From contig CALUTD010000016.1 in the NCBI GenBank assembly GCA_944323625.1, positions 1 through 50,210 on the forward strand: a DNA stretch of 50,210 nt, given 5' to 3'. Every line of letters begins with the position of its first letter. The stretch's first letter is position 1. The position numbers and the translations under genes are program-made. The notes under the pieces were generated by a model, which saw nothing but the letters and a program-made list of their open reading frames with translations, was not told the origin of the DNA and made no database searches. Below are positions 1 through 50,210 of this stretch, piece after piece. This stretch comes from Candidatus Gastranaerophilales bacterium (GTDB lineage: Bacteria; Cyanobacteriota; Vampirovibrionia; Gastranaerophilales; Gastranaerophilaceae).

Positions 1-46
1 TTTTATTTAATTTATGATATGTATTTTCGACATATTAAAACCTTAA

Positions 47-75
47 TTTTGTCATCGAATTATGTAACATATACA
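47..75. repeat. Dispersed 29-bp intergenic repeat, copy 1
   Basis: These 29 bases, just beyond the 3' end of the SNF2 helicase gene, recur at 50094-50122 with two adjacent substitutions (TG here, CA there). Both copies are intergenic. The second copy stands 15 bases from a 73-bp hairpin repeat. Function unknown. Confidence 0.75.
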
Positions 76-78
76 ATT

Positions 79-3078
79 TTAATTCCCCAAACTGAATATT
101 TTATAAATTTCATCATCAGATAATTCTGTAATAACTTTTTCACCTTCAAATACGGCCAAATTCACAAGTTCTTTTTTCTGTTTAATCATTTCATCAATTT
201 TTTCTTCAAAAGTACCGAGAGTAACAAGTCTGTGGACCATTACGTTTTTATGCTGGCCTATACGATAGCTTCTGTCTGTTGCCTGTTCTTCAACGGCAGG
301 ATTCCACCAAAGGTCATAATGTATTACATTAGTTGCAGATGTAAGGTTTAAACCTGTTCCGCCCGCTTTTAATGATAATAACATAATTTTTTGTTCGGGA
401 TTTGTTTCAAATTCCTGAAGCATATTCTGCCTTTGGTTTGTATTTAAAGACCCGTGGAAAAACAGGGGCGATATATTCAGTTCATTTTGTATTATCGTAG
501 ATAAAATATTTCCCATTTCTTTATACTGGGTGAATGCAATAACTTTTTCATCATTTTGTAAAATTTGAGAGAGAAGTGAAATAAACTTTTCGGTTTTTCC
601 TGATACATCTTTTGTCATTTCTCCGCATCTTAAATACTGGAACGGATGGTTACAAATCTGTTTTAATGCCGTTATTAATTTAAATATTATACCGCGTCTG
701 TTTATCCCTGTTTGGTTTGAAATATCTGTCATTAGTGTATTTAGAGTTTTTTCATACAATGCGGCTTGAGTTTTCGTTAAATAACAGTATTCATCAAGCA
801 CCATCTTTTCAGGTAAATCATCAATAATTGTTTTATCAGTTTTTAAACGTCTTAACACAAAAGGAGATATAGACAGCTTAAGTTTGTCTGCTTGCTCATA
901 CTGTTTAAATCTTTCAATCGGAATAGCATAACATTTTTGGAAATCTCGAATAGAACCTAAATATCCTTTATTTATGAAATCAAATATACTCCATAATTCG
1001 GTCAATTTATTTTCAACCGGAGTACCTGTCATTGCTATTTTTATATCTGATTTTAATGACTTAACTGCAACTGTTTGAGAAGTATCGGGATTTTTTATAT
1101 TTTGTGCCTCATCAACGACTATAACTCCCCAGTTCGTCTTTTTTATCTCTTCAATATCAATACGCAAAATTGCAAATGTCGTAATTAAAACATCGGCTTT
1201 TAAGTCGAGTTGGCGCTCAGGGCCATGATATGCACTTGCTTTAATTGTCGGTGCAAACATATTGATTTCTTTAATCCAGTTACCCATTAAAGTTGTAGGG
1301 CAGACTACAAGAACGGGGGCTTTAAGTTTGCCTTCTTCTTTTAATTTTAAAATTAAACTTATGACTTGAATAGTTTTACCAAGCCCCATATCATCTGCAA
1401 TACAGGAACCAAATCCTTTTGTAGTATTGGTATACAACCATTTCAACCCGTTTTTTTGATATGGTCTTAACTCACCGTGTAAGTCTTTAGGCGGCTCTAC
1501 TTCCTGAGATTTACCCATATCTTTTATTATATTGGCAAATGCTTCGTCATAATCAAATTCATATTCATTCAAATGTCCTGAAAACGCTGCATGCAGCATT
1601 TCCATTCTTGTTATTTTGTCTATTTTGGGATTTTTTAGTTTGTTTAATATTGCCTGCGCTTCATTCGGGTCTATTAAAACATATTTATTCCTGAACTCTA
1701 TAATTCCGTTTGCATTTTGAATAAGATTTTCAAACTCTTCAACAGATATTTTTTTATCACCTATTGAAACTTGGAATGAAAAATCAAATATACTTGATAA
1801 GCTTATATTTGAAGCTTTGCCGTTTAGAATATCCGATACATCCTGTTCTCTTGATGTTTTGATTTTTGCGTTTATTGAAGCTCTTGGAACAACTATATTT
1901 CCGAAATTCGGCGGGAAGTTTATGTTAATACCCGCTTTATTTAAATAATATGCCGTATGAATCATTAATTTATATACGTCATTTAGAGATAAGTATAGTT
2001 TTAAATTATCCTCATCTTCAAATAGAGTTTCGAGCTCCTTATAATATCTGAGTGCATAATTTAACTGTTTTTCAATTATGTTTATCAGATAAGTATTTTG
2101 ATATCCCCAATATGTTCCTTCTTGATAAATATCAAGTAATTGTTTCGGAGGTTCTTTTTCGTTTAATTTTTTATCGTTTGATTTTACCGAAACAGTAAGG
2201 ACAAATTTATCTTCTTCTAATTTCTCAATATCTAACTGCGGGCTTACGGGATATTTTCCAATATGTATTTCATCAAGCCATTCACTAATTGCTTCCGATA
2301 AATCTAAAGACCTTAAATATCTTTTATTATTAGCTTGTTTTATAAAATAAACTGAAGATACTATATCTTTAAATTTATAACTTTTTATTTTTAAAAATTT
2401 AAAAATTATGTAATTAAGATAATTTTCAATAAGAATATTTGCCATTGATTTTGAAGCCGAGATTTTTGAAAAATCAAGAGAATAAACTTCATCAAGTGAT
2501 GTTTGAAGCTGATTATTTATTGCAAATACTTCATAAGTTATATTAAAAAATTTATCGGTCTTGTTAACTTTAGGAAGAAAATATAGTTTTTCAATTAATT
2601 TTTTTACAAACTGGGTAATGATATTAAAAATTTTGAAAGATTCAGTAGTATTAGGGTTATCTACAATTGAATCAAACCCTGAAAAGTATTCCCAAATAAG
2701 TTCAAGCGGAATTTTATAGCCGATTTTATCTTCTTTAACTCCGTCTTTTTCAATAGTGTGAGCACAAGAAGAAAATCTGTATAAAGAACCTTTTGATTTT
2801 AAATAAAAGTCAAAATTATTTGTCGGCGTAACAAATACTTCTATATTTTTTCCGTTATTTATTATATAGAAATCCGTATTTTTAATAACATTACTGGAAT
2901 TTTGAAAAGTTTGCGCAAATTCATCTTCAACAAGCTGATAAATTGTACTTATCATTAAACGGTAATCTTTTTTTTCACACCCAACCGGGTTTTCGGTAAG
3001 ATTATGGAACATCTCATCGATGTCATTCTTTTTAAACGAGAAAGCAAATTTATTATCAACAGCTGCTTCTGATGTCAT
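79..3078 (-). CDS. SNF2-family DEAD/DEAH-type helicase
   Basis: This is a 999-residue SNF2/SWI2-family ATP-dependent DNA translocase of the bacterial HepA/RapA-like type; its cellular substrate cannot be told from sequence. The first ~540 residues form the poorly conserved bacterial SNF2-associated region. The ATPase core follows, with Walker A DDMGLGKT (Lys568), a DEAQ box (residues 656-659), the MTGTP motif, and a C-terminal helicase domain with GGTGLNLTSA and the RSYRIGQ arginine-finger motif. The length is normal for the family and the frame is intact. The start is supported by GAGG about six bases upstream of the ATG and AAGGAG a little further up. The gene stands alone, back to back with no obvious operon partner. 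Family confidence is high; a role in transcription recycling or repair is inference. Confidence 0.95.
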   Translation of the reverse strand: MTSEAAVDNKFAFSFKKNDIDEMFHNLTENPVGCEKKDYRLMISTIYQLVEDEFAQTFQNSSNVIKNTDFYIINNGKNIEVFVTPTNNFDFYLKSKGSLYRFSSCAHTIEKDGVKEDKIGYKIPLELIWEYFSGFDSIVDNPNTTESFKIFNIITQFVKKLIEKLYFLPKVNKTDKFFNITYEVFAINNQLQTSLDEVYSLDFSKISASKSMANILIENYLNYIIFKFLKIKSYKFKDIVSSVYFIKQANNKRYLRSLDLSEAISEWLDEIHIGKYPVSPQLDIEKLEEDKFVLTVSVKSNDKKLNEKEPPKQLLDIYQEGTYWGYQNTYLINIIEKQLNYALRYYKELETLFEDEDNLKLYLSLNDVYKLMIHTAYYLNKAGININFPPNFGNIVVPRASINAKIKTSREQDVSDILNGKASNISLSSIFDFSFQVSIGDKKISVEEFENLIQNANGIIEFRNKYVLIDPNEAQAILNKLKNPKIDKITRMEMLHAAFSGHLNEYEFDYDEAFANIIKDMGKSQEVEPPKDLHGELRPYQKNGLKWLYTNTTKGFGSCIADDMGLGKTIQVISLILKLKEEGKLKAPVLVVCPTTLMGNWIKEINMFAPTIKASAYHGPERQLDLKADVLITTFAILRIDIEEIKKTNWGVIVVDEAQNIKNPDTSQTVAVKSLKSDIKIAMTGTPVENKLTELWSIFDFINKGYLGSIRDFQKCYAIPIERFKQYEQADKLKLSISPFVLRRLKTDKTIIDDLPEKMVLDEYCYLTKTQAALYEKTLNTLMTDISNQTGINRRGIIFKLITALKQICNHPFQYLRCGEMTKDVSGKTEKFISLLSQILQNDEKVIAFTQYKEMGNILSTIIQNELNISPLFFHGSLNTNQRQNMLQEFETNPEQKIMLLSLKAGGTGLNLTSATNVIHYDLWWNPAVEEQATDRSYRIGQHKNVMVHRLVTLGTFEEKIDEMIKQKKELVNLAVFEGEKVITELSDDEIYKIFSLGN

Positions 3079-3151
3079 TTATAACCTCAAAATAAATCTC
3101 CTTCTAATATTATACACAAAAAATTATGAGCAATAAATTTAAAATCAATTT

Positions 3152-3886
3152 TTAATAATTAATTTCCCAGGAGTCATTTATAATTTTGGCGAGACAACAT
3201 TCACCGCTTCCCTTACTTGTACAATTGTTATTAATTGTTTTTACTGAACTATTTCCACACTCAGGAACAACTCCTAATTCTTTATCCATAACCATTATAA
3301 ATACATCTTTGCCGTATTGATTAGGCCCTTTACCACTGTTTAAATCAACATAAATCTTAGGAGCAGTCATATAAAGAGGGTCACCGTTTATATCGGTAGT
3401 TTCTGAGAATATCATTATAAATATGTCATTAAGAAAAAAAGAAGCTCTTGTTCGATTGCTAATTCCAACTCCCAGTGTAGATGATTGTCCGTTGAGTTTT
3501 ATATATGGCACCCCAGAAGTATATCCGGCCTGTGAATATAATCTGCATTTTACGGAATTGGCTAGATATGGTTTTATATAATAATCAAAATAATCTTGAG
3601 AATTTTTGTTAACATTTTCATACCATTCATCAACAGGACCGTTATCCTGCTGAGATAGCATAACAACCTGCGCAAGTGTTGAATATATTTTTTTTAATTT
3701 TGCTATTGTATCTTGTTTTTGAATATTTGATATAACAGAAGGAACAGTAATTGCCGCAACAACTCCTATAATTACAAGTGTAATTAAAACTTCTGATAAT
3801 GTAAATGAATATTTTGGAAACAAAAAATATTTCTCAAAAATTGACTTGTATTTCCCCCCCCCGTGGTAATTAGTTGTTTCAATCAT
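3152..3886 (-). CDS. Prepilin-like (type IV pilin/type II pseudopilin N-terminus) protein with G9 tract
   Basis: A 244-residue secreted prepilin-like protein. A 27-residue leader containing HGGG and FEKYF precedes FTLSEVLITLVIIGVVAA, the hydrophobic helix of class III signal peptides; predicted cleavage is Ser27/Phe28, with the conserved Glu at mature position 5. The remainder is an exported domain with several cysteines and the C-terminal family motif AKIINDSWEINY, which is also found in the 8239-8910 protein. AAGGAG sits eight bases before the ATG. Codons 9-11 are a run of nine G on the coding strand in an otherwise AT-rich gene. Loss or gain of one G would hit a stop within tens of codons. 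The first ~50 codons closely match those of the 32008-32829 gene. No pilus assembly genes adjoin it, so the role (minor pilin, pseudopilin or surface protein) is open. Confidence 0.85.
   Translation of the reverse strand: MIETTNYHGGGKYKSIFEKYFLFPKYSFTLSEVLITLVIIGVVAAITVPSVISNIQKQDTIAKLKKIYSTLAQVVMLSQQDNGPVDEWYENVNKNSQDYFDYYIKPYLANSVKCRLYSQAGYTSGVPYIKLNGQSSTLGVGISNRTRASFFLNDIFIMIFSETTDINGDPLYMTAPKIYVDLNSGKGPNQYGKDVFIMVMDKELGVVPECGNSSVKTINNNCTSKGSGECCLAKIINDSWEINY
3854..3862 (-). repeat. Homopolymeric G9 tract at codons 9-11 of a prepilin-like gene
   Basis: Nine consecutive C on the + strand are G9 on the coding strand, directly after a His codon. Tracts of this length in AT-rich genomes are classic slipped-strand hotspots. 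Deleting one base gives a stop after roughly 33 codons, and adding one gives a stop after about 18, so the tract would act as an on/off switch. Confidence 0.75.
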
Positions 3887-3963
3887 AATTTTATCTCCTT
3901 AATATGTCTATATTAACATAAAATTGCCAATTTTTACAAATAGCTAATATATAAATTTATATT

Positions 3964-3991
3964 TTCACAATATTAAAAAATATTGTATAAT
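3964..3991 (+). promoter_or_regulatory. Sigma70-like promoter of the HD-GYP/response-regulator operon
   Basis: TTCACA (3964-3969), a 16-base spacer, then a perfect TATAAT (3986-3991). Transcription would begin near 3998, leaving a short leader with AAGGA (4010-4014) before the ATG at 4020. Confidence 0.6.
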
Positions 3992-4019
3992 ATTTACCGG
4001 AGTTCTATTAAGGATACTT

Positions 4020-5918
4020 ATGCCCGTAAAACATAATAATTTTATGACCGATACTATTGAAAAAGCAAACGGTTTATTATATGAAGCAATAGATTTCTAC
4101 GGCAATAATAATTATAAAAATGCTATAAATAATCTTTCTGCGGCACATAAGATTTTTCTTGCAAATAAAGAAATATCAAAAGTTTCTGTATGTTTATCTT
4201 TAACCGGATTATTAAAATATTTAAGTAAATCTGAAAGTTATTATAAATCACTTTTACTTTTGGAAGATTCAAAATTTTTATCCGAAAGCTCAAAAGATAA
4301 AACAGTTATTGCAGTTAACAAATTTGCTTTTGGGCATATATATTTTTTGGAAAATAAATATTCAGAAGCAATATATTACCTTTCTTATAGTACGGAAATG
4401 CTTGAAGAATATCCGCTCTTAAAGGTAAAAGCGCATGAACTTATTGCTATATCTTATATAAGACTTCAAAATACAAAAATGGCATTGAGTTATTTAGAAA
4501 AAGCAATGGGACTTGCAAAAGCATTCGGATTTAAAAATATATGTGATGAAATTAAAGAGATTTCAAAAAGTTATATAAATTCAAATTCAACACTTCATCA
4601 GGCACTTGTAAAAAAAGACCGGCAAAGAAAAAATAAAGAACAGGATACATCACTTTTGCTTGCATTGTCAAACATAGCAAGAACAGTAAATGCGGAAGCC
4701 AATATTGATAAGCTTTTAATAACAATAGCAGAGCAGACAAGACTTGTGTTAAATGCGGATAGGTGCAGTGTTTTTTTGTATGACAAAGCAAAAAATGAAC
4801 TTTGGTCAAAAGTTGCATTAGGTTTAGATAGCGAGGAAATACGATTCTCTGCGGATAAAGGTTTTGCGGGTTATGCCGTAAAAACAGGAGAAACAATTAG
4901 GATTAAAGATGCCTATAGTGATGAAAGATTTAACAGTGAAATTGATAAACATACAGGTTATAAAACATATAATTTGCTCTGTATGCCAATAAGAAATATA
5001 AAGTTTGAAATAATAGGCGCATTTCAGGTTTTAAATAAAAAGAACGGCGATTTTACCGATGATGATGAAAAAATACTGCTTGCTATAGGCACAAATGCAG
5101 GAATTGCAATAGAAAATAATCTTTTGTTCAATATTCAACAAAAAATGCTGGAAGAACAGAAAAAACTGTTTGAAGGGTTTATAGATACACTTGCAGCCTC
5201 AATCGATGCACGGGATAAAATAACCTTGGGGCATTCAAACAGAGTAAAATTATATTCCGAATTAATTTGTTCACAGCTCGGATTAAATAAAGAAGTAACA
5301 AACATAATATCAAAGGCAGCAATGCTGCATGATATAGGAAAAATAGGAATAAAAGATGCGGTATTACAAAAAAAAGGAACTCTGAGCAAAGAAGAATATG
5401 AACATATAAAAGAACATGTAAAGATAACATACGATATTTTATGTAAAACAAATATAAACTCGTCATTTTCAGAAATAACCGAAATTGCCGCATCACATCA
5501 TGAAAGATATGACGGAACAGGTTATTTCAGACAGTTAAAGGGAGAAGAAATTCCGCTTGGAGGCAGAATACTTGCAGTAAGTGATGTATTTGATGCAATA
5601 ACATCGGTTCGTCATTACCGTGACAGAATGCCTATGGATGAAGCAATAAATATAATTATTGAAGGCAGAAATAAACATTTTGACGGTAAAATTACAGATG
5701 CTTTTCTTTCGCTTCAATGTGATTTAATAACTGAAATTCTTATTTCGGAGTATAATATGAAACTTAATGATGAGGACAAAAAAATACTTCAAAGTCTTAA
5801 CCTTAAAGAATTTTCTCAAATACTTAATAAAAAACAACGAACACAAAAAGAAAAAAAGATTATTGACGTATTTAATTCATACTATATAAGACAAAAAAAT
5901 TTAAAAAAGGAAAATTAA
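4020..5918 (+). CDS. TPR-GAF-HD-GYP signalling protein (putative cyclic-di-GMP phosphodiesterase)
   Basis: This 632-residue cytoplasmic protein has an N-terminal TPR-like helical region (about residues 10-180), a GAF sensor domain (about 210-370) and a C-terminal HD-GYP domain (about 385-580). The HD pair is His437-Asp438 in HDIGKIG. HHERYDGTGY, the DVFDAIT helix and a later FDGKI are all present. HD-GYP enzymes usually hydrolyse cyclic di-GMP to pGpG or GMP. The signature GYP tripeptide reads GYF here (residues 501-503), a substitution at a partner-interaction position while the metal ligands remain. AAGGA lies six bases before the ATG. The stop codon overlaps the start of a NarL-type response regulator (TAATG), so the two are likely co-translated. 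Confidence 0.92.
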   Translation: MPVKHNNFMTDTIEKANGLLYEAIDFYGNNNYKNAINNLSAAHKIFLANKEISKVSVCLSLTGLLKYLSKSESYYKSLLLLEDSKFLSESSKDKTVIAVNKFAFGHIYFLENKYSEAIYYLSYSTEMLEEYPLLKVKAHELIAISYIRLQNTKMALSYLEKAMGLAKAFGFKNICDEIKEISKSYINSNSTLHQALVKKDRQRKNKEQDTSLLLALSNIARTVNAEANIDKLLITIAEQTRLVLNADRCSVFLYDKAKNELWSKVALGLDSEEIRFSADKGFAGYAVKTGETIRIKDAYSDERFNSEIDKHTGYKTYNLLCMPIRNIKFEIIGAFQVLNKKNGDFTDDDEKILLAIGTNAGIAIENNLLFNIQQKMLEEQKKLFEGFIDTLAASIDARDKITLGHSNRVKLYSELICSQLGLNKEVTNIISKAAMLHDIGKIGIKDAVLQKKGTLSKEEYEHIKEHVKITYDILCKTNINSSFSEITEIAASHHERYDGTGYFRQLKGEEIPLGGRILAVSDVFDAITSVRHYRDRMPMDEAINIIIEGRNKHFDGKITDAFLSLQCDLITEILISEYNMKLNDEDKKILQSLNLKEFSQILNKKQRTQKEKKIIDVFNSYYIRQKNLKKEN

Positions 5919-6556
5919 TGTATAATGTTTTAATTGTAGAAGACCACGCATTAATAAGATTTGGATTAAAAACAGCATTTGAATCAAAAGATTTTATAGG
6001 AAATATTTTTGAATCTTCATCGGGAGAAGAAGCTTTAAACATAGTAAAAAAAGAACATATAGACTGCGTAATAATGGATTTGGGACTTCCCAACATGAAC
6101 GGGATTGAAACCACAAAAGAAATTAAAAATATAAATAATGACATAAAAATAATTATTTTAACATCTCATAATTCTCAAAGTGAAGTATTAGAATCAATAA
6201 AGGCAGGAGCAAGAGCATATTGTTCTAAGGATATTAATCCGGATAGACTTGCGGATATTATATTATCGGTTTTGGAAGGGGCGCTTTGGCTGGATTCAAA
6301 AGCTGCTAATATTGTATTGGATTCTTTATTTAAAACCGGATTTATGCAAAATATCAATTTGGAAGAAGATTATAGCCTGACAGACAGAGAAAAAGAAGTT
6401 CTTGACTATATTTGTCAGGGGCTCAATAACAGTGATATTTCAAAGATACTTGATGTAAGCGTAAATACAATCAAAACTCACGTTTCAAGTATTATACAAA
6501 AACTTGGAGTTGAAGACAGAACACAGGTTGTTATAAAAGCATTAAGAATAAACTAA
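5918..6556 (+). CDS. NarL/FixJ-family response regulator
   Basis: A 212-residue two-domain DNA-binding response regulator. The receiver domain (1-120) has acidic residues Glu8-Asp9, the predicted phosphoryl acceptor Asp54 in MDLGLPNMNG and the conserved Lys in CSKD. The LuxR-type helix-turn-helix occupies the last ~65 residues (LTDREKEVL, then NTIKTHVSSI). The start codon overlaps the stop of the HD-GYP protein by one base, so the pair is an operon in which an HD-GYP/GAF sensor is coupled to a transcriptional regulator. No histidine kinase adjoins it, so its phosphodonor is unknown. Confidence 0.93.
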   Translation: MYNVLIVEDHALIRFGLKTAFESKDFIGNIFESSSGEEALNIVKKEHIDCVIMDLGLPNMNGIETTKEIKNINNDIKIIILTSHNSQSEVLESIKAGARAYCSKDINPDRLADIILSVLEGALWLDSKAANIVLDSLFKTGFMQNINLEEDYSLTDREKEVLDYICQGLNNSDISKILDVSVNTIKTHVSSIIQKLGVEDRTQVVIKALRIN

Positions 6557-6826
6557 TACAGTATTTTGTCCATTTGTATATCCATAATTTGGTGACAGAA
6601 TTTATTTTATGATGAGATTAAAAGAGTAAATTATTATCTACAGGTTACGAGAAGTACTACTTATCCTTTTTTTATCAACTTGAAACGGCAAATCTTATAA
6701 CCGAAATCGAAAAAGAAATGCCCGATAATATAAAGAATGTTGAACTTTAATTTATAAACAATTTATAAAAAACAGAATTTTATGGTATATTTGAAAAGAG
6801 AGTTCATATTAGAAAAGGAAAAATGA
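6557..6826 (+). other. Intergenic stretch with a possible coding remnant
   Basis: Between the response regulator and efp lies an open stretch with no start codon (6622-6750, + strand). Its translation ends in YYLSFFYQLETANLITEIEK and eleven more residues before TAA. The residue usage looks protein-like and is preceded by an in-frame stop, which would fit the decayed 3' end of a lost gene. No family was recognised. The last 70 bases should hold the efp promoter; AAGGA (6815-6819) is the efp ribosome-binding site. Confidence 0.3.
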
Positions 6827-7384
6827 ATGATATCGGTAAATGATTTAAAAACAGGTTTAACACTTGAAATAGACGGCGGATTATGGAATGTTGTCGAATT
6901 TATGCATGTAAAACCCGGAAAAGGTGCTGCATTTGTAAGAACAAAATTAAAAAACGCCGAAACCGGTAACGTTGTTGAAAAAACATTCAGAGCCGGTGAA
7001 AAAGTTGCTAAAGCTACTTTAGATAAAAGAGATATGCAATACCTTTATAAAGAAGGTAATGATTATGTTATGATGGATTTAGAAACTTATGAACAAATTT
7101 CTGTTTCTGCAGACAAAATAGGCGACGGAATCAAATATTTAAAAGAAAATATGAATGTTGCTATTCTGCTTCACGGCACAAATATTATAGGTATAGATAT
7201 TCCGAATTTTGTTGAACTTGAAGTTATAGATACACCGCCGGCAGAAAAGGGAAATACAGCACAGGGCGGAACTAAACCCGCTACACTTGAAACTGGTGCT
7301 GTTGTTAACGTTCCGTTCTTTGTTACAACAGGAACAGTTATTAGAGTTGATACGAGAACAAATGAATATTTAGACAGAGTTTAG
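6827..7384 (+). CDS. efp: Translation elongation factor P
   Basis: EF-P (185 residues, normal length) binds stalled ribosomes between the P and E sites and relieves arrest at polyproline stretches. The N-terminal KOW-like domain carries the modification loop VKPGKGAAF, with Lys32 at the tip where beta-lysine, 5-aminopentanol or other groups are attached in characterised species. Two OB domains follow, ending in the family-typical [16 protein letters not shown] is seven bases before the ATG; a second ATG four bases upstream is out of frame. accB follows after 11 bases; the efp-accB pairing is also found in Cyanobacteria. No EpmA/B-type modifying enzyme is in the window. Confidence 0.98.
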
Positions 7385-7395
7385 GAAATACTAAA

Positions 7396-7854
7396 ATGAA
7401 ATTTGATCTTGAATATTTGGAAAAACTTGCAAACATAGTATATGAAAATGACCTTTCAGAGATAACACTTGAGGATGAAAAAAAGGCTGTTTGTTTTAAA
7501 CGAGAAAAACAAATAATACAGCAATCATCTATTCCGGCTGTAATGCCTACAACTATTACATCACAAGTATTGCCTCCGGCAGTAAAAAAGGAAGAAAAAC
7601 CTCAGAGCACTACTCATAAGGGTACACCTTTAACTTCTCCTATGGTAGGAACGTTTTATTCTGCGCCGTCGCCTGATGATGCTCCTTTTGTAAAAGTCGG
7701 TGACAGTGTTGCCGTAGGGCAGGTTATTTGTATTATCGAAGCTATGAAATTAATGAATGAAATTGAGGCCGAAGCTTCCGGTAAAATAACCGAAATATGT
7801 GTTAAAAACGGAGATAGCGTTGAATTCGGTCAAGTTCTTATGTATGTTGAATAA
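7396..7854 (+). CDS. accB: Biotin carboxyl carrier protein of acetyl-CoA carboxylase
   Basis: This 152-residue BCCP carries the biotin that shuttles carboxyl groups in the first step of fatty-acid synthesis. An N-terminal helix leads into a Pro/Thr-rich linker (about residues 45-75) and a C-terminal biotinyl domain. The canonical motif EAMKLMNEI is present, with Lys118 the predicted biotinylation site. It follows efp closely and ends just before a strong terminator. A second BCCP is at 36447-36893 next to accC, but its motif is altered, so this copy is the better candidate for the housekeeping protein. Confidence 0.97.
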
Positions 7855-7876
7855 TTGACAATATGAATACATATTT

Positions 7877-7909
7877 AAAGAAAGAACTTTTTAAAGTTCT
7901 TTCTTTTTT
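7877..7909 (+). terminator. Rho-independent terminator of the efp-accB operon
   Basis: A perfect 14-bp stem (7877-7890 with 7893-7906) with a two-base nominal loop is followed by a T run. It lies 22 bases after the accB stop. On the opposite strand the T run is weak, so it mainly serves efp-accB. Confidence 0.85.
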
Positions 7910-7926
7910 ACTCATAAAATTATGAA

Positions 7927-8148
7927 TTAGTATATATTTAAAATAATTTCAGGTGCAATATTTAAAGCATTTGCTAAATTAACTATTTTTTTTACAGTAA
8001 GATTTTGTTCTCCGCGTTCTACCTTACCAATATAGTTTGTGTGGACATTTGCAAGTTCGGCAAACTGTTCCTGGGAGAGTGATTGTTTTATTCTTTCTAC
8101 CCTAAAATTCATCCCTATCTTTTTTAATATATCATTGTAGTCTTTCAT
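7927..8148 (-). CDS. XRE-family HTH transcriptional regulator
   Basis: A 73-residue single-domain Cro/C1-type repressor. The helix-turn-helix spans about residues 12-66 (SLSQEQFAELANVHTNYIGKVERGEQNLT). There is no effector domain. It is transcribed divergently from the prepilin-like gene at 8239 across a 90-base region with a perfect 13-bp inverted repeat, so it probably represses its neighbour, itself, or both. No Shine-Dalgarno sequence is visible; a TATAAA (8162-8157 on the minus strand) stands eight bases before the ATG, so its mRNA may be leaderless. Confidence 0.9.
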   Translation of the reverse strand: MKDYNDILKKIGMNFRVERIKQSLSQEQFAELANVHTNYIGKVERGEQNLTVKKIVNLANALNIAPEIILNIY

Positions 8149-8165
8149 ATAGAGATTTTATACTA

Positions 8166-8195
8166 TTGACAATGTGTAATCTACAGTATTATAAT
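8166..8195 (+). promoter_or_regulatory. Consensus sigma70-like promoter for the prepilin-like gene
   Basis: A perfect TTGACA (8166-8171), an 18-base spacer and a perfect TATAAT (8190-8195) form the strongest promoter match in the window. The -10 element lies inside the left arm of the palindrome at 8185-8217, so a repressor bound there would block RNA polymerase. Confidence 0.75.
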
Positions 8196-8217
8196 AGTTG
8201 TACACTATTATAATACT
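8185..8217. promoter_or_regulatory. Perfect 13-bp inverted repeat, candidate XRE operator
   Basis: AGTATTATAATAG (8185-8197) and its exact reverse complement (8205-8217) are separated by seven bases. Because each arm's core is itself nearly palindromic, the site also reads as a direct repeat TACA-S-TATTATAATA-S at 8182 and 8201, spaced 19 bases (about two helical turns). It overlaps the consensus -10 element and lies between divergent XRE and prepilin-like genes. Confidence 0.7.
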
Positions 8218-8238
8218 GGATTAAAATTAAAAAATATT

Positions 8239-8910
8239 ATGTTTATAAGTTTAAGATCGTTTACACTTTCGGAAACTCTTATTGCAATAACAATTATAGG
8301 AGTAGTTGCCGCAATAACGGTACCGATTATAGTAAATAAATATGCACATGAGCAAACAATAGCAAAATTAAAACAAAATTACTCAATGCTTCAACAGGCA
8401 TTTATGGCAGCGCAAAGCGAACACGGAGATATTTTAAGCTGGGAAGATTGGGAGGATTCTGAGAAAATATTATCTGAATATTTAGCCCCTCATTTACGTT
8501 ATAAAAGATTGTACCCCGTATCGTCAAATTATTATAAAATGATGTGTAATGATGGTAAGAAAAATTTTTATTATTGGTGGTTGTATCCTAAAACTCAAGT
8601 TGTTTCAGTCCCTTTTATGCCCGGTTATACGGCGGCTGTTGAACTTGATAACGGAATATGTATAGGACTAACGGCAATGGCTGATCGCAAACAAATAATT
8701 GTAGATATAAATGGTACACAAACGAATCCTAACCGATTTGGCGAAGATACTTTTATGTTTTATATAAATAACAACGGACAAGTGCGCCCGTACGGTGATA
8801 CACGTACAGCACAGTATATTAATAAATACTGTGAAAAGGGTAAACAAACAGGTTCAGGTATGACTTGTGCGGCAAGAATAATAAAAGACGGGTGGAAGAT
8901 TAATTATTAG
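8239..8910 (+). CDS. Prepilin-like protein (type II secretion/pilin N-terminus)
   Basis: A 223-residue secreted protein with a very short leader: predicted cleavage at Ser7/Phe8 in RSFTLSETLIAITIIGVVAA, with Glu12 as the mature Glu5. The hydrophobic helix is followed by NKYAHEQTIAKLKQNYSML, as in the other two prepilin-like proteins here, then a globular domain ending in CAARIIKDGWKINY, matching the C-terminus of the 3152-3886 protein. Unlike those two it has no HGGG leader and no G tract. No Shine-Dalgarno is visible. It is expressed from a consensus promoter overlapped by an XRE palindrome, suggesting tight switching. No assembly machinery is near. Confidence 0.85.
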   Translation: MFISLRSFTLSETLIAITIIGVVAAITVPIIVNKYAHEQTIAKLKQNYSMLQQAFMAAQSEHGDILSWEDWEDSEKILSEYLAPHLRYKRLYPVSSNYYKMMCNDGKKNFYYWWLYPKTQVVSVPFMPGYTAAVELDNGICIGLTAMADRKQIIVDINGTQTNPNRFGEDTFMFYINNNGQVRPYGDTRTAQYINKYCEKGKQTGSGMTCAARIIKDGWKINY

Positions 8911-8964
8911 AATGCATTTGTAAAATAGAGATAAATTTATAATAAGATTCGCAGACAATCTTCA

Positions 8965-8980
8965 TTAGTTAGTTAGTTAG
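8965..8980 (+). repeat. Tetranucleotide (TTAG)4 microsatellite
   Basis: Four perfect TTAG units directly abut the 73-bp hairpin repeat. The second copy of that repeat, at the window end, lacks them. Confidence 0.8.
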
Positions 8981-9051
8981 TAGGATGCGGTAAATCAACG
9001 ATTTACCGCATCAATAATGTATTTGTTTCGGTAATCAAAGATTACCAAAAC
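8979..9051. repeat. 73-bp two-hairpin dispersed repeat, copy 1
   Basis: Two palindromes stand in tandem: a 13-bp stem GATGCGGTAAATC with loop AAC, then GGTAATC with loop AAA (12 bp with one mismatch if extended to GTTT). The whole 73 bases recur at 50138-50210, identical except that the first loop is GTT, the reverse complement of AAC. Confidence 0.9.
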
Positions 9052-9144
9052 CTACTTTTTTAATACTGTTCGTTTTGTAATAAAAAGTTAATCACACCCT
9101 ACGGGTTGCTTCTTGGATTTGCTTTGCGCTCAAGCCTGTCATTC

Positions 9145-9174
9145 GTTCGCCTTCGGCTGTCCTCATTTCGGCTT
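9145..9174 (+). repeat. 30-bp dispersed repeat, copy 1
   Basis: This 30-base segment, containing the GCC-TTC-GGC mini-hairpin, matches the reverse complement of 32836-32865 with one mismatch. Both copies lie 3' of a prepilin-like gene in a convergent intergenic region. Confidence 0.8.
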
Positions 9175-9456
9175 TCGCCTCAACTCAAAAAATAAGTTAA
9201 TCTTCGTTAAAATAAAGTTGAACTAATCTAGAGACCCGCCACTGCGATAATAATAAGTTTGAGTAAAGTCGAAAATAAGTTAAGCCAGTTAGGAGCCCGC
9301 CGCTGCGGGCGGAAAATCCGCGTCTTGGATTTTCCTCTCGGCTCAGGCAATCTGTTCCATTTCGTAAAAACTTTTCAGTTTTTACTTCATTTCACCTGCC
9401 TTTCACCTCTTCGGGCTCGCACGTTTCCGCGTGACTCCGCCCTACGGAAAATCCGC

Positions 9457-10824
9457 TTACATTATATATTTTTGTTTTTTCATAAGGTATTTTTTGTAGC
9501 GTATTTTTTCTTCAGGTGTCATTTTCTTCATTCTCTCAATATCTTGAGGTAAAAATTTGACCTGATTTAATTTAACCGCCGGTCCTTTATTTCCAGAATC
9601 GTACCAATTGGGTATTCTACCGTTATTATAAGGATATCTTTCTTTTATTCTTTGGATGTTCTTTGGTGCAATAAATAAATCTGAAGCAAGCTGCCTGATT
9701 TCATTTTTTAATTCAATTTTATCACGCCAGTTTTTTGGTATTGATTCTTCACCTAAATAAAGTCCCATAATATTTCCTGTAATGGCTCCCGTAGAATCAC
9801 TATCTCCATCATGGTTAACAGCAGCTTTAACTGCATTTTCAAAACTGTCGGGGAACTTTAAAGCACAATATATGCTTATTGCAATAGCTTCTTCCGCTAC
9901 CCATCCGCCACCTATTTTATTTATTGCCTCTTTTGGACTTACTACATTAGATTTTGCCAAGTTTTTTGCAAGTATTATAGAATCTTTTACTTCCTCATGT
10001 CCGTCATATTTTTCTAAAATATTAATTGATTTATCAACTGCATTTTCAATAGTTTCACCTTTAACTAAGTATGCAAGCATAGAAGAAAAGACACCTGCTG
10101 CTAAATATCCGCTTGGGTGACCGTGGGTTATTGCAGCACAAGCTACTCCGGTATTAAATGCCATTTTGGGGCTGTTATAATACAAAAGTCCGGCAGGTGC
10201 AACTCTCATAACTCCGCCATTACCTTTACTGTTGTTTATAGGTTTCTTTATTGTTCCTATTTCATTGCTTTTTAAGGAATTTATACAAGTATTACCGGGA
10301 TTCCTTCTTTCATAAAGCCCAACAAGACTGAATATCCAGCCTTTATTTGAATTTCTGTCATATACTCCGTTTTGAGTTTCAAGCCAATTCTTATATGAAT
10401 CATGAATTATATTTATATCAGGAAGTCTACTGCTTCTAAAATTTTCACCTATTGATTTTAATAGTCCGTCGGCTGTGAAAAGTGTCATTTGAGTATCATC
10501 TGATATTTGTGCCTGTCCGTTTTCACCGTTTTTTAAAGTTTTAATTCCCTCTTTACCATATAACTTATTGATTTTCCTCAATTCCATAAATTCAACAGGA
10601 TATCCTAAAGCATCTCCGATTGCTCCGCCAAGTAAACAACCTTTGTAGTTTGAAAGTTTATGTTTGTTTGCTTGGTGTCCTGTAAAACTCATATGAAAAT
10701 ATACGGCTTTAGGCTGCGCGTTTAAATTTAAATACCCGTTATTTGCCTCTTTTTGCGTTTCGTTTTTTACCGTAATATTATTTTTTAATTGTGTATAGTT
10801 ATATTTTATTTGTGATATATACAT
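9457..10824 (-). CDS. ADP-ribosylglycohydrolase-family protein (DraG-like)
   Basis: A 455-residue member of the DraG/ADP-ribosyl hydrolase family, which uses two metal ions to remove ADP-ribose from proteins or small molecules. Metal-binding elements are visible: GAIGDALGYPVE, SDDTQMTLFT and the C-terminal NHDGDSDSTGAITG. The catalytic core runs from about residue 62 to 390. An extra N-terminus of ~60 residues contains MSFTGHQ, and a basic C-terminal tail carries MTPEEKIRYKKYL; both are beyond the usual ~300-residue family length. No ADP-ribosyltransferase lies nearby, so the target is unknown. No Shine-Dalgarno is evident. The stop codon abuts the GC-rich island. Confidence 0.92.
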   Translation of the reverse strand: MYISQIKYNYTQLKNNITVKNETQKEANNGYLNLNAQPKAVYFHMSFTGHQANKHKLSNYKGCLLGGAIGDALGYPVEFMELRKINKLYGKEGIKTLKNGENGQAQISDDTQMTLFTADGLLKSIGENFRSSRLPDINIIHDSYKNWLETQNGVYDRNSNKGWIFSLVGLYERRNPGNTCINSLKSNEIGTIKKPINNSKGNGGVMRVAPAGLLYYNSPKMAFNTGVACAAITHGHPSGYLAAGVFSSMLAYLVKGETIENAVDKSINILEKYDGHEEVKDSIILAKNLAKSNVVSPKEAINKIGGGWVAEEAIAISIYCALKFPDSFENAVKAAVNHDGDSDSTGAITGNIMGLYLGEESIPKNWRDKIELKNEIRQLASDLFIAPKNIQRIKERYPYNNGRIPNWYDSGNKGPAVKLNQVKFLPQDIERMKKMTPEEKIRYKKYLMKKQKYIM

Positions 10825-10993
10825 AATTCGGTATTTACTTTGTTGTGCTTGTTTGTATATATTAAAACATATAAAAAATTTTTTTGCCTATGCTTTTAAA
10901 AATATATTAACTTTTATCAAATAATAATTTTTCTTTAAAACATATTCCAATTTTCGTGTAAAAATAGTATTATAAGGAAAAAGGAATGGAATT

Positions 10994-12307
10994 ATGTTGA
11001 ATAAGAAAGTTAAATCAATAATTCTTGCAGCGGGAAAAGGCACAAGAATGAAGTCTGAATTGCCTAAAGTGCTCCATTCCATATTTAATAAACCTTTATT
11101 GGGATATGTCATAGATGCGGTAAATAATACCGGAAATGTCGATGAAAATTATATAATTGTCGGGCATGAAGCTCAAAAGGTTGAAGAATTTGTTATAAAA
11201 AATTATAAAAACGCCAAATGTATTCTTCAATCTCCTCAACTCGGTACAGGTGATGCGGTAAATAAGGCTGTTCCTTTTCTTAGAGATTTTGACGGTTATG
11301 TTATTGTAATTTGCGGCGATACTCCTTTAATTACTTCTGAAACTATAAACAGTTTTATCGAATTTCACGATAATAACTCTGCAGACTTAACTGTTATGTC
11401 TGCAATTTTTGATAATCCGAAAAATTACGGAAGAATAGTAAGAGATAAAAATAATAAATTTATTGCAATTGTTGAGGAAAAAGATGCTTCACCCGAACAA
11501 AAGACAGTAAAAGAAGTTAATGCAGGTATTTACTGTATTAATTGGAAAACAGTTTCTAAAGCATTTCAAAGTCTGAAAAATAACAATGCGCAGGGTGAAT
11601 ATTATTTGACTGATATTGTTAAATGGGCTGTTGAACAAAATCTTATTGTTCAATCTTATATTTTGGAAAATAATGAAGAAATGTTTGGGATTAATTCAAA
11701 AGCTCAACTTGCAGAGGCAACAAAGATATTAAATAAAAAATCGCTTGAACGATTGATGGATGATGGGGTTCAAATTGTTGATACTAATAGTACATTTGTT
11801 TCTCCTGAAACAACAATAGGTGCAGATACCATATTATTACCGGGAGTTTATATTACAGGCAAAAATATAATCGGAAAGAATTGCAAAATAGGCCCGTTTG
11901 CGCATATAAGAGATGGTGCTGTTATAGGTAATAATGTCAGAATAGGTAATTTTGTAGAAATAAAAAAATCAACGATAAAAGATAACACAAATGTTTCTCA
12001 CTTAAGTTATATAGGAGACTCTGAACTGGGTGAAAAAGTGAATATAGGTGCAGGAACAATAACTGCAAACTATAATCCAATATCAAAAGTAAAAAGTAAA
12101 ACAATAATTAAAGACGGCGCAAACACAGGTTCTAACTCCGTAATTGTAGCACCGGTTACAATAAACGAAATGGCGTCAGTCGCAGCAGGCAGTGTTATTA
12201 CAAAAGATGTGGAAGCATATTCTCTTGCAATAACCCGTTCACCCTTAAAAATATTCTCAAACTGGGTAAAAACAAAAATTCAACAATATTCAGGAGGCAA
12301 TAAATGA
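10994..12307 (+). CDS. glmU: Bifunctional UDP-GlcNAc pyrophosphorylase / glucosamine-1-phosphate acetyltransferase
   Basis: GlmU makes UDP-N-acetylglucosamine for peptidoglycan and lipid A: the C-terminal half acetylates glucosamine-1-phosphate and the N-terminal half attaches UMP. The uridylyltransferase signature LAAGKGTRMKSELPKVLH is near residue 11, GDTPLI and NAGIYC follow, and left-handed beta-helix hexapeptide repeats fill about residues 255-430 (IGPFAHIRDGAVIGNNVRIGNF). At 437 residues it is slightly shorter than the ~456 typical. AAGGA lies eight bases before the ATG. The stop overlaps prs by four bases (ATGA), so PRPP and UDP-GlcNAc synthesis are co-transcribed, as in Bacillus. Confidence 0.97.
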   Translation: MLNKKVKSIILAAGKGTRMKSELPKVLHSIFNKPLLGYVIDAVNNTGNVDENYIIVGHEAQKVEEFVIKNYKNAKCILQSPQLGTGDAVNKAVPFLRDFDGYVIVICGDTPLITSETINSFIEFHDNNSADLTVMSAIFDNPKNYGRIVRDKNNKFIAIVEEKDASPEQKTVKEVNAGIYCINWKTVSKAFQSLKNNNAQGEYYLTDIVKWAVEQNLIVQSYILENNEEMFGINSKAQLAEATKILNKKSLERLMDDGVQIVDTNSTFVSPETTIGADTILLPGVYITGKNIIGKNCKIGPFAHIRDGAVIGNNVRIGNFVEIKKSTIKDNTNVSHLSYIGDSELGEKVNIGAGTITANYNPISKVKSKTIIKDGANTGSNSVIVAPVTINEMASVAAGSVITKDVEAYSLAITRSPLKIFSNWVKTKIQQYSGGNK

Positions 12308-13317
12308 TGGAATTAGAATTGGCTTTCCCTCAAGGCGAAAAAACAATAAATCCTACACACGATATTAAACTGTTTGCAGGCCGTTCAAATATGCAGCTGG
12401 CAAAGGAAATTGCGCAGTATTTAGGTACAACGGTCGGGCCTATGATAGTTAAAAATTTTGCGGATGGCGAAATATATGTTCAAGTTCAGGAAAGTATAAG
12501 AGGTGATGATGTATTTATTATACAACCTGTCTGTAATCCTGTTAATGAAAATTTGATGGAATTACTTATAATTATTGATGCTTTTAAACGTGCAAGCGCA
12601 AAATCAATAACAGCCGTAATACCTTATTATGGATATGCAAGGCAGGATAGAAAAACTTCAGGAAGAGAAGCTATTACGGCAAAGCTTGTTGCAGATTTAC
12701 TTACAACTGCAGGAGCTGACAGAATACTTGCAATGGATTTGCATACGGGCCAAATTCAGGGATTTTTTAATATTCTTGTAGATCATATTTATGCTACTTC
12801 TGTTATAGTTGATTATGTTAAAAAATTAAATATACCTCAGGATGATCTTATGGTTGTAAGTCCTGATATGGGCGGGGTAACTCGCTCCGGATATTTTGCA
12901 AAGCAGATGAATTGCCCCATGGCTATTATTGATAAAAGAAGAAATCGTCACAATGAAGCAATTGCAGTTAATATTATCGGGGATATAAAAGATAAAACTT
13001 GTATAATGTTTGATGATATTATAGATACAGCAGGTACAATATGTGGTGCAGCCCAGTTATTAAAAGATAAAGGGGCAAAAGATGTATATGTATGTGCAAC
13101 TCATCCTGTATTTTCAGGGCCTGCACTTGAACGACTGGAAAAAGCCCCTATTAAAGAAGTTGTTGTTACAAATACCATACCTTTAAATAAGAACTTTTTA
13201 CCTGAAAAAATTACTCAATTAAGTGTTGCTCCGCTTCTTGGCGAAGCTATTTCAAGAATACATGACGGAGAGTCTGTAAGTTCTTTATTCGGTTTTGAAA
13301 AAGAATATGATCAGTAA
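12304..13317 (+). CDS. prs: Ribose-phosphate pyrophosphokinase (PRPP synthetase)
   Basis: Converts ribose-5-phosphate and ATP to PRPP for nucleotide, histidine, tryptophan and NAD synthesis. The 337-residue protein has the class I features: the flexible-loop region YYGYARQDRK, the metal/ATP site MDLHTGQIQGFF, VSPDMGGVTR and the PRPP-binding loop IMFDDIIDTAGT. AGGAGG lies just upstream of two adjacent ATG codons; the first (12304) overlaps the glmU stop and the second (12307) is equally possible. A strong terminator follows, so glmU-prs is a two-gene operon. Confidence 0.98.
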   Translation: MMELELAFPQGEKTINPTHDIKLFAGRSNMQLAKEIAQYLGTTVGPMIVKNFADGEIYVQVQESIRGDDVFIIQPVCNPVNENLMELLIIIDAFKRASAKSITAVIPYYGYARQDRKTSGREAITAKLVADLLTTAGADRILAMDLHTGQIQGFFNILVDHIYATSVIVDYVKKLNIPQDDLMVVSPDMGGVTRSGYFAKQMNCPMAIIDKRRNRHNEAIAVNIIGDIKDKTCIMFDDIIDTAGTICGAAQLLKDKGAKDVYVCATHPVFSGPALERLEKAPIKEVVVTNTIPLNKNFLPEKITQLSVAPLLGEAISRIHDGESVSSLFGFEKEYDQ

Positions 13318-13335
13318 TAAAAACTTTACAACAAT

Positions 13336-13366
13336 AAAGCTACCGGCTAAACCGGTAGCTTTTTTA
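13336..13366 (+). terminator. Rho-independent terminator of glmU-prs
   Basis: An 11-bp perfect stem (13336-13346 with 13352-13362) around loop CTAAA is followed by a T run, 18 bases after the prs stop. Confidence 0.9.
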
Positions 13367-13371
13367 TAATG

Positions 13372-13411
13372 AAAAAAACAAACCACTGACTGGGTCGGTG
13401 GCTTGTTTTTT
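13372..13411 (-). terminator. Rho-independent terminator of the pfl operon
   Basis: A long imperfect stem (A-rich arm with CAAACCAC pairing to GTGG-TTG) ends in a T7 run on the minus strand, directly after the glycyl-radical gene. It faces the prs terminator, so the convergent operons are insulated. Confidence 0.8.
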
Positions 13412-13425
13412 CTTAATTTATTCAA

Positions 13426-13674
13426 TTAACATCCGCAGCTTAATTGAGAATGGAATGTTCTTGAAATAACATCATCTTGCTGTTCTTTTGTCAATTTAAT
13501 AAAATTAACAGCATATCCTGAAACTCTAACGGTTAATTGAGGATATTTTTCAGGATGAGCTTGAGCATCCAATAATGTTTCACGATTAAATACGTTAACA
13601 TTTAAATGGTGTCCGCCTTTTTCAACATAACCGTCAATAAGATTTATCAAGTTTTCTTCTTGTTGTGTAGACAT
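13426..13674 (-). CDS. Stand-alone glycyl-radical domain of pyruvate formate-lyase (GrcA/YfiD-like)
   Basis: This 82-residue protein is the C-terminal glycyl-radical domain that normally ends pyruvate formate-lyase. It contains [36 protein letters not shown] with radical Gly53, and [14 protein letters not shown]. It begins 13 bases after the stop of the large subunit, in a different frame, with its own AAAGAGG ribosome-binding site. It is therefore a designed separate gene rather than a single frameshift. The large subunit lacks this domain, so the two must associate for activity, much as E. coli GrcA replaces the damaged C-terminus of PflB. Its C-terminus has an extra LSCGC cysteine motif absent from ordinary PFL. 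Domain identity is certain; obligate complementation is inference. Confidence 0.95.
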
Positions 13675-13687
13675 TTTATACCTCTTT

Positions 13688-15769
13688 CTAATTTAAATTA
13701 TTTTCACAGCATCCGCAATCTAAATTGATTGCCAAATCACCCATAAATACTTCATCTTTACCAAGTGCGTTAGGAATAATAGAGAAAGTATTTGAAATAC
13801 CGTCTTGAGCATCATTGAACGGTAATTTTGCAACAGAAGCGAGTGATGCAACTGCACCATGAGTGTCACGTCCGTGCATTGGATTTGCCCCAGGTGCTAA
13901 TGGTATACCTGCTTTTCTTCCGTCAGGGGTGTTACCTGTTTTCTTTCCGTAAACAACATTTGATGTAATTGTTAAAATTGACATTGTTGGTATTGAATTT
14001 CTGTAAGTGTAGTGTTTTCTTATCATATTCATAAACTTCTTAACAATATTTACGGCGAATTGGTCAACTCTATCATCATTGTTGCCATATTTCGGATAAT
14101 CACCTTCTACTTCATAATCTACAACTATGCCGTTTTCATCTCTGATTGTTTTAACTTTTGCATATTTAATAGCGGAAAGAGAATCCGCAACAACTGACAA
14201 TCCTGCAATACCGGTTGCAAAATAACGTTTTACATCTCTGTCATGTAATGCCATTTGTGAACGTTCATAGCAGTATTTATCATGCATATAATGGATTACA
14301 TTCAATGTATTAACATATAATCCTGCAAGCCATTCCATCATATCTTCATATCTTTCCATGACTTCGTCAAAGTTAAGATATTCAGATGTTATAGGACGGT
14401 ATTTAGGTCCTATTTGTTCTTTCAATCTTTCGTCAACACCGCCGTTTATAGCGTATAACAGACATTTAGCAAGGTTTGCACGTGCACCGAAGAACTGCAT
14501 TTCTTTACCTACAACCATTGAAGATACGCAGCAAGCTATTGCATAATCATCTCCATGAGTAACTCTCATCATATCGTCATTTTCATACTGAATAGATGAT
14601 GTGGTTATTGAAATGTGAGCCGCATATTGTTTAAAGTTATGAGGAAGTCTTGTTGACCAAAGAACAGTCATATTCGGTTCAGGTGCGGTACCTAAATTTT
14701 CAAGGGTGTGAAGGTATCTGAATGAGTTCTTTGTAACCATGTGACGACCGTCAACACCAACGCCGCCTATTGATTCCGTAACCCAGGTGGGGTCTCCGGA
14801 GAAGAGTGAATTGTACTCAGGAGTTCTTGCAAATTTAACAAGTCTTAATTTCATAATGAAATGGTCAATCATTTCTTGTGCTTGTTCTTCTGTAATAACT
14901 CCGTTTCTTAAATCTCTTTCAATGTAAATATCTAAGAATGTAGAAGTTCTTCCGATACTCATTGCGGCACCGTTTTGTTCTTTTACAGCGGAAAGATAAC
15001 CGAAATATAACCATTGTATAGCTTCTTTAGCATTTTGAGCAGGTTTTGTTATATCATAACCATATATTCTTCCAAGTTCTGCCATTTCTTGAAGTGCTCT
15101 GATTTGTTCTGCTATTTCTTCTTTTAATTGAATTTTTTCAGGAGTCATTTCTCCGTCTAATGAAGCATGCTGTTCTTTTTTATCTTCAATTAATCTGTCA
15201 ATACCGTAAAGAGCAACTCTTCTGTAGTCGCCTATAATACGACCACGGCCGTATGCATCGGGAAGCCCCGTTAAAATAGCGGCATGACGAGCTTTTCTCA
15301 TTTCGGGAGTATATGCATCAAATACACCCTGATTGTGTGTTTTTCTGTATTTTGTAAATATTTCGGAAATTTCAGGGTCTACTTCATATCCGTATGATTT
15401 ACAAGAAGTTTCTGCCATTCTGATTCCGCCAAAAGGCTGCATTGAACGTTTTAACGGTTTATCTGTTTGAAGTCCGACTATTGTTTCCAAATTTTTATCA
15501 ATATATCCTGCGCCGTGCGATGTTATTGTAGATACAACTTTTGTATCCATGTCTAATACACCGCCTTTATCTCTTTCTTCTTTAAATAATTCGCAACATC
15601 TTTCCCAAAGTTTTTTTGTGGCTTCTGTAGGTCCCGCTAAAAAGTTTGAATCACCGTCATACGGAGTATAATTTCTCTGTATAAAATCACGTACATTGAT
15701 TTCAGTTTGCCACTTGCCGGGCATGAATCCATTTAGGTCCGTTGTTTTCTCTAACGTAGAACTAATCAT
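13688..15769 (-). CDS. pflB: Pyruvate formate-lyase catalytic subunit lacking the glycyl-radical domain
   Basis: This 693-residue protein is the body of formate C-acetyltransferase, which cleaves pyruvate with CoA to acetyl-CoA and formate during fermentation. The active-site pair Cys413-Cys414 lies in [27 protein letters not shown], and sequence identity to E. coli PflB is evidently high. Ordinary PFL is about 760 residues; this one stops just after [13 protein letters not shown] and ends in an unrelated tail [10 protein letters not shown]. The missing radical domain is encoded by the next gene. GGGAG precedes the ATG. The upstream region has TATAAT on the minus strand and several palindromes. 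No activating enzyme (pflA) is in the window. Confidence 0.96.
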
Positions 15770-15824
15770 TTTGATCTCCCTTTTCTTTTACTTTACTTAG
15801 AGCTATTATATGAAAATACTAATT

Positions 15825-15839
15825 TGATAATTAATATCA
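15825..15839. promoter_or_regulatory. Dyad TGATA-N5-TATCA upstream of pflB, candidate regulator site
   Basis: A 15-base dyad centred about 34 bases upstream of the transcription start predicted from the minus-strand TATAAT at 15810-15805. The position overlaps the -35 region, where no good hexamer is present, as is common at activator-dependent promoters. The regulator is unknown. Confidence 0.3.
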
Positions 15840-16080
15840 TATTTCTTTTATTAGTATATCATAAAAGAAATTCTATATCTATGGATATAGAAAAATCTTT
15901 ATATATATTTTACATCTAACAAAATAAATGAATAAATAATTTATAACTTTTTAGGATAGCTTACAAATATGTTAATCTATGTCAAAATATAATTATTGTT
16001 GGATGGAACCCCCAACATACTTGTTATTGCCGGCTTTTTTGAAGTGTCCCCCCAACAAATTCAAAAATAAATGTAAAAGT

Positions 16081-16109
16081 TTGATAACAGTACAATTTTG
16101 TAATACAAT
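16081..16109 (+). promoter_or_regulatory. Promoter of the nitrilase-family gene, placed for a leaderless mRNA
   Basis: TTGATA (16081-16086), a 17-base spacer and TACAAT (16104-16109). Initiation seven bases on would fall at about 16116, which is the A of the best ATG. No Shine-Dalgarno exists. Confidence 0.55.
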
Positions 16110-16115
16110 TTGAAT

Positions 16116-16922
16116 ATGAAAATTAAAGTATTATTGGTTCAAGTAGAACCTATTGCTGGTAATATAGAAAAAAATATACAAAAAGTTGAACAACTGCTTA
16201 AAGATAGTAATCAAAATCAAGCAGATTTAATTGTGCTTCCAGAGTTATGGACTGTAGGTTGGGATTGTCCTAATTTTCATAAGTATTCGGAGGAATTAAC
16301 AGAATCAAAGTATTTGAACTTTTTAAAAATACTTGCAAAAAAATATAATTCAAATATAATCGGAGGAAGTTCCGTTCTACACAAGAATAATCAAAAAGAC
16401 AGAAATACTTGTATAATTCTTGACAGAGAAGGAAATTTATTAAAAACTTACGATAAGTTTCATTTATTTTCTCTTAGAGGGCAGTCAGAGGGAGAATATC
16501 TTGAGGAAGGAACTACACCGGTTTTAGTTAAAACCGATATAGGAAAAATTGGTATATCAATATGTTATGATATAAGATTCCCAGAGATGTTTAGGCTTTA
16601 TGCCTTTAATGGTGCAGATATTATTGTTAATATGTCTGCCTGGCCTCAAGCCTATAAAGAAGAATATATAACTCTTGCAAAAGCAAGAGCAATAGAAAAT
16701 CAAATATATTTTATTTGTTGCGGTCTTACGGGAAAAATAAATGATTCATTTAATTTTTCGGGTTCATCTTTAATTGCTGATTACCAGGGGAGAATTACAA
16801 ACTCATTGGTAAATGAAGAAAAAGTATTGACAGCCATAATTAATATTGACAAAATGAAAGAATACAGGACAGAAATGCCTATTCTTAAAGATACAAAAAA
16901 GCAATATATTATATCGGAGTAA
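16116..16922 (+). CDS. Carbon-nitrogen hydrolase (nitrilase superfamily, omega-amidase-like)
   Basis: A 268-residue cytoplasmic amidase of the nitrilase superfamily. The catalytic triad is visible: Glu in LPELWTVGW, Lys in YDKFHLF and Cys in GISICYDIRFPE. The pattern resembles omega-amidase/Nit2-type enzymes that deaminate alpha-ketoglutaramate or similar monoamides; the exact substrate is not assignable. A TTG at 16110 would add two residues, but the ATG at 16116 fits both the alignment start and the promoter spacing. The DD-carboxypeptidase gene follows after two bases, so the two are co-transcribed. Confidence 0.9.
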   Translation: MKIKVLLVQVEPIAGNIEKNIQKVEQLLKDSNQNQADLIVLPELWTVGWDCPNFHKYSEELTESKYLNFLKILAKKYNSNIIGGSSVLHKNNQKDRNTCIILDREGNLLKTYDKFHLFSLRGQSEGEYLEEGTTPVLVKTDIGKIGISICYDIRFPEMFRLYAFNGADIIVNMSAWPQAYKEEYITLAKARAIENQIYFICCGLTGKINDSFNFSGSSLIADYQGRITNSLVNEEKVLTAIINIDKMKEYRTEMPILKDTKKQYIISE

Positions 16923-16924
16923 TA

Positions 16925-18289
16925 ATGAAAAATCTTTTTAAAATATTTATTTTAATATCATTGTTTATAATAAGCACAAATTCGGGATTTGCTTTTCAAA
17001 CAGGAAAACTTGATAAACTTATTAAACAGTCAAATTTAAATGAAGCAGCAACTGTTGCAATATCTGTAAAAAATGTGGAAAATAACAATACTGTATATGA
17101 ATTGAACTCAAAAAAACTGCTTCATCCTGCTTCAACCCTTAAAATATTTACTGCATATGCTGCATTTGACACTTTGGGATATGAATATTTATTCAAAACC
17201 CAATTTTATAAAGATAATCAGGATAATTTATATATAAAATTGGGCGCAGATCCGTTTTTAAAAAGCTCGGAATTAAAAGATGCACTTAAAACAGTAAAAG
17301 ATGAATCCGGAAGTTCATTTAAAAATTTGTATATTGATGACAGTATAATAGATAAAGAAGAATTTGCTCCCGGATGGATGTGGGATGATGATACAAATCC
17401 TTATACTCCGAAAATTAGTGCATATAACTTAGATAATAACCTAATACAGGTGAATATGTCTGCAAACGCAGAAGGATTAGCCGAATTAAGACCAAAAACA
17501 ACTTATCCTGCTTCTGTGTTCAGTTATATAAAAACAGGAGGAAAAGAAGATTCAATTGACATTAAAAGATATAATTGGAATAATCCTGAATTAACTGAAG
17601 TATATGGTACTGTAACCAGTCCTAAATCATTTAATATTCCGATAAGCAGTATGAGAAGGTATTTTATTCATAATTTGGAAAAAGGACTTGAAGAGTCAAA
17701 ACTTCAAATAACTTCAACTCTGTATTCATCTAAAATTGTTCCCGAAGATGCTCAATTAATTACAGAAATAAGCCATCCTGCCTCTAAAGCACTTCCTCTG
17801 ATTCTAAGAAACAGTAATAATCTTATGGCCGAAACTGTATTTAAACTTGCAGCCTCAAAAAAATATGCGGCTACCGGCAGTGAAGATTTAGCCTGCGAGC
17901 TATTTAAAGAATTTTATAACAAAAACGGTATTGAAACTGAAAATATAATAATACAAGATGGTAGTGGAATTTCAAGAAAAAATCTTGTTTCCGCAGATTG
18001 GTCTACATCAACCTTGAATACATTATATAAAATGAAAGATTTTGAAAAATATATAGAACAAATGGCCCAGCCGGGTGAAGGTACTTTATCCGAAAGATTG
18101 TTTGATTTAAGAGGCGATGTTTGGCTTAAAACCGGTTCTTTAGCTAAAATTAGTACTCTTGCAGGTTATGTTAATTCTCAAGATGGTAATACTTATTCTG
18201 TTGCCATATTTATAGAAAATTTTATTGATTCGCCTTTTAGTATAAAACAATTTGAAAACGAAATAATTAATATAATATATAATCAATAA
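16925..18289 (+). CDS. dacB: D-alanyl-D-alanine carboxypeptidase/endopeptidase (PBP4, peptidase S13)
   Basis: A 454-residue penicillin-binding protein of the DacB/PBP4 class, acting in the periplasm to trim or hydrolyse peptidoglycan cross-links. An N-terminal signal peptide (about residues 1-24, ending near GFAF) is followed by the three penicillin-binding motifs: S70-TLK73, S297-NN and K402-TG. Length is typical. GGAG precedes the ATG, which starts two bases after the upstream amidase stop. Family assignment is firm; the gene symbol is by family. Confidence 0.93.
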   Translation: MKNLFKIFILISLFIISTNSGFAFQTGKLDKLIKQSNLNEAATVAISVKNVENNNTVYELNSKKLLHPASTLKIFTAYAAFDTLGYEYLFKTQFYKDNQDNLYIKLGADPFLKSSELKDALKTVKDESGSSFKNLYIDDSIIDKEEFAPGWMWDDDTNPYTPKISAYNLDNNLIQVNMSANAEGLAELRPKTTYPASVFSYIKTGGKEDSIDIKRYNWNNPELTEVYGTVTSPKSFNIPISSMRRYFIHNLEKGLEESKLQITSTLYSSKIVPEDAQLITEISHPASKALPLILRNSNNLMAETVFKLAASKKYAATGSEDLACELFKEFYNKNGIETENIIIQDGSGISRKNLVSADWSTSTLNTLYKMKDFEKYIEQMAQPGEGTLSERLFDLRGDVWLKTGSLAKISTLAGYVNSQDGNTYSVAIFIENFIDSPFSIKQFENEIINIIYNQ

Positions 18290-18360
18290 AATAGAAATAC
18301 GGGCAATTTTTAAAACATCTTTTAAGATATATACTTTAATAGTCTTAAAGGAGGTTTTAT

Positions 18361-18768
18361 ATGACAGAGCGTCTTCAAATATATAAATGTAATGTATGCG
18401 GTAATATAGTTGAAATTATTAATGAAGGAGAAGGACAGCTTGTATGCTGCTCCGTTCCAATGGAACTGTTAGAAGAAAAAACAAAAGAGGAATTTGTTCA
18501 AGAAAAACATGTTCCTATTGTTGTAATTGAAGGCGAACATAAAACAATAAGAGTCGGTTCTATTCCTCACCCTATGGAAGCGAATCATTATATTGTATTT
18601 ATAGAAGCTATTTCTCCCGATAAAAAATATTTAAAAAGAAAATTCTTGTTCCCCGGAGAAGAACCCAAAATGGAATTGAAACAAAATTGTAATTATGAAA
18701 ACTTTACAGCCAGAGAACTATGTAATATTCATGGGTTATGGCGTGGAAACGATAATATAACAAAATAA
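18361..18768 (+). CDS. Desulfoferrodoxin-type superoxide reductase
   Basis: A 135-residue 2Fe superoxide reductase, reducing superoxide to peroxide without making oxygen. The N-terminal rubredoxin-like centre shows CNVCG and the CC pair (residues 29-30). The catalytic centre has EKHVP (Glu-Lys-His), HPMEANHYIVF and the C-terminal CNIHGLW, which supply the His4Cys ligands. A strong AAAGGAGG lies six bases before the ATG. The stop is inside a bidirectional terminator. Together with rubrerythrin at 49288 it indicates an anaerobe coping with transient oxygen. Confidence 0.97.
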   Translation: MTERLQIYKCNVCGNIVEIINEGEGQLVCCSVPMELLEEKTKEEFVQEKHVPIVVIEGEHKTIRVGSIPHPMEANHYIVFIEAISPDKKYLKRKFLFPGEEPKMELKQNCNYENFTARELCNIHGLWRGNDNITK

Positions 18769-18798
18769 AAAGAATCGGAATTTATTCCGATTCTTTTT
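18767..18798. terminator. Bidirectional terminator between sor and the autotransporter
   Basis: A perfect 15-bp stem (18767-18781 with 18784-18798) has A/T-rich ends that give U runs on both strands, and it serves the two converging genes. It overlaps the last bases of the superoxide reductase gene. Confidence 0.9.
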
Positions 18799-18812
18799 AT
18801 TTTGTTATAGTT

Positions 18813-20912
18813 TTAAGCTTTAGCTTTTATGTATTTCTTTTCGCCACTGGAATTTGCTTTTTTTGACCCGGGGTCTGAACCTAAAGTAAATCTAAAACCG
18901 CCTTGCAGTCCTACACCATCTCTGCCGCCGTTAGTTACAAATGCTTGCAAGAAGCCTGTTAATCTTTCACCCCATGTTTTTCTTACACCGACTCCATATT
19001 TAATATAAGGTTTTACGCTTAATTCAGGGAGTGAAACATCATTTGCTTTAAATTGAGTTTTATCCATTATATTCCAAACAAAACTTACTCCTGCATAAGG
19101 CTGCCAACCGTTCTTTAAGTTTCCGATGAATTTTAATCCCGGTTCAATGTGTATTGCATTTAACGGATCTGAATTTATTCTTACTCCTGCAGCATTTGTA
19201 TAGTCAAATGTGTTTACGAATGAATATGACATTAAATAGCTTGGTTGGATAATGAATTTACCGTCTGCCAATTCGAAGTTGTATCCTGTTTTTGAAGCTA
19301 TACCAGTCATTAACATTGTGAAATCTTCACTTCCGTACATTGTATCAAGTTCACCAACATTAGAGCCTACATTTGCGGTTAAACCGGTAAAGAAATTATC
19401 CTTATATGCCATACCAACTAAACCTAATGAACCTCCGTTTTGATATATACTATTACCTTGATATGCCTGATGTGAACCGTTGTACCCTGCATATACGCTA
19501 AACATTGTATCCCATCCGTTTGAAAGTTCATACATTTCAGAATCCAAACCTATGAAAGTACCGTATGCAACGTTTGAAACTTTAGGTCCGTTCTTTAAAC
19601 CGACACTTTCAAATGTTCCGTATGGTCTGAACCATCCTGCTTTATCGCTGTAGGGAGTACTTAACGGACTGTATACAAGGTCTGAATCTCCGGCAGCGTA
19701 CTTATTAGCATTTTTCATTGCCTGTCTTTGAGATTTTGTCATTAACATATACATATCCATATTTCTGAAGGCTTCATCATACGAATTTAACTGTGTTAAA
19801 TAACCTCCCAATTGTGCTGCAACGGAAGCACCCATAATTGCCGGGTTAAAATCGTTGTAACTGTTCCCTGTCGGGTTATATGATACTGTTCCGTCAGTAC
19901 TTACACTTCCTTGCAGATATCTTATAGGAGTTAATACTTTTGCCGCTATTATTTCATCAGGGTTTGATATTGCTAATTGGTCCGCTGTTAAACCGGTTAA
20001 ATCAAATATGTTAAACGTCACCGAATTTGCAGTTGTATTTCCTACCGGATTTATTGCTTCAAGAACAAATTTACCCGTTGAAGAAGAATCGACTGCATCT
20101 TTAAAGTTATCGGCATTAGACCCGCTCAAATCAACATCTACGGCTAAATCAACATTGCCGTTTAATTTAAATGTATCGGGAGCAAATGAATCAATTTGAT
20201 TATTTAATGTTAGTAATTCGGAATTTTCATTCATTGTAATCTGAGAATTATTAATTTGACTTCCCTGATTTAACCATAATGCTGCATCGGTTACTGTCAT
20301 ATTAGTATTATTTAATGCGGATTGAAGATTTAACATACCGTCACCGGTTAAATTTGTATTAAACTTATCCGCAGTTCCCGAAATTCCGCTTGCAATAGTA
20401 ATTATCCTGTCTTCTGAAGTATTAAGATTTAAATTACTGTCTTTTGTCGCCATATATATGTCGCCGCCGTCAGAAGCAGTATTACCGCTAAAAGTAACAT
20501 CGGTGTTCAGGGCGTTAACTGTTACATCTGCAGTTGAATAGACTGCACCGCCTTGAGCTGCAGAGTTATTAATAAAGGATGTATCAGTTAATGTTAAATT
20601 ATTTGTTGAAGAGATTGCGCCGCCTGACTCACCTGCTGTGTTGCCGGTAAATGAAGCACCGTTTAATTCAAGAGCTGCTGCCGTTACTATGGCACCTCCG
20701 CTTCCTGTTGCACTATTTCCCGTAAAAACTGCATTATCACCTATTGAAGTAGTTATTGTATCTTGTTTTACAAATATTGCACCGCCATCATTGGCAGAGT
20801 TATTTTCAAACAGTGCATTGCTGCCGATTTTAAATGAAACTGTTTTATTTGCATCATTTTCAATAAATATTGCACCGCCTACTGCATCTGAATCTGTACC
20901 GGTATTTGTCAA
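18813..20912 (-). CDS. C-terminal half of an interrupted Pmp-like autotransporter (beta-barrel)
   Basis: This open stretch is in the same frame as the 20997-22262 gene and is separated from it by one TGA. It continues the GGAI/FxxN repeats (GGAIFIENDANK, GGAIFVKQD, GGAIVTAAA, GGAISSTNN) to about residue 165. A passenger stretch follows, then a ~300-residue autotransporter-type beta-barrel (about 390-690, GWFRPYGTFESVGLK to VGLQGGFRFTLG) and a short charged tail. The first possible start is TTG without a ribosome-binding site, so it has no convincing start of its own. It is most likely the rest of a ~1165-residue outer-membrane protein that is only made by readthrough or after reversion. Confidence 0.8.
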   Translation of the reverse strand: MTNTGTDSDAVGGAIFIENDANKTVSFKIGSNALFENNSANDGGAIFVKQDTITTSIGDNAVFTGNSATGSGGAIVTAAALELNGASFTGNTAGESGGAISSTNNLTLTDTSFINNSAAQGGAVYSTADVTVNALNTDVTFSGNTASDGGDIYMATKDSNLNLNTSEDRIITIASGISGTADKFNTNLTGDGMLNLQSALNNTNMTVTDAALWLNQGSQINNSQITMNENSELLTLNNQIDSFAPDTFKLNGNVDLAVDVDLSGSNADNFKDAVDSSSTGKFVLEAINPVGNTTANSVTFNIFDLTGLTADQLAISNPDEIIAAKVLTPIRYLQGSVSTDGTVSYNPTGNSYNDFNPAIMGASVAAQLGGYLTQLNSYDEAFRNMDMYMLMTKSQRQAMKNANKYAAGDSDLVYSPLSTPYSDKAGWFRPYGTFESVGLKNGPKVSNVAYGTFIGLDSEMYELSNGWDTMFSVYAGYNGSHQAYQGNSIYQNGGSLGLVGMAYKDNFFTGLTANVGSNVGELDTMYGSEDFTMLMTGIASKTGYNFELADGKFIIQPSYLMSYSFVNTFDYTNAAGVRINSDPLNAIHIEPGLKFIGNLKNGWQPYAGVSFVWNIMDKTQFKANDVSLPELSVKPYIKYGVGVRKTWGERLTGFLQAFVTNGGRDGVGLQGGFRFTLGSDPGSKKANSSGEKKYIKAKA

Positions 20913-20996
20913 AGTATTATTTCTGAATACAGCATTGTTTCCGATTTCTATACTTGATTCATTGGTTGAAGAGTTAACACCATTATATATTACAGC

Positions 20997-22262
20997 TCAG
21001 CCCCAAACTGCTTTATTATTTTCAAATACAAGATTATTGCCCAGTTTTGCGCTGCCGAAGTTTTGAATTGCTCCGCCGGCGGCTTTTGTGGCTGCATTAT
21101 TGCTAAATATTATATTATCTTCTACAGTTAATATACCGTCTGCATAATTGTACAATGCTCCGCCTCTGCCTGCTTGATTACCGGTGAATAAGGTATTTTC
21201 TCCGATTGTCAATTCTGCGCCAGTATTATTAAATATACCGCCGCCATATTCTGCAGTATTGTTTGAAATTATTGAATTATTAACATGCATTGTGCTTACG
21301 GTATTAAATATACCACCGCCTTGATTAACAGCGCTGTTACCGTCTATCGTGCTATTGTTTACCGTAACATTTCCGATTGCCGTACTGTAAATTCCACCGC
21401 CTTGATTGTCGGCTGTATTTCCTGATATCACCAAATTATCAAAATTCGAACCGTTTGCACCTTCGGATTTTGTATGAATGTATATTGCACCGCCGTTTCT
21501 TCCTGCTGTATTATCGCTTATTGTGGAATTTGAAAGAGAGAAGTCTATAAAGGAAGCTACGGCACCTCCGTCTATTGCCGCTTGGTTGCCTGAAAACTCC
21601 GAATTTGATATACTGAGAGAATTGCGTCCATCATTTATTGAATCATTACGTAATGCAACGGCGCCACCTACTGTATTGGATATATTTTTATTAAAGGTTG
21701 AATTTGAAATTTGTACATTTGCCGCACTTCCGATGAAAATTGCGCCTCCGCCGCCATCATCCGTTGTTGTGAATCTGTCGGCCCAGTTTGTTGATTCTGT
21801 TGAGTTTCCTTCAAAAAGTACATTATCAATTGAGCTTGCAATTGAACTTTTATTTCCCAGCCATAAAGCACCGCCTTCATAAGCTGCTGAGTTATTTGTA
21901 TAGCTTCCGCCGGTTATGTTTAAAGGGCCGCTGTATCTTCTTTGACAAATTGCACCGCCGGAGTATGAACTGTAGTTATTATCAAATGTTGAATTTATTA
22001 CTTCTGTTACTGCATCAGACGAAGTATTAATATCTATTGCACCACCTGCACCGTAATTTAGAGCCTTATTGTTTGTAAATATTGAGTCTTTTATTGTACT
22101 TGCAATACTATTTGTTATTGCACCTCCATCACTATTTGTTTCATATCCGTTATAAGTTTTGTTTATAACTTCTGCGACATTAATTTCATGCGTTTGTGCT
22201 TCTGCTGTTATTGCAAATGTTGAACTTATCAATATTGCAGTGAGCAGCCTTCTCTTTTTCAT
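20997..22262 (-). CDS. N-terminal half of an interrupted Pmp-like autotransporter (passenger)
   Basis: The passenger begins with a Sec signal peptide (MKKRRLLTAILISSTFAITAEA). The start at 22262 is preferred over an upstream in-frame codon at 22310 because AGGAG stands eight bases before it and the signal peptide begins there. About a dozen chlamydial-Pmp-type units follow, each FxxN then GGAI/GGGI, forming a beta-helix. The frame ends at TGA (20999-20997) exactly where the next unit would read WGGAV: one base change at 20999 turns GGA into TGA. Without the barrel the product cannot anchor. The frame beyond the stop is open to 18813. This is a recent nonsense mutation, a switch, or a base-call error. 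Confidence 0.85.
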   Translation of the reverse strand: MKKRRLLTAILISSTFAITAEAQTHEINVAEVINKTYNGYETNSDGGAITNSIASTIKDSIFTNNKALNYGAGGAIDINTSSDAVTEVINSTFDNNYSSYSGGAICQRRYSGPLNITGGSYTNNSAAYEGGALWLGNKSSIASSIDNVLFEGNSTESTNWADRFTTTDDGGGGAIFIGSAANVQISNSTFNKNISNTVGGAVALRNDSINDGRNSLSISNSEFSGNQAAIDGGAVASFIDFSLSNSTISDNTAGRNGGAIYIHTKSEGANGSNFDNLVISGNTADNQGGGIYSTAIGNVTVNNSTIDGNSAVNQGGGIFNTVSTMHVNNSIISNNTAEYGGGIFNNTGAELTIGENTLFTGNQAGRGGALYNYADGILTVEDNIIFSNNAATKAAGGAIQNFGSAKLGNNLVFENNKAVWG

Positions 22263-22328
22263 ATCCTTCGCTCCTATATAATTAATTCCACAAGTTCCCC
22301 TTCGGGTCACTACATTTTTGCATGATTA

Positions 22329-22361
22329 CATGTTTAAATTTGATTGTCAATCTTAAACATG
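22329..22361. promoter_or_regulatory. Inverted repeat between the autotransporter and XRE gene, candidate operator
   Basis: CATGTTTAA (22329-22337) and its exact reverse complement (22353-22361) flank 15 bases that contain a smaller dyad GATTG-T-CAATC. It lies between the divergent autotransporter and XRE genes. CATGATT is also directly repeated at 22321 and 22358. Confidence 0.5.
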
Positions 22362-22401
22362 ATTTAAGTATAAAATATAGTAAAATATAATAAATAATGA
22401 A

Positions 22402-22737
22402 ATGATTAAAGCTTCGGAATTACAAAAATTTATAGGCAGGCAAATAAAATATTACAGAAAAGCAGCAAATTTATCGCAAGAACAGTTAGCCGAAAAGATA
22501 GGAATTGCCACTAATTCATTAAGTAATATTGAAACCGGTAATTCTTTTATGACAATCTATACCTTGGAAAAAATTATTAATGTTCTTAAAATATCACCCA
22601 AACAATTGTTCGATTTTCCCGAAATACTTTCGGAAGATGAAGATAAAATGGGCTATATATTAAAAAGTCTAAAAATAATAGAAAGAGATAAAAATAAATT
22701 AGCATTATTATATATGTTTGTCAGTTTGTTAGTATAA
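22402..22737 (+). CDS. XRE-family HTH transcriptional regulator
   Basis: A 111-residue Cro/C1-type regulator. The helix-turn-helix covers about residues 10-65 (LSQEQLAEKIGIATNSLSNIETGNS), and a short helical tail may support dimerisation. It is divergent from the autotransporter and faces it across a 9-bp inverted repeat, which makes autotransporter control its likely job. A TATAAT (22386-22391) is only ten bases from the ATG and no Shine-Dalgarno is present. Confidence 0.9.
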   Translation: MIKASELQKFIGRQIKYYRKAANLSQEQLAEKIGIATNSLSNIETGNSFMTIYTLEKIINVLKISPKQLFDFPEILSEDEDKMGYILKSLKIIERDKNKLALLYMFVSLLV

Positions 22738-22740
22738 TAA

Positions 22741-22769
22741 TTGTTGAATATATAATTTTAGTGTAAAAT
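22741..22769 (+). promoter_or_regulatory. Promoter of the glycosyltransferase gene, placed for a leaderless mRNA
   Basis: TTGTTG (22741-22746), a 17-base spacer and TAAAAT (22764-22769). The ATG at 22777 is eight bases past the -10 element, so transcription would begin at or next to it; no ribosome-binding site is visible. Confidence 0.5.
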
Positions 22770-22776
22770 ATTTTTT

Positions 22777-23469
22777 ATGAAAAAGGTTAGTGTTATAATA
22801 CCTGTCTATAATGAACAAGAAACGATAGAACCTCTTATACAAAAAGTTGAAGAGGCATATTTTGGCGGTTTGGAAAAAGAAATAATACTTGTCGATGATG
22901 CATCTTCTGATGGAACAAAGAAAATATTAAAGGAATATGAAAAAAAATACAAGGTTCTGTATCATGATGTAAACAAGGGTAAGGGAGCTGCTATAAAAAC
23001 TGCAGTTAAAGAAGCAACTGGAGATTATGTTGTAATTCAGGATGCGGATTTAGAATATTCTCCAAATGATTATGACAGATTGCTTCCTCTGTTAATCAAT
23101 AACGAAGCTGATGTTGTATACGGGTCAAGGTTTAAAAATAAAGAAAATGATAAAAACTTTATTTGGAAAAATAAACTTGCCAATAAATTTTTAACATTAT
23201 TAACAAATATTCTTTTTGATGCGGAAATAACAGATATGGAAACTTGTTATAAAGCGTTTAAGCGAGATTTTATCCAGGGAATAAATATAAAATCAGACAG
23301 ATTTGATTTTGAACCTGAAATCACGGCAAAAGTAATAAAGAATAAAGCAAGGCTTAAAGAAGTTCCTATTTCTTATTTCGGAAGAGGCCATGATGAGGGT
23401 AAAAAAATTAACTGGAAAGATGGTATTATGGCTATTTTTACGATGATTAAATTTAGATTTTTTGATTAA
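22777..23469 (+). CDS. Family 2 glycosyltransferase (polyprenyl-phosphate mannose/glucose synthase-like)
   Basis: A 230-residue soluble GT-A fold glycosyltransferase that transfers a sugar from a nucleotide donor, probably to a polyprenyl phosphate, as in dolichyl-phosphate mannose synthase relatives. Seen: VSVIIPVYNEQETI, the nucleotide-binding LVDDASSDGT, the metal-binding DADLEY, and GSRF. No transmembrane helices are evident, so it is the soluble short form. The acceptor cannot be named. It is followed after 21 bases by the histidine kinase but may have its own promoter. Confidence 0.9.
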   Translation: MKKVSVIIPVYNEQETIEPLIQKVEEAYFGGLEKEIILVDDASSDGTKKILKEYEKKYKVLYHDVNKGKGAAIKTAVKEATGDYVVIQDADLEYSPNDYDRLLPLLINNEADVVYGSRFKNKENDKNFIWKNKLANKFLTLLTNILFDAEITDMETCYKAFKRDFIQGINIKSDRFDFEPEITAKVIKNKARLKEVPISYFGRGHDEGKKINWKDGIMAIFTMIKFRFFD

Positions 23470-23490
23470 AATGAAATTTCGGGATATGTA

Positions 23491-25575
23491 ATGAGCAGAA
23501 TAGTTTTAGTTAGTGATAACAATATAACGAAGGACAAAATACTTGCATTTGCTAAAAAAAATTTTTTTAATACAAGTGTAGTTGAAACTGTGGAAGATTC
23601 TGAAAAAGTTGTTCAAAATGAAACGGCAGATATTATTATATTTGATTCAGATTCAAAAAATATTGATATAATGAACCTTATACGCCGTTTAAGGCTTTCA
23701 ATGCAATCAAGAGATATTCGTTCTGTTATACTTTTAAATGAAAAAAATCCCGATTATGATATTCTGAAATATGTAAATTCTTATGTTGAAAAACCTATAA
23801 ACGAGCATTTATTTACAGCTTGTATTAATTCAAATATGCAATTATGTACGGCTCTTAAGGCATTATCAAAAAATAATAACGAACTTGCCAAAAGTCTTTA
23901 TCAACTAAACGTTCTTTATAATACGAGTACAAAATTAGCAGGTTCGTTAGACAAAACGAATCTTATTGAAATAATTACTGACGGATTAGAGCAGAGTTTA
24001 TCTTTGACTCTTTGTTATGCTTTAATATTGAATGAATCAAATGATATAAAATTAATTATTAAATCACTTTTTCCTATTTCTCAAAGACTCGAAAATGCAA
24101 TAAAATTAAGAGCATTATTGAATTTTAAAAATATGTTTTCTATAAATCCTGATATAGAAGATATTGAAGTAATTAAATATAACAAAGATAAATTCGGTGA
24201 ACATGATTTAAATATATTCAGTAACGATAATCTTATGGCACCTGTCAACATAAAAAATAAGTTTTACGGAATAATTGAAGTATTCAGAGAGACAGATTTT
24301 GCGCCTGATGATACAAAATGTTTTACAACTCTTGTTAAACAGGTTTCTTTGCCTTTAGAAAGTGCTATTTTGTATGAAGAAATCAAGGATACAAATATAA
24401 AATTAGAGAAGTTGGAGAGATTAAAATCAGAATTTATTTCAATTGTGTCGCACGAATTAAGAACGCCTTTAACTTCTATAAACAGTGCGCTTGACATTAT
24501 ATTAAAAGGCAGTGCCGGAGAAGTAAATGAAACTGCTGAAAAATTTTTGAATCTTGCCAAACGTAATGTAAAAAGGTTATCTGCTATAATTTATGATTTA
24601 CTTGATTTATCAAAAATTGAAGCCGGTAAAATGGAGTTTCGTTTTGAAAAAACAAATATAAATCTAACAATTGAGCTCGTTAAGAATACTCTTGAAAGCC
24701 TTGCAAAAGAACAAAATATATTAATTGAAACTCATTTGGATAATTCTCTTGATATGGTTTATATTGATACTCAAAGAATGGAGCAGGTTTTAACAAATTT
24801 GATATCTAATGCAATAAAATTTACTCGTGAAAACGGAAAAATTGAAGTTAAAAGCTCAAAAATATCAAAAGAATATATAATAAATAATCCGTTTTTTACA
24901 AATTTACCAAAAGATATGAGTGAAGAATATGTTCAAGTTTCCGTAAAAGATAACGGAATAGGTATAGCGCCTGAAAATTGGAGTAAAGTTTTTGAACAAT
25001 TTAAGCAGATAGAAAACTCTTTAAGCAGAAAAACGGGCGGAACGGGTTTGGGGCTTCCTATAGCAAAGAGGTTGATGGAGGCTCACAAAGGTTTTATTTG
25101 GGTTAACAGTGAATTGAATAAGGGGTCTGTTTTTTATCTTGCAATTCCTCTTATGAGCGAGAAAGAAATATTTAAACTTTCGCTCGAGCAGGATATTCAA
25201 AAAGCAAAACAGGATAGAATGAATATTGCTCTTATGTCATTTTGTGAAAATATAATTGAAGGAAAATCTTTTATTGATAAAATATTGTCTGATGATATCA
25301 TAAGAAAAAACACAGTATATAAAGAGTATACGGAAATAAAAAATAATAAAAGATATTATTATGTGTACAGTGTGGATGTTGATTCATTTGTTTTTGATTT
25401 TGAGGTAAGAAAAGTAAAATCTTTTATAACATCTAACGAGCCCGAATATAAAGATTGTGATATAGTGTATTTATCGGCACTTTATCCTCAAGATTCACAA
25501 AATATTGATGAACTTACGGAAAAAATAAGTGATTTTTCAAAAGGTGATGATTATGAAAAAAATATTAATAGTTGA
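23491..25575 (+). CDS. Hybrid sensor histidine kinase (receiver-like, GAF, HisKA, HATPase)
   Basis: A 694-residue soluble sensor kinase with no transmembrane segments. Residues 1-115 resemble a receiver domain (IIIFDSDSKNIDI) with poor conservation around the acceptor, and 150-295 a GAF domain. A short coiled coil then leads to HisKA with phospho-acceptor His321 in IVSHELRTPL. The HATPase domain shows N, G1 and G2 boxes (NLISNAIKFT, DNGIGIAPENW, GTGLGLPI). The last ~125 residues form an additional domain that I do not recognise. Its end overlaps the following response regulator by 23 bases, so the pair forms a two-component system whose signal is probably cytoplasmic. Confidence 0.92.
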   Translation: MSRIVLVSDNNITKDKILAFAKKNFFNTSVVETVEDSEKVVQNETADIIIFDSDSKNIDIMNLIRRLRLSMQSRDIRSVILLNEKNPDYDILKYVNSYVEKPINEHLFTACINSNMQLCTALKALSKNNNELAKSLYQLNVLYNTSTKLAGSLDKTNLIEIITDGLEQSLSLTLCYALILNESNDIKLIIKSLFPISQRLENAIKLRALLNFKNMFSINPDIEDIEVIKYNKDKFGEHDLNIFSNDNLMAPVNIKNKFYGIIEVFRETDFAPDDTKCFTTLVKQVSLPLESAILYEEIKDTNIKLEKLERLKSEFISIVSHELRTPLTSINSALDIILKGSAGEVNETAEKFLNLAKRNVKRLSAIIYDLLDLSKIEAGKMEFRFEKTNINLTIELVKNTLESLAKEQNILIETHLDNSLDMVYIDTQRMEQVLTNLISNAIKFTRENGKIEVKSSKISKEYIINNPFFTNLPKDMSEEYVQVSVKDNGIGIAPENWSKVFEQFKQIENSLSRKTGGTGLGLPIAKRLMEAHKGFIWVNSELNKGSVFYLAIPLMSEKEIFKLSLEQDIQKAKQDRMNIALMSFCENIIEGKSFIDKILSDDIIRKNTVYKEYTEIKNNKRYYYVYSVDVDSFVFDFEVRKVKSFITSNEPEYKDCDIVYLSALYPQDSQNIDELTEKISDFSKGDDYEKNINS

Positions 25576-25915
25576 TGATGAAGCGGATATATTAGAAATA
25601 TTAAAATTTGTACTTGAATCTCAAGGATATGAATGTATAACAGCATCTGACGGCGAAGAGGGTCTAAATTTGGCAAGAGAAGTAAAACCCGACCTTATTA
25701 TTCTTGATGTAATGATGCCAAAAATCAATGGTTATAAAATTAGCAGGCTTTTAAAATATGATAATAAATATAAAAATATTCCTATCCTGATGATAACAGC
25801 GCGTTCTCAAGAGGAGGATAAAATTATAGGTGAAGAAACAGGGGCCGATGAATATATAACAAAGCCGTTTAATGTTGATTTTGTTGTTGAAAAAGTGAAA
25901 AGTTATTTAGGATAA
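25553..25915 (+). CDS. Single-domain response regulator (CheY-like)
   Basis: A 120-residue receiver with no output domain: acidic pocket Asp8-Asp9, acceptor Asp52 in LDVMMPKING, and the conserved Lys in YITKPFN. The ATG at 25553 is chosen because MKKILIVDDEAD is the conserved receiver start and AGGTGATG lies just upstream; an in-frame GTG at 25529 would add eight residues. It overlaps the histidine kinase and is followed after two bases by a PilB-like protein, suggesting that the system controls protein-protein interactions rather than transcription. Confidence 0.93.
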   Translation: MKKILIVDDEADILEILKFVLESQGYECITASDGEEGLNLAREVKPDLIILDVMMPKINGYKISRLLKYDNKYKNIPILMITARSQEEDKIIGEETGADEYITKPFNVDFVVEKVKSYLG

Positions 25916-25917
25916 GT

Positions 25918-27300
25918 ATGGAACTGGTTACAAATAAAACTCTTGAGAAACTTAAATATGACCTTGTAAGAGATGGTCTTATAAGTTTTGAAGATATTGA
26001 AAAAGCGCATGAAATTGCTGTTTCACAAAATGTTAATATAGGAACGATATTAATAAAATCAAATCTTATTGAAGAAAAAGTTTTATTAAAGTTTTTGGAA
26101 AATAAACTTCATATACCCTATGTAGATTTAAAAGACTATATTCCAGATATGGGATGTTTATCTTATATAAACTATAGTGATGCCCAAAAGTATAAAATAA
26201 TACCTTTATTTAAAATAGAAAATGTATTGACAGTTGCAATGGCAGATCCTTTAGATTTATTTGCAATTGATAAAATTGTTGAAAAAACCGGATGTGATAT
26301 AGAACCTGTTGTAGCGGCAGAATCTCTTGTAATGCAAAAAATTGATGAATATTATAACTCGGGCGGCAGTTCAGGTTTGATAAATATAGAAAAGACTGAA
26401 AATAAGTTTGATTGGCAGGAAGAACTCCATAATGATGTACTTTCGGATGAGCATATACAAATATTAATAAGAGCAATTTTAAAGCAGGCTATTTTAAATG
26501 ATGTACACGAAATGTTTTTTGAGCATACTCCTTTTGGTTTAAGTGTTAACTTTAGAGAAGGAAATGAAATAATTAATACCGGTCAAATTCCGGGAGTACT
26601 TGTAGTTCCGTTTTTGTCCAAACTTAAAAATTTATCTTCAATGGATGCAAATGTATGTGAACTGCCGCAGTTGGGGAAATTGATATTTAAGGTTGAAGAT
26701 ATTATATTAACTGCAAGTATATCGGCCTTCCCGACAATAAACGGGGAAAGAATTTCATTAAAAATATATAAACCGCCAAAAACTCCGAAGGAAATAGGTT
26801 TTAGTGAAACACAAATAAATACGATAAAAACAGCCTGTTCAAAACCGGGTATAGTTCTTGTATGCGGAGCTTCACTTGCAGGAAAAACTCATATTATTTA
26901 TTCTCTTTTGAATGATATCTCAAGTCCTGATAAAAATATAATGACTCTTGAATCAATTTCGAAATACAATCTTGAAAATGTTAATCAGTGTGAACTTAAT
27001 GAAAATATAGGATTTAACATTGACAAAGCTATGAGATTTATAGAGTTTCAATCCCCGGATATTATCTATTTTGAAGGAATAACAACAAAAGATGCGCTTG
27101 ATTATTTCAGTTCGCTTGTGTTTAAAAATAAAATATTAATAACGGAATTTTTAGCGGATAATATGGCAGATTTAAATAAAAAGCTTTCATATAGTGATTT
27201 TGAAATGTTTAAGCCTCTTATTAGTTGTATAATATTTGTCCATAATCAATCAAGCTTAGAAGTTTTGGATAAATCTGATTTAGAAAAATATATAATTTAA
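25918..27300 (+). CDS. Degenerate PilB/GspE-like ATPase with MshEN domain
   Basis: A 460-residue relative of type II secretion/type IV pilus assembly ATPases. The N-terminal ~150 residues match the MshEN/T2SSE-N domain (ISFEDIEKAHEIA, IGTILIKSNLI, YKIIPLF, VAMADPLDLFAIDKI). The ATPase-like C-terminal half has a Walker A GASLAGKT (317-324), but the expected GEIRD-type Walker B is replaced by IIYFEGITTKDALDYF, the Asp/His box motifs are unclear and the zinc-binding CxxC pairs are absent. It is about 100 residues shorter than PilB. It is likely a non-motor or regulatory homologue. It sits two bases after a CheY-like receiver. Some MshEN domains bind cyclic di-GMP; whether this one does is unknown. 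Confidence 0.8.
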   Translation: MELVTNKTLEKLKYDLVRDGLISFEDIEKAHEIAVSQNVNIGTILIKSNLIEEKVLLKFLENKLHIPYVDLKDYIPDMGCLSYINYSDAQKYKIIPLFKIENVLTVAMADPLDLFAIDKIVEKTGCDIEPVVAAESLVMQKIDEYYNSGGSSGLINIEKTENKFDWQEELHNDVLSDEHIQILIRAILKQAILNDVHEMFFEHTPFGLSVNFREGNEIINTGQIPGVLVVPFLSKLKNLSSMDANVCELPQLGKLIFKVEDIILTASISAFPTINGERISLKIYKPPKTPKEIGFSETQINTIKTACSKPGIVLVCGASLAGKTHIIYSLLNDISSPDKNIMTLESISKYNLENVNQCELNENIGFNIDKAMRFIEFQSPDIIYFEGITTKDALDYFSSLVFKNKILITEFLADNMADLNKKLSYSDFEMFKPLISCIIFVHNQSSLEVLDKSDLEKYII

Positions 27301-27434
27301 GTTCGGTCGGACAACATTACTGTTGTTATTGTAGCTTTTTTGAACTTCTAGATATTTTTCTCGTTATAAAAAATGTAATATAGTATTGTAAGCGGATGGT
27401 ATTTATTCCAAATTCTTTTATAATCGGAATTAAC

Positions 27435-28859
27435 ATGAAGAGAAAAATAATAATTAAAATATATATAACAATTATAGCTCTATTTTTATTTGCATTTAAA
27501 GTCGAAGCCATTGAAGAAATAAATCAAGGTGCTACTCTTACTATACAGGATTGTATAGATATAGCTTTAAAAAACAGCTATGAAGTTGATATAGCGAAGC
27601 AATATGTAGAAATGTATGATTCACGTGTAGGACAGAGTAAAGCGAGCTACTTCCCGACAATCGGCGCAACGGCAGGAACAAGTTACGGAAATACTGAAAC
27701 AAGACTGCGTTCTACAAATAATAAAAATTTTTCCGCTCAAATTGCATTAAATCAATTAATATACAGTTTTGGAAAAGTGTTTTCTCAGGTTAAGATGCAG
27801 AAATTCTATAAAATAGCTGCCGAATATGACCTTGAAACAACAATTCTTAATACCGTAAATAATGTAAAATCGGCATACTACGGAGTTTTGGCAGCAAAAG
27901 CCAATATTGATATACAAAGAGCTAATGTTCTTGTTAATGAAAGACAATATGACAGAACAAAAGCTTTTTACGACGAAGGGCTTGTATCTAAAATTGACCT
28001 TGTAAATCAGGAGGTATACTTAAGTGATGCAAAAATAAATCTTGTCAGTGCCGAAAATACTTATCAGAATGCTATAATTCAGTTAAATAATTCAATGTTT
28101 GTTGTAAATGCGCCTGACTATCAAATAGAAAATACCGAAACATTTAACTTTAAAAATAATTATGCGGAAATAAATCTTTTAAATATTGCAAATACAAAAA
28201 CCAAAGATGACGGGACAATAGAGCCTAAAGAAGCTGTTCTTACAATGCAGGTTGAAAAGACGAATATATTAGAAAACTATAAATTTACAAAATATCCGTA
28301 TTCACTCGAAGAATCCATTGAAATTGCCTATAAAAAACGACCTGATTTATTATCAATGGAAGCAACAAAAGATGCCGTTAACGAAGCTTTAAAATATACA
28401 AAAAAAGAATACTTTCCTGATTTAACCGGCTCTATAGGTTATAATTGGGCTAATAACAGTTATTATTCTTCAAACGGAATTACTTTAGGCGCTTATCTTT
28501 CAACTAATAATTTAAATATTATGGATACAAGATTAAGAATAAAAGAAAGTAAGGCTCAGCTTGAAATAGCAAAAAGAAATGTTGATTCAATAAAACAACA
28601 AATATTTTTTGAAGTTCAAAGTGCATACATAAATATGATTCAATTGGAAAAAAATATTCCGCTAATGCAGACAAAAGTTAAACAAACTTTAGAAAACTAC
28701 GAACTTGCCGATGCAAGATACGAAGTAGGTCTTGGAAATTTTATAGAACTTCAGGATGCAAAAGAAAATTATAACAACGCACAAAGAGATTATGTGCAGA
28801 CAATTTATCAGTACAATGTTGCATTGACTGACCTTCAAACCGCAATGGGAGAAAGATAA
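27435..28859 (+). CDS. TolC-family outer-membrane efflux protein
   Basis: A 474-residue outer-membrane channel with two OEP repeats. It starts with a signal peptide (MKRKIIIKIYITIIALFLFA, cleaved near VEA). Repeat one begins at LTIQDCIDIALKNSYEVDIAK and repeat two at YSLEESIEIAYKKRPDLLSMEA; both end in long amphipathic helices (YEVGLGNFIELQDAKENYNNAQRDY). The ATG at 27435 is preferred over the one at 27396 because the signal peptide starts there and GGA lies six bases upstream. Its stop overlaps the adaptor gene by one base (TAATG). With the next three genes it forms a complete MacAB-TolC-like tripartite pump. Confidence 0.94.
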   Translation: MKRKIIIKIYITIIALFLFAFKVEAIEEINQGATLTIQDCIDIALKNSYEVDIAKQYVEMYDSRVGQSKASYFPTIGATAGTSYGNTETRLRSTNNKNFSAQIALNQLIYSFGKVFSQVKMQKFYKIAAEYDLETTILNTVNNVKSAYYGVLAAKANIDIQRANVLVNERQYDRTKAFYDEGLVSKIDLVNQEVYLSDAKINLVSAENTYQNAIIQLNNSMFVVNAPDYQIENTETFNFKNNYAEINLLNIANTKTKDDGTIEPKEAVLTMQVEKTNILENYKFTKYPYSLEESIEIAYKKRPDLLSMEATKDAVNEALKYTKKEYFPDLTGSIGYNWANNSYYSSNGITLGAYLSTNNLNIMDTRLRIKESKAQLEIAKRNVDSIKQQIFFEVQSAYINMIQLEKNIPLMQTKVKQTLENYELADARYEVGLGNFIELQDAKENYNNAQRDYVQTIYQYNVALTDLQTAMGER

Positions 28860-29998
28860 TGAAAAAACTGATTGCATTAATATGTATAATTCTTATTATA
28901 GCCGTACCTTTTATTTATACAAAAAGGAAAAATACGGTTAAATATATAAAAGTTCCGATTGAAAAAAGAACAATAACCCAAATAGTCGAAGCAACGGGAA
29001 CAATTGAACCTGTAAATACCGTAGATATAGGTTCTCAGGTATCAGGGATGATAAATGAAATTTATGTTGACTATAATTCGGAAGTTGAAAAAGGTCAGTT
29101 ATTGGCGCAAATAGACACTTCTTTATTTGAAGCACAGCTTAATCAATCAATAGCAAATATAAATAATGCGAAAGCTACTTTAGCAAGGTATCAAGCTGTA
29201 TTGGAATATGATACAAAAACCTACAAAAGATATAAGAATTTGTATGAAAGAAATTTAGTTTCAAAAAATGATTTGGATTCTGCAGAATCTGCATATAAAT
29301 CTGATTTAGCACAAGTTGCATCGGCAAAGGCATCAATTATGCAGGCGGAAGCAAATTTTGCAACCGCATCGGCAAATATGAGATACACAAAAATCATATC
29401 ACCGGTTAAGGGTATAGTAATATCAAAAGAAGTAGAAGTCGGACAGACTGTAGCAGCAAGTTTCCAAACTCCTACTTTATTCACTGTTGCTGAGGATTTA
29501 ACGCTTATGAGAATAGAAACAAGTGTTTCAGAAGCAGATATAGGTAAAGTTAAAGAGGGGCAAGAGGTTGAATATACACTTGACGGCTACCCTGATAGTG
29601 TTTTTTACGGAAAAGTCACACAGGTAAGATTATCACCTACAACCGAATCAAACGTTGTGACTTATACAGTAGTTATAGAAGTTAAAAATGAAGAGGATAA
29701 ACTCATGCCGGGTATGACTGCAAATGTTTCGATAATAACGGGGAAACAAGAGAATATTCTTACCGTACCCAATACAGCGCTTAAATTTACAACTGCTGAT
29801 AATAAACAAAGGTATGAACATAAAGGTATATGGATTGATAAAAAAGGCAAACCGGTAAGAATCAATATAGAAACCGGAGTAAGTGATGATTCTTACACCC
29901 AAATTATTTCAGATAATATAAAAGAAGGGGATTTAGTTTACATAGGTAAAATAACTTCCGATAAAAAAGGGAACTCAATGCGTCCGCCAAGATTATAG
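28859..29998 (+). CDS. MacA-like periplasmic adaptor (HlyD/MFP family)
   Basis: A 379-residue membrane-fusion protein, anchored by an N-terminal hydrophobic helix (LIALICIILIIAVPFIY). A biotinyl-lipoyl-like domain (GTIEPVNTVDIGSQVSGMI, then IISPVKGIVISKEVEVGQTV) flanks an alpha-helical hairpin (about 90-160). Beta-barrel and membrane-proximal domains follow. It should bridge the MacB-like transporter and the TolC-like channel encoded on either side. The start overlaps the tolC-like stop. Confidence 0.94.
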   Translation: MKKLIALICIILIIAVPFIYTKRKNTVKYIKVPIEKRTITQIVEATGTIEPVNTVDIGSQVSGMINEIYVDYNSEVEKGQLLAQIDTSLFEAQLNQSIANINNAKATLARYQAVLEYDTKTYKRYKNLYERNLVSKNDLDSAESAYKSDLAQVASAKASIMQAEANFATASANMRYTKIISPVKGIVISKEVEVGQTVAASFQTPTLFTVAEDLTLMRIETSVSEADIGKVKEGQEVEYTLDGYPDSVFYGKVTQVRLSPTTESNVVTYTVVIEVKNEEDKLMPGMTANVSIITGKQENILTVPNTALKFTTADNKQRYEHKGIWIDKKGKPVRINIETGVSDDSYTQIISDNIKEGDLVYIGKITSDKKGNSMRPPRL

Positions 29999-30007
29999 GA
30001 TAGAAGT

Positions 30008-30724
30008 ATGAGCTTAATAGAAGTAAAACATGCAATAAAAACATATCAAACAGGAGAAGAAAGCTTCAATGCGCTTGATGATGTATCATTAAGTATTGAA
30101 GAAGGAGAATTTGTCGCTATAATGGGAACATCAGGAAGCGGGAAATCGACTTGCATGAACATGCTTGGAACTCTTGATAAACCGAATTCGGGCAGTTATC
30201 ATTTGGATGGAGTTGACGTTCTTTCACTTTCACGTGATGAGTTGTCTGATATAAGGAATATAAAACTCGGTTTTGTGTTTCAAGGATTTAACTTAATACC
30301 CAGGACATCAGCATTGGAAAATGTTGAACTGCCTATGATATATAAGGGGATTCCCGAAGAAGAGCGTCATGAAAGAGCAAGACAGGCATTGAAAATAGTA
30401 GGACTTGAAAACAGAGAAGACCATATGCCGAATCAGATGTCAGGAGGACAACAGCAAAGAGTCGCAATTGCAAGAGCAATAGTAAATGATGCGCCATTAA
30501 TTCTTGCAGACGAGCCAACGGGGAACTTAGATACAAAAACAAGTATTGAAGTAATGGAATTTTTTGTAAATCTAAATAATAAAACAGGCAAAACTATTGT
30601 TTTAGTAACACATGAACCCGATATAGCAGAATATTGCAACAGAATTATAAGGTTTAAAGACGGAAAAATAGTATCCGATATGCCAAAAACGGAATGGTTA
30701 AAAACAAAAACAAGGCAAACATAA
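30008..30724 (+). CDS. ABC transporter ATP-binding protein (MacB/LolD type)
   Basis: A 238-residue nucleotide-binding subunit of the type VII ABC (MacB/LolD/FtsE) class. Walker A GTSGSGKST, Q-loop FQGFNLIPR, signature SGGQQQRVAIARA, Walker B LILADEPTGNLD and the switch His in VTHEPD are all intact. In E. coli MacB this domain is fused to the permease; here it is separate, as in many non-proteobacterial systems. It lies nine bases after the adaptor and abuts the permease gene. Confidence 0.96.
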   Translation: MSLIEVKHAIKTYQTGEESFNALDDVSLSIEEGEFVAIMGTSGSGKSTCMNMLGTLDKPNSGSYHLDGVDVLSLSRDELSDIRNIKLGFVFQGFNLIPRTSALENVELPMIYKGIPEEERHERARQALKIVGLENREDHMPNQMSGGQQQRVAIARAIVNDAPLILADEPTGNLDTKTSIEVMEFFVNLNNKTGKTIVLVTHEPDIAEYCNRIIRFKDGKIVSDMPKTEWLKTKTRQT

Positions 30725-31954
30725 ATGATAGATATAAAATCAACATTAAAAATGGCAATAAGCTCATTAAAAGTAAATAAAATGCGTTCTGCATTAACCA
30801 GTTTAGGTATAATAATCGGGGTTAGCGCAGTTATTATAATGCTTGCAATAGGTACGGGAGCCAGCAAAAAAGTACAAGAGAATATGGAGTCAATGGGGTC
30901 AAATATTCTTACAATACGTTCAGCATCGGCAAGGGCAGGCGGTGTAAGAATGGGGATGGGCACCAAACCTTCATTAACTTTAAAAGATGCAGCCGCCATA
31001 GAAAAGAATGTTATGAATGTTGAGGCGGTTGCACCCGTTTCAAGCGAAAGCAAACAACTAATGTACGGAAACCAAAACTGGCAGTCTACAGTATATGGAA
31101 CTACACCCAAATACCTATATATAAAAAACTATGAAATTGAACTTGGAAGAAGTTTTACTTTTAAAGATGTACAAAACAGTGCGAAAGTGGCAGTAATCGG
31201 TGCTACGGTGGCAAGTGAATTATTCGGGGATGTATCACCAATAAATAAAGTTATAAGAGTCGGGAATGTTCCCTTTAAAGTACTTGGAGTTTTGAAAACA
31301 AAAGGCTCTACAGGTCCTTTTGATGAAGATGATTTAATATTTATACCCATAACAACTGCCCAAAAAAAATTATTCGGAGTAAGTTTCCCGGGGACAGTTA
31401 AAATGATAGTTGTTAAGGGTATTGATGCAGATACTCTTAATGATGTTGAACTTGAAACCGAAGAATTATTGAAATTTAGGCACAATATAGGAGTAAACCA
31501 AACAAATGACTTTGAAATAAGAAACTCTGCCGAATTTCAAGAGCGAATGAAATCAACAGTTCAAACATTTGCAATTTTGCTTGCTTCAATTGCTTCAGTT
31601 TCACTTTTGGTAGGCGGAATAGGTATTATGAATATAATGCTTGTTTCGGTTACAGAGAGAACAAAAGAGATAGGCATAAGAATGGCGATAGGTGCAAGGG
31701 CATCCGATATAAGAAGTCAATTTTTAATAGAGTCATTTCTTCTTTCAATGATAGGAGGGCTTGTAGGTGTTATAACAGGTATTATAGGGGCAAAGTCAGT
31801 CGAATTCTTTTCTGACGGAATGACAGTTTCAATATCTTTGTTTTCTATATTATTATCACTCGGATTTTCAGGGCTGGTTGGAATAGCATTCGGATATTAT
31901 CCGGCATATAAGGCTTCATTATTAAACCCGATTGATGCCTTAAGATATGAATAA
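30725..31954 (+). CDS. MacB-like ABC transporter permease (FtsX/MacB_PCD)
   Basis: A 409-residue permease with the family's four-helix plan: one N-terminal transmembrane helix (LTSLGIIIGVSAVIIMLAI), a ~240-residue periplasmic MacB_PCD domain, then three C-terminal helices beginning at LLASIASVSLLVGGIGIMNI. The conserved cytoplasmic ERTKEIGIRMAIGAR coupling motif is present. It starts one base after the ATPase stop. The operon likely exports a macrolide-like compound, peptide or lipid; the substrate is not predictable. Confidence 0.95.
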   Translation: MIDIKSTLKMAISSLKVNKMRSALTSLGIIIGVSAVIIMLAIGTGASKKVQENMESMGSNILTIRSASARAGGVRMGMGTKPSLTLKDAAAIEKNVMNVEAVAPVSSESKQLMYGNQNWQSTVYGTTPKYLYIKNYEIELGRSFTFKDVQNSAKVAVIGATVASELFGDVSPINKVIRVGNVPFKVLGVLKTKGSTGPFDEDDLIFIPITTAQKKLFGVSFPGTVKMIVVKGIDADTLNDVELETEELLKFRHNIGVNQTNDFEIRNSAEFQERMKSTVQTFAILLASIASVSLLVGGIGIMNIMLVSVTERTKEIGIRMAIGARASDIRSQFLIESFLLSMIGGLVGVITGIIGAKSVEFFSDGMTVSISLFSILLSLGFSGLVGIAFGYYPAYKASLLNPIDALRYE

Positions 31955-32007
31955 TTTTGAAAAGTTATAAAATATATGATAAAATAAAATAAAAAGGAGA
32001 TAAAACT

Positions 32008-32829
32008 ATGAATAAACCAATTAAACACCACGGGGGGGGTAGACACGGGTTAGTTTTTGAGAAATATTTTTTACCTCCAAAATATTCATTTACATTAGCA
32101 GAAGTACTTATTACTCTTGTAATTATAGGAGTTATTGCGGCAATTACGGTTCCTGTTGTAATGGCAAACCACAAAAAGACTGAAACTGCAGCAAAACTGA
32201 AAAAGTTTTACTCTACACTTTCAAATGCTGTCAGATTATCTGAAATAGAATCGGGCAACCAATCTTATGAGTGGGGAGTTTATAGAGAGGCCGATGGAAC
32301 AGGTTCGCATGTAGGACCTTCTTATATTTGTTCGGATTATAATTCAATGAAAACATTTTATGAAACTTATTTGCTCAATCATATGAGTTATGTGAAAGTT
32401 TCAAAAATGTCTGATAATGCAAAATATTTTAATCAAATAGACATTCAATTTAAGGATCTTAGTAATAATTCGGCGGTTGTATACTTAAATGACGGTTCTT
32501 TGTTTTACGGAGATGAATGTCCTATGTCAATAGTATACGATGTAAACGGTGAAAAAGGCCCAAACAAAATGGGCAGAGATTTATTTCAATTCAATATATT
32601 TACAGAAAAACTTGAAACTGAAAATGATTATCTTTTGGAAAAGATTCCGCATGTTAATACCAATGTTTGGGGCTGGAGTGATACTTCTTTTACTCCCGGA
32701 ATATATGAACGAGAGCAAAACAGGGATTATGTTTTGGAAACATGCCGGGAATCGGGGTTATGGTGCTCGCATTTACTGGAAATTGACAGTTGGGAATTTA
32801 AAAACGATTATCCTAAAAGATTAAATTAA
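32008..32829 (+). CDS. Prepilin-like protein with G8 tract
   Basis: A 273-residue prepilin-like protein, close kin of the 3152-3886 product in its first ~50 residues: a 27-residue leader with HHGGG and FEKYF, predicted cleavage Ser27/Phe28, then FTLAEVLITLVIIGVIAA with Glu32 as mature Glu5. A charged KLKKFYSTL helix and a cysteine-containing globular domain follow; the C-terminal DSWEF replaces the usual DxWxINY. AAGGAG lies eight bases before the ATG. Codons 9-11 include a run of eight G; losing or gaining one G creates a stop within a few codons. No secretion genes adjoin it. Confidence 0.85.
   Translation: MNKPIKHHGGGRHGLVFEKYFLPPKYSFTLAEVLITLVIIGVIAAITVPVVMANHKKTETAAKLKKFYSTLSNAVRLSEIESGNQSYEWGVYREADGTGSHVGPSYICSDYNSMKTFYETYLLNHMSYVKVSKMSDNAKYFNQIDIQFKDLSNNSAVVYLNDGSLFYGDECPMSIVYDVNGEKGPNKMGRDLFQFNIFTEKLETENDYLLEKIPHVNTNVWGWSDTSFTPGIYEREQNRDYVLETCRESGLWCSHLLEIDSWEFKNDYPKRLN
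32032..32039 (+). repeat. Homopolymeric G8 tract at codons 9-11 of a prepilin-like gene
   Basis: Eight G follow two His codons, at exactly the same codon position as the G9 tract at 3854-3862. A one-base gain gives an immediate TAG, and a one-base loss a stop about five codons later. Confidence 0.75.
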
Positions 32830-32835
32830 TAAAAC

Positions 32836-32865
32836 AAGCCGAAATGAGAACAGCCGAAGGCGAAC
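32836..32865 (-). repeat. 30-bp dispersed repeat, copy 2
   Basis: The reverse complement matches 9145-9174 with one mismatch. It lies seven bases after the stop of a prepilin-like gene, ahead of the terminator. Confidence 0.8.
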
Positions 32866-32883
32866 AAATTATACTATTTATGG

Positions 32884-32917
32884 AAAAGACCTTTCAATTA
32901 ATTGAAAGGTCTTTTTT
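32884..32917. terminator. Bidirectional terminator between prepilin-like gene and pfp
   Basis: A perfect 15-bp stem (32884-32898 with 32901-32915), loop TA, is bounded by A4/T6 runs. It serves the two converging genes. Confidence 0.9.
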
Positions 32918-32936
32918 AAAACATATTATTAAATAT

Positions 32937-34616
32937 CTATACAGCAGTTAATTTAGCTGCATTTTCAAGTTTTAATGTTTCTGTTGTTATATCACAAACA
33001 CTTGATGGTCCAAAATATTGAATTGAGCCGGGGAAAATATATTTATCTTCAAATGCCCAAACTTCTCTATTTTCTTCTAATACTTTGAAAACAGGTCCGT
33101 TTAATTCAACAAGTGCTTTTTTTATAACAGGTTTGAATTGGCCGTGGCGTTTTTCCATGTTCATCATCATAGTTAAAGGTACACCGCCTGCTACCCATTC
33201 GGATGCCGGTGCGGAAAGATTTTTAACGGATGATAAATAACCTGTCAAACCGAATTTAATCAATGCAAAAGCATTGTAGCCGAGTGAGTAACAATAATCC
33301 GCATCAAAGTTTGAAGGGAATGCACATCTTCCTTCATAACCGAAGAAATGACACTGTGCGGAAAACTTACCGTTATATTTTCCGGCTTTTTTCATTTCTG
33401 CTAATTTTGTGCTTACCATTTCAATTAACAATTTTTCAGTTTCTATTTTAGAAACTTGAACATTTCCATGAGGATCTCTGTCCATTAACAATTGTTGTTT
33501 AATTAATACCGGCAATGAATTAAATACTGCAGAATCCTGTGCATTTAATTTATTTTTTATCGTTTCGAATTTAGTATTATCATCAGCAGATTTAAACGAA
33601 GAATCAGTTTCAAGTTCGGCTAAAACATCATTTAAATTTGAAATCATTGATTTTATTTCGGGAATAAATTCAATTAATCCTTCAGGAATTAAAGCAATAC
33701 CGAAGTTTTTGCCCATGTCCGCTCTTTTTGCAACAATATTTGCAATATAGTCAACAATTTGTTTTAAAGACATTTTCTTTTCTTCAACTTCTTCCGAAAT
33801 TAAAGTAATATTAGGTTGGGTTTGAAGCGCTACTTCAAGTCCTACGTGGGTTGCACTTCTTCCCATTAATTTAATAAAATGCCAGTATTTTTTAGCGGAA
33901 TTGGCATCTCTTAAAATATTTCCGATTAATTCTGCATAAGTTTTTGTTGCAGTATCGAAACCAAAAGAAATTTCAATCTGTTCATTTTTTAAATCGCCGT
34001 CAATTGTTTTAGGGCAGCCTATAACTTGAATACCTGCATTATTTTTTACAAACCATTCCGCAAGCATTGCCGCGTTTGTATTTGAATCATCTCCGCCGAT
34101 TATTACAACACCGGTAATTCCTAAATTCTTACAAACTTGTAATGCTTTTTGGAATTGTTCTTCAGTTTCCAACTTAGTTCTGCCGCTGCCTATAATGTCA
34201 AAACCGCCTGTATTTCTGTAAGCATTAATTTTTTCGGAAGTAAATTCTATATATTCTCCGTCAATAATACCTGAAGGTCCGCCTAAAAATCCGTATAATT
34301 TATTTTCAGGATTTGCCTGTTTTAGTGCATCATATAACCCGGCAATTACATTATGTCCTCCGGGTGCCTGTCCGCCTGATAATATAACACCTATGTTTCT
34401 TTTAGGGCTTGCTTCATTTACTGATGATGTTTTAAAAGTAACAACGGGTTTACCGTATGTATTTTTAAAAAGTTCTTCAATTTGTTCGCAGTCTTTAACC
34501 GCTTTTGTTTTATTGCCTTCTGTCAGACTTAAATTATTAATACCGCCTGCTAAAGATGAAGGTAATTTCGGCTGATATTTAAGTCTTTCAATTTGAAGAG
34601 AAGAAAGTTCTTTCAT
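32937..34616 (-). CDS. pfp: Pyrophosphate-dependent 6-phosphofructokinase (long PFP type)
   Basis: A 559-residue PPi-fructose-6-phosphate 1-phosphotransferase, phosphorylating fructose-6-phosphate reversibly with pyrophosphate instead of ATP. Visible: [18 protein letters not shown], the PPi-specific [10 protein letters not shown] (Asp where ATP enzymes have Gly), CPKTIDGDL with the Lys typical of PPi enzymes, and [20 protein letters not shown]. The length matches the long plant-beta/spirochaete class. The ATG at 34616 is preferred because GGAG stands six bases upstream; an in-frame TTG at 34628 is part of that region. It fits an energy-saving fermentative glycolysis. Confidence 0.94.
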
Positions 34617-34738
34617 TTGATACTCCAATCTTTTTTGTACTTTTTATACAAAAAAATTGTATCATAAAAATTATTTTGGAAAAAATGTATATTTTACGTG
34701 ATTCGGTGACAAATGATAAGACAATAAAATAAGATGTC

Positions 34739-34796
34739 ATCCTGAAAAGTCTAAAAATCGAGCAATTTATTGCGTAGATTTTGACTTGTTCAGGAT
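34739..34796. repeat. Long imperfect hairpin, CCTGAA/TTCAGG type
   Basis: About 20 bp of imperfect stem with a further GCAAT-TT-ATTGC hairpin at its tip. It lies about 120 bases upstream of pfp. Confidence 0.6.
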
Positions 34797-34873
34797 CTTA
34801 CCAAAATGGAAATACAAGTATTTTGTATGGTTTAATATTTATAGCTTAATGTTATCATTCCAAGTCGGTAAGA

Positions 34874-34894
34874 ACCTGAAACAAGTTCAGGTTG
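34874..34894. repeat. Perfect 8-bp hairpin, CCTGAA/TTCAGG type
   Basis: AACCTGAA pairs with TTCAGGTT around loop ACAAG; its arms share the CCTGAA core with the hairpin at 34739-34796. Confidence 0.6.
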
Positions 34895-35096
34895 ACAACC
34901 TGGTATTACTGACTTTTGACCAATTTGCATTCTTTTTTTATGAACTGTTTAATTCTGAAAAAGGTTATCGTGTAGAACCTTCTATTCCAATTGTACCTGG
35001 TGATTATGTGAAATCACGTTCACTTTTGAAATCTTCTTGTCAGGCTCAATGTAAAAAAAGTCAGATATTGCGGCTTCATATTGTTTAGCTCTGATA

Positions 35097-36434
35097 TTAT
35101 TTTTTATATGTGTTCATAAAACCTGTATCAAAGTTTCCGGAAATAAATACTTCATCTTCAATAAGTTCCTGATAGAAAGGAAGAGTTGTCTTTACTCCCG
35201 TAATAACATATTCTTTAAGTGCTCTGTACATTCTTCTTCTTGCCTGTTCCCTATCGGGTGCCCAGCACATTAATTTACTTATTAAAGAATCATAATATGG
35301 CGGGATTTTATACCCCGAATAGACATGAGAATCAACTCTGACACCAAAGCCCCCCGGAGTTATATAGCCGTTTATTTCGCCAGGGGCGGGAAGAAAGTTT
35401 CTGTCGGGGTCTTCTGCATTTATTCTGCATTCAATGGCATGCCCGAATAATTTTATATCTTCTTGCTTATATGAAAGCGGATTACCGGCTGCTATACTTA
35501 TTTGTTCGCGTACAATATCGATATTGGAAATCATTTCGGTAATTCCATGTTCTACTTGAAGTCTAGTATTCATTTCCATAAAATAGAAATTTTTGTCTTT
35601 ATCAAGCAAAAATTCGATAGTGCCGACGCCCTCATATTTAGCGGCTTTTGCGGCTTGAACTGCTGCTTCACCGAGTTTTTTTCTTACTTCGGGACTTACA
35701 GCCGGCGAAGGAGCTTCTTCTATAAGTTTTTGATGTCTTCTTTGAATAGAACAATCTCTTTCACCTAAATGTATAACATTTCCAAAACTATCGGCTATAA
35801 TTTGTACTTCAATGTGTCTTGGATTGACGAGGTATTTTTCCATATATACATCAGGATTACCGAAGAATTTTTCCGCTTCCTGCCGGCAAAGAGTGATACT
35901 CTGTTCAAGTTCGTCTGAATTATTGGCGACTCTCATACCTTTTCCGCCGCCGCCTGCCGTTGCTTTAATAATCACGGGGTAACCGAATTTTTGTGCGGAT
36001 TTTTTTGCTTCTTCAATATCGGTTATTATTCCTGTTCCCGGAGTGATAGGAACATTTTTAGACATCATTGTCTTTCTTGCCGTTGCTTTATCCCCCATTA
36101 ACTGCATGGATTCCGGTGACGGGCCTATAAATTTAATATTGTGTTCTTTACATATTTCTGCAAAATCGGCACGTTCCGACATAAATCCGTACCCTGGGTG
36201 TATTGCATCCGCCCCTGATACTAATGCTGCAGATATTATTGCCGGTATATTCAAATAACTTTTTGAACTTTCATTCCCGCCTATACAATATGCTTCCGTT
36301 GCCAAGCTTACATGTAAAGAATCTGCATCCGCCTTGGAATAAACCGCTACCGTCGGTATTCCTATCTCTCTGCAAGCTCTGATAATTCTTACTGCAACTT
36401 CGCCCCTGTTTGCTATTAATACTTTATTAAACAT
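35097..36434 (-). CDS. accC: Biotin carboxylase subunit of acetyl-CoA carboxylase
   Basis: A 445-residue ATP-grasp biotin carboxylase. The N-terminal [17 protein letters not shown], glycine-rich loop [23 protein letters not shown] and [11 protein letters not shown] are intact. The residues following the catalytic RLQVEH read GITEM, where nearly all family members have PVTEM, so a conserved Pro is replaced by Gly. It lies 12 bases downstream of a divergent BCCP gene, and the two are surely co-transcribed. It may be the only accC of the cell or a partner of another carboxylase; no carboxyltransferase gene is nearby. Confidence 0.95.
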
Positions 36435-36446
36435 ATTCCCTTACCG

Positions 36447-36893
36447 CTAATCTTTTTCTATATACATAATAACCTGGCCGTATTCAACGGGTTTCCCGTC
36501 CTCAATACAAATTTCCGCAACTTTACCCGATATATCGGATGTTATTTTATTCATTAATTTTATTGTTTCTATAATACAAATAACCTGACCTTCTTTTATT
36601 TCATCTCCGACTTTAACAAACGGTGCTTCATTTGGTGAAGGCTTTGAAAAAAATAAACCAATCATCTCGGAAACTATAGGAACAAGATTTTCCTTAGGTT
36701 CTTCTTCTAATATTTTTTCTTCTTCCTCTTGAACTTTAACTACTGTTTCTTGTTTTTGTTTTATAACAGGTTTAAATCCGTTTCCCTTTATTACTAATGA
36801 ACTATCACCGTCATCAAGCATAACTTCGGTTAATTCGTTATTTTTCATTATATCTATAACTTTTTCTATAAAATCCGTTTCAAATTCTTTCAT
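36447..36893 (-). CDS. accB: Divergent biotin carboxyl carrier protein (second accB)
   Basis: A 148-residue BCCP paralogue: N-terminal helix, an acidic linker (about 50-70) and a C-terminal biotinyl domain ([24 protein letters not shown]). The biotinylation motif is ETIKLMNKI rather than EAMKLMNEI: Lys112 is kept, but the preceding Ala-Met are Thr-Ile. These are positions that biotin protein ligase normally recognises, so modification may be weak or need a special ligase. It is followed by accC after 12 bases and is divergent from priA. The other copy (7396-7854) has the standard motif. Confidence 0.9.
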   Translation of the reverse strand: MKEFETDFIEKVIDIMKNNELTEVMLDDGDSSLVIKGNGFKPVIKQKQETVVKVQEEEEKILEEEPKENLVPIVSEMIGLFFSKPSPNEAPFVKVGDEIKEGQVICIIETIKLMNKITSDISGKVAEICIEDGKPVEYGQVIMYIEKD

Positions 36894-37011
36894 ACAACCT
36901 CTTTATTAAGATTTTTTCAGGACTCTAATTATTTTAGCCTTTAAATATTACAGAGTCAAGAAATGAAAAAGTAATTATTATAAGATATTCAAATAAAAAA
37001 GAATTAAAATC

Positions 37012-37040
37012 TTGAGTAAATTGTAAGTTATTGTTAAAAT
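37012..37040 (+). promoter_or_regulatory. Promoter of priA, giving a very short or no leader
   Basis: TTGAGT (37012-37017), a 17-base spacer and TAAAAT (37035-37040). The ATG at 37050 follows nine bases later with no Shine-Dalgarno, so the leader would be only about three bases. Confidence 0.5.
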
Positions 37041-37049
37041 TCTATATGT

Positions 37050-39314
37050 ATGGAATACAGCAACAATAAATATAAATATGCCCTATGTCTTGTTGATGTG
37101 CCCGGGCTCGGAACAAAAACTTTTTCATATCTAATTCCCGATGATATTAAATCACAAATTAAAATCGGACATGCAGTTTTGGTTCCTTTTGGTGCTTCAA
37201 ATCGAAAAATAATTGGTTTTGTTTCAGGATTTTCAAATTATCTTGAAGATTCAATTCAAGCAAAGGAAATTATAAAAATAATTGATAAACGTTGTGTTTT
37301 TACACTTGAATATTTAAAACTGCTTGAATGGATTGCAAATTATTACGGCTGTGACATAAATTATGTAATTCAGGCGGCTGTTCCCATGAAATTTTTAAAA
37401 GAAAATTCTAAACAAAAAGATAAAACCGAAAAATATATAATTTTTAAAAGTAAAGAGAATGCAACTAAAAGACATTTAGAAATACTTGAAATTTTGGAAT
37501 CCAAACATGAAATGCCTTTAATTGAGTTTGAAAAAGAAGCAAAAACAACACGAGCAACAATTAACAAGCTAAAAGAAAAGGGCTTTATTGATATTACGGA
37601 CAAAAAAGTTTATCGTGACCCGTTAAATATATTTAAAAAATCAGATTTAGTATCAGAGTTAAGCAAAACTTCTTCAAGTTTCCCTCCGCTTAGCCCCGAA
37701 CAGGCAAAAGCTTTTGATATAATATCGGAAAAAATAGATAATCATCAAACAGAGCCAATTTTGCTGCATGGAGTAACGGGTTCAGGGAAAACGGAAATTT
37801 ATTTCAGGGCAATACAAAAAGTTCTTGATTCAGGTAGAAATGTTTTATTTCTTGCTCCTGAAATAGCGTTGGCTTCTCAATTAACTTTAAGACTTATAAA
37901 AAGATTTAATCCCGATGAAATTGCAATTTGGCACAGCAGCATTTCAGACGGTGAAAAATTTGATGTTTGGAATAAAATCAGAGATAATAAAATCAGAATT
38001 ATTATAGGGGCTCGCTCTTGTATTTTTGCGCCTTTAACAAATATCGGACTTGTTATAATCGACGAAGAACATGAAAATGCTTATAAACAGATATCTCCCG
38101 CTCCAAGATACGATGCAAGAGATGCGGCAAAAAAAATTTGTGAAATATACAATGCAGCATTAATCAAAGGCAGTGCAACCCCTGATATTTGTTCTTATTT
38201 TAACGCTGTTTCAACAAATAATTTAATTACTCTGAATAACAGATATAACAACTGTGATTTACCCGGGGTCAGTGTTATAGATATGAAAGAGGAATTCTAT
38301 AAAAATTCAAAAAGCATTTTTTCCAATACTTTAATAAATGAAATAAAAGCTGCGCTTGCAAATAAAAAACAGGTTCTTTTATTAATGAACAGAAGAGGGT
38401 TTTATACAAGTGTATATTGCAGAACATGTTCTAATGTAATTAAATGTCCGAATTGTGATATACCTATGATTTTTCATGCTTCGGATAATACATTAAAATG
38501 CCATTGGTGCGGAAGTGTTCAGAATGTACCTGAAATTTGTCCTTCATGCGGGTCAAATGATATTAGAATGGCGGGCATGGGAACCCAAAGAATAGAAGAT
38601 ATAGCACAAAAACTTTTTCCTGATGCAAAGATTGAAAGAATAGATTCTGATATTATGAACTCAAAAACAAAATATCTTGAGAATTTGGAAAAATTTCAAA
38701 ACGGAGATATCGATATATTAATAGGAACTCAAATGATAGCCAAAGGACTTGATAATGCTAATGTAACATTAGTGGGGGTTATTGATGCCGATATAAGCTT
38801 TGCTTTTCCCGATTATCGTTCAAGTGAAAGAGGGTTCCAGCTTCTTACTCAGGCTGCAGGACGTGCCGGCCGCGGTGATTTTGAAGGCAGAGTCATTTTT
38901 CAAACGGATAATCCCGAATTGTATGCAATAAAAAATGCTAAATCCCAAAACTATAAAGATTTTTATAATAATGAAATTACAAGACGTGAAATGTTTGATT
39001 ATCCTCCGTTTTGCCAAATTATAAAAATTGTTATTTCTTCAAATTCCGAATTACGTGCTCAAAAATGTGCTCAAAATACTGCCTCCGCTTTAATACAGTT
39101 TATTTCAAAACATAATTTAACCGAATATATAGAAGTTAATGAGGCTCAAAAGTGCATTATGTATAAACTCAACCGGGAATACAGGTTTCAAATAATAATA
39201 AAAAATAAAATGAATAAAAAAGGTCAATACATAATCTCAACTTTTATGAAAAAAACTTCTTGCGCAAATGATATTAAAATCATTTTAGATATAGATCCCG
39301 TTGATATTATTTAA
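37050..39314 (+). CDS. priA: Primosomal protein N' (replication restart helicase PriA)
   Basis: A 754-residue PriA, which recognises stalled forks and reloads the replicative helicase. The N-terminal DNA-binding region (1-200) starts with ALCLVDVPGLGTKTFSYLIP. Walker A HGVTGSGKTEIY, DEEH box IIDEEHENAYKQ, and the helicase motifs GTQMIAKGLD and TQAAGRAGR are intact. The zinc-binding insert has four Cys pairs (CRTC, CPNC, CHWC, CPSC). Length is normal. It is divergent from the accB2-accC operon. Confidence 0.97.
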   Translation: MEYSNNKYKYALCLVDVPGLGTKTFSYLIPDDIKSQIKIGHAVLVPFGASNRKIIGFVSGFSNYLEDSIQAKEIIKIIDKRCVFTLEYLKLLEWIANYYGCDINYVIQAAVPMKFLKENSKQKDKTEKYIIFKSKENATKRHLEILEILESKHEMPLIEFEKEAKTTRATINKLKEKGFIDITDKKVYRDPLNIFKKSDLVSELSKTSSSFPPLSPEQAKAFDIISEKIDNHQTEPILLHGVTGSGKTEIYFRAIQKVLDSGRNVLFLAPEIALASQLTLRLIKRFNPDEIAIWHSSISDGEKFDVWNKIRDNKIRIIIGARSCIFAPLTNIGLVIIDEEHENAYKQISPAPRYDARDAAKKICEIYNAALIKGSATPDICSYFNAVSTNNLITLNNRYNNCDLPGVSVIDMKEEFYKNSKSIFSNTLINEIKAALANKKQVLLLMNRRGFYTSVYCRTCSNVIKCPNCDIPMIFHASDNTLKCHWCGSVQNVPEICPSCGSNDIRMAGMGTQRIEDIAQKLFPDAKIERIDSDIMNSKTKYLENLEKFQNGDIDILIGTQMIAKGLDNANVTLVGVIDADISFAFPDYRSSERGFQLLTQAAGRAGRGDFEGRVIFQTDNPELYAIKNAKSQNYKDFYNNEITRREMFDYPPFCQIIKIVISSNSELRAQKCAQNTASALIQFISKHNLTEYIEVNEAQKCIMYKLNREYRFQIIIKNKMNKKGQYIISTFMKKTSCANDIKIILDIDPVDII

Positions 39315-39368
39315 AGGAAATAGGTCCGCAAAAAGAGCTGCGGCAAATGCGGGCGACACCGGATTAAG

Positions 39369-39908
39369 TTATCCGAAAAACCACATAGTAACCAATACAG
39401 CCATAACTATACCGATAAAATCGGCACATAAGCCTGTTAAAAGTGCATACCTGTATTTTTTAATTCCTACGGCACCAAAATAAACGGTTAAAACATAAAA
39501 AGTTGTTTCTGAACTGCCCATCATAATTGCTGCCAATTTTGAGGTATATGAATTAATATCATTGTTTGCAACAATATCTGAAAACACACCTATTGCAGCG
39601 CTCCCTGATAGCGACCTTACAAAAGCAAGAGGAAGAATATCAGAGGGAAGATGAAGTTTTTCCAGCATATCTGAAAATATAAAAGATAATGATTCTAAAA
39701 CTCCCGAAGCTCTTAACATTGATATTGCAACTATTATTGCCATTAAATAAGGAATAATATTTAAACTAACCTTTGCTCCATCTTTTGCACCTTCTATAAA
39801 CGTTTCATAAACAGGAATTTTTCTTATTATGGCTGTTGTTAAAATAACAAGAATAATTAAAGGTAAAGCCCAAAGTGATATTATATCCATTATTTCTTTA
39901 AACTGCAT
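39369..39908 (-). CDS. spmB: SpmB-like nucleoside-recognition (gate domain) membrane protein
   Basis: A 179-residue integral membrane protein of the spore-maturation-protein B family. Several hydrophobic helices and the Gate-domain region (VSLNIIPYLMAIIVAISMLRASGVLE, later RSLSGSAAIGVFSD) are seen. The ATG at 39908 is preferred, with AAAGGAGG five bases upstream; the longer open frame from 39941 begins inside spmA. It overlaps the spmA end by 11 bases. In Clostridia these proteins affect spore dehydration, but homologues are widespread in non-sporulating bacteria, where the transported solute is unknown. Confidence 0.9.
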   Translation of the reverse strand: MQFKEIMDIISLWALPLIILVILTTAIIRKIPVYETFIEGAKDGAKVSLNIIPYLMAIIVAISMLRASGVLESLSFIFSDMLEKLHLPSDILPLAFVRSLSGSAAIGVFSDIVANNDINSYTSKLAAIMMGSSETTFYVLTVYFGAVGIKKYRYALLTGLCADFIGIVMAVLVTMWFFG

Positions 39909-40503
39909 TTGTTTCCTCCTTTGTTTGAGGCGGGAACACACGTTTTAATAACTTTGCGATAATTATTGCACAAACAAAACTTACACTTGTTACAATCAAA
40001 GTTGGAACAATAATTTCAGTCGGATGTTCATACCCGTTTGCGGCAAGAATGGCTATAACAGTAGCGGGTATAAGCTGAAAACCGGCTGTGTTCATGGCAA
40101 GTAAAGTGCACATTGAATCAGAAGCACTGTTTTTATCAATATTCATCTTTTGCATACCCTCCATTGCCTTGATTCCTATAGGAGTCGCAGCATTAGCAAG
40201 CCCAAGAGCATTTGCCGAAAAATTCATGGCAATATCTCCTATTACGGGGCTGTTTGGCGGAATTTCAGGAAATAACAGTTTTGCTGCCGGTTTTAGTAAT
40301 TTAGAAATAAATTCAACAATCCCTGATTTTTCGGCTATTTTCATTATACCTAGCCAAAACGTCATTATACCAAGCAAAGTTAAAACAATTCTGATTGTAA
40401 GCTCACAGCCCTTAAAAACGGAATTTGCAACTTCATCTAAAGTTCCGTTCACAGCGCCGAATACTATTGAAATCAAAATTAAAAAATACCATATATAGTT
40501 CAT
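39898..40503 (-). CDS. spmA: SpmA-like nucleoside-recognition (gate domain) membrane protein
   Basis: A 201-residue membrane protein of the spore-maturation-protein A family: an N-terminal helix (YIWYFLILISIVFGAVNG), LGIMTFWLGIMKIAEKSG, the conserved IPPNSPVIGDIAMNFSANALGLANAATPIGIKAMEGMQ block, and further transmembrane segments. It is first in a two-gene operon with spmB. Nothing else here points to sporulation, so the pair probably has a general membrane transport role. Confidence 0.92.
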   Translation of the reverse strand: MNYIWYFLILISIVFGAVNGTLDEVANSVFKGCELTIRIVLTLLGIMTFWLGIMKIAEKSGIVEFISKLLKPAAKLLFPEIPPNSPVIGDIAMNFSANALGLANAATPIGIKAMEGMQKMNIDKNSASDSMCTLLAMNTAGFQLIPATVIAILAANGYEHPTEIIVPTLIVTSVSFVCAIIIAKLLKRVFPPQTKEETNAV

Positions 40504-40549
40504 AGTATCCTTATTTTATGTTATATCTTAAAAAAAATCAAAATATATA

Positions 40550-40578
40550 TTGACGAAAAAAAATAATCATTTTAAAAT
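40550..40578 (+). promoter_or_regulatory. Promoter of tRNA-Leu
   Basis: TTGACG (40550-40555), 17-base spacer, TAAAAT (40573-40578), nine bases before the mature tRNA 5' end. Confidence 0.65.
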
Positions 40579-40587
40579 TAGATTGAT

Positions 40588-40669
40588 GTCGATGTGGCGG
40601 AATTGGTATACGCGCACGTTTGAGGGGCGTGTGGAGCAATCCTTGCGGGTTCAAGTCCCGCCATCGACA
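40588..40669 (+). tRNA. tRNA-Leu (anticodon GAG)
   Basis: An 82-base class II tRNA. The acceptor stem GTCGATG (40588-40594) pairs with CATCGAC (40662-40668), followed by discriminator A. The anticodon stem CACGT/GCGTG closes the loop TTGAGGG, giving anticodon GAG. A long variable arm fits Leu, and the T arm is GCGGG-TTCAAGT-CCCGC. CCA is not encoded. Confidence 0.95.
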
Positions 40670-40678
40670 TTTAACTTT

Positions 40679-40707
40679 TAGAGCCTTCGTTATGGGGCTC
40701 TATTTTA
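40679..40707 (+). terminator. Terminator after tRNA-Leu
   Basis: TAGAGCC (40679-40685) pairs with GGCTCTA (40696-40702), followed by TTTTA, starting ten bases past the tRNA. Confidence 0.65.
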
Positions 40708-40736
40708 GTATTCAAGCGACTTTTGGCGGGTTCCAA

Positions 40737-41870
40737 CTAATCTATAAATAAAAGCACATAATCTTTAAAAAAGTATTTTTTATTTCGCATTTTTTCTTTG
40801 TTTAATTCTGCTAAAATTCCAAGTTCACAAAAATCATTTATAAGCCTATTAGCTCTAGGATAAGTTAAATTAAGCTTTTTAGCTACAAAATTTGTATCAA
40901 TAATTATGTTTGAGTATAAAATAGACAATAATTCTTTACCTATTTTTGCTCTTGCACCTATGTTCAACAGCTTTTTTTCAGAATCTTCTTTAATTCGAAT
41001 AATTTCTTTGAATTTATCAATAGACGACTGAGAAGTTATTAAAACTCCATTTAAAAAGAACTTAATCCAATGTTCCATGTCGCCATTTTCTCTAACAGAA
41101 CTTAAGGAACTATAATACAATTCTTTATTTTTAGCAAAAAAGTTTGAAATATATAATGTGGGTTTATCTAAAAAACCATTTTCTATAAGTTGTAAAGTAA
41201 TTAATAATCGTCCAATTCTGCCATTTCCATCACAGAATGGATGAATTGTTTCAAATTGGTAATGGGTTATAGCAATTTTAATTAATTCCGGCATTTCTAA
41301 ATTAGGATTATTTATAAATTTTTCTAAATCTGAAAGTAAAACAGGTAAATCATCGGGATGAGGAGGGATATATTTTGCATCCATTATGGAAGAACCTCCA
41401 ACCCAATTTTGGCTTTTTCTAACTTCTCCTGGTAATTTATTTTTACCTCTGACACCAGTTAAAAGAGTTTTATGAGTGTTGCAAATTAATCGCATACTTA
41501 TTGGTAATTTTTTTAATGCCTTAATTGCCTCATCCATTGAAAGTATATAATTCTGAATTTCATGCCAGTCATCTTTTTTTTCCGGGGCAACATCTTCTAT
41601 TGGTAATAATGCATCTTCTATCTCTGTCTGGGTTCCTTCAATCTTATTTGAATCAGTAGCTTCTTTTGTTATATGCATTTTTATAAAAAAATCTATGTCA
41701 GGAATTAACTTAGAAAAAGCATTTAATTCGCCCAATGCGCCACGAGCACTTTCTAATAATACATTTATTTTATTATCATTCCACATAAAAGTTTTATTTA
41801 CTAAAGATGGATAAAAACTTTTATATTTATATTGTTGTTTGTATGTTCCTGAATTATACTTCATTTGCAT
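40737..41870 (-). CDS. Fic/DOC-family protein (putative AMPylase) with C-terminal winged helix
   Basis: A 377-residue Fic protein that probably transfers AMP from ATP to a Ser/Thr/Tyr hydroxyl. The active-site motif is complete: IHPFCDGNGRIGR, with catalytic His210. Residues SNKIEG near 75-80 match the [S/T]xxxE[G/N] inhibitory helix, placed N-terminal, so this is a class II self-inhibited Fic. GVRGKNKLPGEVRKSQNWVGG is the usual flap region. The last ~90 residues look like a winged helix-turn-helix (LNLTYPRANRLINDFCELGIL), which may bind its own promoter. It is a single gene beside tRNA-Leu without a visible antitoxin partner, and possibly mobile. Confidence 0.93.
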   Translation of the reverse strand: MQMKYNSGTYKQQYKYKSFYPSLVNKTFMWNDNKINVLLESARGALGELNAFSKLIPDIDFFIKMHITKEATDSNKIEGTQTEIEDALLPIEDVAPEKKDDWHEIQNYILSMDEAIKALKKLPISMRLICNTHKTLLTGVRGKNKLPGEVRKSQNWVGGSSIMDAKYIPPHPDDLPVLLSDLEKFINNPNLEMPELIKIAITHYQFETIHPFCDGNGRIGRLLITLQLIENGFLDKPTLYISNFFAKNKELYYSSLSSVRENGDMEHWIKFFLNGVLITSQSSIDKFKEIIRIKEDSEKKLLNIGARAKIGKELLSILYSNIIIDTNFVAKKLNLTYPRANRLINDFCELGILAELNKEKMRNKKYFFKDYVLLFID

Positions 41871-42411
41871 CTTTAAATATTAATAAAAAATTCATTATTA
41901 ACATTTTAATATACAAAATGTTAATAAGTAAATATGTTATTAACAAAATTTAAATTTTATATTTTACACACACTCCAATTTTAATATTATTTTCATATTA
42001 CAATATTCCTGAGTAGCTTGTTTAATAATTGATATTAATTCACTATAAAATGTCTTTGCACTATAACCAAAAGGTTCCATATTCGAGAGCTTATCTACAA
42101 TTAAAAAGAGAGTAAAGCTTGTTGATACTTTCTTTTTAATTTTATATGACGAGGGCTTAAATCCGTTTCTACCGGGTTCAGTGGATTTGCGGGTGATACT
42201 AGAACATTAATTGAAGATATGCACATTAATTTTTGTCATTTATTAAGACTTTTTATTTTATCCATTGTTTGAATGTGATTACGCTATAAAAATATTTCGT
42301 GTTTAACTTCAAAAATATTAAATTTAGCACTTTGTGAAACAAATCTGTAACGGCTAGGCTGAGTGCTATTTATACCTATATAACAATGAATATAACTGTT
42401 TGAATAGAATC
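41871..42411 (-). other. 541-bp gene-free stretch with a minus-strand coding remnant
   Basis: From about 42210 to 41955 the minus strand is open for some 80 codons but has no start codon until near its end, so it looks like the 3' part of a decayed gene. The translation includes KKKVSTSFTLFLIVDKLSN, then KTFYSELISIIKQATQEYCN, ending in LKLECV. I do not recognise the family. Elsewhere the stretch is AT-rich; CGGGTTCA at 42173-42180 echoes the T arm of the tRNA-Leu gene but is too short to be called an attachment site. Confidence 0.3.
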
Positions 42412-44037
42412 TTATATTACAATTTCTTTTTCGTTTTTGTAGGTAACGAAAGCGAGTTTATTGTTTGCCTTTTTAACGTATTTTCTTTTTGTATAAATGA
42501 CTGATGTTTTAGAATTATTTTTTTGTGCGGAGTATTCTTTAGTTAGTTCTGCGGCTTTTAGGAGTATTTCATCAGGGATTTCGTTTTTTATTTTATCTGT
42601 TTTAACCAAGATATGAGCCCCCGGGGCATTCAGAGGATGAAACCATAAATCTTCGGGGGAAGCAATTTTGGATAATATGTAATCATTTTGTTTTTTATTT
42701 TTTCCTATGTAAATTCTCACATTTTGAAAATCTATATAGTCCGTATGTTCTTGTGTTGATGAAATTTTTTGCTCTTCGTTATTCAATTCTGCCCATATAT
42801 CATTCAATTCGGTTATTGATTGTGCATTTTGTGTGTAAAATTTCATTTCTTCAAAATATAAAATTTGAGAATTAGTTTCCTCTAGCATTGTATTTGCGTA
42901 CTCTGCAGCTGTTTTAATTTTTTTATATAAAGAATAATATTTGTTTGCATTTTCGGTTGCGGATATATTCTCATCCATTTCTATTTTAATATTATTCCCT
43001 TCAAAATCTTTTAATTCCGCAATTTTTACACCGGCTTTCAAATAATATAAATTAGCCATAATTATATCTGCTTTATTTTTATATTCCAGTGATTTCTCTG
43101 TTTTTTGTATTTGCAGTTCCTGTTTTATTTTCAAATTATTAAGTTTATCAAGTTGGTTTTGAATCTGTTTTATAATTTTTAATTTTAGATTCTTCTTTAT
43201 TGTTTCCGATTGACAGAAAGAAAAATAATCATCTGTCATTTGGTTAATATTCGTGCATTTGAATGAATTTTCAAATTTAAATAAAAAGAATTTGGAAAAA
43301 TCATTAGAAATATATCCCGAATAATGTTTTTTGGACAAAAAATCTTTTAACTTATAATATAAATCTTCAAAAGAATCAGACATTTTGAGAAATTCTTCCG
43401 CAATGGGTATTGTTATATAGTTATACATGGAAGAAATACTTTTGGCAGGACAATTTTTATCAATATTATTAATAAATGAATCCTGTGAAACTCTGAGAAT
43501 ATTTTTTTTCTTCTGTTTCGGAGGATAAATATACGGCAGCATACCGTATAATTCTCTTTCTCTGCTTTTTTCCGCACTTACATTATGTGCACATCCTATT
43601 ATTACGTTAGTATCATAATTATACAAAATTACATTACTGTATTTTCCCATTAATTCAACAGCTAAGCACAGTTGAGATTTTTCACCCAATTCATCATAAT
43701 AGTCAAAATAAATCTCAAAAATACGTTCATATTCAGGAACCTGAACATCTGTAATTTTAGAGTTTTGTATATACTTTCTCAATAACATACAAAACATAGG
43801 AGCAGTTTTGGGAATTGTTATATTCCTTTTTAATTCGTTTTCTTCCGACATAAAACAAATATGAAAAAAATTCGGATTAAAATTTACATATAACTTTTTT
43901 GCTTCACCTGATTTTCTTAAAACAAAAATCAATTCATTTCTGTTAGGCTGTTGAATTTTTTGAAGTTTAGCTCCAATAAAAAACTCTTTATTTTCTTCAA
44001 GAAATTGTTTTAAAGTTAAGGAATCATAATTAATCAT
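42412..44037 (-). CDS. rqcH: NFACT-family ribosome quality control protein (RqcH/FbpA-like)
   Basis: A 541-residue NFACT protein. Bacterial RqcH binds 50S subunits carrying stalled nascent chains and directs C-terminal alanine tailing. The NFACT-N domain (about 1-220) starts MINYDSLTLKQFL and contains AVELMGKYSNVILYN. A coiled-coil middle (about 285-430) and the C-terminal NFACT-R domain (VRIYIGKNKKQNDYI, then DLWFHPLNAPGAHI) follow. The ATG at 44037 is chosen because AAGG lies upstream and the family starts there; it overlaps the thioesterase stop by eight bases. Fibronectin binding, an old name for the family, is not implied. Confidence 0.92.
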   Translation of the reverse strand: MINYDSLTLKQFLEENKEFFIGAKLQKIQQPNRNELIFVLRKSGEAKKLYVNFNPNFFHICFMSEENELKRNITIPKTAPMFCMLLRKYIQNSKITDVQVPEYERIFEIYFDYYDELGEKSQLCLAVELMGKYSNVILYNYDTNVIIGCAHNVSAEKSRERELYGMLPYIYPPKQKKKNILRVSQDSFINNIDKNCPAKSISSMYNYITIPIAEEFLKMSDSFEDLYYKLKDFLSKKHYSGYISNDFSKFFLFKFENSFKCTNINQMTDDYFSFCQSETIKKNLKLKIIKQIQNQLDKLNNLKIKQELQIQKTEKSLEYKNKADIIMANLYYLKAGVKIAELKDFEGNNIKIEMDENISATENANKYYSLYKKIKTAAEYANTMLEETNSQILYFEEMKFYTQNAQSITELNDIWAELNNEEQKISSTQEHTDYIDFQNVRIYIGKNKKQNDYILSKIASPEDLWFHPLNAPGAHILVKTDKIKNEIPDEILLKAAELTKEYSAQKNNSKTSVIYTKRKYVKKANNKLAFVTYKNEKEIVI

Positions 44038-44443
44038 GGCAGCCTTGAGAAAATTTTGAATAAATATAATCAGGTATTCTTCTGAACATTTTACCACTAA
44101 CAGAATCTATAACAACAATAGTTGAATGTGCAATTACTCTTAGAGTATCGGTTTCTTTTTCGTAAACTTTATGTTCAAAAGTAACGCTTAAAGGTTTCAA
44201 TTCTGAAATTTTAGTTTTTATAATAATTCTTTCATTCATTTTAGCGGAAGATTTATAGCGTATATTGAGCTCAACAACAGGGAAAAGAATATTATTTTTT
44301 TCTAAATCGGATAATTTAAGTCCCAATTTTTCAACGAGTTCAACTCTTGCTGCTTCAAACCATTTTGTATAAGCGCCGTGCCAAACAACTCCGTAGGAAT
44401 CTGTATCACTGTATAAAACTCTTATTTCCTGAGTATATTCCAT
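44030..44443 (-). CDS. YbgC/FadM-type acyl-CoA thioesterase (4HBT hot-dog fold)
   Basis: A 137-residue hot-dog thioesterase. The 4HBT signature is YSDTDSYGVVWHGAYTKWFEAARVEL, with Asp15 the expected catalytic residue. It hydrolyses an acyl-CoA whose chain length is not predictable. It overlaps rqcH and follows the TPR gene after 11 bases, so the three are one operon. Confidence 0.92.
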   Translation of the reverse strand: MEYTQEIRVLYSDTDSYGVVWHGAYTKWFEAARVELVEKLGLKLSDLEKNNILFPVVELNIRYKSSAKMNERIIIKTKISELKPLSVTFEHKVYEKETDTLRVIAHSTIVVIDSVSGKMFRRIPDYIYSKFSQGCHD

Positions 44444-44454
44444 TTTTTCTCCGA

Positions 44455-46065
44455 TTAATTAAATAAATCCTGAATTTTATCTTCTATTTCCGCGGGATCC
44501 ATCTCTTGAGTATAGCTATTAATATCCAAAGCGGTTTGATAAAGTTTTGCGGCCTCAATTTTATTACCCGTTATTGCAACTGAACGTGCTAAATTATAAT
44601 TTGCAAGTGCATAATTGGGATTAGACCTTATTGCGGATTCAAACAGCTCAATTGCTTTTTTTACGCGCCCTAAATCATCCAAATAAATAACACCAAGATT
44701 GTTATACGCAATATCATAAGTATTATCATACTTTATTGCTTTTTCGTATTCTTTTATAGCTTCTTCAAGATTCCCTTTCCCCCAGTATAAATAACCTAAA
44801 TTACAGTGAAGTCTTGCATTATACGGAGAGTTTTCCAGTGCTTTTTTATATACTGTCAGAGCATTATCATAAGAGCCTTTTTCAAAGAATACATTTCCTA
44901 AATTTAAACATATATCTATATCTTCAGGATTTAAAATATATGCCGTTTGATATGAACTTACTGAAGCATCTAAATCTTTTATATGTTCTTGGAAAATAAA
45001 TCCCAAAGTTTGTGATACAACACTTGTCCATCTTGGATTAGGATTTAAAGTTATTGCCGTCTGATAATGAGAAATTGCATCTTGAATTTCATTAGTCTGC
45101 TGCAATTCACTTCTCAAATAAAAATATTGAGCTATTTTGCAGTGAAAATCGGCGACATTCGGCTGTAATTCAATTAATTTTTTGCATATTTCTATAGCAT
45201 TATCATAATCTCTTATTTCTTCATATACACGGCAGAGATAATAATAAGCTCTTATATTAAGACTGTCGAGCCAAATTGCCATTTTATATTCACAAATTGC
45301 ATCATCATATCTCTTTAACTCATAATAGACTCTGCCAAGATTTATATATAATTCAACAAACCCGGGAGCTTTATCAATTGTTTCCCGATATATATTTAAA
45401 ACTTTTTCATTAAAACCGCTAAAAAATACCATAAATGAAGTTTTAACCAAAACAGGCAAAAACTTTATATACGAAAGCCTTGTTATCACTTCTTTTTGCG
45501 CATATTTATCAAAAGGCAAAGTTAAAAACGATTTTAACAAATTTAAATGACATTTAATAAAATTTTCTTTTTTAAGAATAACATACAAATTGTATATAAG
45601 AAAATAAGCTCTAGAAGAAGTAAAAGGCGACATTTTAACGGCATTTTGAGCTTCTTCTATTGCTTCAATATAATCACCTTTTCTTGTATATATTTCCGCC
45701 ATCATAAAATAAGCTTCGGCAAGTTTAGGATTGTGTTCAAGGGCAAGTTTAAGATAATTTAATGCTTTATCGAGTTCTCTTTTATAATAAAATGCCATAC
45801 CTATTTTATAATATATTTCAGCCGAATTCATGCAAGTTTCCAATGCAAGTTGATATTCCGTAATTGCTTCATCGGCATATTGCTGCACCTGATAAATGTC
45901 TAAATGCCAGGCCATATATAAATCGCCGAGTTTTATATGTAAGTCGCAATTGTTTGAATCTTGCAGCAGTGCATTTTTACAGGCTTCTATTGCTTTTTGT
46001 ATATTGCCTGATTTTTGAAATTTTTCTATCTGTTTTTTTATTTTTTTTTCTTCTGCTTTGTTCAT
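44455..46065 (-). CDS. Tetratricopeptide repeat protein
   Basis: A 536-residue protein made almost wholly of TPR units: clear copies begin near AEAYFMMAEIYTRKGDYIEAIEEAQNAVKMSP, VELYINLGRVYYELKRYDDAICEYKMAI, ARLHCNLGYLYWGKGNLEEAIKEYEKAI and IAYNNLGVIYLDDLGRVKKAIELFESAI. A lysine-rich N-terminus and no signal peptide suggest a cytoplasmic scaffold. Partners are unknown. It is upstream of the thioesterase and rqcH genes. Confidence 0.92.
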   Translation of the reverse strand: MNKAEEKKIKKQIEKFQKSGNIQKAIEACKNALLQDSNNCDLHIKLGDLYMAWHLDIYQVQQYADEAITEYQLALETCMNSAEIYYKIGMAFYYKRELDKALNYLKLALEHNPKLAEAYFMMAEIYTRKGDYIEAIEEAQNAVKMSPFTSSRAYFLIYNLYVILKKENFIKCHLNLLKSFLTLPFDKYAQKEVITRLSYIKFLPVLVKTSFMVFFSGFNEKVLNIYRETIDKAPGFVELYINLGRVYYELKRYDDAICEYKMAIWLDSLNIRAYYYLCRVYEEIRDYDNAIEICKKLIELQPNVADFHCKIAQYFYLRSELQQTNEIQDAISHYQTAITLNPNPRWTSVVSQTLGFIFQEHIKDLDASVSSYQTAYILNPEDIDICLNLGNVFFEKGSYDNALTVYKKALENSPYNARLHCNLGYLYWGKGNLEEAIKEYEKAIKYDNTYDIAYNNLGVIYLDDLGRVKKAIELFESAIRSNPNYALANYNLARSVAITGNKIEAAKLYQTALDINSYTQEMDPAEIEDKIQDLFN

Positions 46066-46089
46066 AGTTCTTGTCTGATTGTATCACAG

Positions 46090-47328
46090 TTATATTAAAT
46101 TGGCACTCTCAAGATATTTTTTCGGTGCAAGAACACATAGTGCTTTCGGCTGTGAAAAATATTTTTCTGCAGTATTAATAATATCCTGTTTTGTTACGGA
46201 TTTTATTTTTGATTTTAATTTTTCTTCAAAATCGAATCCTAAACCCAAAAACTCATAATATCCTCTTAATGAAGCCTCAGAAATATTTGTTTCCGTGTAA
46301 AATTGTCTTTTACCTATTGCATTATTTTTAGCATTTTCGAGTTCTTCATCGGTTATAAGTTCTGTCATTATTTTATTAATCTCAATCTTAAAACCTTCAA
46401 TAGAAGTTTTTATATTTTTAGGTTCTGTTGCAATATATACGAAAAATTGCCCCGATAATAAATTTGGCTCATAAACACTTCTTACTGTATAGGCAAGACC
46501 CTGTTTCTCTCTTAATTCAAGAAATAATCTTGATGAAAGCCCGCTTGCGCCTATAATTGTATTTAAAAGCAGGATAACCGGATATTCTTCAGAATAAACC
46601 GAAGGAAAACGCCAACCCTGAAATATTTGTGCCTGATTTGCATCTTCTTTTTCAACAACAGATATGATATTATCATCTAGCTTTTCGGGGATTTTTCTTG
46701 TATCTTCCGATTTTTTTGTAATTAGTCCGCCCAAATATTTTTCTAAAAGATTCAAAACGGTTTTATGTTCAAAGCTTGAAACTACACAGATATTTTTAGG
46801 TAAGTTGTATTTAATTTCGTTGTAAGCTTTTAATAAATCTTCTTTTGTAATGGAATCAATTTGATTAAGTATTTCTTTTCTGCCTGTACCATAGGGGTGA
46901 TTTTTATAAATTGTTCTGTAGTATTCGTCTTGCGCTTTTATTTTTGCAGAGTCTAAATCTGCCTCAAATTCACCTTTGATTTTTTCAACTTCTTTATTTA
47001 AATCATCAAATGTTGAATTCTCAAAGATATCGCGCAGAATATCCAAACCTAAATCTATATCTTCATTAAGACATAAAAGTTTGAATTTAAAGTAATCGTT
47101 TTTTTTATCAATACTTATATCAATAACATTTTCATCAAGTAAATCTGATATTTCATCTGAAGTTCTTGTTTTTGTTCCTTTTAAAAACAGTCTTGATAAA
47201 ATATAATAAAGACCTGTTTTTTCTTCTTCTTTGTTTATTTTTACGTACATTACAACTGCACATCTCGGAGTATTATTATTTGTTTTTATTGCAGCTTGTA
47301 TTGAATTTTTTAAATTATATTTTTTCAT
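46090..47328 (-). CDS. M16-family peptidase homologue, non-catalytic partner
   Basis: A 412-residue insulinase/processing-peptidase-fold protein in which the zinc motif HxxEH is lost (the matching segment is GLYYILSRLFLKGT). The C-terminal substrate-binding R/Y pair is kept in SSRLFLELREKQGLAYTV. It follows the active M16 gene by 15 bases. Such pairs form heterodimers in which this subunit contributes the R/Y site and the other the zinc site. Confidence 0.92.
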   Translation of the reverse strand: MKKYNLKNSIQAAIKTNNNTPRCAVVMYVKINKEEEKTGLYYILSRLFLKGTKTRTSDEISDLLDENVIDISIDKKNDYFKFKLLCLNEDIDLGLDILRDIFENSTFDDLNKEVEKIKGEFEADLDSAKIKAQDEYYRTIYKNHPYGTGRKEILNQIDSITKEDLLKAYNEIKYNLPKNICVVSSFEHKTVLNLLEKYLGGLITKKSEDTRKIPEKLDDNIISVVEKEDANQAQIFQGWRFPSVYSEEYPVILLLNTIIGASGLSSRLFLELREKQGLAYTVRSVYEPNLLSGQFFVYIATEPKNIKTSIEGFKIEINKIMTELITDEELENAKNNAIGKRQFYTETNISEASLRGYYEFLGLGFDFEEKLKSKIKSVTKQDIINTAEKYFSQPKALCVLAPKKYLESANLI

Positions 47329-47343
47329 AAATTTTCCTTTGAT

Positions 47344-48681
47344 TTATTCTTCGGGCATTAGTACTGATATTACGGCATGATTTAAGTCTAAATATTTTTC
47401 GGCTGCTTGACGTATTTCTTCCGTAGTTATTTTGTCTATTGTTTCAACATATTCCTCAACACATTCGAGATTGTTACAAACAGTCATATAATATCCGATA
47501 GTATCGGCTATATCTGAAACGGTTTCGGAGTTTTCCGCAAAACAAGCTTTTAGTTTCTTTTTCGCTTTTTTTAATTCGTTTTCAGTTATTCCGTTTTTTA
47601 TTAACTCATTTACTTGTTCTTTTATAAGTTCAATAGCTTCATTTTTATAATCGGGTTTAAAATTTGCCTGTATAAAGAAATTACCGCCATCTCTGAAAGA
47701 ATAAAAATCACATGATACAACATTAAAAACAGGTTTTTTAGCTTTTTCTATTAATCTTCGATAAAGTCTTGCACTTGAACCTTCGCCCAAAATTATACTA
47801 ATCATTTCAAGTATGGTTGAATTTTTAATATCCGAAGCTTCAGGCCCTAAGTATCCGAACATTAAAAATCCCGTATTAATTTGAGAATATTTTACGGAAA
47901 CTTTTGTTTCTTCTGTTGGTAAATCCTTGGGAAAAGATTTATTTATATAATTTAATCTTCCTTTAAAATCAAATTCTTTAGTAACTAAAGGAATAATTTC
48001 ATCAGGGTTTAAATCTCCTACAATAATTGTTGTTATATTATTTGGAGTATAGTGAGTTTTATAATAATTCATAACTGAATCACGTGATATTTGGGAAATT
48101 ATTTGTTCATTACCGATAACATCTCTTTTATATGGATGAGAAGTATACATATTATAATTTAGATTATTATAAACGCTTGTCCAAGGCTGGTCTTTTCTCA
48201 TTCTTATTTCTTCAATAACAACATGACGTTCTCTTTTTGTTGTTATGTTAGGATTGTTAAGGTCAAAGGGTTCGCCTATTTCGTTATCGGGAATAACAGG
48301 GTCAAGCATCATATCCGCATGTAATTCCAGTGTGTCTTTAAAATTTTTATCTGAAGTACCTTTTGGTACGGTAACGTAATAAAATGTGTAATCTTTCCAG
48401 GTTGCGGCATTAACAATTGCTCCTTTAGATTCCAAAGTTCTGTCAAATTCTCCGGCCTTATGTTTTGATGTGCCTTTAAACATTAAATGTTCCAAAAAAT
48501 GAGAAATACCGTTATTCTCATCATTCTCGTTAACGGAACCTGTTTTAACCCAGCTGCTTATATTGATTAATTCTCCCTTTTTATAGGCAAAAATTATCTT
48601 GTGCCCGTTCTCTCTTTCATATATTTCAACGGGTTTTTCCAAATAAGGATATTTTACTTCTTTTTTTTTCAACTGTTCCAT
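47344..48681 (-). CDS. M16-family zinc peptidase, catalytic subunit
   Basis: A 445-residue processing-peptidase-like protein with HFLEH at 61-65 (zinc ligands His61, His65; base Glu64), a downstream Glu ligand in VVIEEIRMRKDQPW, and a second M16 domain. No signal peptide is visible, so it may act in the cytoplasm or reach the periplasm another way. It is first in the pair with the inactive homologue at 46090. Confidence 0.93.
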   Translation of the reverse strand: MEQLKKKEVKYPYLEKPVEIYERENGHKIIFAYKKGELINISSWVKTGSVNENDENNGISHFLEHLMFKGTSKHKAGEFDRTLESKGAIVNAATWKDYTFYYVTVPKGTSDKNFKDTLELHADMMLDPVIPDNEIGEPFDLNNPNITTKRERHVVIEEIRMRKDQPWTSVYNNLNYNMYTSHPYKRDVIGNEQIISQISRDSVMNYYKTHYTPNNITTIIVGDLNPDEIIPLVTKEFDFKGRLNYINKSFPKDLPTEETKVSVKYSQINTGFLMFGYLGPEASDIKNSTILEMISIILGEGSSARLYRRLIEKAKKPVFNVVSCDFYSFRDGGNFFIQANFKPDYKNEAIELIKEQVNELIKNGITENELKKAKKKLKACFAENSETVSDIADTIGYYMTVCNNLECVEEYVETIDKITTEEIRQAAEKYLDLNHAVISVLMPEE

Positions 48682-48806
48682 AATTGTCCTCTACATAATT
48701 ATAAACATATTGTAACAGATTTTTATAATTTTAAAAATAAATGCGCAAGTTTTTTTTTGTTTGTTTTTTGAAAAGCATAGTTACATCAGTTATAGGGGAA
48801 AATTTA

Positions 48807-49205
48807 ATGAGAGTTTCAAATGTATCTTTTGGTTCTTTTATGGTATTTCAAATTAATGACGGGGATGCGCATGCTTCAATTCCGGCATTAGTCAGAGCTT
48901 CTTTTAATAATAATCCTGCACTGCGGTCTTATAACCTGAAAGATACTTTTCATCACAATGAATTAATGGATGGAACTACCCATAATGCAATTTCGGATTT
49001 TTGTGATTATCTTGACAAGAAATACAGAAAAATCTTACCAAAGAAATCTAAAAATGTATTTTTTACGGAAGCTGAGTTCTCAAAAAATCCTTGGGAGTCG
49101 GGCAAGAAATATTTTATTACGGCTGCGGACTATAAGACGGAAAAACAAATATTTAATACTTTGAATAAAAGTCAATATCTGCATGCAGTCAAATATTACA
49201 GATAA
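48807..49205 (+). CDS. Small protein of unknown function with N-terminal VSFG motif
   Basis: A 132-residue protein that I do not recognise. It starts MRVSNVSFGSFMVFQ and has a mixed charged body (HNAISDFCDYLDKKYRKILPKK, then YFITAADYKTEKQIF). The ATG at 48807 is preferred, with GGGGA about nine bases upstream. An in-frame ATG at 48741 would add 22 residues (MRKFFFVCFLKSIVTSVIG), which could be a crude signal sequence. A similar early SFTG is found in the ADP-ribosylglycohydrolase at 9457. It stands between divergent and unrelated genes. Confidence 0.6.
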   Translation: MRVSNVSFGSFMVFQINDGDAHASIPALVRASFNNNPALRSYNLKDTFHHNELMDGTTHNAISDFCDYLDKKYRKILPKKSKNVFFTEAEFSKNPWESGKKYFITAADYKTEKQIFNTLNKSQYLHAVKYYR

Positions 49206-49287
49206 TTTTAATTATACTCTGTAATGGGCCTAAAGATTATTATATATTTTGACGGATTAAATAAATATAATTATCGGGAGGACTATT

Positions 49288-49869
49288 ATGGAGAAAAAAT
49301 CTTTAAAAGGAACAAAAACAAGAGAAAATCTTATGAAGGCGTTTGCAGGTGAATCAATGGCGCGTAACCGCTATTGTATATTTGCATCGAAAGCTGAAAA
49401 AGATGGATTAATACAAATTGCTAAAAACTTTATGAATACTGCATTAAACGAAAAAGAACATGCAGAAGTTTATTTTAAATTTTTGGATGGTGATGATGTT
49501 GAGATAACGAACATTTCATATCCGTCATGTTTAGGAACTACATTGGAGAATTTGTTATGTGCCGCAAAATACGAGGAAGAAGAACATTTAACAATGTACC
49601 CTGAATTTGGTAAAATTGCAAAAGAAGAAGGTTTTGATGAAATATCAAAAGCATTTTATCATATTGCGGAAATTGAACAGCACCATAGTGAACGATATAA
49701 AAAATTGGCACAAAGGCTTGAAAATGACACAATGTTTTCAAGAGATGACAAAGTAAAATGGGTATGTTCTCATTGCGGATTTATGACAGAAAATAAATCT
49801 GCTCCGAAAAAATGCCCTGTTTGCGAAAAAGCTCAAGGTTATTTTGAAATATTATGTGATTGTTTATAA
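49288..49869 (+). CDS. rbr: Rubrerythrin
   Basis: A 193-residue peroxide-reducing di-iron protein. The ferritin-like domain has GESMARNRY, NEKEHAEVYF, KYEEEEHLTMYPEF and IAEIEQHHSERY, giving the expected Glu and His ligands. The C-terminal rubredoxin domain has CSHCGF and CPVCEKAQGYF. GGGAGG lies close before the ATG. It would remove the peroxide produced by the superoxide reductase encoded at 18361. Confidence 0.97.
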   Translation: MEKKSLKGTKTRENLMKAFAGESMARNRYCIFASKAEKDGLIQIAKNFMNTALNEKEHAEVYFKFLDGDDVEITNISYPSCLGTTLENLLCAAKYEEEEHLTMYPEFGKIAKEEGFDEISKAFYHIAEIEQHHSERYKKLAQRLENDTMFSRDDKVKWVCSHCGFMTENKSAPKKCPVCEKAQGYFEILCDCL

Positions 49870-49906
49870 TGTCCTAACAAAATTTCACTCACACCACTTT
49901 GTGGCT

Positions 49907-50062
49907 GCTTGGTTGCTTACTTTGGGGACCGTCGTCAACCATTTTTACTCTGTTCGTCTTGTTCTTCGCAAGCCAATCTGGCTTGCAGGCAGACAACAGA
50001 ATTCACGTTTCTGAGGGAATGAGTTGCGTAGCAACTCCCGCTCCCGCCGCCGGCAACCAAGC
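49907..50062. repeat. 156-bp element bounded by 10-bp perfect inverted repeats
   Basis: GCTTGGTTGC (49907-49916) and its exact reverse complement (50053-50062) enclose two smaller perfect hairpins with three-base loops. No open frame of note; not an IS. Confidence 0.6.
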
Positions 50063-50093
50063 AATTCGGGGTTTATATATTATATAATTCAAT

Positions 50094-50122
50094 TTTTGTC
50101 ATCGAATTACATAACATATACA
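50094..50122. repeat. Dispersed 29-bp intergenic repeat, copy 2
   Basis: Matches 47-75 except for the central dinucleotide (CA for TG). Lies 15 bases before the 73-bp repeat. Confidence 0.75.
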
Positions 50123-50137
50123 CGGAGTGATATAATA

Positions 50138-50210
50138 AGTAGGATGCGGTAAATCGTTGATTTACCGCATCAATAATGTATTTGTTTCGGTAATCAAAGA
50201 TTACCAAAAC
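50138..50210. repeat. 73-bp two-hairpin dispersed repeat, copy 2
   Basis: Identical to 8979-9051 except for the first hairpin's loop, GTT in place of AAC. The match reaches the window edge, so the repeat unit may be longer. Confidence 0.9.

Follow-up and report, generated by a model that had tools for sequence, protein, structure and literature searches.

Does a run of nine guanines near the start of a pilin-like gene act as a length-dependent switch, and is it one of a kind in its genome? The question is raised by a prepilin-type gene on the minus strand (3152..3886) of the window, by which we mean the whole 50,210-nucleotide stretch of Candidatus Gastranaerophilales DNA that was analysed. 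Codons 9-11 of this gene are made up of an uninterrupted G9 tract (3854..3862 on the minus strand; C9 on the plus strand). Phase variation driven by repeats is known above all from pathogens, of which Campylobacter, Neisseria and Haemophilus are examples. A first-pass annotation of the window had read the run as a candidate phase-variable switch with the architecture of a contingency locus.

A G9 tract in the leader of a prepilin-type gene

The nine-G run is real and stands at codons 9-11, as first described. It is the longest G/C run of the window, the only other run of at least seven being a G8 at 32032-32039. Ahead of it lies a compact leader module (3863..3886, minus strand), an ATG plus seven codons in open frame with CAC as the last codon, and a Shine-Dalgarno sequence, AAGGAG, is located 8 nt upstream of the ATG (3895..3900, minus strand). 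The predicted 244-aa product consists of an 8-residue leader (MIETTNYH), GGG, a linker and the SFTLSEVLITLVIIG helix at residues 27-41. Its prepilin-like identity, proposed in the first-pass annotation, is borne out by two profile models that both score above their cut-offs, namely Pfam N_methyl (PF07963; 22.7 bits, cut-off 21.2) and the NCBIfam prepilin model TIGR02532 (18.5, cut-off 16.3). A structure model of low confidence (mean pLDDT 48) has a long N-terminal helix. At prepilin cleavage sites, a small residue, usually Gly, precedes the +1 Phe; the site expected here, Ser27-Phe28, has Ser instead of the usual Gly, and the paralogues mostly have S at this place followed by FTLAE.

The product of this gene was recomputed for each tract length. 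G7, G8 and G9 give 16, 33 and 244 aa, respectively, while G10, G11 and G12 give 17, 34 and 245 aa. The gene is ON at 9 or 12 and, by frame, is ON at its present G9. A change of a single G is computed to make the difference between full and truncated product; the earlier statement that either one-base change truncates the protein within about 35 codons agrees with the 33 aa at G8 and the 17 aa at G10.

No close orthologue of the gene was found in 40 congeners or GTDB contigs, where the best match has 31% identity; the single database relative of the protein comes from a Candidatus Gastranaerophilales MAG (31% identity). Among the relatives searched in which the corresponding flank was present, none has a prepilin gene near (to about 1.5 kb) the SNF2 gene that adjoins the flagged gene, and viral contigs gave no match.

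Two further prepilin-type genes lie in the window. The first (32008..32829, plus strand; 273 aa, MNKPIKHHGGGRHGLVFEKYFLPPKYSFTLAEVLITL) is a paralogue with a Shine-Dalgarno sequence AAGGAG at 31994-31999 and a G8 tract in its leader (32032..32039, plus strand), placed as in the flagged gene. It is ON at 8 or 11 and OFF at 9 and 10, and is in frame at its G8. Its protein scores 20.6 bits against PF07963, just below the cut-off, and 17.8 against TIGR02532, above the cut-off. The other (8239..8910, plus strand) has a short leader, MFISLRS, without a tract and serves as a comparison case. Elsewhere in the window, one in-frame TGA (at about 20998) interrupts an autotransporter-like gene (18813-22310, minus strand) and leaves two ORFs; the gene is possibly a recent pseudogene.

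Excess of poly-G runs in the genome

The genome is a 1.99-Mb draft in 37 contigs. Tracts were located by pattern search of the genome, and their surroundings were then retrieved to fix exact lengths; homopolymer lengths in draft assemblies such as this one can be one off. In total, 121 runs of G≥8 are present (2 G8, 63 G9, 49 G10 and 7 G11). By chance, a dinucleotide model of both strands predicts 4.9 runs at G≥8, where 121 were found, and 0.94 at G≥9, where 119 were found. The length spectrum, from DNA mostly chosen around tracts, is bimodal, with 39 G5, 4 G6, no G7, 2 G8, 63 G9, 49 G10 and 7 G11. Because of the gap at G7, the poly-G tracts form a separate class rather than the tail of a random distribution.

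Most of these tracts belong to pilin genes. PF07963-type places number 117 at a loose cut-off and 108 at E≤0.01, compared with 63 and 54 in two congeners and 3-17 in all others (E≤0.01). Approximately 85 of the 121 tracts (about 70%) stand ahead of a prepilin motif. The proposal of a phase-variable switch is supported at this level, with 119 runs of G≥9 where about one is expected and with dozens of paralogues that carry the tract at the same position.

In the layout that we call fused, the tract lies within the ORF, usually in the order ATG, seven codons, GCYAC, poly-G, TA, a 16-codon linker and SFTLAEVLITL. A Shine-Dalgarno match precedes most G-oriented leaders. In 58 G-oriented leaders with an ATG at -24, the frame from ATG to tract is open in 58/58, position -2 before the tract is A in 58/58 and position -1 is C in 57/58. 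In a smaller class of leaders, the coding strand carries the tract as C, and the GCYAC motif is in the opposite orientation. In the separate layout, judged by eye, a short leader ORF contains the tract. Downstream of this ORF come an AT-rich inverted repeat and its T-rich stretch, a promoter-like TATAAT and, last, an ATG that belongs to the pilin itself; L017, L018, L071, L116 and L140 are examples. An alignment of 54 paralogues has ten invariant columns, including T29, E32, G41, D181, N183, N189 and D194 in the numbering of the flagged protein.

Tracts also occur in ORFs for a DegT aminotransferase, a UDP-glucose dehydrogenase, a hexapeptide acetyltransferase, a GT2, an FdtA and an Acyl_transf_3 protein, and such genes are the usual company of contingency loci. 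At one further place (L068; G000:C1, 152381-152389), a G9 run lies immediately ahead of the start of an autotransporter-like ORF.

Across the genus, the number of tracts (G≥9) ranges from 0 to 119 (0 to 76 in the relatives and 119 in this genome), while genomes outside the genus have 0-6. The pilin leaders of two congeneric species, G008 and G019, carry GCYAC-G9-TA in both orientations, and in G008 the coding strand mostly carries it as C9; a control search with the motif reversed letter by letter gave no match. Another congener, G007, has 67 runs and only 3 prepilin-type genes. In genomes of this type, with few prepilin genes and many runs, the tracts must therefore mostly serve other genes. 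MutS_V proteins were found in 40/41 congeners, this genome included, and are missing only from one tract-free draft. Loss of mismatch repair was rejected as the cause of tract number, as MutS is present in tract-rich and tract-poor genomes alike.

Most pilin genes are OFF by frame

Fused genes with an ATG number 61; of these, 6 are ON and 55 are OFF. The six are the flagged gene (G9), the 32008 gene (G8), L077 (G11), L080 (G9), L087 (G10) and L102 (G10). The length required for ON is 8/11 in 48 genes, 9/12 in 8 and 7/10 in 5. Hence, both common lengths, 9 and 10, are OFF in 48/61 genes, a share that differs from one third with a binomial p of 5e-13, the genes being paralogues and not independent. 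Taking each gene's frame together with the distribution of tract lengths over the genome, one would expect 9.8 genes to be ON; the number observed, 6/61, is about what the lengths alone would give. The OFF bias is thus a result of the frame setting. The same setting recurs in other species, sampled at length 9 only: in G008, fused genes with a start need 8/11 in 21/21 C-oriented and 4/4 G-oriented cases, and several G019 genes need 8/11 as well. Its origin has two readings. It may reflect selection for rare expression; or the tract may have been born in frame at 8, the shortest slippery length, and then have drifted to 9 and 10.

Nearly all ORFs in the OFF state remain open for 200-250 codons. 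When the linker from tract to helix was compared between close pairs, the prepilin frame gave 30 synonymous to 100 non-synonymous codon changes, whereas the other two frames gave 14/111 and 16/103, a synonymous share about half that of the prepilin frame. This lends modest support to the linker being read in the prepilin frame.

The contingency-locus architecture proposed for the flagged gene fits what is seen in the family, given the 8-11 spread in tract length, the intact out-of-frame ORFs and the tracts in other classic contingency genes.

Tract length and identity among paralogues

Paralogues with the same downstream frame differ in tract length over the range 8-11. In 5 of 11 near-identical paralogue pairs (at least 88% identity just past the tract), the two members differ by one G. 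In 10/11 pairs, the 60 nt after the tract are 88-100% identical, while identity over the 60 nt before it is 0.47-0.75, within the range of unrelated leaders (mean 0.53, sd 0.13). For L017/L018, about 130 nt past the tract are identical, most of which lie outside the pilin ORF. Leaders of G008 that are near-identical over 60 nt are found ahead of diverged bodies. To judge from these alignments, the mosaic paralogues look like products of an exchange of pilin bodies between leaders with its breakpoint at the tract.

At L092 (G000:C5, about 51507-51516), one G10 run is common to two facing pilin leaders with no pilin between them, the leader being G-type on one strand and C-type on the other. L092 is a possible product of inversion between tracts.

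Discussion

Slippage-driven phase variation is the best explanation of the poly-G pilin tracts, and we consider it probable. Translation can start at a single Shine-Dalgarno/ATG, and some seven codons on lies a run of 8-11 Gs. Of three successive lengths, just one links the ATG to the prepilin frame, and the others end early. Replication slippage presumably adds or removes one G frequently, such that cells would differ in the pilins that they make. The flagged G9 would then be the switch of one among some 60 to 85 like-built pilin genes. With 9 and 10 both OFF and only 8 or 11 ON in 48/61 genes, few pilins would therefore be displayed per cell. The purpose may be a sparse, shuffled surface display towards host, phage or competitors. 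In addition, the tract appears to mark a 5' seam where leaders have exchanged pilin bodies.

The main rival is recoding, in which slippage of RNA polymerase or ribosomal frameshifting on G9/G10 would yield a fraction of in-frame product whatever the tract length, and the state of the DNA would be irrelevant. Recoding would suit a genome in which the majority of loci fall out of frame at 9 as well as at 10. It would also suit G008, where 25/25 sampled fused pilin genes with a start are OFF at 9 (the only length sampled there), and a strong OFF bias is also the expected look of recoding or of gene silencing. The pilus G tract of Bifidobacterium breve has itself been discussed for both replication and transcriptional slippage (PMC9187656). 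Nevertheless, tract length is not fixed but varies from 8 to 11 within one layout, 6/61 genes are in frame at the DNA level, and similar tracts are found in unrelated gene classes. An upstream hairpin is absent as well (mean -1.3 kcal/mol over 45 nt), and hairpin-stimulated slippage was rejected on finding 0/83 tracts below -8 kcal/mol. The pattern of a programmed transcriptional slippage site, which is a fixed-length out-of-frame run with, in some cases, a stem-loop, was not found at these tracts. We regard recoding as unlikely.

It is less likely still that the tract is mainly a recombination seam, a GCYAC-G9-TA element for body exchange with only secondary effects on the frame. The change of identity at the tract in 10/11 near-identical pairs, the motif in both orientations in pilin leaders, the two facing leaders across one tract at L092 and the near-identical G008 leaders ahead of diverged bodies all speak for such an element; but there are also poly-G tracts with neither the motif nor a pilin, a seam does not require the 8-11 length window or the gap at G7, and neither a recombinase nor a donor/expression-site structure was identified. 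Seam and switch are compatible, and both can hold. A pilin expansion in decay, in which copies out of frame would be pseudogenes and the G runs a by-product, is very improbable: a few copies are indeed short or have internal stops (L083, L131, L132), but nearly all ORFs are intact over 200-250 codons with the defect at one place only, which contradicts decay, and runs of G≥9 are about 100 times above chance. We give least credence to an assembly or sequencing artefact, by which true lengths would be off by one and most genes would be in frame. This is a draft assembly, and database entries can give wrong G-tract lengths (PMC9187656), yet a uniform one-base error is unable to bring 9 and 10 both in frame, and independent genomes of the genus show the runs again, and at the same positions.

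Returning to slippage-driven phase variation, we tentatively suggest a wider reading, to which we give somewhat less than an even chance, namely a pilin diversification in two layers. One poly-G run would be both a slippage switch, OFF at 9/10, and a recombination seam, and a cell would show a handful of some 60 pilins; this would apply to three species or more within a single non-photosynthetic, gut-dwelling genus related to cyanobacteria. Apart from this wider reading, some 110 genes of prepilin type and some 85 poly-G switches appear to be given over to one surface structure in an uncultured, gut-type neighbour lineage of the cyanobacteria, a scale at the level of the largest known phasomes. 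The frame rule, with 9 and 10 OFF, suggests how a large surface repertoire could be kept mostly silent without a regulator. Furthermore, automatic annotation may miscall or miss most of the pilin genes, because most assembled copies read as frameshifted.

The closest likeness in tract length is to Campylobacter, whose poly-G/C tracts are 53% of length 9 and 26% of length 10, with 5-81 phase-variable genes per strain by the cut-offs of that study (PMC6321876). Here, too, the length peak is at 9 and then 10 (52% G9, 40% G10), and the low-GC genome, the intragenic poly-G and the presence of surface-sugar genes among the targets are shared with the Campylobacter phasome. Unlike in Campylobacter, about 70% of the 121 tracts head one family, the pilins, via a shared leader, and ON is mostly at 8/11, with both common lengths OFF.

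Neisseria pilE/pilS has one expression site and silent partial cassettes. In our genome, by contrast, each pilin copy apparently has its own ATG leader and tract, and the copies are scattered; a single expression locus of the Neisseria type with startless donors was not found, as 58 copies each possess an ATG and a 7-codon leader of their own. The exchange proposed here is read from mosaic paralogues alone, again unlike in Neisseria. What the two share is a large phasome, pilin as a variable target and pilin segments swapped between copies. In silico analysis and deep sequencing gave 115 phase-variable genes in N. meningitidis (PMC5084427), and a claim to a record number of switches was rejected on that account.

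In the sortase pili of B. breve, a G tract in the pilin gene decides whether the ORFs for signal peptide and pilin are joined or apart, the mouse gut enriches for the length that joins them, and replication slippage can act at this tract (PMC9187656). Both systems place a G tract in a pilin gene of a gut commensal. They differ in that B. breve is Gram-positive with two sortase-pilus clusters, whereas the present genome has dozens of type IV/II-type prepilins. A literature search that left out most subscription papers gave no earlier report of poly-G or phase variation in Gastranaerophilales. Taken together, the mechanism is of a known kind, while its scale, the taxon and the default-OFF frame rule appear to be new.
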